A model generated the notes under the pieces. The model saw only the letters and a list, made by a program, of their open reading frames with translations, had not been told where the DNA came from and did no database searches. Of a stretch of DNA of 41,801 nucleotides, positions 1-41,801 are shown piece by piece. The stretch covers positions 1 through 41,801 of the forward strand of contig CAIRTW010000055.1 in NCBI GenBank assembly GCA_903881585.1, in the 5' to 3' direction. Both the position numbers and the translations under genes were made by a program. Source of the stretch: an uncultured Bacteroidota bacterium (GTDB lineage: Bacteria > Bacteroidota > Bacteroidia > Chitinophagales > Chitinophagaceae). How positions within the stretch are numbered: position 1 is the stretch's first letter; every line of letters starts with the position of its first letter.

Positions 1-68
1 AAACGATTATTACGACGAATATCACCTAAATCCAACCCTGGAAAATCCTTTACAGCTATCTGATGCAT
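1..68 (-). CDS. Partial IS4/Tn5-like transposase, N-terminus only
   Basis: Reading leftward from an ATG at 68-66, the frame is open to the window edge and gives 22 residues, including FPGLDLGDIRRNN. The block LDLGDxRxN resembles the N-terminal DNA-binding segment of Tn5/IS4-type transposases (consensus roughly ADLGDARLNRR). Such proteins would cut and paste an insertion sequence. The catalytic DDE domain lies outside the window, so neither the family nor the intactness of the gene can be confirmed, and I could not identify a terminal inverted repeat to the right of the start. The call rests on one short motif only. Confidence 0.4.
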   Translation of the reverse strand, partial: MHQIAVKDFPGLDLGDIRRNNR

Positions 69-120
69 TTTTTTTACCCCAAATATCTTGATAATATCGC
101 TACCAAAAATTTGGGTAAGG

Positions 121-185
121 CATAGCTGCCGGTAGGCAGGTTAGCGAAGGCTTTGTGCGAAGGCGAAGGGGGTTAGGGGGATGTA
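121..185. repeat. Intergenic repeat debris with CTGCCGGTAGGCAG palindrome
   Basis: The stretch holds the palindrome CTGCC-GGTA-GGCAG at 126-139, followed by a G-rich tail (GAAGGGGGTTAGGGGG). The 15 bases at 126-140 are the exact reverse complement of 34306-34320, inside another intergenic repeat of this window, so this is a dispersed element. The G-rich tail resembles the poly-C/poly-G hairpin repeats seen at 8905-8926 and the end of the 28962-29161 intergenic region. No gene is visible between 69 and 660. Confidence 0.55.
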
Positions 186-237
186 AACGAAAAATAAGAG
201 CTGCATAACACGTAAACATGAAACAAACCATTAGCAG

Positions 238-267
238 GTGTGGCGCACTTTCAAAAGTGTGCCACAC
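238..267. repeat. AGTGTGGCACACT-type palindromic repeat, copy 1
   Basis: A 14-base arm, GTGTGGCGCACTTT, is followed by a CA loop and AAAGTGTGCCACAC. The arms pair with a single G/T wobble. The same palindrome family recurs at 21749-21779. No T-run follows on either strand, so it is not a convincing terminator and looks like a REP-like dispersed element. Confidence 0.7.
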
Positions 268-341
268 TTCATTATGTCATGTGATTTTGTAATAGTGAAT
301 CGTTCTCAGCGCCGTTTAACCAAGTGCTAAATTCAGCATGC

Positions 342-365
342 CATCCTTCGGCGGGGCTCAGGATG
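342..365. repeat. CATCCT...AGGATG short palindromic intergenic repeat
   Basis: CATCCT (342-347) and AGGATG (360-365) are inverted around a GC-rich core TCGGCGGGGCTC. This composition is typical of small dispersed palindromes found between genes in many bacteria. Only one copy is seen in this window, so its status as a repeat rests on general familiarity with the motif. Confidence 0.4.
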
Positions 366-648
366 ACAATACTTCTATTCATCTTTTTTAGTGAAAATGG
401 TTAAGCACCGGAATTGCACAAGTGAGCAAGAATTGAGCAACTTTATAAAAACAGTTACTTGATTTTCAATGAAATAGCGAAAATAAGAAAAATTGATTTT
501 TGGGCAATTTTCATAATTCTCTGGGTGCGATCCTTCACTGCGGCTGCAGCATTTTGTTTACCGTTCAGGAGCCCAATCTGATTGGCGAGTATAAGCGTTA
601 AAAAATGACGCGCTGAGAATTGCAGTTTTTTACGTTCCGTTTTTTTGC

Positions 649-656
649 TAATTTTG
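649..656 (+). promoter_or_regulatory. -7 promoter element (TAATTTTG) for the toxin-antitoxin pair
   Basis: TAATTTTG matches the Bacteroidota -7 consensus TAnnTTTG exactly. It ends five bases before the antitoxin ATG at 661. Transcription would therefore begin at or within a few bases of the start codon, giving a nearly leaderless message. No TTG sits at the usual -33 distance. Confidence 0.45.
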
Positions 657-660
657 TTAT

Positions 661-900
661 ATGATCACCACTTATCAAATGGATGTGAATGAGCTTACTA
701 TTGAGGTGATGAACTCAATAAAGTCTGCATTTAAAGGTAAGACTATCAACATCACCGTATCAGAGGCTTTTGATGAGACTGAATACTTATTGTCTTCCCC
801 TGCTAATAAAGAACATCTGGAAAGGTCTGTAAAACAAGCCGGGGAAGGGAAGGTAGTGGTATTTACCTTAGACGAGTTTCAAAAACAATATGGTAAATAA
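661..900 (+). CDS. YefM/Axe-like type II antitoxin
   Basis: This 79-residue protein would neutralise the toxin encoded immediately downstream and probably repress their shared promoter. The C-terminal half carries DETEYLLSSPANKEHLERS, resembling the toxin-binding tail of YefM/Phd-type antitoxins (SxANKxxLxxS). The N-terminal half is short and variable, and no clear DNA-binding fold can be read by eye. The stop overlaps the toxin start by one base (TAATG), the usual translational coupling for such pairs. The start at 661 is the first ATG after an exact -7 promoter element. Seen: the motif and overlap. Inferred: the function, from the partner. Confidence 0.75.
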   Translation: MITTYQMDVNELTIEVMNSIKSAFKGKTINITVSEAFDETEYLLSSPANKEHLERSVKQAGEGKVVVFTLDEFQKQYGK

Positions 901-1157
901 TGCATACTATTACCTTTACTGAAGAAGCCTTGCAACATCTAAATGAGTGGCGAACTTCAGACCCAAAAACGCTATCCAAAATAGTATCGCTTATAACGTC
1001 CATGGCCGCTACTCCATTTACCGGTATTGGTAAGCCTGAACCACTAAAGCATGATTTGAAAGGTAAGTGGTCAAGGAGAATAACCGATGAGCATAGAATT
1101 GTGTACTCAGTACAGGAAACGACTGTTCTGATCTTATCGTGCAGATTCCATTACTAA
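900..1157 (+). CDS. Txe/YoeB-like mRNA-interfering toxin
   Basis: An 85-residue RelE-superfamily endoribonuclease, expected to bind the ribosome and cut mRNA in the A site when the antitoxin is degraded. Family marks are in order: FTEEALQHLNEW near the N-terminus, a central block GKPEPLKHDLKGKWSRRI (about residues 43-60), EHRIVY, and a C-terminal CRFHY. In YoeB the Arg of the WSRRI region and the penultimate His of the tail are catalytic, and both are present. The length equals that of E. coli YoeB. It overlaps the antitoxin stop by one base. The gene appears intact and so presumably needs the upstream antitoxin. The family assignment is strong; the target is inferred. Confidence 0.88.
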   Translation: MHTITFTEEALQHLNEWRTSDPKTLSKIVSLITSMAATPFTGIGKPEPLKHDLKGKWSRRITDEHRIVYSVQETTVLILSCRFHY

Positions 1158-1350
1158 ATTTGCCTCCGCGTCTGTATTCTTCTCAAAAATAATTGAATTA
1201 TAATTGGTCGGAGTTTTCTCCAAAAATCCAATATTAACAATCTTTCCCGCCCCAAATTTGATATACCAATAAACAATACATAAATTGCAGCCCAATTGAA
1301 AAACAGTCTGAAATAATATTCCAAAAACATTAAAACTCAGTATTCTAACA

Positions 1351-2604
1351 ATGTCGTATCTATTTACATCAGAGTCAGTATCAGAAGGGCACCCGGATAA
1401 GGTTGCCGACCAAATATCGGACGCACTCGTGGATAACTTCCTAGCGTGGGACCCACAGGCTAAGATAGCCTGTGAAACACTGGTTACTACCGGTCAGGTG
1501 GTGCTGGCGGGCGAGGTAAAATGCAAAACCTATATAGATGTGCAAACCATAGCGCGCGAGGTGATAGCTAAAATAGGCTACACCAAGAGCGAGTATATGT
1601 TTGAAGCACACTCGTGTGGTGTGCTGTCTGCCATTCATGAGCAGAGTGCAGACATCAACCAGGGTGTGGAAAAAGCAAACAAAGAAGACCAAGGCGCAGG
1701 CGACCAGGGTATGATGTTTGGCTATGCTACCAACGAAACTGATAACTACATGCCGCTGGCCCTGGACTTGGCACACAACCTGCTGCTGCAACTGGCGGCT
1801 ATACGCAAGGAAGGCAAGGAAATGAAGTATCTGCGCCCCGATGCCAAGAGCCAGGTGACCCTGGAATACAGCGACGACAACAAGCCGGTGCGCATAGATG
1901 CTATAGTTATCAGCACACAGCATGATGACTTTGCAGAAGAGAAGAAGATGCAGGCGAGGATAATGAAGGATGTAAAGGATATTCTGATACCACGTGTATT
2001 AAAGAGCTATCCGCAGCATGTGCATTTGTTCAACTCGAAGATAAAATACCACATCAACCCAACTGGCAAGTTCGTAATCGGCGGCCCGCATGGCGATACT
2101 GGTCTTACTGGCCGTAAGATCATTGTAGACACTTATGGTGGCAAGGGCGCACATGGTGGCGGCGCTTTCAGCGGTAAAGATCCAAGCAAGGTGGACAGGT
2201 CGGCTGCATATGCTACAAGGCATATAGCCAAGAACCTGGTAGCTGCGGGTGTGTGTGATGAGGTGCTGGTGCAGGTGTCTTACGCGATAGGCGTGGCACA
2301 GCCAATGGGCATCTATGTACAAACGTATGGCACCGGCAAGGTGGATATGCATGACGGTGAGATAGCCAAGATAGTAAGCGAGGTGTTTGACATGCGCCCA
2401 TACTTTATTGAGGAGCGCCTGAAACTGCGCCAGCCTATGTATAGCGAAGCAGCTGCGTATGGCCACATGGGCCGCACACCGGAGACTGTAACCAAGGTCT
2501 TCAAGAGCGCAGACGGCAAGACCAAGACCATGAAGGTGGAGCTGTTTACATGGGAGAAGCTGGACTATGTGAAGAAGGTGAAAGCAGCGTTTAAGATCAA
2601 GTAG
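1351..2604 (+). CDS. metK: S-adenosylmethionine synthetase (methionine adenosyltransferase)
   Basis: Cytoplasmic enzyme making S-adenosylmethionine from methionine and ATP, the main methyl donor of the cell. At 417 residues it is slightly longer than the E. coli enzyme (384). Signature blocks are clear: [13 protein letters not shown] near residue 14, the MetK hexapeptide region [12 protein letters not shown] near 118, and [13 protein letters not shown] near 245, which holds the ATP/Mg and methionine-binding residues. The start ATG opens the conserved [16 protein letters not shown] sequence, so no earlier start is needed. The gene stands alone, ends in TAG and is followed by a strong hairpin terminator. 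No SAM riboswitch was recognised in the 193 bases upstream. Confidence 0.98.
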
Positions 2605-2645
2605 AAAATTCCAAAGAGGAAATTCCAAATTCCAAAGGCCCATCG
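2605..2645. repeat. Short AATTCCAA direct repeats after metK
   Basis: Just downstream of the metK stop the sequence contains three near-identical AAATTCCAAA-type units (AAAATTCCAAAG, AAATTCCAAATTCCAAAG). This low-complexity motif is a minor intergenic feature and no function is apparent. Confidence 0.4.
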
Positions 2646-2676
2646 TATCTTAGCTGGGTTGGAGGTGTCAAGATTG

Positions 2677-2711
2677 CAGAGAGGTTGCTTCGGTAGCCTC
2701 TCTGTTTTTTT
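2677..2711 (+). terminator. Rho-independent terminator of metK
   Basis: CAGAGAGG (2677-2684) pairs with CCTCTCTG (2697-2704). The inner TTGC/GTAG pairs continue the stem, with wobbles, onto a stable TTCG tetraloop. Seven T residues follow at 2705-2711. Its position 73 bases after the metK stop and its orientation fit metK. Confidence 0.88.
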
Positions 2712-2900
2712 GGGAAATGGGGTTTCTACAAAAAATGTGGTGTGGAATTGTGCGATAATAATGCCTTTCAGAGATTTCTTTTCAGGATCAGGGGATTACT
2801 TATTACTTTAAAAATGAGGGCTTGATGTTTTGGGGCGGGCATGGTTTTTTTTTGATGGAAGGGGACAAAAATTTTTTCATTCTTAAAAAACCAAATTGTT

Positions 2901-4220
2901 ATGACAAACAACCGTAAGCACCAAAACACAACTACGCCAGAGCGTGACTACAACGAAACAGACCGCATGAGCAACGAAAGCGGCAGCAAAAGCCAGAGCG
3001 GCGATTACAATGATGAAGACGTCACCAACGATTCACTGGGCACAGGTAAAAACAAAGGAAAGGGTAACCGCAACCAGAGCGAAAACTATGGAAACATAGG
3101 CAGCTACCAGGACAACTACGCGGGCCGCAATTATGGCTCAGCAGGCAATCGCGACTGGAACGATGACGGCGATACGAACAACTACCGCGGCTCATCTTTT
3201 GGCGGTGGTCGTAGCGAGCAAGGCCGCAGGTATGAGGGCGGACAACAGTATAACAGCAACTATGGCGGGCAGCAATATGGCGGCCGCAACAATGATGGCC
3301 GTTTTGGCGGAGGCACCGGCTACCAGGGCGGTGATTACAATAATGATGGGCGTAATAACAGCCGCTACGGACAAGGCAATGACTGGCAAGGCCAGGACCG
3401 TGGCAACTAAAGCAACACGGGCAATTCCGGTTATGGCCAGAGCGGATCTCGCTACAGCAGCAATGAACAATGGGGCAACAGCGGCAACTATGGCCAAGGT
3501 GATAACCAATGGGGCAACACAGACAGGAACTCACAATGGCGTGATCGCGGCATGAACTCGCAGTGGAACGACGACCGCGATTCGCAATACGGCAGTGGCC
3601 CGCAGTGGGGCAACAGCGGCTCGCAATATGGAGGCTCCAGTAGCGGTCGTGGCAACTCCGGAACTGGTACACAATGGGGCAACAGCGGCTCAGGCTCGCA
3701 GTATGGCGGCGGCAACTACGGCAGCGGCTCTCAGTGGGGCAATAGCGGCCGTGACACTCAATCGGGCACTGGCACCTACGAAAGCGGCTCCAGGTGGGGG
3801 CGCAGCGGAAGCACACAATGGGGTAAGGGTGGAAACGATTCGGACCAGGACACGATGCACAAGGGCAAGGGGCCAAAGGGCTACAAACGCGCTGACGAAC
3901 GCATACAGGACGATATCAATGACCGCCTGACTGATGATTCGCAACTGGACGCATCTGAAATAGAAGTGACCGTAACCAACGGCGAAGTGAAGCTGAGCGG
4001 CACTGTTGACTCCCGTGACGCCAAGCGCCGCGCTGAAGACCTGACTGAAGCTATATCCGGCGTATCGAATGTAGAAAACAGCATCCGGGTAAAGCAGGAT
4101 AAAGAAATGGGTAGCAGCACATCGGATAAGAGTGCTACGTCGGGTTCGTCAACCGGGTCATCATCAACTGACAAGAACCATAACGGGCACGATAAGAATA
4201 AAACAAAGAGCACAATGTAA
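2901..4220 (+). pseudogene. Low-complexity Gly/Asn/Gln/Ser-rich BON-domain protein gene, split by in-frame TAA
   Basis: One reading frame of 440 codons runs from the ATG at 2901 to the TAA at 4218-4220, broken only by a TAA at 3408-3410 (codon 170). The sequence on both sides continues the same repeat composition (GNSGS, QWGNSG, YGGG units), so this is one gene with a nonsense codon and not two genes. A restart at the ATG at 3552 could make a 222-residue C-terminal piece. The C-terminal part carries GKGPKGYKRADERIQDDIND followed by a BON domain (about codons 332-403), a fold usually linked to membrane or periplasmic stress proteins such as OsmY. There is no signal peptide, so the product may be cytoplasmic. 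The role is unknown. The stop could also be a sequencing error. Confidence 0.75.
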
Positions 4221-4242
4221 TCAGGCTCCTCTGTAAAGAAGT

Positions 4243-4276
4243 AAACAGGGCTGTCCCGAGAGAGACAGCCCTGTTT
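4243..4276. terminator. Bidirectional terminator between the BON gene and mdh
   Basis: AAACAGGGCTGTC (4243-4255) and GACAGCCCTGTTT (4264-4276) form a perfect 13-bp stem around an 8-base loop. The stem ends in AAA/TTT on either side, so it can serve both strands. It lies between two convergent genes, 23 bases after the rightward stop and 18 bases after the leftward one. Confidence 0.85.
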
Positions 4277-4293
4277 AGGTATTGTAATATTGG

Positions 4294-5235
4294 CTAGCTG
4301 CTGAATGCGATGGTTTCGAGCACTTTGTTCATGCTGCGGACTGCATCGGCTGATTTGTTGAAGGCTGCCTGCTCTTCTTCATTGAGCTTGTAGTCGATGA
4401 TCTTTTCCCAGCCGTTTTTGCCGATGACTACTGGTACGCCCAGGCATATATCGCTCTGGCCATACTCGCCGTCCAGGGCTACGCAGCATGGGTAAACCCT
4501 GCGCTCATTGCGGATGATGGACTCAACAAGGGCTGCTCCGGCTGCTCCGGGTGCATACCATGCCGATGTGCCGAGGTACTTGGTAAGTGTAGCGCCGCCA
4601 ACCATAGTATCAGCTGCAATTTGCTGTAGTTTTTCAGCGCTGAGCATGTTGGATATTGGTGTGCTGTTGATAGTAGCAAGGCGGGTAAGCGGTATCATAG
4701 TAGTATCGCCATGGCCACCGATAACGGTAGCATGAAGATCGTTCTGAGAGCAGTTGAGTTCTTTTTGGATATAGCACTTAAAGCGTGCGCTGTCCAGGAT
4801 GCCACCCATACCAATAATGCGGTGCTTGGGGATGCCTGTTGACTTTAATGCAAGGTAAGTCATGGTGTCCATTGGGTTGGAGATAACCACGATGATCGCG
4901 TTTGGCGAGTGCTTTAACAGGTTCTGGCAAACTTCTTCCACGATGCGGGCGTTGGTGCCTATCAGTTCTTCGCGGGTCATGCCGGGCTTGCGGGGAATAC
5001 CAGAGGTGATCACGCAAACGTCTGAGTTAGCGGTTTTTGTGTAGTCATTGGTAACGCCGATAACGTTCGTATCGAAGCCCAGCAATGATGCGGTCTGGGT
5101 AATATCAAGCGCTTTGCCTTCTGCGAAGCCCTCCTTGATGTCCACTAATACCAGTTCTTCAGCCAGTTCTTTGCGGGCAATATTGTCGGCACAAGTTGCG
5201 CCTACAGCTCCTGCACCCACTACGGTTACTTTCAT
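4294..5235 (-). CDS. mdh: Malate dehydrogenase (LDH-like, NAD-dependent)
   Basis: TCA-cycle enzyme interconverting malate and oxaloacetate with NAD in the cytoplasm. The 313-residue length fits the LDH-like MDH class. Visible marks: the Rossmann nucleotide motif VVGAGAVGATCA at residues 4-15, an acidic Asp at the end of the second strand (LVDIKEG) favouring NAD, the substrate-binding loop GIPRKPGMTREELI with its arginines, VISNPMDTMTYL, and the catalytic GGHGDTTMIP with the active-site His. The Arg-Lys-Pro-Gly-Met loop is typical of malate rather than lactate specificity. The ATG at 5235 precedes the Rossmann strand directly. It stands alone, with its own -7 element and a shared terminator. 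Confidence 0.97.
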   Translation of the reverse strand: MKVTVVGAGAVGATCADNIARKELAEELVLVDIKEGFAEGKALDITQTASLLGFDTNVIGVTNDYTKTANSDVCVITSGIPRKPGMTREELIGTNARIVEEVCQNLLKHSPNAIIVVISNPMDTMTYLALKSTGIPKHRIIGMGGILDSARFKCYIQKELNCSQNDLHATVIGGHGDTTMIPLTRLATINSTPISNMLSAEKLQQIAADTMVGGATLTKYLGTSAWYAPGAAGAALVESIIRNERRVYPCCVALDGEYGQSDICLGVPVVIGKNGWEKIIDYKLNEEEQAAFNKSADAVRSMNKVLETIAFSS

Positions 5236-5271
5236 TTATTTATGTTTTTGTGGTTAATGATGTGAATGGCG

Positions 5272-5279
5272 CAAATATA
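5272..5279 (-). promoter_or_regulatory. -7 promoter element (TATATTTG) of mdh
   Basis: On the minus strand TATATTTG matches TAnnTTTG exactly, 36 bases upstream of the mdh ATG. This implies an untranslated leader of about 30 bases. No clear TTG is seen at -33. Confidence 0.55.
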
Positions 5280-5345
5280 GGGGATTTCGAGTAATGTCTG
5301 AACGCCAGTTTGCCCGGATTTATGATCGCATTTAAATCCCCAGCG

Positions 5346-5428
5346 GATTGGGTAGCCCCCAGCGGGGCAATGTGTTGTGTTATATATCCGAATGCTACAA
5401 AGCGGTAGCCCCTAACGGGGCAACACTT
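5346..5428. repeat. Two-hairpin dispersed element, copy A
   Basis: The element holds hairpin 1, GCCCC-CAGC-GGGGC (5355-5368), a spacer containing CAATGTGTTGT, and hairpin 2, GCCCC-TAAC-GGGGC (5408-5421), each preceded by GGTA. The same order and spacing recur at 15624-15700, and a degenerate version lies at 34245-34335. It fills most of the gap between the mdh promoter and the end of the efflux operon and may also help stop transcription of the latter. No gene is visible in 5280-5514. Confidence 0.75.
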
Positions 5429-5514
5429 ATTTTCCGCCTATTTTACATCTGATATTTTTGAGCAAAAATTGGAATTGCATTAAGATTACTGTTGCCGCCT
5501 GAACGCTGAATTCG

Positions 5515-8500
5515 TCATTCTTCTTTGTGAGGTTGATCTTTGCCGGAGCTGATTTTTTCGCGGGCATGGGCGATCTCGAATTCGAGCTCGGCGTCTATGT
5601 TTTGCTCTTCGGCTTTTTTGGCTTTTTCCATCAGCTCATCGTGGTGGGCGAGGAGGTAGTCGAGCTCTTTTTTGCCGTAGGAGACACGGGTGATAACCAC
5701 AAACAGCACAGGAACTATGAAGATAGCCAGCGAGGATGCCGCTATCATACCGCCAAGGACCGTATAGCCTATGGTGTTGCGGGCTACGGCACCTGCACCA
5801 GTGGCAAAAACCAATGGCAGAACGCCAAGAATAAATGCCATGGATGTCATAATGATGGGGCGCAGGCGGAGCTTGACGGCCTCGAGGGTGGACTTGATGA
5901 GCTCTTCTCCCCTATCCACACGTATCTTAGCGAACTCAACGATAAGAATGGCGTTCTTGGCAGAGAGGCCAATGAGGGTGATGAGGCCGATCTGGGCATA
6001 GACATTGTTGGTAAGGTTGTCTTTGCAAAGAAGCATAATAATAGCGCCAAATGCACTTATTGGCACCGCCAGCATCACCGAGAATGGCACCGACCAGCTT
6101 TCATACAGTGCGGCCAGGAAGAGAAACACGAAAGTGATGGAGAAGATAAAGATATAGATGGTGGTTTTTCCCGCCTTGATCTCCTCATAACTAAGGCCTG
6201 AGAATTCGTAGGTATAACCCTGTGGCAGGACTTTGGCTGCGGTCTCTTTGAGCACCTCTATTGCCTGCCCGCTGCTGTACCCCTGCACACTCTGGCCGCC
6301 GACATTAGCCGAACGAAATATATTAAAATGCGTGACCAATGGCGGCGCTTCGGTTGCTTTGTAATTGATAAGCGTACTGAGCGGAACCATTGCCCCGGAT
6401 TGATTGCGCACGTAATATTTGTTCATATCGGATATAAGTGCGCGAAAGGTAGTATCTGCCTGTACTACCACGTGATAGGTTCGGTTGTAAAGGGTAAAGT
6501 TGTTTACAAAAAGGCTTCCCATATAAGCCTGCATTGTGGTAAATACATCGGAAACATTTACCCCCAGTTTTTCACATTTATCGCGGTCGAGTGTGAGGTC
6601 GATGCTGGGCGTATGAGCAGAATAATAACAATAAGCGCTGGCAGTTGCGGGGTTCTTATGTAAAGCGTCAACAAACTTCTTAACCACTGTCTCAAACTGA
6701 TGTACGTCATCTGTTGTGCTGCTTTGCTCTATCTCCATACTGAAGCCGGCCGCCTGGCCAATACCGCGTATGGGCGCAGGCGCGGTAACGACAACATTCG
6801 CATTCTTCAGCCCTGCTGCCGCAACACGTTTTTTTATCACTGCAATGATCCCTCCTGTGCCATTTACCTGCTCGTCCGGCTTTGAGCGTTCTTCCCAAGG
6901 CTTGAGCATAACGAAAATTGTACCGCAATTTGAAGTCGTACCCCCATTAAGTATGTTAAGACCTGACAACGCTGCATAATGATTGACTCCGGGAGTAGCA
7001 CCAACAATTTCCATGAGTTTTGTGATAAATTCGACTGATTGGGTAGTGGCGGATGCTTCCGGCAACTGATAGGTAATTTGTAACCTGCCATCATCTTCGG
7101 ACGGTATGAAACCTTTGGGTTTCTTAGTGAAACAATAAACAGTGGCAACGCAAATCAAAACCAGGAAAATGATAACATATCTCGACCAGCGGATGCAGCG
7201 CTTCACACCATTGGCATATTTGCCTGCCACCCTCTCGAACCATGCGTTGAACCGGAAGAAGAATTTGCCGAGCCACTTTGAGTCCTTGTTGATCTTAGTG
7301 GGTTTCAAAAGCAGCGTGCATAGTGCTGGGGTCAAAGACAACGCTATGAAAGCCGACAGCATAACCGATATAGCGATGGTGATAGCGAACTGCTGGTACA
7401 GGCGGCCAACGATGCCCGGAATGAAGCCCACGGGAACGAATACGGCTGCCAGAATGAGCGCGATAGCTACAACCGGCCCGGAAATGTCTTTCATGGCGCG
7501 ATAGGTGGCCTCCTTGGCTGACATGCCATATTCATCGATATAGTGCTGCACGGCTTCTACCACGATGATAGCATCATCTACCACAATACCGATGGCCAGC
7601 ACAAAGCCGAACATGGTGAGTGTATTGACTGTAAAGCCAAGCGGTATGAAGAAGCAGAACGTGCCTAATATAGATACGGGTATGGCAAGAATGGGTATGA
7701 GCGTGGAGCGCAGATTTTGCAGAAACAGCAATACCACAAGAGCAACAAGGCCCAAGGCTTTGAGCAATGTATCTATTACCTCGTGCATGGATACCTTGAT
7801 AATGGTAATGGACTCAAAAGGCACCTTATAATCTATATCCGCAGGGAAGGATTTTTTGAGCTGCTCCATTGCAGCATATACATTGTTTGCGGTCTCCAAT
7901 GCATTGCTGCCGGGCGCCTGGTAGATCATGAGGTAGGATGCAGGCTTACCATCGACAAAGGAATTGCTGGAGAATGTGAACTTGCCGAGCTCTACCCGAG
8001 CCACATCTTTGAGGTAGATAGACTCACCGGTGGCGGGAACAGTTTTGACGATCACCTTTTCAAAATCGGATGCATTTTTCAGCATTCCGTTTACGAGGAT
8101 GCCGAGCTCAAATGTCTGGGAGGTTTGCTGGGGCGGTGCGCCTGCAGCACCGGCGGCCACCTGCACATTCTGGGCGTTCAGTGCGGCAATGACATCGGCC
8201 GGCGTGAGGCTATGTGCTGCCATTTTCTCCGGGTCCATCCAGACGCGCATACTGAACTGGTCTGTGCGGGCGGTGATGTCCCCTACCCCAGGCACACGGA
8301 GCAGGGCATCCTGAATAAATATGTTGCTGTAGTTATCTATAAATGGCCTGTCGTGACTGCCGTTGGGTGAATAGATGGCTATCATCATCAACATACTGGG
8401 GTTCTTGGCACGAACGGTCATGCCGAGACGGCTGACTACTGATGGTAGTAAGGGAGTGGCAATACCTACACGGTTCTGCACATCGAGGGCCGCAATGTGA

Positions 8501-8802
8501 ACATTGGTGCCAATGTTGAAGGTAACATTTATGCTTACTGCGCCGGTGTTTGTATTGGTACTTTGCATGTACTCCATGCCGGGTGTGCCATTTATCTGCT
8601 CCTCAAGCGGCGTCGCCACTGTCTGCTCCACTGTCTGAGCGTCTGCGCCTGTGTACTGGCCAGAGACGGAAACGGATGGCGGGGATATGTTGGGGTACTG
8701 ATCGACCGCGAGATCAAATATGCATATAGCCCCCGATATCATTAACACTATCGAAATGACGATAGCGGTAACCGGGCGTTTTATGAATGTATTTGCGATC
8801 AT
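5515..8802 (-). CDS. RND efflux pump inner-membrane subunit (HAE1/AcrB-like), intact copy
   Basis: A 1095-residue proton-driven multidrug exporter, expected to sit in the inner membrane as a trimer and pass substrates to the adaptor and TolC-like channel encoded upstream in the same operon. It starts with the typical MIANTFIKRPVTAIVISIVL first membrane helix. The TM4 relay Asp pair is present in GIVVDDAIIVVE, and the TM10 Lys in GLSAKNAILIVEFAK. The C-terminal 50 residues form a charged cytoplasmic tail. It is a close paralogue of the interrupted RND gene just upstream (8957-12259) and is separated from it by a 154-base spacer with hairpin repeats. The substrate cannot be told from sequence. 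It is the last gene of the operon. Confidence 0.95.
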   Translation of the reverse strand: MIANTFIKRPVTAIVISIVLMISGAICIFDLAVDQYPNISPPSVSVSGQYTGADAQTVEQTVATPLEEQINGTPGMEYMQSTNTNTGAVSINVTFNIGTNVHIAALDVQNRVGIATPLLPSVVSRLGMTVRAKNPSMLMMIAIYSPNGSHDRPFIDNYSNIFIQDALLRVPGVGDITARTDQFSMRVWMDPEKMAAHSLTPADVIAALNAQNVQVAAGAAGAPPQQTSQTFELGILVNGMLKNASDFEKVIVKTVPATGESIYLKDVARVELGKFTFSSNSFVDGKPASYLMIYQAPGSNALETANNVYAAMEQLKKSFPADIDYKVPFESITIIKVSMHEVIDTLLKALGLVALVVLLFLQNLRSTLIPILAIPVSILGTFCFFIPLGFTVNTLTMFGFVLAIGIVVDDAIIVVEAVQHYIDEYGMSAKEATYRAMKDISGPVVAIALILAAVFVPVGFIPGIVGRLYQQFAITIAISVMLSAFIALSLTPALCTLLLKPTKINKDSKWLGKFFFRFNAWFERVAGKYANGVKRCIRWSRYVIIFLVLICVATVYCFTKKPKGFIPSEDDGRLQITYQLPEASATTQSVEFITKLMEIVGATPGVNHYAALSGLNILNGGTTSNCGTIFVMLKPWEERSKPDEQVNGTGGIIAVIKKRVAAAGLKNANVVVTAPAPIRGIGQAAGFSMEIEQSSTTDDVHQFETVVKKFVDALHKNPATASAYCYYSAHTPSIDLTLDRDKCEKLGVNVSDVFTTMQAYMGSLFVNNFTLYNRTYHVVVQADTTFRALISDMNKYYVRNQSGAMVPLSTLINYKATEAPPLVTHFNIFRSANVGGQSVQGYSSGQAIEVLKETAAKVLPQGYTYEFSGLSYEEIKAGKTTIYIFIFSITFVFLFLAALYESWSVPFSVMLAVPISAFGAIIMLLCKDNLTNNVYAQIGLITLIGLSAKNAILIVEFAKIRVDRGEELIKSTLEAVKLRLRPIIMTSMAFILGVLPLVFATGAGAVARNTIGYTVLGGMIAASSLAIFIVPVLFVVITRVSYGKKELDYLLAHHDELMEKAKKAEEQNIDAELEFEIAHAREKISSGKDQPHKEE

Positions 8803-8880
8803 TGGTTATTGTTGATAAGTGATAGGTTGATAGTCGGAGCAAGTAATGTGTTAGCTGTTCTGCGCGAGCCAACCACCCCA

Positions 8881-8926
8881 GATTTGTCGCAAGCGACAAA
8901 TCATCCCCTCCTAAAAACAGGAGGGG
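8881..8926. repeat. Tandem hairpins between the two RND genes
   Basis: GATTTGTCGC-AA-GCGACAAATC (8881-8902) is a perfect 10-bp stem with a 2-base spacer. It is followed by CCCCTCCT-AAAAAC-AGGAGGGG (8905-8926), an 8-bp stem. This pair looks like an inserted palindromic repeat rather than a terminator, since no T-run follows on the minus strand. It could attenuate or stabilise the operon message between the two pump genes. Confidence 0.65.
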
Positions 8927-8956
8927 AGGTGTTACACGGCCCGCATTTTGTGTTTA

Positions 8957-11900
8957 TTACTGTTTTGAATTACTTTCATTTTTGTCTTCATTTTTATGTT
9001 CATCCTGCGGGTTATTTTGTTCGCGGGATTTTTGGATCTCGTATTCCAGCTCGGGGTCTATGTTTTCGGCTTCTACTTTTTCGGCTTTTTCCATCAGTTC
9101 ATCGTGATGGGCTATGAGGTATTCCAGTTTCTTTTTGCCGTAGGATACTTTGGTAATAATGACAAACAGAACCGGCACTATGAAGATGGCAAGCGTGGAG
9201 GCCGCCAACATGCCGCCGAACACTGTGAAGCCAATAGTGCGGCGGGCAATAGCCCCTGCGCCAGTAGCCAGCATCAGCGGCAACACACCGAGTATGAATG
9301 CCAGCGATGTCATGACGATGGGGCGGAGACGGAGCTTAACGGCTTCGAGCGTTGACTTTACTACGTCCTCACCCCTGTCCACCCTAACCTTGGCAAACTC
9401 TACGATGAGTATGGCGTTTTTGGCGGCAAGCCCAATCAATGTAATGAGGCCTATCTGTGCATAAACATTGTTGGTGATATGCGGCAGAAAAATAAGTGTG
9501 AGTATGGCACCGAAAGCACCGATAGGCACAGCAAGCAGTACAGAGAATGGTACAGACCAACTCTCGTATAAGGCGGCAAGAAACAAGAATACGAACGTAA
9601 TAGAGAAAATGAAAATGTAAATAGTTGCAGCACCGGCCTTGATCTCTTCATAGCTGAGACCGGAGTATTCATAAGCATAGCCTTGCGGCAATACCCTGTC
9701 TGCTATTTTCTTCAATGCATCCAATGATTGTGTGCTGCTGTAGCCGTCAGCGGACGAACCATCTATCTCCGCAGAGCGGAAGATATTGAAATGGGAGATG
9801 AGTGGAGCTGCTTCCGTAGGCTGCGAACTAATAACGGAGCCCAGCGGCACCATGGCGCCAGCCTGGTTGCGCACATAGTATTTGTCTATGTCGGAGACCA
9901 GCTGGCGGAAGGCGGTATCTGCCTGCACCACCACATGGAAAGTGCGGTTGTAGGTAGTGAAATCGTTGATGTAGAGGCTGCCCATGTATGCCTGTATGGT
10001 GGTAAACACATCGGCAATATTAACGCCGAGCTTCTCGCATTTTTCGCGGTCAACTGTGAGGTTGACATTCGGCGTATGTGCGGAATAGTAACTGAAGGCG
10101 TTAGAGATAGCAGGATCCTTTTTAGCTTCTGCAATAAAGTTGTTGACTACCTTTTCAAACTCATGAACGTCATCGTTCGTATTGCGCTGCTCTATCTGAA
10201 AACTGAATCCAACTGTGGAACCAACACCGGGTATAGGCGAAGGCTGGATCACCTGCACACTCGCATTGTTTATCCCGGCTGAGTCTATCCGTTTTTGCAG
10301 TTCACCAATGATACCAGGCACCTGCTCACCTCCTTTTTTGCGCTCATCCCAGGGCTTGAGCTGAACATAGATGGTACCGCAGTTGGAGTTGGTGGCATTG
10401 GTGACCACGTTCAGCCCGGAAAGCGCCGCATAATGCCCTACCCCGGGTGTGGATTCAACAACCTTCATGAGCCGCTGCATGACCCCAACGGACTGTGAAG
10501 TGGCATAAGCGGGTGGCAGCTGGAACGTGACGTAAAGATTGCCATCATCTTCTGAAGGAATAAAGCCTGATGACTTATGTCTAAACATAAACACCGCCCC
10601 AACGCAAATACATAAGAGGATTATGACCACGTAGCGCGCCCCTTTGATACTGCGCTGTACCCCGTTTGTGTATTTATCTGTGACCTTGTCGAACCAGGTA
10701 TTGAAACGTGCAAACAATTTATTCAGACCTTTTACTTTCTTATCCTTAGTGGCAGATGGTTTTAAGAGCAGTGTACACAGCGCAGGTGTAAGGGATAGGG
10801 CGATAAACGCAGAGAGAATAACCGAGATAGCGATGGTAATGGCAAACTGCTGGTAAAGACGACCAACAATACCCGGGATGAAACCAACGGGAACGAATAC
10901 AGCGGCAAGAATAAGGGCAATGGCAACAACAGGAGCAGAGATGTCTTTCATAGCCTGGTAAGTGGCTTCTTTGGCCGACATGCCCTTTTCATCAATATAG
11001 TGCTGGACGGATTCGACAACGATAATAGCATCATCCACTACAATACCGATAGCCAGCACGAAGCCAAACATAGTGAGCCTGTTGATGGTGAAACCAAGTG
11101 GTATGAAGAAACAGAAAGTGCCGAGGATAGACACGGGGATGGCAAGAACAGGAATAAGCGTGGAACGGAAATTCTGAAGGAACACGAATACCACTATTGC
11201 CACCAATCCAAGCGTGAGCAATAAGGTGATCACCACATCTTTCATGGACACTTTAACCACAGTAACGGATTCAAAAGGCACACTGTAATCCACATCGGCT
11301 GGAAAGGAGGCCTTCAGTTGTGCGAGCGTCTTATATACCCCATCGGCTGTTTCGAGGGCGTTGCTGCCGGGAGCCTGGTAGATGAGCAGGTAAGATGCCC
11401 GCTTGCCATCGACAAATTAATTGCTGGAGAACGTGAATTTGCCTAGCTCTACCCTCGCCACATCCTTGAGGTGAACCAATTCGCCTGTTGCCGGAACAGT
11501 TTTGACAATAACATTTTCGAAATCAGTAACCTTGCTCAGACGGCCATTCACCAATATGCCCAGCTCAAAAGTCTGTGTTTTCTGCTGGGGAGGCACACCT
11601 GCTGAGCCTGCGGCCACCTGGACATTCTGGGCATTCAACGCAGCAATGACATCGGAGGGAGTAAGACTATAAGAAGCCATCTTCTCCGGGTTCATCCAGA
11701 TGCGCATACTGAAGTCATCTGTAAACCGGTTGATACTGCCTACACCGGGCACACGCAACAGCGCATCCTGAACAAAGATGTTGGTATAGTTATCGAGGAA
11801 GGTGATATCATGCGAACCTTTGGGTGCATATATTGCCACCATCATCAACATGCTGGGGTTAACCGCTCGAACGGTAAGGCCCAACCTGCTCACAACAGCA

Positions 11901-12259
11901 GGTAACAATGGGGATGCAATACTCACACGGTTCTGCACATCGAGCGTGGCAATATCTATGTCCGTACCTATTTTAAAGGTGACATTCATGGACATGATGC
12001 CATTGTTGGTGCTGTTGCTCTGCATGTATTCCATGCCGGGCGTACCGTTTACCTGCTGCTCTATGGGGGTTGCTACTGTTTGCTCCACCGTTTGTGCATC
12101 TGCTCCTGTGAACTGGCCATTCACCTGCACCACAGGCGGTGTAATATCGGGGTACTGATCTATGGGCAGATTGAAAATGCAAATAACGCCCGTGATCGCC
12201 AGCACGATTGATATTACGATAGCCGTAACCGGTCTTTTTATGAAAGTATTAGCGATCAT
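8957..12259 (-). pseudogene. RND efflux pump inner-membrane subunit (HAE1/AcrB-like), interrupted by in-frame TAA
   Basis: The frame is open for 1100 codons, except for a TAA at 11419-11417 (codon 281). The paralogue at 5515-8802 reads SSNSFVDG at this point, with Ser TCC where this gene has TAA, so one C-to-A change from a Ser TCA codon would explain it. Downstream the frame continues without loss: the SYL-IYQAPGSNALET block, the Asp pair in GIVVDDAIIVVE and the Lys in GLAAKNAILIVEFAK are all conserved. Translation as written gives a 280-residue N-terminal fragment, which cannot be a pump. A GTG at 11293 could start the rest but would lack TM1 and part of the porter domain. If the TAA is an error, this is an intact second pump in one operon. 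The terminal stop is TAATAA. Confidence 0.85.
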
Positions 12260-12286
12260 TGTTTGTTCAAAATCAAAGGTTACTTT

Positions 12287-13513
12287 CTATTGTTTGTCCT
12301 GTCCGCTGTTCTTTGTTGTGCTCGTATCTTTTCCGCCGGGCTCCTTAGGTTTTTTATCTGCAATGCTTACCTGGGAGCCATCGTGCAGGGATTGAACACC
12401 GTCGACAATGATCTTATCGCCCACATTGATGCCATCTTTAATGACCACATTTGGCCCGATAGTGGCAGCTACATGTACCTTGCGCTGCAAAGCCACCATG
12501 CCGGTTTTTTGAGGTTCGTTATGGCCTTTGGATGCAGTGTCGCCGTGACTGACGATGACCGTATCCTTGGCCTCGAACACAAAGTATTCGCCCATTTGCT
12601 CTACAATGGCTTTGTTCGGTATTAGTATTTGCGGCGTGGAATCCTGGTTGTGCACCCGCAGTACGCAGCTCATACCTACGCGGAGGTAACTTTCCTTGTT
12701 AGGAAAAACGATCCTCACCCTGATGGAACCGGTCTGCGCACTTACTGCGCGATCAATAATAGATATCTCCCCATCGGCAGGATAAAAGGAATTGTTTGGC
12801 AGAATGAGTGTAAACAATGAATCGATCCCTTTGCCCTTGCCATGCTGCAGCTCTTCAAAGTGAAGCAATTGCTTTTCATTGATCTGTATATCCACCCCCA
12901 TCGGGTCATCAGTAGAAATAGTATTTAGTACAGTCTGGCCAACAGTAACAAGGTCGCCGAGCTTTACCATACTAAAACCGATAGTACCATCGAAAGGAGC
13001 AGTAATTACAGAAAAGGCCAGGTTGGTTTTAGCATTTTTCAATACTTCATCGGCTGCTTTGACTGTGCTTTTGGAGTTTTCAAGAGTTATCATAGCGTGA
13101 TCATACAACTGCTTCGCAACTGCCTTTTGGCTATTGAGGTATGAATAGCGGTCGGCATCCTGCTGGGATTGCGTTAATGTGCCCTCGGCCACTTTCAGGT
13201 TGTCTTCTGCGGCCCGGTAGTTGGCTTCATATATATGCCTGTCGATCTCGTATAGCTTCTGGCCTTTTTTTACATGGCTGCCTTCTTTGAACCAGATGCC
13301 CGTAATATAACCCTGCACCTGCGGCAAGAGGTTAACCTGGCTTAGCGCCACAGTGGTGGCGGTGTACCTGTCGAAATAAACAACCGGTTGTGTTTTTACT
13401 GTAATGACATTAACCGGGACAGGCTGCGATTTTGGCGGCTCCTTATGCTCGCATGAAAACAGGAGCAAGCAGCTAAGAGTTGATGCCAATATTATTTTAC
13501 TTATTCTGTACAT
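12287..13513 (-). CDS. RND efflux periplasmic adaptor (membrane fusion) lipoprotein
   Basis: The AcrA/MexA-type subunit linking inner-membrane RND pumps to the outer-membrane channel. It has 408 residues and begins with a lipoprotein signal whose lipobox LFSC places the lipidated Cys at residue 21. Then come the membrane-proximal and lipoyl segments (VQGYITGIWFKEGSHVKKGQ near 68-87), an alpha-hairpin rich in Glu/Lys/Gln, the second lipoyl half with ITAPFDGTIGF, and the beta-barrel. The C-terminal stretch after GDKIIVDGVQSLHDGSQV is Lys/Gly/Ser-rich and disordered. It lies 13 bases after the TolC-like gene and 27 bases before the first RND gene, as expected for one transcript. It would have to serve both RND proteins. 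Confidence 0.94.
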   Translation of the reverse strand: MYRISKIILASTLSCLLLFSCEHKEPPKSQPVPVNVITVKTQPVVYFDRYTATTVALSQVNLLPQVQGYITGIWFKEGSHVKKGQKLYEIDRHIYEANYRAAEDNLKVAEGTLTQSQQDADRYSYLNSQKAVAKQLYDHAMITLENSKSTVKAADEVLKNAKTNLAFSVITAPFDGTIGFSMVKLGDLVTVGQTVLNTISTDDPMGVDIQINEKQLLHFEELQHGKGKGIDSLFTLILPNNSFYPADGEISIIDRAVSAQTGSIRVRIVFPNKESYLRVGMSCVLRVHNQDSTPQILIPNKAIVEQMGEYFVFEAKDTVIVSHGDTASKGHNEPQKTGMVALQRKVHVAATIGPNVVIKDGINVGDKIIVDGVQSLHDGSQVSIADKKPKEPGGKDTSTTKNSGQDKQ

Positions 13514-13526
13514 AAACTTCGTTTGT

Positions 13527-14879
13527 TTATTGATTATAAGGTATTACCCCCATTGCTTTCTGAACATCTATTTTGCTTGACAACAACTGGAACAATGCAT
13601 TTGTGTATCCTATCTCAGATGCTATCAGGTTTGACTCGGCCACGATCATATTCAGGTAAGCCACTATCCCCTCTTTATATTGCAGCGATACGATACGGTA
13701 CACATTTTTAGCGCGCGTACGGTTATCGGCCATCAGCCGCCAGTTGTAGAGGTTGCTTTTGTAGCTGGCCAGAGCAGTAGTGTACTCGGTGTATATCTGC
13801 GATTTTAAATTCACCTCCGACCAGTTCAGGATATCTTCCTGCAAACGGGATTTATGCCTGTTTTCCAGACGGGAAAAACCTGTGAACAGCGGTATGTTCA
13901 ACGACAGGCCGAAGTAAGAATAAGGATAGGCCTTATCAAAAATATCTGATGCTGTATTGTTTTCGTACTCGTAATAATAATTATAAAAAACAGATGCAGT
14001 AGGGAGAAATGCAAGATCATAATAGGTTGTTTGCTGGCGCTGGAGCTGCTTGAATGTTTTCACGAGCTGGTATTCTATACGGTTTTCGTACTGAAGTGAC
14101 TGGGCCGTATCAAACAGGATCTCCTGCATCATCTGCAGCGTATCGAATGCCACGTTAAATTGTTTTTCGACAGGATACCCCATCATTTGTTTCAGAGTGG
14201 CATATTCAGGGGTTACGTTTTCGACCTGCTGCTTTAGCTGAACTAATGAATTGTTGAGGGTGATAATGGCTTCCTCGTAATCTGTTTCATCGACAATACC
14301 ACCAACGTACTGGTGGTAAGTGTCCATAACATTCCGGTCGAGACGGGCTGTGTCTTCTTTTAGCACATTTATCTGCTCCAGTGTAAGCAACAGGTTGTAA
14401 AAGGTTTTGCTCACCGTGGAGACTACATTTATTTTGGTGCTGTCGGTGATCTCCTCGGCCTCCCTAATGTATAACGGTGCGCTATGGGCAGCATATAGCA
14501 ACTGCGGATTGAAAATGGTTTGACTGGCGGACAACTGGGGGATCACTGTATTTGTAATACCGGAATGCGTGGTTACCGGAGGCCCGCCAAGTGAATCTGA
14601 AATGAAAGTAGTGGGCAGCGTGTTGTAATGTGTGGCATTGGCGGCGAGATTCACCTGCGGCAGCCAACCAGATAAACTAATAGCATTGGTGGCTTTCGCT
14701 ATGCGGATACCTATCTTAGCCTGATTGAGGGCCGGCTGGCGCTTTAACGCATAATCAATGCACTGACCGAGCGTGAGGGATTCAACATTGGCAGCACTGT
14801 CGTTTTGCGCAATTGCAGCCACAGAAACACAACAGAGCAGGACTATACCTGCCAATACGAGAACAAATTTTACTTTCAT
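13527..14879 (-). CDS. TolC-like outer-membrane efflux channel
   Basis: Outer-membrane factor of the tripartite pump, first gene of the leftward efflux operon. I choose the ATG at 14879 because it begins a clean signal peptide (MKVKFVLVLAGIVLLCC, ending near AIAQ); ATG 14900 or 14936 would add a basic prefix. The mature part has the two repeated OEP units of long amphipathic helices (LTLGQCIDYALKRQPALNQAK, and in the second half LQEDILNWSEVNLKSQIYTE) and short beta-strand regions with aromatic residues. At about 450 residues it has a normal family length. No TAnnTTTG element was clear upstream. Neighbours 13 bases downstream confirm the pump role. Confidence 0.92.
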   Translation of the reverse strand: MKVKFVLVLAGIVLLCCVSVAAIAQNDSAANVESLTLGQCIDYALKRQPALNQAKIGIRIAKATNAISLSGWLPQVNLAANATHYNTLPTTFISDSLGGPPVTTHSGITNTVIPQLSASQTIFNPQLLYAAHSAPLYIREAEEITDSTKINVVSTVSKTFYNLLLTLEQINVLKEDTARLDRNVMDTYHQYVGGIVDETDYEEAIITLNNSLVQLKQQVENVTPEYATLKQMMGYPVEKQFNVAFDTLQMMQEILFDTAQSLQYENRIEYQLVKTFKQLQRQQTTYYDLAFLPTASVFYNYYYEYENNTASDIFDKAYPYSYFGLSLNIPLFTGFSRLENRHKSRLQEDILNWSEVNLKSQIYTEYTTALASYKSNLYNWRLMADNRTRAKNVYRIVSLQYKEGIVAYLNMIVAESNLIASEIGYTNALFQLLSSKIDVQKAMGVIPYNQ

Positions 14880-15004
14880 TGATGATCTCTTAGATGCCAT
14901 TTGCAGTAATTTATTGAACCTGCAGATAAAAAGCAATTAGATTTGATGATACCACACAGTGATGCGGTAATATTATGCCATGGGCAGAGCCGGATGGGGA
15001 AAAA

Positions 15005-15391
15005 TCAGACCTGCAGCCTGTGATGCTGCAGATATACCGGCAGAAGGCCGGCAAAAGCAAGTGACTGCTCCTTATACTTTACCTGGCGAACATGTTCACT
15101 GACATAAAGAAGGACCAAAGAAATCAAAGCAGACAACAAGACAAGAACGGCAAAATTATCGTCGGAAGATTGACGCTTTTCGCCATGAACGACTTTGGAG
15201 AGGTATTCATGCTTATCCCTGCTGCCGTCCTTAATCTTTTTATTGAAGGATAATTCGGCATTGTAATTTGCCGGGTTTACTTTCTGCTCAATAAGCCTTT
15301 TTGAAGCGCTTGAAAAAACAATACAAGTCAACGCCATAAAAAGCCAGATATAGCTCTTCAGACCTTTGCTTGTGTAATTGTTTTTCAGCAT
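15005..15391 (-). CDS. Small two-helix membrane protein of unknown function
   Basis: A 128-residue protein that I do not recognise. Two hydrophobic stretches are visible, SYIWLFMALTCIVFSSAS near the N-terminus and FAVLVLLSALISLVLLYVS in the second half. Between them is a polar loop with many Lys and Glu, and the protein ends in LLPVYLQHHRLQV. It is probably an inner-membrane protein with both ends on the same side. The frame extends upstream to a TTG at 15412, but the ATG at 15391 is preferred: an exact -7 element at 15410-15417 overlaps the TTG. The gene lies upstream of the efflux operon in the same direction, 125 bases away. A regulatory or assembly link to the pump is speculative. Confidence 0.6.
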   Translation of the reverse strand: MLKNNYTSKGLKSYIWLFMALTCIVFSSASKRLIEQKVNPANYNAELSFNKKIKDGSRDKHEYLSKVVHGEKRQSSDDNFAVLVLLSALISLVLLYVSEHVRQVKYKEQSLAFAGLLPVYLQHHRLQV

Positions 15392-15409
15392 TATCAATGA
15401 AATGGAAGA

Positions 15410-15417
15410 CAAATCTA
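15410..15417 (-). promoter_or_regulatory. -7 promoter element (TAGATTTG) for the small membrane protein
   Basis: The minus-strand TAGATTTG is an exact TAnnTTTG match, 18 bases upstream of the ATG at 15391. It supports that ATG as the start and argues that the small gene is real. Confidence 0.5.
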
Positions 15418-15623
15418 ATGTTATTATAGTAATTGTGTCTTAAAGATGTCTTAAAATATTTTACCCAAGCACAGTAAAAAACTATAAAAATCACGTTCGG
15501 CAATCAGTATCAATCAGTTAGCAGATAAGGTGCAGACGAAATAAAGAGCAAGATTAATATAAGCACAACACATCATAGCATTGCGCCCCTCGGTTCTTCC
15601 TGGTTATAGTCAAACCTTCACGA

Positions 15624-15700
15624 ATTGGGTAGCCCCAATGGGGCAATGTGTTGTTTGGTTTCCAAGGGCTAGAATGCGGTAGCTCCTATCGGAGCATTCC
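15624..15700. repeat. Two-hairpin dispersed element, copy B
   Basis: Same plan as 5346-5428: ATTGGGTA, hairpin GCCCC-AAT-GGGGC (15632-15644), CAATGTGTTGT, then GCGGTA and hairpin GCTCC-TATC-GGAGC (15682-15695). In the second hairpin a C-G pair of copy A is replaced by T-A on both arms, a compensated change. The rest of 15418-15762 shows no gene. Confidence 0.75.
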
Positions 15701-15762
15701 ATATGATACAGAAATAGTGCGGTGCAAAAAATCGAATTGCACCACATCTATTCTGATGTACT

Positions 15763-16134
15763 TTAATTGAAAAACTCGCGGACTTTTGCGATCATCTGAT
15801 GATCGGTCAGGTGGCCGGTGTTTTCAACGGTTATCTTTGTGTCGTTGAATTTTGCATCCTCCTTGAGGTAATTATGCAATTGCTCCTGCGCGATGCCGGT
15901 ACCAAAAAGCAATATCTGATCATAGGTTTGCAGTTGACCAGATAACGACTTAAAGTAAGATAAGAGGTCTGCCTGCTTTGCATTGTTACGATGATGTTCG
16001 CTCTCTGCCTCGAACCCGGATGGAGCATCTATTTTTTCTTTAAGCGCATATCCAGCTTCACCCTTTGTAATGATGAATGCGTTCTTATGGTCAACCCATA
16101 CACCTGCAAATTGTTGTTGATCGTTGTGTTTCAT
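15763..16134 (-). CDS. baeRF-like (bacterial eRF1/Pelota-fold) small protein
   Basis: A 123-residue cytoplasmic protein. It opens with FAGVWVDHKNAFIIT, followed by ILLFGTGIAQEQLHNYL and ending in NTGHLTDHQMIAKVREFF. The order WxDHxxAxI, then an LLxFGxGxAxxxLxNYL strand-loop-helix, then a TDxQxxAxVxxF helix resembles proteins annotated as bacterial release-factor-1-like (baeRF) families, thought to act in ribosome rescue or tRNA/translation stress. I chose the ATG at 16134; a frame extension to 16212 has no homology-like sequence. It is a single gene between two leftward units. The family assignment is by eye and moderate; the biochemical role is not known. Confidence 0.6.
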   Translation of the reverse strand: MKHNDQQQFAGVWVDHKNAFIITKGEAGYALKEKIDAPSGFEAESEHHRNNAKQADLLSYFKSLSGQLQTYDQILLFGTGIAQEQLHNYLKEDAKFNDTKITVENTGHLTDHQMIAKVREFFN

Positions 16135-16309
16135 ACCATTAATAAATTTGAGTAAAATAGTTGTGCCAAAAGAATCGAGCCACGAGCGGGATCCGTGGCA
16201 TTTATTCTGCAAATATATTTTCCCAAATGGCGGAATAGAATGATTGCCATCAGGAGTTTAACTGATATAAAACATGGGCACAAACTCGAAGGCCATAAAA
16301 CGAACAGGC

Positions 16310-19300
16310 TTAGTTAGCGTTTGCCTGCTGTACTTTTGGCCTTGTTTTTTCTGCCGTGATTATTGTTTTTGCTTTTGCTGCATATTCAGCAACGAGCTTT
16401 TCGTGAGATTCTTCTCCCTTTTTAAGGTCGTCGCCAAGGACGGTGATGCGCCCGTCCTGCAGGTTGGTGGGGCGGCACTCCTGGTTGCAGACAGCGCCGT
16501 AAACTTCTGTAATATTCTCACGAAGTTTTTTCTCATCGGCAAAAATGGATTTATGCTTGGTAGCCAGAAGCGTACTCCTCAACGTTTCCAGCTTGTCGTA
16601 ATACTCTTTCAGGTGCTTTTTGTCAGATGCTTTTTTTACAACGTCCAAGTATTCTTTCAGCTCTTTTTGTTCTTTGTTTATGCTGTCAACGAGAATATAA
16701 AGCCGCTCATGCATGTGGTATAGCTGCATGGCTGCGTCGTACTGCTTTTTGCGATCTTCTTCAGAGAACAGTTTATTGTCTTTGTCATGAACCATTTCGA
16801 TCTGCTCTGTGTATTCTTTATCGCCAACTTTCAGCTTGGCTGTGAACATACCCGGTGGTACCATGGGCGCAATAAAACTTCCATAGTCCATCTTAGTGCT
16901 GCCGGTGGCTGTTTTGGGCGGGGTCATGCGGAGGTTCCAGTAAACCTTGTTGATGCCTTTTCGCTTGGTGCCGGGAATGGTCTGTACCAATTTGCCCGAG
17001 GCATCGTATATCTCTACGTTCACGTCTTTTGTAGCCCGGTCTTTGAAATAATATTCAATGGGCTGAATATCATCCGGGTTACCACCCCACCAGCCACCAC
17101 TGACAGGTGACCCACCACCACCATATTTACCCATGGTAATGGGCTCCGGATGCCGGGTAAATAACACCACATCCTTTTCAGCGATCTCCTTTGTAAGAGC
17201 GCGGATGGGCGAAATATCATTTACTACCATGATACCCCGGCCATGGGTGGCCAATACCAGGTCGTTGGTTTGTGGCTGTATCTGTATGTCGCGCACCATG
17301 CTATAATCTGGGATGTGGTTTTTCATGCGAAACCATGACTCTCCACCATCTATGGAAGCGAACAAACCCCGTTCTGTGCCGAGGAAGAGGAGGTTCTTGT
17401 TTACGAGGTCTTCTTTTATTTTGTGTGCGAACCCGGTGAACTCAGGGCTGGTGATGCGTTTCCATGTTTTACCTGCATCAGTTGACTTGGCAAGGTAGGT
17501 ATTCATGTCGCCATACATGTGGTTATCGAAGGTTGCATAGACCGTATTACGATCGAAACGGGACGGCTCGATGCTGCTGACCCATGTTTGCGCAGGGATG
17601 CCGCACGCTGTATAATTTGCAGAAACGTTCTGCCATGATTTGCTACCGTCTGTTACCACCTGCAGATTGCCATCATCGGTGCCAGCCCACACCATGTTCT
17701 CGTCCAGTGGCGACTCGGCAACAGTGAAGATGGTGCAGTGGTTTTCGGCAGAGGTATTGTCTTCGCTGAGGCCGCCGGACTCTTCCTGCTGCTGTTTCTT
17801 TTTATCGTTGGTAGTGAGGTCTGGTGATATTTTTTGCCAAGTGCGGCCCTGGTCTGTTGTTTTATAAAGGTACTGAGCTGCGGTATAAAGATTGTGATGA
17901 TTTGCCTGGCCGGTAACAATGGGTGTGTTCCAATTCCAGCGGAGTTTTTCATCATCTTTGCCTGCTTGCGGTGTGATGTCGAGCGATTTAAAAGTAGTGA
18001 GGTCTATGCGGCCCATATTGCCGCCCTGCGATTCGGCGTATGCAATATTGTTGTCGGTAAGATCGGGTTGCACCCAGAAGCCATCGCCGCCATACATATC
18101 CTGCCAGCTGGAGTTATTGACACCTCCGGGCGCAGCAGATGGGGCTACCCAACTGCCGTTATCCTGCAAGCCACCATACATGCGGTAGGGGGTGTTATTG
18201 TCGCAGGCAACATGGTAAAACTGGCCCACTGGAAGGTTGTACACAAACATCCAGGTAGCGCCACGATCGAGACTGATGTAAACACCGCCATCGGTACCGA
18301 GATACATCTGGTTGGTGTAGTTGGGGTTTATCCAAAGGGCGTGATGATCGCTGTGCACCCAGCCACCATCGTATGATGCATCTGTGAATGAATAGCCTCC
18401 ATCATCGGAATAAGAGAAACCAAAGCCCGGACGATAAACACGCTTAGGGTCTTTGGGGTCAATGACCACGCAGCTAAAGTAGAAGGGACGGGAAACCACA
18501 TTCATGGTAGCGCTTTGCGATTTCCAGTTTTCACCACCATCAGATGAGATGTAGAGGCCTGTTTCTTTTGCTTCAACGATCGCTATCATGTTTTGTGGCG
18601 CGCTGGGTGCAAGCGTGATGGTCATACGGCCGAAGGGCTTGGCAGGGAGGCCATTCTTCAGTTCTTTCCAGGTCTTGCCGGCATCAATACTTTTCCATAA
18701 ACCACTGCCGGGGCCACCGGAGTTGAACGCATAAGGGAAGCGCCGGAACTCCCACATCGTTGCGTAAAGTATATTGGGGTTACTGGGATCAACAGCTATG
18801 TCCGCACAGCCTGTTTTTTCATTTATATAAAATGTTTTGGTCCAGGTATCGCCACCGTCGATTGACTTGTAAAGACCACGATGCTTACTATCGCTCCAGA
18901 GCGGGCCGGGTGCCGCAGCATAAATTACCTGTGAATTTTTAGGATCGATGATGATCTTGGCAATGTGCTCGGTGCTGTCCATGCCTACCTTCACCCAGTT
19001 GTCGCCGGCATCGGTTGACTTGTACATACCATCGCCGATGGATACGGTGTTGCGCATATTGCTTTCGCCGGCGCCAACAAAAACTGTTGATGGATTTGAC
19101 TGATCAACGGCGATAGCGCCGATGCTCATACAGTACTTATCAAAGATCGGTTTGAAAGATGCGCCCGCGTTGGTGCTCTTCCATACTCCCCCACCCGCGC
19201 TGCCAACGTAAAGGGTTTTGTTGTCTTTGTTTACGCCTTCAATAGCCGTGATCCTGCCACTCATAGTACCAGGGCCAAGCCAGCGGGCTTCCATAGCGCC

Positions 19301-19384
19301 AAAGGTGTAAGAGTTGATCTTGGTTTGTGCGGAGGCGACGGTAACAGATAACAGTGTTACTGCCAGAATAAAATGTTTTTTCAT
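16310..19384 (-). CDS. Large secreted BNR/sortilin-like beta-propeller protein
   Basis: A 1024-residue exported protein (signal peptide MKKHFILAVTLLSVTVASAQ; the ATG at 19384 is chosen because it begins that signal). The first two thirds contain many BNR/Asp-box repeats, seen as SxDxGxxW units (STDAGDNW, SIDGGDTW, SIDAGKTW, SSDGGENW, STDAGKTW, SIDGGESW), which fold as beta-propellers like VPS10/sortilin or photosystem-stability-factor-like domains. The rest is a proline- and glycine-rich linker, an immunoglobulin-like segment, and a Lys/Glu-rich helical region with HERLYILVDSINKE. No enzyme active site is recognisable. It is probably an outer-surface or periplasmic binding protein. It follows two LolA-like genes in the same direction, 60 bases after the last. 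Confidence 0.85.
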   Translation of the reverse strand: MKKHFILAVTLLSVTVASAQTKINSYTFGAMEARWLGPGTMSGRITAIEGVNKDNKTLYVGSAGGGVWKSTNAGASFKPIFDKYCMSIGAIAVDQSNPSTVFVGAGESNMRNTVSIGDGMYKSTDAGDNWVKVGMDSTEHIAKIIIDPKNSQVIYAAAPGPLWSDSKHRGLYKSIDGGDTWTKTFYINEKTGCADIAVDPSNPNILYATMWEFRRFPYAFNSGGPGSGLWKSIDAGKTWKELKNGLPAKPFGRMTITLAPSAPQNMIAIVEAKETGLYISSDGGENWKSQSATMNVVSRPFYFSCVVIDPKDPKRVYRPGFGFSYSDDGGYSFTDASYDGGWVHSDHHALWINPNYTNQMYLGTDGGVYISLDRGATWMFVYNLPVGQFYHVACDNNTPYRMYGGLQDNGSWVAPSAAPGGVNNSSWQDMYGGDGFWVQPDLTDNNIAYAESQGGNMGRIDLTTFKSLDITPQAGKDDEKLRWNWNTPIVTGQANHHNLYTAAQYLYKTTDQGRTWQKISPDLTTNDKKKQQQEESGGLSEDNTSAENHCTIFTVAESPLDENMVWAGTDDGNLQVVTDGSKSWQNVSANYTACGIPAQTWVSSIEPSRFDRNTVYATFDNHMYGDMNTYLAKSTDAGKTWKRITSPEFTGFAHKIKEDLVNKNLLFLGTERGLFASIDGGESWFRMKNHIPDYSMVRDIQIQPQTNDLVLATHGRGIMVVNDISPIRALTKEIAEKDVVLFTRHPEPITMGKYGGGGSPVSGGWWGGNPDDIQPIEYYFKDRATKDVNVEIYDASGKLVQTIPGTKRKGINKVYWNLRMTPPKTATGSTKMDYGSFIAPMVPPGMFTAKLKVGDKEYTEQIEMVHDKDNKLFSEEDRKKQYDAAMQLYHMHERLYILVDSINKEQKELKEYLDVVKKASDKKHLKEYYDKLETLRSTLLATKHKSIFADEKKLRENITEVYGAVCNQECRPTNLQDGRITVLGDDLKKGEESHEKLVAEYAAKAKTIITAEKTRPKVQQANAN

Positions 19385-19444
19385 AAAGAATGATTTACCT
19401 CGATGTTTAGATGTCCCACAGGAACTGAATTGAAACACTCGCCC

Positions 19445-20182
19445 CTACTTTTTATCCTTGCCTGTTGCTTCTTCTTTCTGCTTGAAAATATCGTCAGGCA
19501 CTGGCTTGTTGATATCTACAGACTTAATAGTCATAGGCCCGCCGCCGTTGTCCATTGACATCGGCCATACTATTCCTTCCGGGAGCTTTTGAAAGTTTCC
19601 CATATTGGACGCAACTTCCACTTCCTTTCCATCTGCGGTCATTTTAGACAAAGACTTAATGTGATAATAGTTCGACACATCGAAGTACATCGTTTCTTCC
19701 TTTCCGGTCTTGTAAGTTAATTTCACTTTGTAGCATTCCGTTCCTTCCACATCGTCTTTACCCAGGTAGGTCACTTTGCTGCCTTTTTCCTTGTAGTCGA
19801 TGAGCGCTCCTTGAATGTCAAGCTGATCCTGCGACTGTTTCAGAGATTCCGCAGGTACGGCTTCGGGTTTTGTCTGTCCGCTGAACGGGCTGAAATTCCA
19901 TCCTTCCTTGTCAGTAATAATGGACCAGCCCGTCATGCCGTTAAATGTATATTCAACTTTCATTCCTTTATTCTGAACGAAGGTGATAGTTATCGGAATT
20001 TCCGTTCCGTTAGCATTTGTTGATGCTATCATTTTTACTGACTTGACTTTATGCCAATTATCAGCGCCTCCGATTGCCTCAATGTGCTTAGCTATTATTT
20101 CATCTGCGGTCTGCGCTTTTGCAGAAAAGAAGCTGGCAACCAACATTGCGGATGCGAGTACTGAAAGTCTTATCTTTTTCAT
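19445..20182 (-). CDS. Secreted LolA-fold-like protein, paralogue 1
   Basis: 245 residues with a signal peptide ending in FFSAKAQ, then TADEIIAKHIEAIGGADNW, the start shared by many Bacteroidota proteins annotated as outer-membrane lipoprotein-sorting-like. The all-beta body carries GTECYKVKLTYKTGKEETMY and IKSLSKMTADGKE, matching the strand pattern of a LolA/LolB half-barrel that holds a lipid or other hydrophobic ligand in the periplasm. The C-terminus is Lys/Glu-rich. It is a close paralogue of the gene 20 bases upstream. Real lipoprotein sorting activity is not shown by the sequence; the fold is the likelier part of the call. Confidence 0.75.
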   Translation of the reverse strand: MKKIRLSVLASAMLVASFFSAKAQTADEIIAKHIEAIGGADNWHKVKSVKMIASTNANGTEIPITITFVQNKGMKVEYTFNGMTGWSIITDKEGWNFSPFSGQTKPEAVPAESLKQSQDQLDIQGALIDYKEKGSKVTYLGKDDVEGTECYKVKLTYKTGKEETMYFDVSNYYHIKSLSKMTADGKEVEVASNMGNFQKLPEGIVWPMSMDNGGGPMTIKSVDINKPVPDDIFKQKEEATGKDKK

Positions 20183-20202
20183 CTGTATTAGTTTTTGATC
20201 GG

Positions 20203-20928
20203 TTATTTTTTGATCTCAGTTGGTTTGAAGATGTTTTGGTCAACAGGTTGATTTATTTCAATTTTCTTGATTTTCATAGGGGTGCCATCGGCCTCTATGG
20301 ACATAGGGAACATAATACCTTCGGGTGTTTTCTGGTAATCGCTCATATTAGATACCTCCTCCGTTTCCTTTCCATCGGCTGTAGATTTTTCAACGGAACG
20401 GACCGTATAAAATGTCGTCAAGTCAAGGTACACGGTTTCTTCCTTTCCGTTTTTGTGCGTCACTTTGAGTTTGTGACATTCTGTACCTTCCACTTCATCT
20501 TTACCCAGGTAAGTTAATTTGTTTCCTTTTGCCTTATAATCTATAAGGGCATCCATGGATGCATCCAACTGGTCTTCCTGGTCTTTTATCATTTCTGCGG
20601 GCATAGCTTCGGGCTTGGTTTGTCCCTGCGTGGGGAAATACATCCAGCCAGCGCTGGGCGTTAAGATGGTATAATTGACAATGCCGTTCATAGAAAATTC
20701 CATACGGTAACCTTTCTTGTCAACGGTGGTGACAGTAATGGGCAACTCTACGCCCCCGGCATTCATGGAGCCAACCAGTTTTATGGAATTAACTTTCTTC
20801 CAGTTAGCTGCCCCACCTACTGCATCAACGTGTTTATTGACAATCTCGTCGGCGGTTTGAGCTTTTAAAGTAGCAGTGCCGGCAAAAAACAGCGCGGCAA
20901 ACAGGATCGATGTTTTGAAAAATTTCAT
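20203..20928 (-). CDS. Secreted LolA-fold-like protein, paralogue 2
   Basis: 241 residues from the ATG at 20928, which begins the signal peptide MKFFKTSILFAALFFAGTA; a ten-residue upstream extension is not needed. It shares most motifs with its downstream neighbour: TADEIVNKHVDAVGGAANW, GQTKPEAMPAEM, LTYLGKDEVEGTECHKL and a final NQPVDQNIFKP block. The two probably arose by tandem duplication and lie 20 bases apart, so they should be co-transcribed, possibly with the propeller gene. A periplasmic hydrophobic-ligand carrier is the best guess. The ligand is unknown. Confidence 0.75.
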   Translation of the reverse strand: MKFFKTSILFAALFFAGTATLKAQTADEIVNKHVDAVGGAANWKKVNSIKLVGSMNAGGVELPITVTTVDKKGYRMEFSMNGIVNYTILTPSAGWMYFPTQGQTKPEAMPAEMIKDQEDQLDASMDALIDYKAKGNKLTYLGKDEVEGTECHKLKVTHKNGKEETVYLDLTTFYTVRSVEKSTADGKETEEVSNMSDYQKTPEGIMFPMSIEADGTPMKIKKIEINQPVDQNIFKPTEIKK

Positions 20929-21035
20929 TTTGGACAGTTTAAGAATTATTCCCTGCAAGATATTAAAAATATTCCTTGATAAAAAGGGGAGAATCCGGGG
21001 GAGAGCGCTTTTGAGGGGTATAATATTGATTTAGT

Positions 21036-21043
21036 TACTTTTG
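21036..21043 (+). promoter_or_regulatory. -7 promoter element (TACTTTTG)
   Basis: An exact TAnnTTTG match, 16 bases before the ATG at 21059, with a TTG at 21011-21013, which is slightly farther than ideal for a -33 element. It overlaps the alternative TTG start at 21041 and so favours the ATG. Confidence 0.5.
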
Positions 21044-21058
21044 CGGGAACGCAAACCA

Positions 21059-21619
21059 ATGAGACCTAAATTACTGATCATAACAGCATTGCTATCCACT
21101 GCCTCTCACCTGCATGCCCAGACCGGCGATAAGAAGCAAGAAAAAGTTCAGGTCTATAGTTTTGAGGCCGGCAGCGGCATAGATGCTTATTCTAATGGCG
21201 TGCCGGATAATGTGCGGTTATTATACTTCCCCGAGTTTTATTCCCCGTTGCCAAAGAAGCATAAAGATACGACTTTCAAATACGAGTGTTATGACTCGCG
21301 GGACAGCATATTGAATCATGTGAAGGAAAACAGCGAGGTGCGATTCATCTCTTTGTTTAAAAGCTATGATGACCCGGTGCATACGTATATAGACAAAGGG
21401 GTGAAGAAACCACTGCCTATATCCAGCATCATCAGGCGGTATGACCGGGTGGGAGACGATAAATGGATAAGTGTGGACTATGCAACAAATAAATACTCGG
21501 AGCTCAAAGAATACAGGAACCAGGTGGTGCGCTCTGATTCAGTTGTAATAGTGGACCCGATAGATAAAAAGGAATCAATAACTATATATAGCTATTATAA
21601 GGTGGATGTGGTGAAGTAG
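21059..21619 (+). CDS. Secreted protein of unknown function
   Basis: A 186-residue protein with a signal peptide, MRPKLLIITALLSTASHLHAQ, so it is likely periplasmic or at the cell surface. The mature part is mixed charge with several Tyr and Asp (YSFEAGSGIDAY, VRLLYFPEFYSPLPKK, ISSIIRRYDRVGDDKW), and strands alternate as in a small beta-rich domain. I do not recognise a family. The ATG at 21059 is preferred to the TTG at 21041 because the signal peptide starts there and a -7 element overlaps the TTG. It stands alone, divergent from the LolA-like genes and convergent with ispH. Confidence 0.75.
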   Translation: MRPKLLIITALLSTASHLHAQTGDKKQEKVQVYSFEAGSGIDAYSNGVPDNVRLLYFPEFYSPLPKKHKDTTFKYECYDSRDSILNHVKENSEVRFISLFKSYDDPVHTYIDKGVKKPLPISSIIRRYDRVGDDKWISVDYATNKYSELKEYRNQVVRSDSVVIVDPIDKKESITIYSYYKVDVVK

Positions 21620-21639
21620 CATGAAGTTTCCCTCCCAAA

Positions 21640-21735
21640 AAGCGTAAAAGGTTTCTGAAAGCGTAAAGGTTTCTCGCAAAGGCGCGCCCATCGTTGTGCA
21701 GGAGTCCTCTTTTAAAGGGCGCCAAGCCCGAATGA
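21640..21735. repeat. AAAGCGTAAAGGTTTCTCGCAAAGGCGC-type intergenic repeat remnant
   Basis: The stretch contains GCGTAAAAGGTTTCTGAAAG, then GCGTAAAGGTTTCTCGCAA and GGGCGCCAAGCCCGAATGA. A related arrangement (AAAGAAAGCGCAAGATTATC, CTCTCGCGAAGGCACAAAGA, GCCGCCAAGCGCGAGTGA) occurs at 26365-26462. It is probably a degenerate dispersed element; no coding sequence is seen here. Confidence 0.45.
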
Positions 21736-21748
21736 TTTTTTTTAGTTA

Positions 21749-21779
21749 AGTGTGGCACACTGGAAAAGTGTGCCACACT
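21749..21779. repeat. AGTGTGGCACACT-type palindromic repeat, copy 2
   Basis: AGTGTGGCACACT (21749-21761) and AGTGTGCCACACT (21767-21779) form a perfect 13-bp stem with loop GGAAA. It touches the ispH stop codon at 21781. No T-run follows on the minus strand, yet its position between convergent genes would let it act as a transcript-end hairpin. The family matches 238-267. Confidence 0.7.
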
Positions 21780-21780
21780 A

Positions 21781-23010
21781 TTAAACTTCCCATTGTTCCT
21801 TTATGACCGTTGCTGCTTGTTCGTTGCCGGTGATGATGGCGAGACGCTCGATGACGCGCTCCGCCAGGGCATCGGGGCAGGATGCGCCTGAGGTGATCAT
21901 GATACGCAATGGTTTGTGAGCCGGGAGAAAGCCCGTTGTTTCTTTTTCAGTGTGTGTATGCAGATCGAAATGACGGACCATTGTTTCGGAAATCAGACAC
22001 CGCTCATCGTTGATAAAATAGGTGGGCAATTTCAGTTCGCACAGCTCAACAAGGTGAGAAGTATTGGAACTATTGTAGCCGCCTATCACTAATGCCAGAT
22101 CAGCTTTGCGTTCTAACATGCCTTGTACGGCAGTCTGGTTGTCGTTGGTGGCGTAGCACAGGGTATCGCGGGTATCTGCGAAACGTTCGTTTGTTTTATC
22201 GTATGCGGTTTGATAATATGTTGTAATGAGCTGTTTGAGGTAGTCGGCAATGGCTTGTGTTTCGCTGGCTAGCATGGTGGTTTGGTTGACCACGCCAATT
22301 CGTTGCAGATCTTTTGAAGGATCAAAGCCTTCCGAATACTGACCCTTAAAGTCTTCGGAGAATCCAGCAACAGGCAACTCGCCGGCTATGTATCTGCCAA
22401 GGAGTTGCGCCTGCTGTATATCTTTTACAACTATCGTTGGCGTATGTGCTTTGCTGTGAGAGAAGGTAGCCCTTGTTTCTTCATGGCCGGGCTTGCCGTG
22501 CACCACTACCGTATAGCCATCATCGCCGATCTTCTCTGCCCGGTTCCATACTTTTTCCACGAAGGGGCAGGTGGTCTCGTAATGTGTAGGATCAATGCCT
22601 ATGTCTCTCAACTTCTCTTCCAGTTCCAATGTGGTGCCGAAGGCGGGAATGATCACTACATCATCACTTTTCAATTGATCCCAGTTGATCAGCATGCCCC
22701 CTTTGGTATCCATGATAAACTTTATGCCCAGCGCCTGCAGGTCGGCATTTACACCGGGGTTATGGATCATCTCGCTTAGCAGAAATATGCGCTTGCCGGG
22801 ATTCTCAGCTACGGCGCGAAAGGCTATCTCTATGGCGTTTTCGACACCATAACAAAAACCAAAATGCCGGGCAAGCATGATCTGCAGCGTGCCTAGTTGC
22901 AGTACTGTGGGCGTATAATCTCTTTTCATTTTATCATCGGCCTTTCGCTTCAGCTTGATAGCCGTAACGAGTGGGCTGCGATAATGAATGGGAACATCGA
23001 ATGACTTCAT
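21781..23010 (-). CDS. ispH: 4-hydroxy-3-methylbut-2-enyl diphosphate reductase (IspH)
   Basis: Last step of the MEP isoprenoid pathway, reducing HMBPP to IPP and DMAPP with a [4Fe-4S] cluster. The three cluster cysteines are visible: HFGFCYGVENA (Cys 53), YETTCPFVEKVW, and the C-terminal TSGASCPDAL. The active-site HGKPGHEETRATFSH segment is also present. At 409 residues it is longer than E. coli IspH (316), with about 40 extra N-terminal residues and a longer central region, as in some other Bacteroidota and plant-type enzymes. The ATG at 23010 is the first in frame and lies eight bases from an exact -7 element. It is divergent from the DUF6364/PIN pair. Confidence 0.95.
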   Translation of the reverse strand: MKSFDVPIHYRSPLVTAIKLKRKADDKMKRDYTPTVLQLGTLQIMLARHFGFCYGVENAIEIAFRAVAENPGKRIFLLSEMIHNPGVNADLQALGIKFIMDTKGGMLINWDQLKSDDVVIIPAFGTTLELEEKLRDIGIDPTHYETTCPFVEKVWNRAEKIGDDGYTVVVHGKPGHEETRATFSHSKAHTPTIVVKDIQQAQLLGRYIAGELPVAGFSEDFKGQYSEGFDPSKDLQRIGVVNQTTMLASETQAIADYLKQLITTYYQTAYDKTNERFADTRDTLCYATNDNQTAVQGMLERKADLALVIGGYNSSNTSHLVELCELKLPTYFINDERCLISETMVRHFDLHTHTEKETTGFLPAHKPLRIMITSGASCPDALAERVIERLAIITGNEQAATVIKEQWEV

Positions 23011-23017
23011 GAGGGTG

Positions 23018-23025
23018 CAAAATTA
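23018..23025 (-). promoter_or_regulatory. -7 promoter element (TAATTTTG) of ispH
   Basis: Exact minus-strand TAnnTTTG seven bases upstream of the ispH ATG. It would place the transcript start next to the start codon, giving a message with almost no leader. Confidence 0.45.
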
Positions 23026-23089
23026 AGAAAATTGGGAGTACCATCGGATTCGGTAAATTTCAGCAAGGTAATGAATAGATAATTTTAGG

Positions 23090-23097
23090 TATATTTG
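23090..23097 (+). promoter_or_regulatory. -7 promoter element (TATATTTG) of the DUF6364/PIN pair
   Basis: Exact TAnnTTTG match, 22 bases before the antitoxin ATG at 23120. It is divergent from the ispH element at 23018-23025, so the two units share a 109-base intergenic region. Confidence 0.5.
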
Positions 23098-23119
23098 CTT
23101 ATTAAAAAAACAAGTGTTT

Positions 23120-23374
23120 ATGATTACCAAGTTAACGCTGACAGTCGAAGAAGATGTTTTGAATTTTGCAAAAAAATATGCTACGCTCAATGGCAGCACT
23201 TTATCCGGCATTGTTGAAGAATTTTTAAAAAAATTACCCGAAAAAAAACCGATCAAACAGAAAAAATTTTCCCCGGTTATTGAAGAATTACTTGGTTCTG
23301 TTAAACTGCCGGATGATTTCAATTATAAGGAAACGCTGGGAGGGGAGATCATGAAAAAACATTATCACAAATGA
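23120..23374 (+). CDS. DUF6364-family antitoxin
   Basis: An 84-residue protein starting MITKLTLTVEEDVLNFAKKY, with an N-terminal beta-strand and helix of ribbon-helix-helix type (TKLTLTVEEDVLNFAKKYA, then TLSGIVEEFLKKL). This arrangement is typical of DUF6364 proteins that sit before PIN toxins. The second half is Lys-rich with a flexible tail ending in KKHYHK, likely to wrap the toxin. It overlaps the toxin gene by four bases (ATGA), showing translational coupling. I prefer the ATG at 23120 to the GTG six bases upstream, because Met-Ile-Thr-Lys begins the strand. It probably also represses its own promoter. Confidence 0.75.
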   Translation: MITKLTLTVEEDVLNFAKKYATLNGSTLSGIVEEFLKKLPEKKPIKQKKFSPVIEELLGSVKLPDDFNYKETLGGEIMKKHYHK

Positions 23375-23784
23375 AGAACCTGTTTATCGATACAAATGTC
23401 ATTATTGACTTTCTTGCTAACCGCCTTCCATTTTCAATACATGCTGCCGAAATATTCGAAATGGCCTTGCAAAAAAAAGTGAATGTTAGCGTTTCTGCAG
23501 TAAGCTACAATAACGTCTATTATATTCTTCCTCGCACTTTAGGACACCAGGATACTATTATCCGTGTAAATAAATTCACCTCTTTTGTCACTGTATTGGA
23601 TGTCACGCATTCCGTTATTAAAAAGGCACTCAGTTCAGAGTTTAACGATTTTGAGGATGCGATACAATATTACACCGCAGCGAGTAATTCAAAAACAGAA
23701 GCAATAATTACCCGCAATAATAAAGACTTCAAGAATAGCACAATACCAGTTTATACGCCTGAAGCAGTATTAAATCTTTTCTAA
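23371..23784 (+). CDS. VapC-like PIN-domain ribonuclease toxin
   Basis: A 137-residue PIN-domain nuclease, the expected toxin of the pair. Acidic catalytic marks: the first Asp in FIDTNVIIDFL (residue 7), the DFEDAIQYYTA motif with its acidic cluster in the third quarter, and a final TRNNKDF. The usual central Glu of VapC (in a SxxxxxEL block) is not obvious here: the block reads SAVSYNNVYYIL, as in several Bacteroidota PIN proteins. Such toxins cleave tRNA or rRNA in Mg-dependent fashion, but the target is not predictable. The gene looks complete and ends 25 bases before the convergent lon stop. Confidence 0.85.
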   Translation: MKNLFIDTNVIIDFLANRLPFSIHAAEIFEMALQKKVNVSVSAVSYNNVYYILPRTLGHQDTIIRVNKFTSFVTVLDVTHSVIKKALSSEFNDFEDAIQYYTAASNSKTEAIITRNNKDFKNSTIPVYTPEAVLNLF

Positions 23785-23808
23785 AATAAAAGATCGACCT
23801 TTAACAAT

Positions 23809-26232
23809 TTACTTCTTCGCCAGCGCCAACCCCAGCACATCCGCCACATCGGCTACGTAATGAAAGGAAAGGCCTTTGATGTATTCCTTGTTTATTTCGT
23901 CAACGTCTTTTTCATTCGCTTTTGGCATAATGATGTCGCGGATACCGGCGCGCTTGGCGGCGAGCATTTTTTCCTTTATGCCGCCAACAGGTAATACCTG
24001 CCCGCGAAGGGTGATCTCGCCGGTCATAGCGAGGTATGGTTTTACTTTCCTGCCCGTAAATGCCGAGGCCAACGAGGTAAGCATAGTGATACCGGCACTT
24101 GGGCCATCTTTGGGCGTAGCCCCTTCCGGCACATGGACATGTATGTTGGTATTCTCAAACTGCTCAATGGGTATGTTATATTCTGCCGCATGTGCCTGCA
24201 GATAAGAAAGGGCCGTGCTTACGCTTTCCTTCATCACCGTGCCCAGGTTGCCTGTGAGTGTGAGGTTGCCCTTGCCTTTGGATAAAGAGGTTTCTATAAA
24301 AAGTATATCCCCCCCGGCGGCAGTCCATGCCAGACCTACCACAACGCCAGTAGGGTGACCCTTGGTGTAGATATCGTTGCTGAAGCGCGGCTTGCCCAGT
24401 GCACGCTCCACTAATTCTACGGTTACCTGTGGGGCAACTTTTTCGTCCATGGCCACATCTTTGGCTATAGACCGCATAATGCCTGCCAACAGACGGTCCA
24501 GCTCACGAACGCCGCTTTCGCGGGTGTATTCCTGTATTATTTTTCCCAGCACTTTATCGGCAAAACGCAACGGCACTTTGCTTAGGCCGTGCAATTCCCT
24601 TTGCTTTGGAAGAAGATGGCGCTTAGCTATCTCCGTTTTTTCTTCCGGCGAATAGCCGGAAAGCTGTATGATCTCCAGGCGGTCTCTCAGGGCGGGCTGT
24701 ATATCGCTGAGGCTGTTGGCAGTGGCGATGAATAGAACTTTTGAGAGGTCGAATTCGAGCTCCAGATAGTTGTCGTAAAATGAATTGTTTTGTTCGGGGT
24801 CGAGTATCTCGAGCAGAGCAGAGCTTGGATCGCCACGGAAATCTTTACCCAGCTTATCTATCTCATCAAGTATAAAGACCGGATTAGCTGATTTTATCTT
24901 TCTAAGCGACTGTATGATGCGGCCCGGCATGGCGCCTATGTAGGTCTTGCGATGGCCGCGCAGCTCGCTTTCATCGTGCAGGCCACCAAGGCTCAGGCGC
25001 ACATACTTACGGCTGATAGCATTAGCGATACTGCGGCCAAGTGATGTTTTACCAATACCCGGAGGGCCTACAAAACACAATATGGGCGACTTCATGTCCC
25101 CCTTCAGCTTCAGCACAGCGAGGTATTCCACTATACGGTCCTTTATCTTGTCCATGCCGTAGTGATCGTCGTCCAGCACCTTTTGGGCCTTTTTGAGGTC
25201 ATAACTGTCTTCGGTATAGACACCCCAGGGCAGGTCGAGCATCAGATCCAGGTGATTATAGATAACCGAGTAATCGGGCGTGCTGGGGTGCATGCGCTCC
25301 AGCTTTTCTATGTTCTTCTTAAAGAGTTCTTTGGCCGATTCTGTCCACTTCATTTCCTCGGCACGCTTCTGCAGGTCCTTTATTTCGCGCTCATTGGGGT
25401 CACCACCCAGTTCTTCACGAATAGATTTCAGTTGCTGCTGCAGGAAATACTCCCGCTGCTGGCGGTCTATATCTGCACGGGTTTTATTGGTGATCTCGTT
25501 TTTGAGTTCTACCAGCTGCAATTCTGTCTGGAGGAGGTTAAGCAGTTTTTCGGCACGGGTACGGATGTCATCTTCCTCCAGCATGGCCTGTTTATCCTGC
25601 AGCTTGGCAGAGATATTTGAAGCCACAAAATGCATGAGGAAAGATTGCTGCTCAATATTGCGCAACACAATGCTGGCCTCATTGGGCATGTTCATAGACT
25701 GCTGGGCAATGCGCTCAGAGTATTCTTTTACAGAAGATATCAGGGCATCAAACGATTCATCTTTTTGCGGATACACATCTTCGAGGTATCTTACCTGGGC
25801 TGTATAGTATGGGTCAACCTGTGTATAGGCTTCTATTTTGAACCGCATACGCCCCATAATGAATATGGTAATATTCCCATCGGGCATCTTTATCTGCTTC
25901 ACAACTTTGGCCAGTGTACCAACTGAATAAATATCATCGGGCATCGGGTCTTCGTTGTTGCTGTCTTTCTGCGCGATAACACCTATCCATTTATCACCCT
26001 TCTGGGCAGCGGCAATGGCCTTCACAGATTTTTCGCGGGCCACAGTGATGGGCAGCACCACGTTCGGAAACAACACAGTGTTACGCAAAGCTATCACGGG
26101 TAGCTCCATAGGGAGGGAACCGCGCTCATGCTCATCCATTTCATCTTCGCCGAGGGGAACGATCGGCATAAATTCTACTTCCTGTTCAGTTTGGCCTAAA
26201 AACATATCAAACATTGATCTAATTTCGGACAT
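23809..26232 (-). CDS. lon: ATP-dependent Lon protease
   Basis: Cytoplasmic hexameric AAA+ serine protease degrading misfolded and regulatory proteins, including antitoxins such as those encoded on both sides of it in this window. From the ATG at 26232 it has 807 residues, the usual LonA length. Domains in order: N-terminal substrate domain ([17 protein letters not shown]), coiled coil with [17 protein letters not shown], Walker [12 protein letters not shown], Walker [12 protein letters not shown], and the proteolytic domain with the catalytic Ser in [11 protein letters not shown] and the Lys in [14 protein letters not shown]. An extension to 26289 adds a poorly conserved hydrophobic prefix. 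No HrcA-type CIRCE operator was seen upstream. Confidence 0.97.
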
Positions 26233-26339
26233 TATGTCAAAGTTACCTCTATTTAATATTAAATAAGGGAGTGTAAAGATAAGGGTCAATACCTATGCCA
26301 AAACATATATCCGGCAATTTTTGCAGTTAAATAGCACGG

Positions 26340-26505
26340 GGCGTGAAAAGGTCTTACAATGACAAAAAAGGATTCCCGCAAAGAAAGCGCAAGATTATCT
26401 CTCGCGAAGGCACAAAGACGTAACTCCCGCGTTTTGTTTTTAATGCCGCCAAGCGCGAGTGACCTCTCCCCTGCCCTCTCCCAGGGAGAGCGTGAAGTAG
26501 AATGA
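26340..26505. repeat. Composite intergenic repeat remnants upstream of lon
   Basis: The region between lon and the beta-barrel genes holds a degenerate repeat (AAAGAAAGCGCAAGATTATC, CTCTCGCGAAGGCACAAAGA) related to 21640-21735. It is followed by the near-perfect palindrome CTCTCCC-A-GGGAGAG at 26476-26490. It is typical of the palindromic debris seen at several junctions in this window. No convincing gene is present between 26233 and 26626. Confidence 0.5.
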
Positions 26506-26584
26506 GTTGTGTGCAGCTATCACGTAAACATAGGATACTCCATTCTTTCATTTTTTCACTAAGGACCTTCTCAATTATATCTTA

Positions 26585-26613
26585 TTGGTTTCTGCCTATA
26601 ATTTTTATCTTTG
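26585..26613 (+). promoter_or_regulatory. Promoter TTG-18-TATCTTTG of beta-barrel gene 1
   Basis: A -33 TTG at 26585-26587 and a -7 TATCTTTG at 26606-26613 are separated by 18 bases, a good match to the Bacteroidota promoter. The transcript would begin near 26620, just before the ATG at 26627. Confidence 0.6.
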
Positions 26614-26626
26614 GTTAAAATATACG

Positions 26627-27451
26627 ATGAAAAAAGGGGTATTCCTGGTACTATTATTTCTTTCCTGCATGACGGTGATGACCGCAAGTGCGCAAAAGAT
26701 AGCAGGTGAAACCCAGAAGGTAGAATTTAAAGAGAAGAAGCACAAGAAGCATAAAAAACCTAAGAAAAAGAGGCCTTTCACAGCAAGGAGGTTTTTTATA
26801 GGCACAGATGTAGATGGCGCTATGTTCTCTACGGCGTTCATTCACCACGTTTATCCTCCACTTACCACCCAACTGCCGACCAATACCGTAGGCACAGTGC
26901 GCTTTTCCGGCTTTTTAAATACTGGCATTACTTTCAATTTTAACATCACACAAACGGTGGGTGTCTTCACGGGCATTGACATCAAGAATATCGGATTTAA
27001 TGACTTCACTTATGCAGACAGCACTATAAAACGCCGGTCTTATAATGTGGGCATACCGCTGGGTATTAAGATCGGCAACATGGATGATAAAAAACCATTC
27101 GGATTCATTGGCGGCGGCATTGACAAGCCGATCAACTATAAGCAGAAACAATATTTTGTAAGAAACGAGAAAACAGAGCGTTTCAGCGAGTGGTTCAGCA
27201 AGCGGACGCCTGAATTTATGCCTTATGTATTTATTGGCGCAGCTTTAAAACAGGGCGCCGTGTTCAAGCTGCAATATTATCCCGGCAATTTCCTTAATCC
27301 CAACTACGCGCCCAGCAAAGGATACAACTCCAATTACGGCTACGATGTGCATGTGCTTTTGCTGAGCATCGGGTATTGGGTGCCCATCAGGAAACGCCAT
27401 GACATTCCCGGCACAACGGTTACAGCCAATGGGCAACGACAGGTGAAATAA
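26627..27451 (+). CDS. Outer-membrane beta-barrel protein, paralogue 1
   Basis: A 274-residue exported protein with signal peptide MKKGVFLVLLFLSC...ASAQ. A very basic segment follows the signal (KEKKHKKHKKPKKKRPF); it is absent from the downstream paralogue and unusual for an exported barrel. The rest alternates aromatic and polar residues (FSGFLNTGITFNFNITQTVGVFTGIDIKNIGF, in parts) as in small outer-membrane beta-barrels such as PorT-like proteins, with GVFTGIDIKNIGF, GIPLGIKIGNM and FKLQYYPGNFLNPNY conserved between the copies. Its substrate and role are unknown. An upstream in-frame TTG at 26585 lies inside the promoter, so the ATG is right. Confidence 0.75.
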   Translation: MKKGVFLVLLFLSCMTVMTASAQKIAGETQKVEFKEKKHKKHKKPKKKRPFTARRFFIGTDVDGAMFSTAFIHHVYPPLTTQLPTNTVGTVRFSGFLNTGITFNFNITQTVGVFTGIDIKNIGFNDFTYADSTIKRRSYNVGIPLGIKIGNMDDKKPFGFIGGGIDKPINYKQKQYFVRNEKTERFSEWFSKRTPEFMPYVFIGAALKQGAVFKLQYYPGNFLNPNYAPSKGYNSNYGYDVHVLLLSIGYWVPIRKRHDIPGTTVTANGQRQVK

Positions 27452-27520
27452 CTTCGATCTTGCGGTGGAACTGCGAATTTGGCCGCCTCGTGGCGTGATT
27501 CTTGCTTGTACATTGTTTCA

Positions 27521-27528
27521 TATCTTTG
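27521..27528 (+). promoter_or_regulatory. -7 promoter element (TATCTTTG) of beta-barrel gene 2
   Basis: The -7 element is identical in sequence, and nearly so in distance to the ATG (22 versus 21 bases), to the one before paralogue 1. TTG at 27502-27504 gives a spacer of 16, slightly short. It shows that the second gene can be transcribed on its own. Confidence 0.5.
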
Positions 27529-27542
27529 GCAAAATAAAACCT

Positions 27543-28328
27543 ATGACAAAATATTTATTCATTAGTACACTGTCTGTCTTGTTCTTTATTAGTTCGACTG
27601 CATCTGCGAAAATACCTGGTGCAACGGTCAAAGACAGCATAGTGATAAAAATGCGTCCGCACGTACGCAAATTTTTCATAGGCACAGCGCTTGATGCGGG
27701 TATATTCTCAACAGCCTCCATACAACAACAATATACTAACATACAGGGGGCGCCTATAGGAACAAAAACTACTTATGGAACGTTGCGCTTTTCGTATATC
27801 ATCAATTTTGGTCTTACGTTCAACTTCAATTTTGGCAGACATTTTGGCGTTTATACGGGTGTGGATATTAAGAACATAGGTTTTATTGAAAAACTTTCAG
27901 GCGGAGAAACGCAGAAGCAGCGCACCTACAATATTGGCGCCCCAATAGGAATCAAAATAGGCAATATGGCTGACAGGCGGCCTTACCTTTTTATTGGCGG
28001 AGGCCTTGATGCGCCGTTTAATTATAAGGAAAAAAGATTTGTGATCAGGAGCCAGAAAACAAAGTACAATGAGTGGTTCAGCGATGCAACGCCGGCATTA
28101 ATGCCGTATGTATTTGCAGGCCTGGTGATACCACATGGCGTATCCTTCAAATTCCAGTACTACCCGAATAACTACATAAACCCGGACTATAGCCGGAATG
28201 GTTTCATTACGAATTATGGCGCGACCGTACACCTGATGCTGCTGAGCATAGGCTTTACTGCACCATGGGGGAAAAACCCGGACATGATAAAAAAACGCGT
28301 TGCCGACCTCAAAACGTCATCGATGTAG
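27543..28328 (+). CDS. Outer-membrane beta-barrel protein, paralogue 2
   Basis: 261 residues from the ATG at 27543, chosen because it opens the signal peptide MTKYLFISTLSVLFFISSTASA; an in-frame extension to 27465 would cover the promoter. The mature sequence is similar to paralogue 1 along its length: RKFFIGTALDAGIFSTASIQ, TLRFSYIINFGLTFNFN, GVYTGVDIKNIGFIE, NIGAPIGIKIGNM and FKFQYYPNNYINPDY. Unlike paralogue 1 it has no Lys-rich stretch after the signal. A tandem duplication with later divergence is the simplest history. Probably a small outer-membrane barrel; ligand unknown. Confidence 0.75.
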   Translation: MTKYLFISTLSVLFFISSTASAKIPGATVKDSIVIKMRPHVRKFFIGTALDAGIFSTASIQQQYTNIQGAPIGTKTTYGTLRFSYIINFGLTFNFNFGRHFGVYTGVDIKNIGFIEKLSGGETQKQRTYNIGAPIGIKIGNMADRRPYLFIGGGLDAPFNYKEKRFVIRSQKTKYNEWFSDATPALMPYVFAGLVIPHGVSFKFQYYPNNYINPDYSRNGFITNYGATVHLMLLSIGFTAPWGKNPDMIKKRVADLKTSSM

Positions 28329-28388
28329 TTTACCTCCCTCGTTTTTTAGGGGCGTATAAATCCAACAAAAGTGGTTCAAAAAAAAACT

Positions 28389-28961
28389 ATGGAAGAACTG
28401 GGCCGCAAAAGCCCCGAGGAAATGCTGGCTTCCGGCAAGCAACCAATAATAGTGATACTTGACGATGTGCGCAGCATGCATAATGTAGGAGCGATATTCC
28501 GTACCTGCGATGCATTTGCGGTAGAAGCCTTGTACCTGTGCGGATATACGCCTGCACCACCCCACCGCGACATTCACAAAACTGCCCTCGGCGCTACCGA
28601 AACCGTAGCGTGGAAAAACTTTGCCACCACAATGGATGCTGTGGCCGCCGCACGTGAGGCCGGGTATAAAATACTGGCTGTAGAGCAGGCGCATAACAGT
28701 GTGATGCTGGATAAACTAAAATGGCAGCATGAAAAAATTGCCCTGGTCTTCGGCAATGAGGTAACGGGGGTAAATGATGATGTGCTGGCTGCTGCAGATG
28801 GCTGCATAGAGATACCCCAATGGGGCGCTAAACACTCGCTGAATATTTCGGTGAGCGTGGGGGTAGTGTTATGGGAGGTTGTGAGAAACCGTAAACCCGA
28901 ACACCCCCTGTCCACTCCCGATGAAAAATCTGGACCTCGTTCGGGGGTACCATCTATTTAG
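28389..28961 (+). CDS. TrmH/SpoU-family RNA 2'-O-methyltransferase
   Basis: A 190-residue SPOUT enzyme that would transfer a methyl group from SAM to a ribose 2'-OH of tRNA or rRNA. Three SpoU motifs are visible: motif 1 VRSMHNVGAIFRTCDAF, motif 2 IALVFGNEVTGV, and motif 3 IEIPQWGAKHSLNISVSVGVVLWE, which form the trefoil knot and SAM pocket. The Arg in motif 1 and the Asn in NISVSVG are the usual catalytic or structural residues. The start is ATG 28389, not the GTG at 28371. The last ~20 residues (PEHPLSTPDEKSGPRS) are unlike the family and may reflect fused repeat sequence. The RNA target is uncertain. Confidence 0.92.
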   Translation: MEELGRKSPEEMLASGKQPIIVILDDVRSMHNVGAIFRTCDAFAVEALYLCGYTPAPPHRDIHKTALGATETVAWKNFATTMDAVAAAREAGYKILAVEQAHNSVMLDKLKWQHEKIALVFGNEVTGVNDDVLAAADGCIEIPQWGAKHSLNISVSVGVVLWEVVRNRKPEHPLSTPDEKSGPRSGVPSI

Positions 28962-29161
28962 CTATTGTGCTAACTTTATCTTTTGGTGTGACATCAGCAA
29001 TTTTATTTTTTTTCAGGAGGAGCATTATTTTACGTTAGAATTGCAGGTATTGGAAGCAATTCAGGCATATTCGTACTTCACGAGCAGATGCGAAGTAACG
29101 AGCGCATCTAAGCACAGAAGCCGAGCACATATTCACAAGCGCTCCTTTTAGGGGAAGGGGG
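28962..29161. other. Intergenic region after the TrmH gene, no gene seen
   Basis: The 200 bases between the methyltransferase and the receptor stop contain repeated AACGAGCGCATCTAAGCAC-type degenerate sequence and a C/T- and G-rich end (CTCCTTTTAGGGGAAGGGGG) resembling the hairpin repeat at 8905-8926. I see no promoter, terminator or coding sequence with support. Confidence 0.4.
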
Positions 29162-31621
29162 TTAACCCTCGCCATTGTTCTGCTGCGGAATGTCGGTGTC
29201 ACTTTGTTCCGGCTTCTTTTCTTTAAACTCTATTTTGCCGAATTTATAGGAAAAGCTAAGTCCGAATATCTGGTAAGGATAGCGGCGCTGGCTGACTGAG
29301 GAAAAGTTTTCGGCAGAGATATAGGTTGTTTGATTGGTGTATTTGTTGAAAGGGTCGGTAGTAGTGAAGGAGAGACTTGCCTTACTTTTAAGCAGCTGCT
29401 GCCGGACGGCAAAACTGTAGCTGGCAAAGGCGGGATACCTGCCCTGCACCTCAACCCTTGCAGAGTTATAGCCACAGTAAAACTCAGCGGTCAAGTCCTT
29501 TGTGAATTTGTAGGTGGTATTGAGGTTTATCCGATAGTTGAAACTATTGATAATTGCGCCTCCGGGGAGATCGCTTACAATGTATTTATCGAATGTGGAA
29601 CCATTGCAACGTATCTCCATTTTCTTTGTGGCCGCCCATGTCCCGGAAATATTCAATCCGCCCATTTGTTCCGTTGCTGCGTTTATGGTGGTATTTAACT
29701 GGACATTCCGATATACAGAATTACCAACCTTGAAGGAGTCGTAGAGGGTGTTGTATGCCTGCCAGTCGTCGCCGGAATAACGATAAAAAAGAGTTATCAA
29801 TAAAGAGCTTCCGGTTTCGGTGAATTTGTAATAAGAAAATTCCAGGGAATGCATTTTTTGCGGCAACAAGGCCGGGTTGCCCGTGGATAGGTTTGCTGGA
29901 TCTGCGGCATTGACAAAGGGATTGTACTGGCCAAAGCCGGGCCGCTGTATGCGCCGTGAATAGCTGACCTTAATAGTCTGGTCATTCGCCAGTTTGCGGG
30001 CTATTGTGGCAGAAGGGGTGATGAAGTTATAAGCCGGAGTAGCAATAGTATCTGCCGGAAAGAAGGTGGTTGTGTATTCATCACGAACGCCAAGCTTTAC
30101 ATCGTACTCTTTGGCGAGTTTGCAGGAAAAAGATGCATACGCAGCATAAATACTGCGGTTGAAATTGAAGATATCCTGCTGGGCGGGATCGGAAATATAG
30201 GTCATACCCGGCAGCGTAAGGGAATAAACGTCTGTGTTATTTCTGATGGCGCTGAAGGCGCCTTTAATCCCTACATCCAATTGAACGTCCTTTGAGAAAG
30301 GGCGGAGATAATCGGCGGTTAGATATGTTTCGTTGTCATTAATGTAGTTGCTCCCTTTGGCTCCTGTGAACTCGGAATTATTTAAGCTGTAAAACTGATC
30401 CTGCTGGTAGGTAACAATGCTCGCATAAGTGCTGCCTTGGCAGGAGAGGCTAAACTCCTGCCCTTCCCTTCCAAATTTCCTTCTGTAGGTTGCATTCCAA
30501 TCTTCACCTCTGCAGTGGAAGTAGTTATTTGAGTTTCGATACGTACCTGTGTCAACAGGAGCGGGATAATCGGTGATCTGCTGTTGATTTACCACACCAT
30601 CATTTGTGTTGCCAAAATTATTGTAACTGATACCAGCATCGAGGTTATCATTCTTAGTAATGGCCCAGTCGAAGCCGGTATGGCCCCAGTAGCCATTTCT
30701 TTGCAGGGAGCTATACCCATCCTGTGCAAGGGAGGCGCTATCCGCCGTTCGGTTATAGGTAGTCAATGTCTTCGTTGCAAGCTGCATGTTGCCGCCCATT
30801 GATGCATTGACATCCAGGGAGCCATTCTTAATGTGCAGATTTGCGGAGCCATTCTCATAGCGGGAGCCTCCTGAAACGTTACAATTACCGTTCATCCCTT
30901 TTGCCTTGTTGTCTTTAAGTATTATGTTGATGATACCCCCGGTTCCCTGTGCGTCATATTGGGCACCGGGACTGGTGATGACCTCAATACTTTTTATCTG
31001 GCTGGCGGGGATGGCTTTAAGCGCCTCGGCAAGATTATTGTCGAACATGGTGGAGGGCTTACCATTTATAAATACCCGCACATTGCTATCGCCAAGCAGA
31101 TCTATATTCCCATCAATGTCAACAGACACCATTGGTATCTTTTTCAGCACATCTGTAGCCTGGCCGCCCTGACTGGTTATGTCCTTTTCCACGTTGTACA
31201 CGAGCTTGTCAAGATGGTTTTCCATAAACTTACGGGAACCGGTTACGGCAACTTCTTTCAGGAATTTCGAACTTCCGGTGAGCTTAATAACTCCAACATT
31301 ATTTACAGGTTTCTTATCGGTTAAAATAATACCTGTTTTGAGAATGGGATTGTAGCCTATGAATTCGATCTTCAAATTATATTCGCCAGGAGCTAAATTC
31401 TCAACAGTGAACTGACCTTTATCATCAGTAATGATGCCCCCGGCTACACTGTTATTTACTGCAGACAGCACTACAATTGTAGCATAATCTACTGGCAGAT
31501 TAGTAACGGAGTCTATAAGCTTTCCTTTGACCTTGCATGACTGCGGAGCCTGTGCCTGCTGACAAAACACATGGCCAACCGACAATAAAAGCATAAAGAC
31601 GAGGAAAATCTTTTTCGTCAA
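29162..31621 (-). CDS. TonB-dependent-receptor-like outer-membrane protein (CarboxypepD_reg-like + plug + barrel)
   Basis: An 819-residue outer-membrane protein. Order: signal peptide (MTKKIFLVFMLLLSVGHVFC), a carboxypeptidase-regulatory-like Ig domain (VKGKLIDSVTNLPVDYATIV...IGYNPI, about 30-105), a plug domain (VAVTGSRKFMENHLDKLVYN; SIEVITSPGAQYDAQGTGG, to about 235) and a long beta-barrel with many aromatic-rich strands. The barrel matches the OMP_b-brl_3 type found in Bacteroidota rather than SusC: length is shorter and no SusD neighbour is present. No TonB box can be named with certainty. It likely moves or binds an unknown substrate at the surface. The gene stands alone, 80 bases from kup's stop. 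Confidence 0.85.
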   Translation of the reverse strand: MTKKIFLVFMLLLSVGHVFCQQAQAPQSCKVKGKLIDSVTNLPVDYATIVVLSAVNNSVAGGIITDDKGQFTVENLAPGEYNLKIEFIGYNPILKTGIILTDKKPVNNVGVIKLTGSSKFLKEVAVTGSRKFMENHLDKLVYNVEKDITSQGGQATDVLKKIPMVSVDIDGNIDLLGDSNVRVFINGKPSTMFDNNLAEALKAIPASQIKSIEVITSPGAQYDAQGTGGIINIILKDNKAKGMNGNCNVSGGSRYENGSANLHIKNGSLDVNASMGGNMQLATKTLTTYNRTADSASLAQDGYSSLQRNGYWGHTGFDWAITKNDNLDAGISYNNFGNTNDGVVNQQQITDYPAPVDTGTYRNSNNYFHCRGEDWNATYRRKFGREGQEFSLSCQGSTYASIVTYQQDQFYSLNNSEFTGAKGSNYINDNETYLTADYLRPFSKDVQLDVGIKGAFSAIRNNTDVYSLTLPGMTYISDPAQQDIFNFNRSIYAAYASFSCKLAKEYDVKLGVRDEYTTTFFPADTIATPAYNFITPSATIARKLANDQTIKVSYSRRIQRPGFGQYNPFVNAADPANLSTGNPALLPQKMHSLEFSYYKFTETGSSLLITLFYRYSGDDWQAYNTLYDSFKVGNSVYRNVQLNTTINAATEQMGGLNISGTWAATKKMEIRCNGSTFDKYIVSDLPGGAIINSFNYRINLNTTYKFTKDLTAEFYCGYNSARVEVQGRYPAFASYSFAVRQQLLKSKASLSFTTTDPFNKYTNQTTYISAENFSSVSQRRYPYQIFGLSFSYKFGKIEFKEKKPEQSDTDIPQQNNGEG

Positions 31622-31700
31622 AAGACAGCTGTTTTTGAGTTGTAAAATTGCGGGGAATATTTGGAAATAAAGTCAGCAACCCACGAAATAAATTAAAAAA

Positions 31701-33665
31701 TTACTCCTCCACCCTTTTCAGATTATAATCGGGTATGGCAGACACGATGATGGGATATTTCTCCAGGGTTACATCGGAAGAGTCCAGGCCGAAACCGCGC
31801 TCTTCGGAGAGGCTTATTTTTTTGAGTATGAAGTAGCCGCGCATCATAAGGCGCTCCCACATGGGCAGGGCATTGTCGCGGGAGAGGAATTTCTCCATAA
31901 CTATGAAACGGAAATCACCCACCACATTGTTCTTGCTCAGCGATTCGTAGCGGCTCACCACGTTCACTTCTTTGTTCTGCACCATCTCCTCCACCACTTT
32001 GCGGAACATATACTGTATCCTATGGTCAACCCGGAAGCCAAGGCGAAACTCTACCCTGATGATCTCGTTTGGCACAATGGTTTGCACCGTGTATTCGGTG
32101 GTATATGGGTCGTCCAGTACGTCCACATGCACAAACCAGTAGAGGTCGGCGCGCTTGGGTTTGCGGTACAAGATGGAGTAAATGATCTTATGCTCAATTT
32201 CTTTAGGATTATTGGCGCTGGTGAGATAAACCAAATGGGTGGCGTACTTGTTGATAGTGCTGTCGTTGCTCAGCTCCTGGATGATAGGCACATAGTTGTC
32301 AAGCCGCACAAATTCTACGTAGCGGTTCTTGATCTTGCGCGATTTGTACCAGACGATCATGGTCATAAAAAGACCGCCAGCCACGATGAGGGTAACCACC
32401 CCACCCTCTACAAATTTCTCGATCAAGTTGGCCCACAGGAACGAAAATTCTATGGTAAGGTAAACAATAAGGTAGGTGGCTATCCACACTATAGGCACCC
32501 TTCTTACAAACAGGTAGTAGGAGAAAAGACATGAGGTCATGATCATGCAAATGGTAATAGACAAGCCATAGGCTGCCTCCATGTTGGATGATTTCTGGAA
32601 ATACAATGTTATTGCTGTGCAACCCACCCACAACAATAGGTTGATGCCCGGAATAAAAGACTGGCCACGCTCAATGGTAGGATAGTTGATCTTCATCTTT
32701 GGCCAGAGATTCAGCTTCATGGCCTCGCTAATAAGCGTAAACGACCCAGATATAAGGGCCTGGCTGGCAATAATAGCAGCAATTGTTGCTATAACAATGC
32801 CCGGTAAAATAAACCAGTTGGGCATGAGCTCATAAAACGGGTTTTTGACAGCAGAGTTCCAAACCTCATGCTTTATGGTAAGGAGGTAGGCGCCCTGGCC
32901 CAGGTAGTTGAGGATAAGGCATGTTTTTACAAATCCCCACGATGTGCGGATATTACCGCGCCCGCAGTGGCCGAGGTCTGAATAGAGGGCCTCCGCCCCC
33001 GTGGTGCATAGAAATACTGCGCCGAGTATCCAGAACCCCTTGGGATATATGGTGAGCACCTTTATGGCGTACCATGGGTTTAATGCCTGGAATATGCGCC
33101 AGTCGTGCGCCACCGCCAGCTGGTGCAGGCCGAGGACAGCCAGCATGGTGAACCAAACAAACATGATGGGTCCGAAAGCATTGCCAATAGAGGTGATGCC
33201 AAACTGCTGAAAAAAGAACAAGACCGTCATGATGGCGATAACGATATAAACAATATTCAGCGTAGTGATGTGCTCAAATATGGGAATATTCCGCAGGCCT
33301 TCTATAGCAGATGTGACGGAGATAGGCGGAGTTATCATACCATCGGCCAGGAGCGCCGCGCCACCTATCATAGCCGGAAAGACGGTCCACTTGCCGTGCC
33401 TGCGCACCAGTGCAAACAAAGAGAAGATACCACCCTCGCCTTTATTATCTGCCCTTAGGGTGAGCATTACATATTTAACTGTCGTCTGGAGGGTAAGCGT
33501 CCATATGATGCAGGATAGGGCGCCGGTGATCAGGAATTCATTTATTTCTTTACCATTGCAAATGGCATTCATTACGTACAGAGGCGACGTGCCTATATCT
33601 CCGTAAATAATACCCAGAGCTATTAAAATACCGGTAACTGATGCTTTATTAAGGTTTTTTGCCAA
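31701..33665 (-). CDS. kup: Kup low-affinity potassium transporter
   Basis: A 654-residue inner-membrane K+ importer (KUP/HAK/KT family), probably a proton symporter. Twelve membrane segments are visible in the first two thirds. Family signatures: GIIYGDIGTSPLYV near residue 18-31, GEGGIFSLFALV near residue 75 and GAEALYSDLGHCGR near residue 224. The C-terminal cytoplasmic part (from about 430) is hydrophilic and rich in Arg/Glu, as usual. The start ATG at 33665 follows an exact -7 element (33699-33706). The length is near E. coli Kup (622). It is divergent from a small secreted-protein gene. Confidence 0.96.
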   Translation of the reverse strand: MAKNLNKASVTGILIALGIIYGDIGTSPLYVMNAICNGKEINEFLITGALSCIIWTLTLQTTVKYVMLTLRADNKGEGGIFSLFALVRRHGKWTVFPAMIGGAALLADGMITPPISVTSAIEGLRNIPIFEHITTLNIVYIVIAIMTVLFFFQQFGITSIGNAFGPIMFVWFTMLAVLGLHQLAVAHDWRIFQALNPWYAIKVLTIYPKGFWILGAVFLCTTGAEALYSDLGHCGRGNIRTSWGFVKTCLILNYLGQGAYLLTIKHEVWNSAVKNPFYELMPNWFILPGIVIATIAAIIASQALISGSFTLISEAMKLNLWPKMKINYPTIERGQSFIPGINLLLWVGCTAITLYFQKSSNMEAAYGLSITICMIMTSCLFSYYLFVRRVPIVWIATYLIVYLTIEFSFLWANLIEKFVEGGVVTLIVAGGLFMTMIVWYKSRKIKNRYVEFVRLDNYVPIIQELSNDSTINKYATHLVYLTSANNPKEIEHKIIYSILYRKPKRADLYWFVHVDVLDDPYTTEYTVQTIVPNEIIRVEFRLGFRVDHRIQYMFRKVVEEMVQNKEVNVVSRYESLSKNNVVGDFRFIVMEKFLSRDNALPMWERLMMRGYFILKKISLSEERGFGLDSSDVTLEKYPIIVSAIPDYNLKRVEE

Positions 33666-33698
33666 AAGTCTGGATTATATTGGTTGTACTAGCGGGTA

Positions 33699-33706
33699 CA
33701 AAGTTA
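33699..33706 (-). promoter_or_regulatory. -7 promoter element (TAACTTTG) of kup
   Basis: Exact TAnnTTTG on the minus strand, 33 bases before the kup ATG, giving a leader of about 27 bases. A TTG in a T-run lies 17 bases upstream (start to start), too close for an ideal -33, and another lies 25 bases upstream. Confidence 0.5.
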
Positions 33707-33785
33707 GGTATAAAGGCAGGCAAAAAATCAAATTATATGGTTTATTAAGTGATTGCAAAGTATATTCGCAAAAAAAGAGTTGGCC

Positions 33786-34172
33786 ATGAAATTATTACAA
33801 ACACTAATACTTATTTGTTTTTCGATAGCTGTTAAGGCCCAGGATATTTCTTTTGCCCTTACCCATACCAGCGAAAAAAAGTGGATCGGAGTTGAAAAGA
33901 CCAGCACCTTGAACGGTCTAAAAAGCACGGACCTTGTTTTTCATACCAACCATAAGGCTGATATTATTCCGGTAAACTCGCATAAGAAGACCGTGACAAC
34001 AAAATGGCAACTTATCAGTGGGGCCACTACCCACGATGACGACATTGTAATAATGATAGGAGATATTGAATACAATGCTGTTTTTTCAAAAACAGCAAAC
34101 GGCGCCGATTTTATGACGCTCAGCTGGACGAAAAATGATAAGGTGATGTCGAGGGCTTATTATTCGGAGTAA
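33786..34172 (+). CDS. Small secreted protein of unknown function
   Basis: A 128-residue protein with a signal peptide, MKLLQTLILICFSIAVKAQ, so it probably acts in the periplasm or outside. The mature region is beta-rich (DISFALTHTSEKKWIGVEKT, IGDIEYNAVFSKTANGADF). It has no cysteine and no motif that I recognise. ATG 33786 begins the signal; the frame is open upstream to a TTG at 33753 without support. It is divergent from kup, and the next gene (panB) is 283 bases away across a repeat element, so it is likely transcribed alone. Confidence 0.7.
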   Translation: MKLLQTLILICFSIAVKAQDISFALTHTSEKKWIGVEKTSTLNGLKSTDLVFHTNHKADIIPVNSHKKTVTTKWQLISGATTHDDDIVIMIGDIEYNAVFSKTANGADFMTLSWTKNDKVMSRAYYSE

Positions 34173-34244
34173 AACAAGCCAGAGCCGCACTATGACTTCC
34201 GGGTGATGGCGAAAAAAAATACATATACTACACAACTGCCTGGC

Positions 34245-34335
34245 ATCAGGTAGCCCGCTCCGGGGAATATCTTGAGGCGAAACACTGGATGCTACAACGC
34301 GGTAGCCTGCCTACCGGCAGGCAGGTCCTAACGAA
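34245..34335. repeat. Degenerate two-hairpin element interrupted by a CCTGCCTACCGGCAGGCAGG palindrome
   Basis: GGTAGCCCGCTCCGGGGAA and, 50 bases on, GATGCTACAACGCGGTAGC resemble the two arms of the element at 5346-5428. In place of the second stem the sequence reads GCGGTAGC, then the 20-base palindrome (34306-34325), then TCCTAACGAA. So the CCTGCC...GGCAGG palindrome seems to sit inside the stem of the other repeat. The surrounding 34173-34455 shows no gene. Confidence 0.6.
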
Positions 34336-34455
34336 TCAGCCCTGCCGGGCATAAATAACAATAGTTAATACGGTTATCATTAATTACCGCAGCCAATACT
34401 CAAATTGTAATACTACTTTTACAGCTCAATAAAATCCACTTCGGGGGTTTAAGTT

Positions 34456-35274
34456 ATGTCAACAGCACAGGGAGAAATAAAGCGCGTGACCACGCATACG
34501 CTGCAATCAATGAAACTGCATGGCGAAAAGATCAGTATGCTTACAGCATACGATTTTTCTATGGCCCGGATAATTGATGATGCCGGTATTGATGTGATAC
34601 TGGTGGGCGATTCGGCATCCAACGTAATGGCGGGGCATGAGACTACCCTGCCCATAACGCTTGACCAGATGATATATCATGCGCAAAGTGTGGTGCGGGC
34701 CTGCCAGCGCTGCCTGGTGATCGTAGACCTGCCATTCGGGTCTTACCAGGGGAACAGCAAGGAAGCGCTGAACTCGGCGATACGTATAATGAAAGAAGCC
34801 GGTGCGCATGGCATAAAACTGGAAGGCGGTGAAGAGGTGTGTGAGTCTATAAAACGTATAGTAGGGGCAGGTGTGCCGGTAATGGGCCACCTGGGGCTTA
34901 CGCCTCAGTCCATTTATAAATTCGGTACTTATACGGTGCGCGCGAAAGAAGAAGAGGAGGCAGAGACATTGCTGAATAATGCGCGTTTACTACAGGAGGC
35001 GGGATGTTTCTCCGTGGTGCTGGAAAAGATACCTGCAGCACTTGGCACAGATGTGTCAAAGTTGCTAAAAATACCGGTCATAGGTATTGGCGCGGGCGGT
35101 GGTGTTGACGGACAGGTGCTGGTAATGCATGATGTGCTGGGCATTACTAAAAATTTCTCGCCTCGTTTTTTACGCCGGTACCTGAACCTGTATGAAGAAA
35201 TATCGGGAGCTACGAAGCAGTATATAAAGGATGTTAAGAGTAAGGATTTCCCGAATGAGAAGGAGCAGTATTAG
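34456..35274 (+). CDS. panB: 3-methyl-2-oxobutanoate hydroxymethyltransferase
   Basis: First step of pantothenate (coenzyme A) biosynthesis, adding a hydroxymethyl group from methylene-tetrahydrofolate to alpha-ketoisovalerate. At 272 residues the length is normal. Visible marks: [16 protein letters not shown], the metal- and substrate-binding [27 protein letters not shown] with the conserved Asp, [24 protein letters not shown], and [21 protein letters not shown] near the C-terminus. The ATG at 34456 fits the family start. It is followed 98 bases on by a PLP-homeostasis gene with no terminator between, so co-transcription is possible. Confidence 0.96.
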
Positions 35275-35310
35275 CAGTAGCAGTTGGCAGCCGGCAGTTG
35301 CAGCTAACGG
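35270..35310. repeat. Degenerate GCAGT repeats after panB
   Basis: The bases following the panB stop read as imperfect repeats of GCAGT and GCAG (AGCAGTAGCAGTTGGCAGCC, then GGCAGTTGCAGC). This is a short low-complexity intergenic repeat. Confidence 0.4.
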
Positions 35311-35372
35311 AAATAATGGAACTTCCACCGCAAGAAAAAACACTTAATTTGAAATAAAATCGTTCGGTCTTA

Positions 35373-36044
35373 ATGGATAAACAAGCCTGGGGAAAACTGC
35401 ATGAAGAACTTACTGGTAAAGGCGTGACGCTGGTGGCGGTATCTAAGAAAAAACCGGCCAGCGATATAAAAGAGCTTTATGACCTGGGGCAGCGGCATTT
35501 TGGTGAAAACTATGTGCAGGAACTGGTGGAAAAACAGGCGGTATTACCTGCGGATATACACTGGCATTACATAGGCCATTTACAGACAAATAAAGTAAAA
35601 GAAATAGCACCTTTTGTCCACCTGATCCACGCAGTGGACAGTTTTAAATTATTGGCGGAGATCAACAAGCAGGCAGTGAAGAACAGCCGCACAATAGATG
35701 TGCTGCTGCAAATGTACATTGCCGATGAGGACACGAAATTCGGGATGGATGAAGGGGAAATAAAAGTGCTGTTGAGCGAGTATGAGGCTCAAAAAGATAC
35801 GTTGACAAATGTTCGCATATGCGGGCTGATGGGCATGTCCACATTTACCGATGACCAGGCCAAGGTGCGGGCAGAGTTTGTAAGGATGCGCACTTTTTTC
35901 AAACAACTCACCGGCACTACATTCGCTGGCCGCCCGGAATTTGCGATATGCTCCATGGGCATGAGCGCCGACTACGAAACAGCAATAGAAGAGGGCAGCA
36001 CTATGGTGCGCATAGGCCGAATGTTATTCGGCAGCCGTGGGTAG
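35373..36044 (+). CDS. YggS/PLPBP-family pyridoxal-phosphate-binding protein
   Basis: A 223-residue alanine-racemase-like TIM barrel without the second domain, a regulator of PLP homeostasis and of amino/keto acid balance rather than an enzyme with known turnover. The PLP-binding Lys is in LVAVSKKKPAS (Lys 25). The next family motif GQRHFGENYVQELVEK follows, then HWHYIGHLQTNKVK, and near the end FAICSMGMSADYETAIEEGS with the phosphate-binding Met-Ser. The length is typical. It starts at the first ATG and ends 12 bases before the convergent MFS gene stop. PLP supply and pantothenate synthesis are both cofactor functions, consistent with its neighbour panB. Confidence 0.93.
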   Translation: MDKQAWGKLHEELTGKGVTLVAVSKKKPASDIKELYDLGQRHFGENYVQELVEKQAVLPADIHWHYIGHLQTNKVKEIAPFVHLIHAVDSFKLLAEINKQAVKNSRTIDVLLQMYIADEDTKFGMDEGEIKVLLSEYEAQKDTLTNVRICGLMGMSTFTDDQAKVRAEFVRMRTFFKQLTGTTFAGRPEFAICSMGMSADYETAIEEGSTMVRIGRMLFGSRG

Positions 36045-36056
36045 GTACAAAATACA

Positions 36057-37271
36057 TCAGCCCGATTTTGCCTCCTGTAGTTGCAGCCACTTAAAGCCAG
36101 CAGCCCCAACCACACTAATACAGCCGATAGTCCACCAAAGAGTAACAAAGCCCAGGCGCTCGGCTATCTGCGACCCTACGAAAGGGCCCAGCACCTGCGC
36201 TATGGACCAGGCGGCTGTATAGAGCCCGGCATACTTCCCCCTGTTATTATGGTCGGTGCGGTTGATCCAAAAAGAGTTCATGAAGGGCATGGACAGCATT
36301 TCTCCTGCGGTGACAATGAAGGTGGAGAGTATGGCCAGCCACTTAGTGCCCGGCACAATGTTGAACACTACAAATGAAAGGCCCACCAGCAATGTGCCCA
36401 TGATAATATAGCGCATATTCTTCCGTCTTGGCTCAAGAGTGAAGACAATAGCCATTTCAAAGAGGGCGATGATAAGCCCATTCAATGCCATGATGCAGCC
36501 GATAAAGAATGGGGTAAGCAATAACTGCTGCTTGAAAAACACCGGTATGGTAGCAAAAAGCTGGAAGAAGCAAAAACCAAAAAGTATAGTAAGAATGATA
36601 AAAACAAAGTACAGCCGGTCTGAAAAAGCGGAGCGTTTCTTTTCTGTTTTCGAACGGTCTTTATGCAAAGGTGTCTGCTTATTTCGAGATGGATGTAATA
36701 CCAGCCGAAGCAATATAGCTGCCCCAATATTGGTAAGGCCGTCTATCCAGAAGAGTAAGTGATAATTTCTTGAAGCAATAAAACCGCCCACGGCGCCGCC
36801 TACGGCCCAGCCAAGATTTATAGACAAACGGTTGAGCGAATAGGAACGAGTGCGGTTCTCTTCTTTGCTGTATTGGGCTATGGCATTGGCATTGGCCGGG
36901 CGAAATGAATCGTTGAGTGTGGCGAGCACAAAAACACAAACACATATAGCCGGATAGTTGCTTAGCTGCCCCAAAAAGATGAACATGATGCCACCGCAAG
37001 TGAGCGCTCCAAGTTGCACATTGTAAAACCCAAACTTATCGGTGAGCTTACCACCTAACATACCTCCGCATATAGCGCCCATGCCAAAAACAGACATCAC
37101 CAGGCCGGCCTTACCAATAGGATAATGTTTGGCCTCGGTAAGGTACAGCGTCATAAATGGCACTACCATAGTGCCTGCCCTGTTTATGAGCATGACGAGG
37201 GATAACCACCAGGTGGCCGGAGATAATCCGCTATAGGCACTGCGATATAGGTTAGTAACTCGTGTTATCAT
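36057..37271 (-). CDS. MFS transporter
   Basis: A 404-residue inner-membrane protein with 12 predicted membrane helices split by a basic cytoplasmic loop (PSRNKQTPLHKDRSKTEKKR) after the sixth. The cytosolic MFS loop motif GGKLTDKFGFYNVQ between TM2 and TM3 matches the family GxxxDRxGRR pattern. TM1 begins LSPATWWLSLVMLINRAGTM. The closest-looking relatives are drug:proton antiporters or MdtH-type exporters, but the substrate and even the direction are not readable. The gene has its own -7 element (37299-37306) and a palindrome at its 5' end, and is separated from the Kai-linked receiver by 83 bases. Confidence 0.9.
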   Translation of the reverse strand: MITRVTNLYRSAYSGLSPATWWLSLVMLINRAGTMVVPFMTLYLTEAKHYPIGKAGLVMSVFGMGAICGGMLGGKLTDKFGFYNVQLGALTCGGIMFIFLGQLSNYPAICVCVFVLATLNDSFRPANANAIAQYSKEENRTRSYSLNRLSINLGWAVGGAVGGFIASRNYHLLFWIDGLTNIGAAILLRLVLHPSRNKQTPLHKDRSKTEKKRSAFSDRLYFVFIILTILFGFCFFQLFATIPVFFKQQLLLTPFFIGCIMALNGLIIALFEMAIVFTLEPRRKNMRYIIMGTLLVGLSFVVFNIVPGTKWLAILSTFIVTAGEMLSMPFMNSFWINRTDHNNRGKYAGLYTAAWSIAQVLGPFVGSQIAERLGFVTLWWTIGCISVVGAAGFKWLQLQEAKSG

Positions 37272-37278
37272 TCAATGA

Positions 37279-37296
37279 ATCCCATTGCACTGGGAT
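37279..37296. promoter_or_regulatory. Palindrome ATCCCA-TTGCAC-TGGGAT at the MFS transcript start
   Basis: Six-base inverted arms lie between the MFS ATG (37271) and the -7 element (37299-37306), covering the predicted start of transcription. It could be an operator or a 5' leader stem-loop. No T-run follows it on the minus strand, so it is not a terminator for the upstream operon. Confidence 0.4.
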
Positions 37297-37298
37297 AA

Positions 37299-37306
37299 CA
37301 AAAATA
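37299..37306 (-). promoter_or_regulatory. -7 promoter element (TATTTTTG) of the MFS gene
   Basis: An exact minus-strand TAnnTTTG match, 27 bases before the MFS ATG. It gives the MFS gene a promoter separate from the Kai operon, in whose direction it lies. Confidence 0.5.
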
Positions 37307-37354
37307 GAAACTTTATGGTCGGCACCTACGAACTGATACAAATGAAATCTAAGA

Positions 37355-37771
37355 TCAGCCCACAATGTGTTCCATGCTGCTTTTTATCTTTTCTATAAAG
37401 GAGTCTATCATAAGGTTATAACTTTCCTTATTCGTGGGCTTCTGATGCACCAGCATAGCGCCAGCGGCGAGGCAGTTGTCTGTAAGGTTCAGGTCAGCGT
37501 AAGTAGAATAGACAAAAACAGGGATGTGCAAGTAACGGGGATTTGATTTTAGTAGTTTCAGCGCCTCCAGGCCATTCATTTTGGGCATGTTTTGATCCAG
37601 CAAAATCATGTCGGGCAAATCACTATCATCTGCCAGCGCATTAAGGAACTCCAATACTTCCAGCCCATTCTCTACACAATTAAGGATCGTGATGTCATCC
37701 CGGTCTTCCAGGAAATAAACAAAAAAGAATTTGTCATCGCTATCATCTTCTGCCAATACTACTTTCATCAT
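37355..37771 (-). CDS. Single-domain response regulator (CheY/Rcp-like), Kai operon
   Basis: A 138-residue receiver domain with no output domain. The phospho-acceptor is Asp59 in MILLDQNMPKMNG; the acidic pair is Asp9-Asp10 in LAEDDSDD; the Thr/Ser position is in VYSTYAD and the conserved Lys is Lys111 in HQKPTNK. The insert between the second helix and the phosphosite and the LLDQNMPKMNG form resemble Rcp1-type receivers that pair with phytochrome-like kinases. It lies 19 bases after the histidine kinase gene and is last in the operon, so it is the likely partner of that kinase. How it acts on cells without DNA-binding output is unclear. Confidence 0.92.
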   Translation of the reverse strand: MMKVVLAEDDSDDKFFFVYFLEDRDDITILNCVENGLEVLEFLNALADDSDLPDMILLDQNMPKMNGLEALKLLKSNPRYLHIPVFVYSTYADLNLTDNCLAAGAMLVHQKPTNKESYNLMIDSFIEKIKSSMEHIVG

Positions 37772-37790
37772 ACACTTAGCCTCAATTTCG

Positions 37791-39074
37791 TTAACGCTGT
37801 GCTACAGGTAAAATAATAATAAACTCAGATCCTACACCCGGCGTGCTGCGCGCAGTTATGAGTCCGTTATGCTTGTCAATGATCTTCTTGGCAACTGCCA
37901 GCCCTATCCCGGTCCCTTCGTACTTATCTTTGGTATTCAGCCGCTCAAACAAAGAAAAAACATTGGTCACATATTTCTGATCAAAGCCAATACCGTTGTC
38001 TTTAATGGAAATACGACAATATTGACCACTGACAAAAGGTTGCGCGTCGATCTCCTTGTCTTTTATTTTAACTGCAGTAATAGAGATATCCGGGGGCACG
38101 TAGTTTTTACTGAATTTCAGTGCGTTACTCAAAATGTTCTGAAAGATCTGCCTCAACTGGCCTTTATTGGCCTCAACAACAAGGAGGGCCTGGAAATGAA
38201 TTTTTGCTCTTTTTTCGCGGATGAGTATTTCATAGTCGTTCATCCAGTCGGTAACAATCTCAGAAAGATCAACCGGTTCGAAATTGTTGTCGTTGGCAGA
38301 AAGCCTGGAATAATTGAGGACGTCAATGATCAGCTGCTTCATGCGATCTGATGACGACAGTATCTTACTTATAAATAATTGCGCACTTTCGGAAAGGTTG
38401 TTTGTTTCCTTATCCCTGAGCAGGCTGGAAAAAACAGCAATTTTCCTCAGTGGTTCCTGCAGATCGTGCGAGGCCACAGACGCAAATTGCAGCAGGTCAT
38501 TATTACTTGCCTCAAGCGCCCGGTTAATTTTTTCGAGCTCTTCGTTTTTATTTTTCAGGTGCCGTTGTGCCTCTTTCTCAGAGGTAAGATCGGTAACGAT
38601 GATACTCAGGGAAAACCCTTCATCCAGTTCAAGGGTAGTCAATGACAACCGCACAGTAGGATGTTTTTTTGCCTTTAACACGACCTCGCCCTTGCAGTCT
38701 TCTTTCCATCCTCGCTCCATTAGCAGCCTGAACTGATTTTTATATCCCAATGAAATGAACTGATCAAAAGATGTACCTACTATCCCCGAGAGCGGAGTGC
38801 TCACCAGGCTGGCAAACTGCGAATTGCAATAAAGAATGATCCCTGATTTATTTAACGTTACCGCGCCTTCATTCATTTTTTCAATAAAAACGCGGTAGGT
38901 CTGATCTGAGCTCTTTAATGTATACAACTGGTGCCCGTTTTCACTTTCAACCACCAATGCATCTATCTGCCCGGTCCTGATAGCTTCAATTGTATCATTG
39001 GCTTCATCTAACTGCCAACGAAGCTCAGCAAGTTGCTTCACTATATCCTCATATGTCAGCGCTATTGCTTCCAT
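37791..39074 (-). CDS. PAS-domain sensor histidine kinase, Kai operon
   Basis: A 427-residue soluble kinase from the ATG at 39074; an in-frame upstream extension to 39140 would overlap the preceding KaiB gene. Order: N-terminal coiled coil (IVKQLAELRWQLDEANDTIE), a short segment ending at QTYRVF, a PAS domain (IEKMNEGAVTLNKSGIILYC onward), a second coiled coil (KNEELEKINRALEASNNDL), the HisKA box VASHDLQEPLRK (phospho-His 203) and the ATPase domain with NILSNALKFSK, IKDNGIGFDQKY and GTGIGLAVAKKII. No membrane helix and no KaiB-like N-terminal domain, unlike SasA. It probably couples the KaiC state to the downstream receiver. It starts 10 bases after kaiB-2. Confidence 0.92.
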   Translation of the reverse strand: MEAIALTYEDIVKQLAELRWQLDEANDTIEAIRTGQIDALVVESENGHQLYTLKSSDQTYRVFIEKMNEGAVTLNKSGIILYCNSQFASLVSTPLSGIVGTSFDQFISLGYKNQFRLLMERGWKEDCKGEVVLKAKKHPTVRLSLTTLELDEGFSLSIIVTDLTSEKEAQRHLKNKNEELEKINRALEASNNDLLQFASVASHDLQEPLRKIAVFSSLLRDKETNNLSESAQLFISKILSSSDRMKQLIIDVLNYSRLSANDNNFEPVDLSEIVTDWMNDYEILIREKRAKIHFQALLVVEANKGQLRQIFQNILSNALKFSKNYVPPDISITAVKIKDKEIDAQPFVSGQYCRISIKDNGIGFDQKYVTNVFSLFERLNTKDKYEGTGIGLAVAKKIIDKHNGLITARSTPGVGSEFIIILPVAQR

Positions 39075-39084
39075 ACATGCTATT

Positions 39085-39411
39085 TTAAATTTCCAGGCCG
39101 AGCCCGGATAAAACTTTCTTAGTATTCGACATATCACCAATCATCCTGCGCTCTGGCAAGGGGTACTTCTTTATCAGCTTAGGCAGTGCGATCAGCCCCT
39201 CGGTTTCCGCAATATCATGTGACTGATAGACATCAATAATTTCCAGTGAATAATCACCCGGAATGTTCGCTTCACAAATATTTTTCAGATTAGTTACTGC
39301 ACGCGAAGAGTTAGGCGATGCGCCGGTGATAAATAAACGAAGTACATATTTACTCTGCTTGATTTGTCCTGATGTTTCCTGCGATCTTCCATTTTTTCTT
39401 CTGTTGCTCAT
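39085..39411 (-). CDS. KaiB-like protein 2 (diverged)
   Basis: 108 residues with a basic, Ser/Gln-rich N-terminal extension (RRKNGRSQETSGQIKQSK) followed by one KaiB domain: YVLRLFITGASPNSSRAVTN, ANIPGDYSLEIIDVYQ, IALPKLIKKYPLPERRMIGDM and a KKVLSGLG end. The pattern LxVxGxxPxSxxAxxN and PxRxxIGDxS are kept, but the PTL of canonical KaiB is PKL and the extension is new. KaiB binds KaiC after switching fold; whether this one does cannot be read. It lies one base after kaiB-1, so the two must be co-translated closely. Probably a later-diverged duplicate with a separate partner. Confidence 0.88.
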   Translation of the reverse strand: MSNRRKNGRSQETSGQIKQSKYVLRLFITGASPNSSRAVTNLKNICEANIPGDYSLEIIDVYQSHDIAETEGLIALPKLIKKYPLPERRMIGDMSNTKKVLSGLGLEI

Positions 39412-39412
39412 T

Positions 39413-39706
39413 TTATTTGTTTACAGGGCGAATATTTAATCCCACCAACACTTTCTCTTCGTTAGACAGATCACCGATGATTTTCCGAATGGGCTCTGGT
39501 ACTTTTCTTACTAATGTGGGGATAGCAAGAATCTGGTCCCCTTCTGCCAATTGAGGCTGCACGAGCAGATCGATTATCTCTATTACATACTTTCCCTTCA
39601 GGTGTTCCTCGCAATACCGTTTGAGATTGGATATAGCTGTCACGGATTTTGTTGTTTTCCCGGCTACATAAAGGCGCAGCTCCCATGTTTGTTCTTCCGT
39701 ATCCAT
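39413..39706 (-). CDS. kaiB: KaiB
   Basis: 97 residues with the canonical KaiB plan: [61 protein letters not shown], and [14 protein letters not shown]. The ends match the cyanobacterial protein (102 residues) very well, including the QLAExDxILAxPTLxxxxPxPxRxIIGDLS string of the fold-switch region. KaiB would bind the phosphorylated KaiC CI ring and, in cyanobacteria, sequester KaiA; no kaiA is present here. Its ATG overlaps the KaiC stop by one base (TAATG), a sign of translational coupling. One of two KaiB genes; this one is the more typical. Confidence 0.95.
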
Positions 39707-41442
39707 TATTTTGCTTTTTTCCTTTTCTCGGTTGTGTTATTCTTATTGTTCCTGATATTGGTGATCGCTACCCTGTTTTTCTCCATTACCTCATTTCTCA
39801 GATCCTCCTCCACATACGACCTATAAAGCTCGTCTGAAATCGACTCAAACTCTTCCTTAACGCTGGCAATTTTAGCTTCAAGCACTGCCCGCTTCCTTTC
39901 TATTTCCTTATCTTTTCTTCCTACTGCAAAATCGCGCAGCACATTGCCAGCCTGAAGCTTAAGCTGCTCTGCCTCTCTTGCCGAGCCTGTAAGCACACCA
40001 TCCGAGCCCAGGAAAACATCCACAAGGTCGAGACCGAAATCTCTTATAATAAATTCGCGGACCTGGTTAGAGTGTTTCATGCCCCGGGATTTCATAATAT
40101 ACATGCCACGGTTGCGCTCACCGTTTGATTCTATATCCCTTACAAGCAACCATGCGTCCACCAGCGATGAGACGCCCTCATCCGTTTGCTCACTCACAAT
40201 AGTGTTTAACGTCAGCGCGGTGAACATCACCGTGATCTGCTCGGCCTGCGAAAAATCTATCAGCCTGATGAGCATAGATTTTACCTCACTTACAGAGCCA
40301 ACCGTAATAAGGTTTGTGATCGGGTCGAGGATTACTGTCTGCGGCTTAAATTTTTTGATGATCTTATACATCCTCACCAGGTGCATCTCAAGGCCAAATA
40401 ATGTTGGCCGGGACGCGTGAAACTGCAGCAATCCCTTTTTAACATGAGTATCAAGATCGATGCCGATCGATCTCATATTGCGAATGATCTGCTGCGGCGA
40501 TTCTTCAAAAGCAAAGTAGACGCATTTTTCTTTGCGCTGACAGGTCTGATCAGCAAAGAACGCCGCGATACTCGTCTTGCCCGTTCCGGCGGTACCAGAT
40601 ACGAGTATGCTGCTACCCTTAAAAAAGCCTTGTCCACCAAGCATCTCATCCAGGGCGGGAATGCCTGAAGGGAGCCGCTCCGACGAAACATCATGGTCTA
40701 GAAGCAAGGAGGTAACCGGAAGCACAGATATGCCATCAGAATCTATCAAAAACGGATATTCGTTAGTGCCATGCACGGAGCCACGATATTTTACCACCCT
40801 CAAAAATCGCGTAGATATTTTATCGGACACCCGATGCTCGAGTAAAATAACACAATCTGAAACATACTCCTCCAGGCCCTGCCGGGTTAGCAACCCATTG
40901 CCTTTTTCCCCGGTAATTATCGCCGTCACTTTTTTATCTTTCAGCCATTGAAATAGCCTTCTTAGCTCAGATCTGAGAATGGACTCGTTTGACAGGCCGG
41001 AAAAAAGATTCTCAATCGTATCCAATACTACCCTTTTGGCGCCAATGCTTGTGATGGCATGATCGAGCCTGATAAACAGCCCCTCGAGGTCGTACTCACC
41101 CGTCTCTTCGATCTCACTGCGCTCTATATGAATATGGTCTATTTTCAGCATGCCGTCCTGCTGCAATTGCTGCAGCTCGAAACCAAGCGAGGCAACATTC
41201 ATGGCGAGCTCTTCTGATTTTTCTTCAAACGCAACGAATACTCCAGGTTCGTTATATTCCGTGGCGCCCCGCACTATAAATTCGATTGACAGCAATGTCT
41301 TGCCGCATCCCGGCTCGCCACAAACCAGTGTTGGCCTGCCAGCAGGAATGCCACCACCTGTTAACTCATCGAGCCCGGTAATACCTGTCGGTGTTTTTGC
41401 TAAGGTGAATTTTGATAACGATTTGTCTTTTTTTGAAGTCAT
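39706..41442 (-). CDS. kaiC: KaiC two-lobed ATPase/kinase
   Basis: A 578-residue double RecA-like protein, first gene of the operon. [18 protein letters not shown], Walker A GEPGCGKT (42-49), catalytic Glu pair in VAFEE (73-74). [21 protein letters not shown], Walker A GTAGTGKT (283-290), FEE (Glu 313-314). At the position of the S. elongatus phosphosites (Ser431/Thr432, in HISTITD) it has GVSSLVD, so Ser425-Ser426. After about residue 505 it carries a charged helical tail ([30 protein letters not shown]) about 60 residues longer than the 519-residue cyanobacterial protein and without its recognisable KaiA-binding end. Such KaiCs outside cyanobacteria are usually hexameric ATPases; autophosphorylation is plausible, but a true rhythm is not shown. 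Confidence 0.95.
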
Positions 41443-41583
41443 TTACCAGGTAATTTAGTTGCACTTAGTAATCGGCAGGCACGAATTGTTTGCTTATATC
41501 TTTTTAATGTTTTGTAAGCCAATTGTTCATGGTAAATTCTAAGCCGATCCTTTTTTGCTTCAAAAAAATCATGCCAGCCGGAC
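41443..41583. other. Upstream region of kaiC, no clear promoter seen
   Basis: This stretch should contain the Kai operon promoter. No exact minus-strand TAnnTTTG was found near the ATG at 41442. A small self-pairing TTTTTTG-CTT-CAAAAAA lies near 41551-41567. The regulator of the operon is unknown. An alternative sigma factor or a degenerate element would explain the lack of a match. Confidence 0.35.
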
Positions 41584-41609
41584 ATAAAAAAAGGGCCGTT
41601 ACCGGCCCT
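41584..41609 (-). terminator. Rho-independent terminator for a leftward gene beyond the window
   Basis: AGGGCCG (41592-41598), loop TTAC, CGGCCCT (41603-41609). On the minus strand the stem is followed by a T-run (A-run at 41586-41592 on the plus strand). So it ends a transcript coming from the right, which insulates the Kai operon from it. Confidence 0.75.
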
Positions 41610-41762
41610 GAATACTAGAAAATAAAAAAATTAAACTACACCTGCATCGTAGCCTGCTCGCCATGTATGGCATCGTCAAGGCCTCTCGAGTTTGACACCT
41701 TTTGAGCATAACTAATTGATTATCAAGAACGCGTTCCCCTACTGGCTCTCTACAAATAAGCT

Positions 41763-41801
41763 TTAGATATATTTTTCTAATTGACTCTTCGGGATGATGG
41801 G
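41763..41801 (-). CDS. Possible C-terminal end of a leftward gene (partial)
   Basis: On the minus strand, the last frame before the edge reads PIIPKSQLEKYI then TAA (41765-41763). With only 12 codons this could be chance. The terminator at 41584-41609, about 150 bases downstream in that direction, makes a leftward gene here plausible. No family can be named. Confidence 0.2.
   Translation of the reverse strand, partial: PIIPKSQLEKYI

Follow-up and report, generated by a model that had tools for sequence, protein, structure and literature searches.

Among the closest described systems to the locus analysed here is the KaiBC hourglass of Rhodobacter (Cereibacter) sphaeroides (8dba, 8fwj), in which kaiC, kaiB and a kinase gene follow one another and which has no KaiA (PMC10076222). 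A kaiC-kaiB pair followed by a kinase gene had been published for organisms outside cyanobacteria by 2011 (PMC3164672). Rhodopseudomonas palustris, which we liken to our locus by description only, has kaiC, a single kaiB and a PAS histidine kinase gene presumed to share one promoter (PMC4794148). Also by description only, Ramlibacter co-transcribes kaiC with a kinase bearing a special N-terminal part (Nt_HK); that N-terminus is said to be weakly SasA/KaiB-like and kaiB is absent, unlike the present locus with its KaiBs and its own N-terminal module (PMC3164672). KaiC stimulation of SasA homologues outside cyanobacteria has been argued to be very unlikely because these proteins have no KaiB-like domain (PMC5520375).

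An R. sphaeroides-type KaiBC operon with two KaiBs

The window, a stretch of 41,801 nucleotides from an uncultured bacterium of the Chitinophagaceae (Bacteroidota), carries on its minus strand the genes for KaiC (39706..41442; 578 aa, two KaiC ATPase domains by Pfam), a first KaiB, KaiBa (39413..39706; 97 aa), a second KaiB, KaiBb (39085..39411; 108 aa), a soluble PAS histidine kinase (37791..39074; 427 aa from an ATG start) and a stand-alone receiver (37355..37771; 138 aa). The first two genes overlap by 1 base and the following gaps measure 1, 10 and 19 bases, so that the coordinates and spacing given in a first-pass annotation of this DNA hold. In the ORF list the kinase frame begins further upstream, at a TTG (39140); the ATG was adopted. 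On the same strand 5' of kaiC, a terminator-like hairpin with a T-run (41592..41609), a consensus match only, perhaps marks the end of the preceding transcript. The two KaiBs score 95.0 and 74.5 bits against a Pfam cut-off of 27 bits and, judged by KaiC and KaiB scores and by gene order, the signals of the operon are far above chance.

The draft genome of the host (96.6% complete, 5.2% contaminated, 376 contigs) contains no match to KaiA (PF07688) at E≤1, and its only two KaiB matches are those in the operon. The receiver consists of Response_reg alone in Pfam, with no DNA-binding domain, and Pfam detects no KaiB-like domain fused to the kinase of the kind found in SasA; both features had been read correctly at the outset. 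The locus nevertheless resembles the cyanobacterial SasA-RpaA system in placing a KaiB-family domain, here predicted to be thioredoxin-like, and a histidine kinase beside KaiC, with the difference that the KaiB-family domain is a separate protein. RpaA binds DNA, unlike the receiver here, which has no DNA-binding domain.

KaiC matches R. sphaeroides KaiC (8dba) with 632 bits, the C-terminal tail and both serines being aligned. The serines correspond to S425-S426 (codons at 40165..40170, minus strand); in a second R. sphaeroides KaiC chain (u143481, entry 8fwi) the aligned residues are Glu, and S413E/S414E is the designation of a mutant of that serine pair (PMC10076222). The tail (aa 490-550; 39793..39975, minus strand) aligns with the part of R. 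sphaeroides KaiC that forms a coiled coil (PMC10076222). On this alignment evidence KaiC is of the KaiA-less R. sphaeroides type: it is a double-domain protein with two phosphorylatable residues, its C-terminal extension, a candidate coiled coil, can be aligned as far as aa 550, and it is accompanied by KaiB, with KaiA absent from the draft genome. The R. sphaeroides operon differs in having one KaiB instead of two and an HWE kinase instead of a HisKA kinase with a receiver.

The first-pass annotation had proposed kaiC-kaiB-kaiB-kinase-receiver as a unit and asked for its conservation in relatives. Among 81 loci (80 relatives and the window), 78 show the order kaiC-kaiB-kaiB-kinase; 79 have two KaiBs in the kaiC operon, 78 of them together with the module gene and the remaining one (L064) cut by a contig end. 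The core of the proposed unit thus stands, and the loss of synteny that would have counted against it was not observed. The receiver is a variable member, directly following the kinase in 23 of the 78 two-KaiB operons. Likewise, the gene after the KaiBs encodes a PAS histidine kinase in the window, as claimed, and something else in some relatives: an HD_5 protein in L165, a GGDEF-EAL protein in L260 and, both in L233 and in R. sphaeroides, an HWE kinase. Apart from an ORF antisense to kaiC, no flanking gene was common to 10 or more of the loci L041-L106 when ORFs of at least 150 aa devoid of Kai, kinase or receiver matches were compared. An MFS gene 3' of the receiver is shared by loci of the same genus only. 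A KaiB-kinase fusion was also looked for at 117 KaiB places (59 and 58 from two listings); one lies in an open frame of more than 300 aa (G524, 360 aa), and this ORF (L256) is 91 aa from its first start codon, hence no fusion was found among the 117 places.

Two KaiBs with different predicted folds

AlphaFold2, run on each KaiB with an alignment of 70 sequences, gave the secondary structure E-H-E-H-H-E of the ground state for KaiBa, and E-H-E-H-E-E-H, the fold-switched, SasA-like state, for KaiBb. At E<0.001, all 17 PDB matches of the KaiBa model are crystals of free KaiB (including 1wwj, 2qke, 1vgl, 1r5p and 4kso), of the ground-state kind. Among the structures listed by VIA, the KaiBb model is closest to L. 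pneumophila KaiB (4kun; Z 15.0); it also matches fold-switched or KaiC-bound KaiB (5jwr, Z 14.5; 8fwj, 5jwo, 5jyt), KaiB TV-4 (8ubh) and the N-terminal domain of SasA (1t4y, Z 11.4; 6x61). The fold predicted for KaiBb is thus that of the fold-switched state adopted by KaiB TV-4 and by L. pneumophila KaiB.

The choice that AlphaFold2 makes between KaiB states is contested in the literature. Three changes are reported to flip the fold of R. sphaeroides KaiB, I68R and V83D among them (PMC10808063). With archaea-labelled sequences (four of each type) excluded, at least one of the sites equivalent to I68 and V83 is charged in 80/84 KaiBb and 0/79 KaiBa; with these records included the counts become 80/88 and 1/83. 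Both sites are charged in 43 of the 84 KaiBb, and only one in the KaiBb of the window (E at site 73, S at 88). All three fold-switch prolines are present in every KaiBa (83/83) and in 78/88 KaiBb, so fold switching may not be lost in the latter. KaiBa shows two marks of a canonical fold-switching KaiB, the predicted ground state and the three prolines. Our prediction is that the ground state is the resting form of KaiBa, which would change fold slowly like its R. sphaeroides counterpart, and that KaiBb remains thioredoxin-like, the form that docks on KaiC.

In a KaiB tree the two types form separate clades, weakly supported, and the KaiBb clade also takes in module-less members (L189 and the long-branch L241-L244). 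Two candidate marks were discarded. Charged residues R23/K26 serve cooperative KaiB binding (PMC6769508); a simple SasA-like pattern there is contrary to the data, R23 being present in 67/88 KaiBb and KaiBa having mostly T or A. Residue 48 is Leu in KaiBa and Tyr, His or Ser in KaiBb; among 250 distinct domains it is other than Leu in 106/109 KaiBs followed by the module and in 9/141 others. As a mark of kinase contact it was dropped, the independent pairs being too few (4 on starred branches).

The similarity to 4kun, a fold-switched crystal of a stress-linked protein (PMC10808063), raises the thought that KaiBb might be a non-clock KaiB of the Legionella type, which would serve as a thioredoxin-like protein in stress or as the partner of a kinase and make no contact with KaiC. 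Helix alpha2, through which KaiB contacts KaiC (PMC6769508), is near-invariant in KaiBa and diverged in KaiBb, and KaiB-kinase neighbours occur in genomes with no KaiC match at E≤1e-60 (L190-L192). We nevertheless regard this as improbable: the kaiC operon retains both KaiBs in nearly all the loci compared, and the sole KaiBb-clade KaiB seen away from kaiC (L189) belongs to a genome, G445, with the operon as well.

A KaiB-linked module at the front of the kinase

On the minus strand, Pfam places HisKA at aa 195-260 of the kinase (38295..38492), HATPase_c at aa 305-425 (37800..38162) and, below its cut-off, PAS_9 at about aa 63-164 (38583..38888). Against NCBIfam NF006800 the protein scores 93.1 bits (cut-off 342), through its kinase part only. 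In front of the PAS domain, alignment delineates a module of about 56 residues (aa 8-63; 38886..39053), our proposed reader, which has no match in Pfam or NCBIfam.

Within the sequences sampled, this module is almost confined to genes that follow kaiB. When the best 16 candidates at most were scored in each of 395 Bacteroidota genomes, so that further copies are possible, 29 genomes had it, 28 of them strongly; all 28 have KaiC and KaiB, and in each the match adjoins KaiB. In a Proteobacteria set it is present in 10/11 kaiC-first operons and in 0/43 KaiB-negative genomes. All 112 module ORFs of the retrieved loci lie directly 3' of a KaiB, and all 13 plasmid matches (9 from R. sphaeroides) adjoin one; in R. 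sphaeroides 2.4.1 the module adjoins KaiB-RS. What stands behind it varies between HisKA, HWE, HD_5 and GGDEF-EAL.

Such variation bears on whether the kinase might be an input, its PAS domain sensing redox or another cue and setting KaiC or KaiB. The PAS domain is there, and a redox signal to KaiBC has been suggested for the kinase of the R. sphaeroides kaiBC operon (PMC5520375). Phospho-transfer and c-di-GMP type domains, however, alternate behind a conserved front, a pattern more in keeping with a reader whose outputs can be exchanged; we consider an input role very improbable.

The module might also contact KaiC directly, or any KaiB on KaiC, leaving KaiBb as an additional KaiB, ready at all times, that adjusts the dephosphorylation of KaiC and is dispensable for the kinase. 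The module does occur beside just one KaiB, both in R. sphaeroides and in kaiC-first Proteobacteria of the single-KaiB kind, and genomes G188 and G292 combine KaiC, KaiBa and a module kinase with no KaiBb; from these and from the R. sphaeroides operon it follows that the module can at times dispense with KaiBb. In L233 and L238, module operons with one KaiB, that KaiB falls outside both clades. Yet, in the 395-genome sample scored as above, the module is present in 26/26 genomes whose kaiC operon includes a KaiBb-type KaiB (two KaiBs in 20 genomes, one in the six of genus g83) versus 2/11 other KaiB-positive genomes, two of these 11 showing a partial KaiB only. Moreover, a lone KaiB beside the module belongs to the KaiBb clade at 14 loci (L101, L114, L165-L168, L170, L171, L180, L181, L236, L239, L260, L262), but not at L169, L173, L233 and L238; inspection by eye of the three coding-strand frames in the 241-bp gap of L169 and L173 disclosed no KaiB remnant. 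On balance we judge this reading unlikely. A mirror-tree comparison over 87 loci proved unspecific for KaiBb-kinase pairing (partial r 0.26, versus 0.20 for KaiBa and 0.32 for KaiC).

A split SasA?

The first-pass annotation, partly supported as a whole, left open how the kinase would sense KaiC. A candidate is now at hand in the predicted fold-switched KaiBb together with the kaiB-linked N-terminal module. Beyond that reading, our analysis suggests that the two KaiBs are different switches and that the kinase module is tied to kaiB loci. The interpretation we prefer, with a likelihood we would place a little short of even, is a KaiA-less KaiBC timer whose KaiC is read by a split SasA, which KaiBb and the module would make up together and for which KaiBa would be a timed competitor. 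KaiC would track the ATP/ADP ratio. As long as KaiBa has not left its ground state, KaiBb would occupy the CI ring of KaiC and, joined by the N-terminal module of the kinase, stand in for SasA as a two-part assembly. Autophosphorylation of the kinase would follow, and the phosphate would go to the receiver or, in operons that lack an adjacent one, to some other receiver. Upon its fold switch, KaiBa would displace KaiBb from the shared site and turn the kinase off; in cyanobacteria the CI ring is an object of competition between KaiB and SasA (PMC6769508). Where the operon has a single KaiB, as in R. sphaeroides, that protein would take on both roles.

It is tempting to generalize further, to an idea we think possible and rather less probable: that kaiC-first KaiBC clocks share one output interface, made of an N-terminal reader module with swappable outputs and, in two-KaiB operons, of a KaiB pair with divided work, the metamorphic member as timer and the locked one as adaptor. 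It would report time in KaiA-less clocks of Bacteroidota, Proteobacteria (including R. sphaeroides) and Methanoperedens-labelled archaea. The open-access literature searched, so far as its accessible text extends, yielded no description of the module or of an operon that pairs a ground-state KaiB with a locked one; neither was found in the available portions of PMC10359499 and PMC11372060.

R. sphaeroides offers a direct test system, its KaiB and KaiC having been purified and solved. If the proposal is true, the fold-switching field would gain two natural homologues encoded in a single operon, of which the first is metamorphic and the second locked. The unusual front end of the kinase and the KaiB pair represent a possible route for signal output in KaiA-less clocks and, again if true, a separate locked KaiB with a conserved reader module would be an answer to how non-cyanobacterial KaiB-KaiC timers signal onward.

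The operon and its conservation

The five-gene leftward operon proposed in the first-pass annotation was recovered with the positions and spacing claimed for it. On the minus strand, kaiC (39706-41442) overlaps by 1 base the first kaiB gene (KaiBa, 39413-39706), which is followed after gaps of 1, 10 and 19 bases by a second kaiB (KaiBb, 39085-39411), the gene for a soluble PAS histidine kinase (37791-39074) and that for a stand-alone receiver (37355-37771). Domain searches agreed with the families assigned to all five products. The absence of KaiA was borne out by a search of the organism's own genome, which gave no KaiA-family match and two KaiB matches, both within the operon. A terminator-like hairpin lies upstream of kaiC; it is a consensus match only, and the region has 5 such sites where shuffles give 4.9. 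No terminator-like site was reported in the 83 bases between the receiver gene and a co-oriented MFS transporter gene (36057-37271), whose homologues adjoin the operon in same-genus loci only (L041/L178, L179).

The solved structures closest to the window KaiC are R. sphaeroides KaiC chains (8dba, 632 bits), chains outside that group scoring at most 361 bits. The alignment runs through the C-terminal tail, to residue 550, and S425-S426 fall on two Glu positions of a second chain (8fwi, S413E/S414E). The tail links two hexamers in R. sphaeroides, whose KaiBC system has been described as an hourglass that is set by ATP/ADP (PMC10076222). A Bacteroidetes group with only KaiB2/KaiC2-type proteins was noted earlier (PMC5520375).

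At a threshold of E<=1e-60, and with the own genome counted in both samples, KaiC is patchily distributed (5/60 near relatives; 42/395 genomes across the phylum). Twenty of these 42 genomes carry two KaiBs in the operon, eight have one KaiB and a module gene (a gene starting with the stretch described below), four have KaiB without a module gene (G064, G136, G145, G317) and ten have no KaiB. The KaiC of the ten KaiB-less genomes (G094, G113, G174, G238, G282, G321, G380, G384, G407, G451; loci L154, L155, L157-L164) is 55-60% identical to the window's, and at L155, L158, L162, L163 and L164 a receiver protein of 230-270 aa is encoded immediately upstream.

In a set comprising the window and the best 80 named loci of at least 575 relatives, ranked by KaiC nearness, the order kaiC-kaiB-kaiB-module gene is uninterrupted in 78 of 81 loci. 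The exceptions are a contig edge (L064) and two loci with a single KaiB (L101, L114); L108 has a third KaiB. Within this set, the receiver gene directly follows the module gene in 23 of the 78 two-KaiB operons, and in five Dyadobacter loci (L060, L078, L079, L084, L085) it precedes kaiC instead. Of the five-gene order put forward for conservation, then, the part from kaiC to the kinase holds and the receiver is variable. No flanking gene is common beyond genus level, so the operon acts as a self-contained cassette. It was present in archaeal records labelled Methanoperedens or archaeon (L107, L108, L109, L112) and in a Gallionella MAG (L114), with KaiCs 61-66% identical to the window's, which suggests cross-domain transfer or misbinned contigs. 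A MAG labelled Williamsia that carries it (L076, JADCRZ010000009.1; KaiC 72% identical) is perhaps mislabelled or a mixed bin. In the same genus as the window, the kaiC gene of L011/L181 (genome G007) is interrupted by an in-frame TAA and is thus either broken or misassembled.

A module that accompanies KaiB

The gene following KaiB begins with a conserved module of about 56 residues ahead of the PAS domain (aa 8-63 in the window kinase). The window copy (aa 1-63) falls below every Pfam cut-off and has no NCBIfam match at E<=0.1. Its own genome holds one copy. Among 395 Bacteroidota genomes, with at most 16 candidates scored in each so that extra copies may be missed, 29 matched. Twenty-eight strong matches (E<=4.5e-16, one per genome) all lie in genomes with KaiC and KaiB. 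In 26 of these genomes the match is within 100 bases of the KaiB match, while in G188 and G292 the distance is 293 bases; G301 has a weak match (2.6e-4) and no KaiB match. Nine KaiB-positive Bacteroidota are without the module (G064, G073, G136, G145, G242, G317, G431, G235, G275), the KaiB matches of the last two being partial. In G073, G242 and G431, which have no KaiC match at E<=1e-60, KaiB lies directly beside a kinase (L190, 6547-6834; L191, 6109-6381; L192, 6846-7118).

Proteobacteria, the phylum to which the Gallionella-labelled genome of L114 belongs, were represented by 80 genomes: all 37 KaiB-positive ones and 43 of 361 KaiB-negative ones. The module matched in 11 of the 80, ten of them kaiC-first operons; ten of the 11 kaiC-first operons have it (exception G593). 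The eleventh match (G532, 9.5e-4) lies on a contig for which no KaiB is listed, and none of the 43 KaiB-negative genomes matched. Many Proteobacteria have a kaiB-kaiC layout (L246-L256, L259, L263-L265), where a diverged second KaiB and nearby receivers or kinases are common; no module match in their genomes is better than 9.5e-4.

Of 8853 ORFs of >=60 aa in the loci retrieved, 112 contain the module, every one of them directly after a KaiB; since the loci were picked for Kai genes, their flanks alone serve as control. A query of module plus PAS from L233 matched 13 of 72,556 plasmid records, all adjoining KaiB and not independent, because nine are R. sphaeroides; 17 records bear KaiB, four of them without a match. 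In R. sphaeroides 2.4.1 an HWE kinase with the module lies 5 bases after KaiB-RS (WP_002725098.1), and in Pararhizobium qamdonense kaiC-kaiB-kaiB precedes a module protein annotated as a response regulator.

Diverse outputs follow this front part: HisKA+HATPase (window, L044), a hybrid kinase (L107), an HWE kinase (L233), GGDEF-EAL (L260) and HD_5 (L165, 6139-7311; family f37, genus g83, one locus of the genus scanned). L166-L168, L170 and L171 were judged HD_5-like from length and a missing kinase core. HD_5 is of the HD-GYP kind, and with this domain behind the module the output in genus g83 may act on c-di-GMP. Kinases or GGDEF/EAL proteins after kaiC or kaiB were noted in 2011, section 17 of that account making no mention of a common front part in this group (PMC3164672).

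Two KaiB lineages with opposite predicted folds

The names KaiBa and KaiBb keep these proteins clear of cyanobacterial KaiB1-3. A tree was built from 154 KaiB domains over 87 columns, keeping about one third of the B1 and B2 rows; 82 of its 151 forks are unresolved. In it, the KaiBs from kaiC-first operons group together in a single starred clade (support 98). Nested in this are clades for KaiBa (41 rows) and KaiBb (58 rows), whose supports of 83 and 88 fall short of the starred level; the R. sphaeroides KaiB with L233, and L238, fall outside these two. No kinase-type gene lies 150 bases or less from a KaiBa-clade row; in L169 and L173 one follows after 241 bases. Lone KaiBs immediately ahead of a module gene belong mostly to the KaiBb clade (L101, L114, L165-L168, L170, L171, L180, L181; in the Proteobacteria set, L236, L239, L260, L262), and those without one (L151, L156) group with KaiBa. 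KaiBb-clade rows without a module gene are L189 (orphan), L064 (contig end) and L241-L244, which have long branches and an unsure placement.

AlphaFold2, given 70 sequences for each protein from nearly identical genome sets, predicted strand-helix-strand-helix-helix-strand for KaiBa (mean pLDDT 77) and strand-helix-strand-helix-strand-strand-helix for KaiBb (mean 83; >=90 at 57/108 residues). All 17 Foldseek matches of the KaiBa model at E<0.001 are free KaiB crystals, known to be in the ground state; VIA gave Z 10.2 against 1r5p (rmsd 2.4, 86 aligned). The top 16 matches of the KaiBb model are fold-switched or KaiC-bound KaiB, or SasA-N, with thioredoxins next; one ground-state KaiB appears among the best 50, at rank 49 with 58 columns aligned. 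VIA scores for KaiBb (4kun, Z 15.0, rmsd 1.5, 89 aligned; 5jwr, Z 14.5, 1.7, 89; SasA-N 1t4y, Z 11.4, 2.3, 94) show fold, not function, since scores up to Z 12.2 are obtained with ordinary thioredoxins.

In R. sphaeroides KaiB, the substitutions I68R and V83D and a substitution of N84 are reported to bring about the fold-switched state (PMC10808063). At the sites equivalent to I68 and V83, located by alignment as T. elongatus 73 and 88, one or both residues are charged in 80/84 KaiBb and 0/79 KaiBa when four archaea-labelled records of each are excluded (80/88 and 1/83 with them). Both are charged in 43/84 KaiBb, with the same exclusion; in the window's own KaiBb site 73 alone is charged (E), site 88 being S. 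L73/V88/D91 are retained in several single KaiBs at the base of the KaiBb clade, so a KaiBb lock would be later, within two-KaiB operons. Contrary to the lock reading, the three prolines described as the slow step of fold switching (PMC11551320) are all present in 78/88 KaiBb. Fold and residue results are not fully independent: KaiB structures were part of AlphaFold2's training, and which KaiB state it selects is disputed in the literature.

Discussion

Cyanobacterial SasA uses a KaiB-like thioredoxin domain to bind the CI ring of KaiC, for which it competes with KaiB (PMC6769508). The window kinase lacks such a domain, as the first-pass annotation stated. Whereas the domain is fused in SasA, here the same fold is predicted for KaiBb, the product of the preceding gene, and for this reason we propose a split SasA, in which separate KaiBb and module-bearing kinase would together be its equivalent. 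KaiBb on KaiC would present the signal, the kinase would join KaiBb-KaiC through the module, and KaiBa, after a slow fold switch, would displace KaiBb from KaiC. The sequences themselves establish the genes, their conservation and how the module is distributed in the sets searched; the two KaiB folds are predictions, and we infer all binding, displacement, phosphotransfer and timing in this model. Its chief weaknesses are the diverged KaiC-contact helix of KaiBb and the occurrence of the module without KaiBb in the operons of R. sphaeroides, G188 and G292, so the module may instead read KaiC or KaiB directly. Fold-switched KaiB is also a binding partner of CikA, and a CikA-like use of KaiBb would be a variant of the split-SasA model.

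KaiA-less KaiBC operons with a kinase are an already known kind of system. What is new here is that the two KaiBs of the pair are predicted to rest in opposite states, and that a proposed reader module, nearly restricted to kaiB loci, extends to R. sphaeroides.
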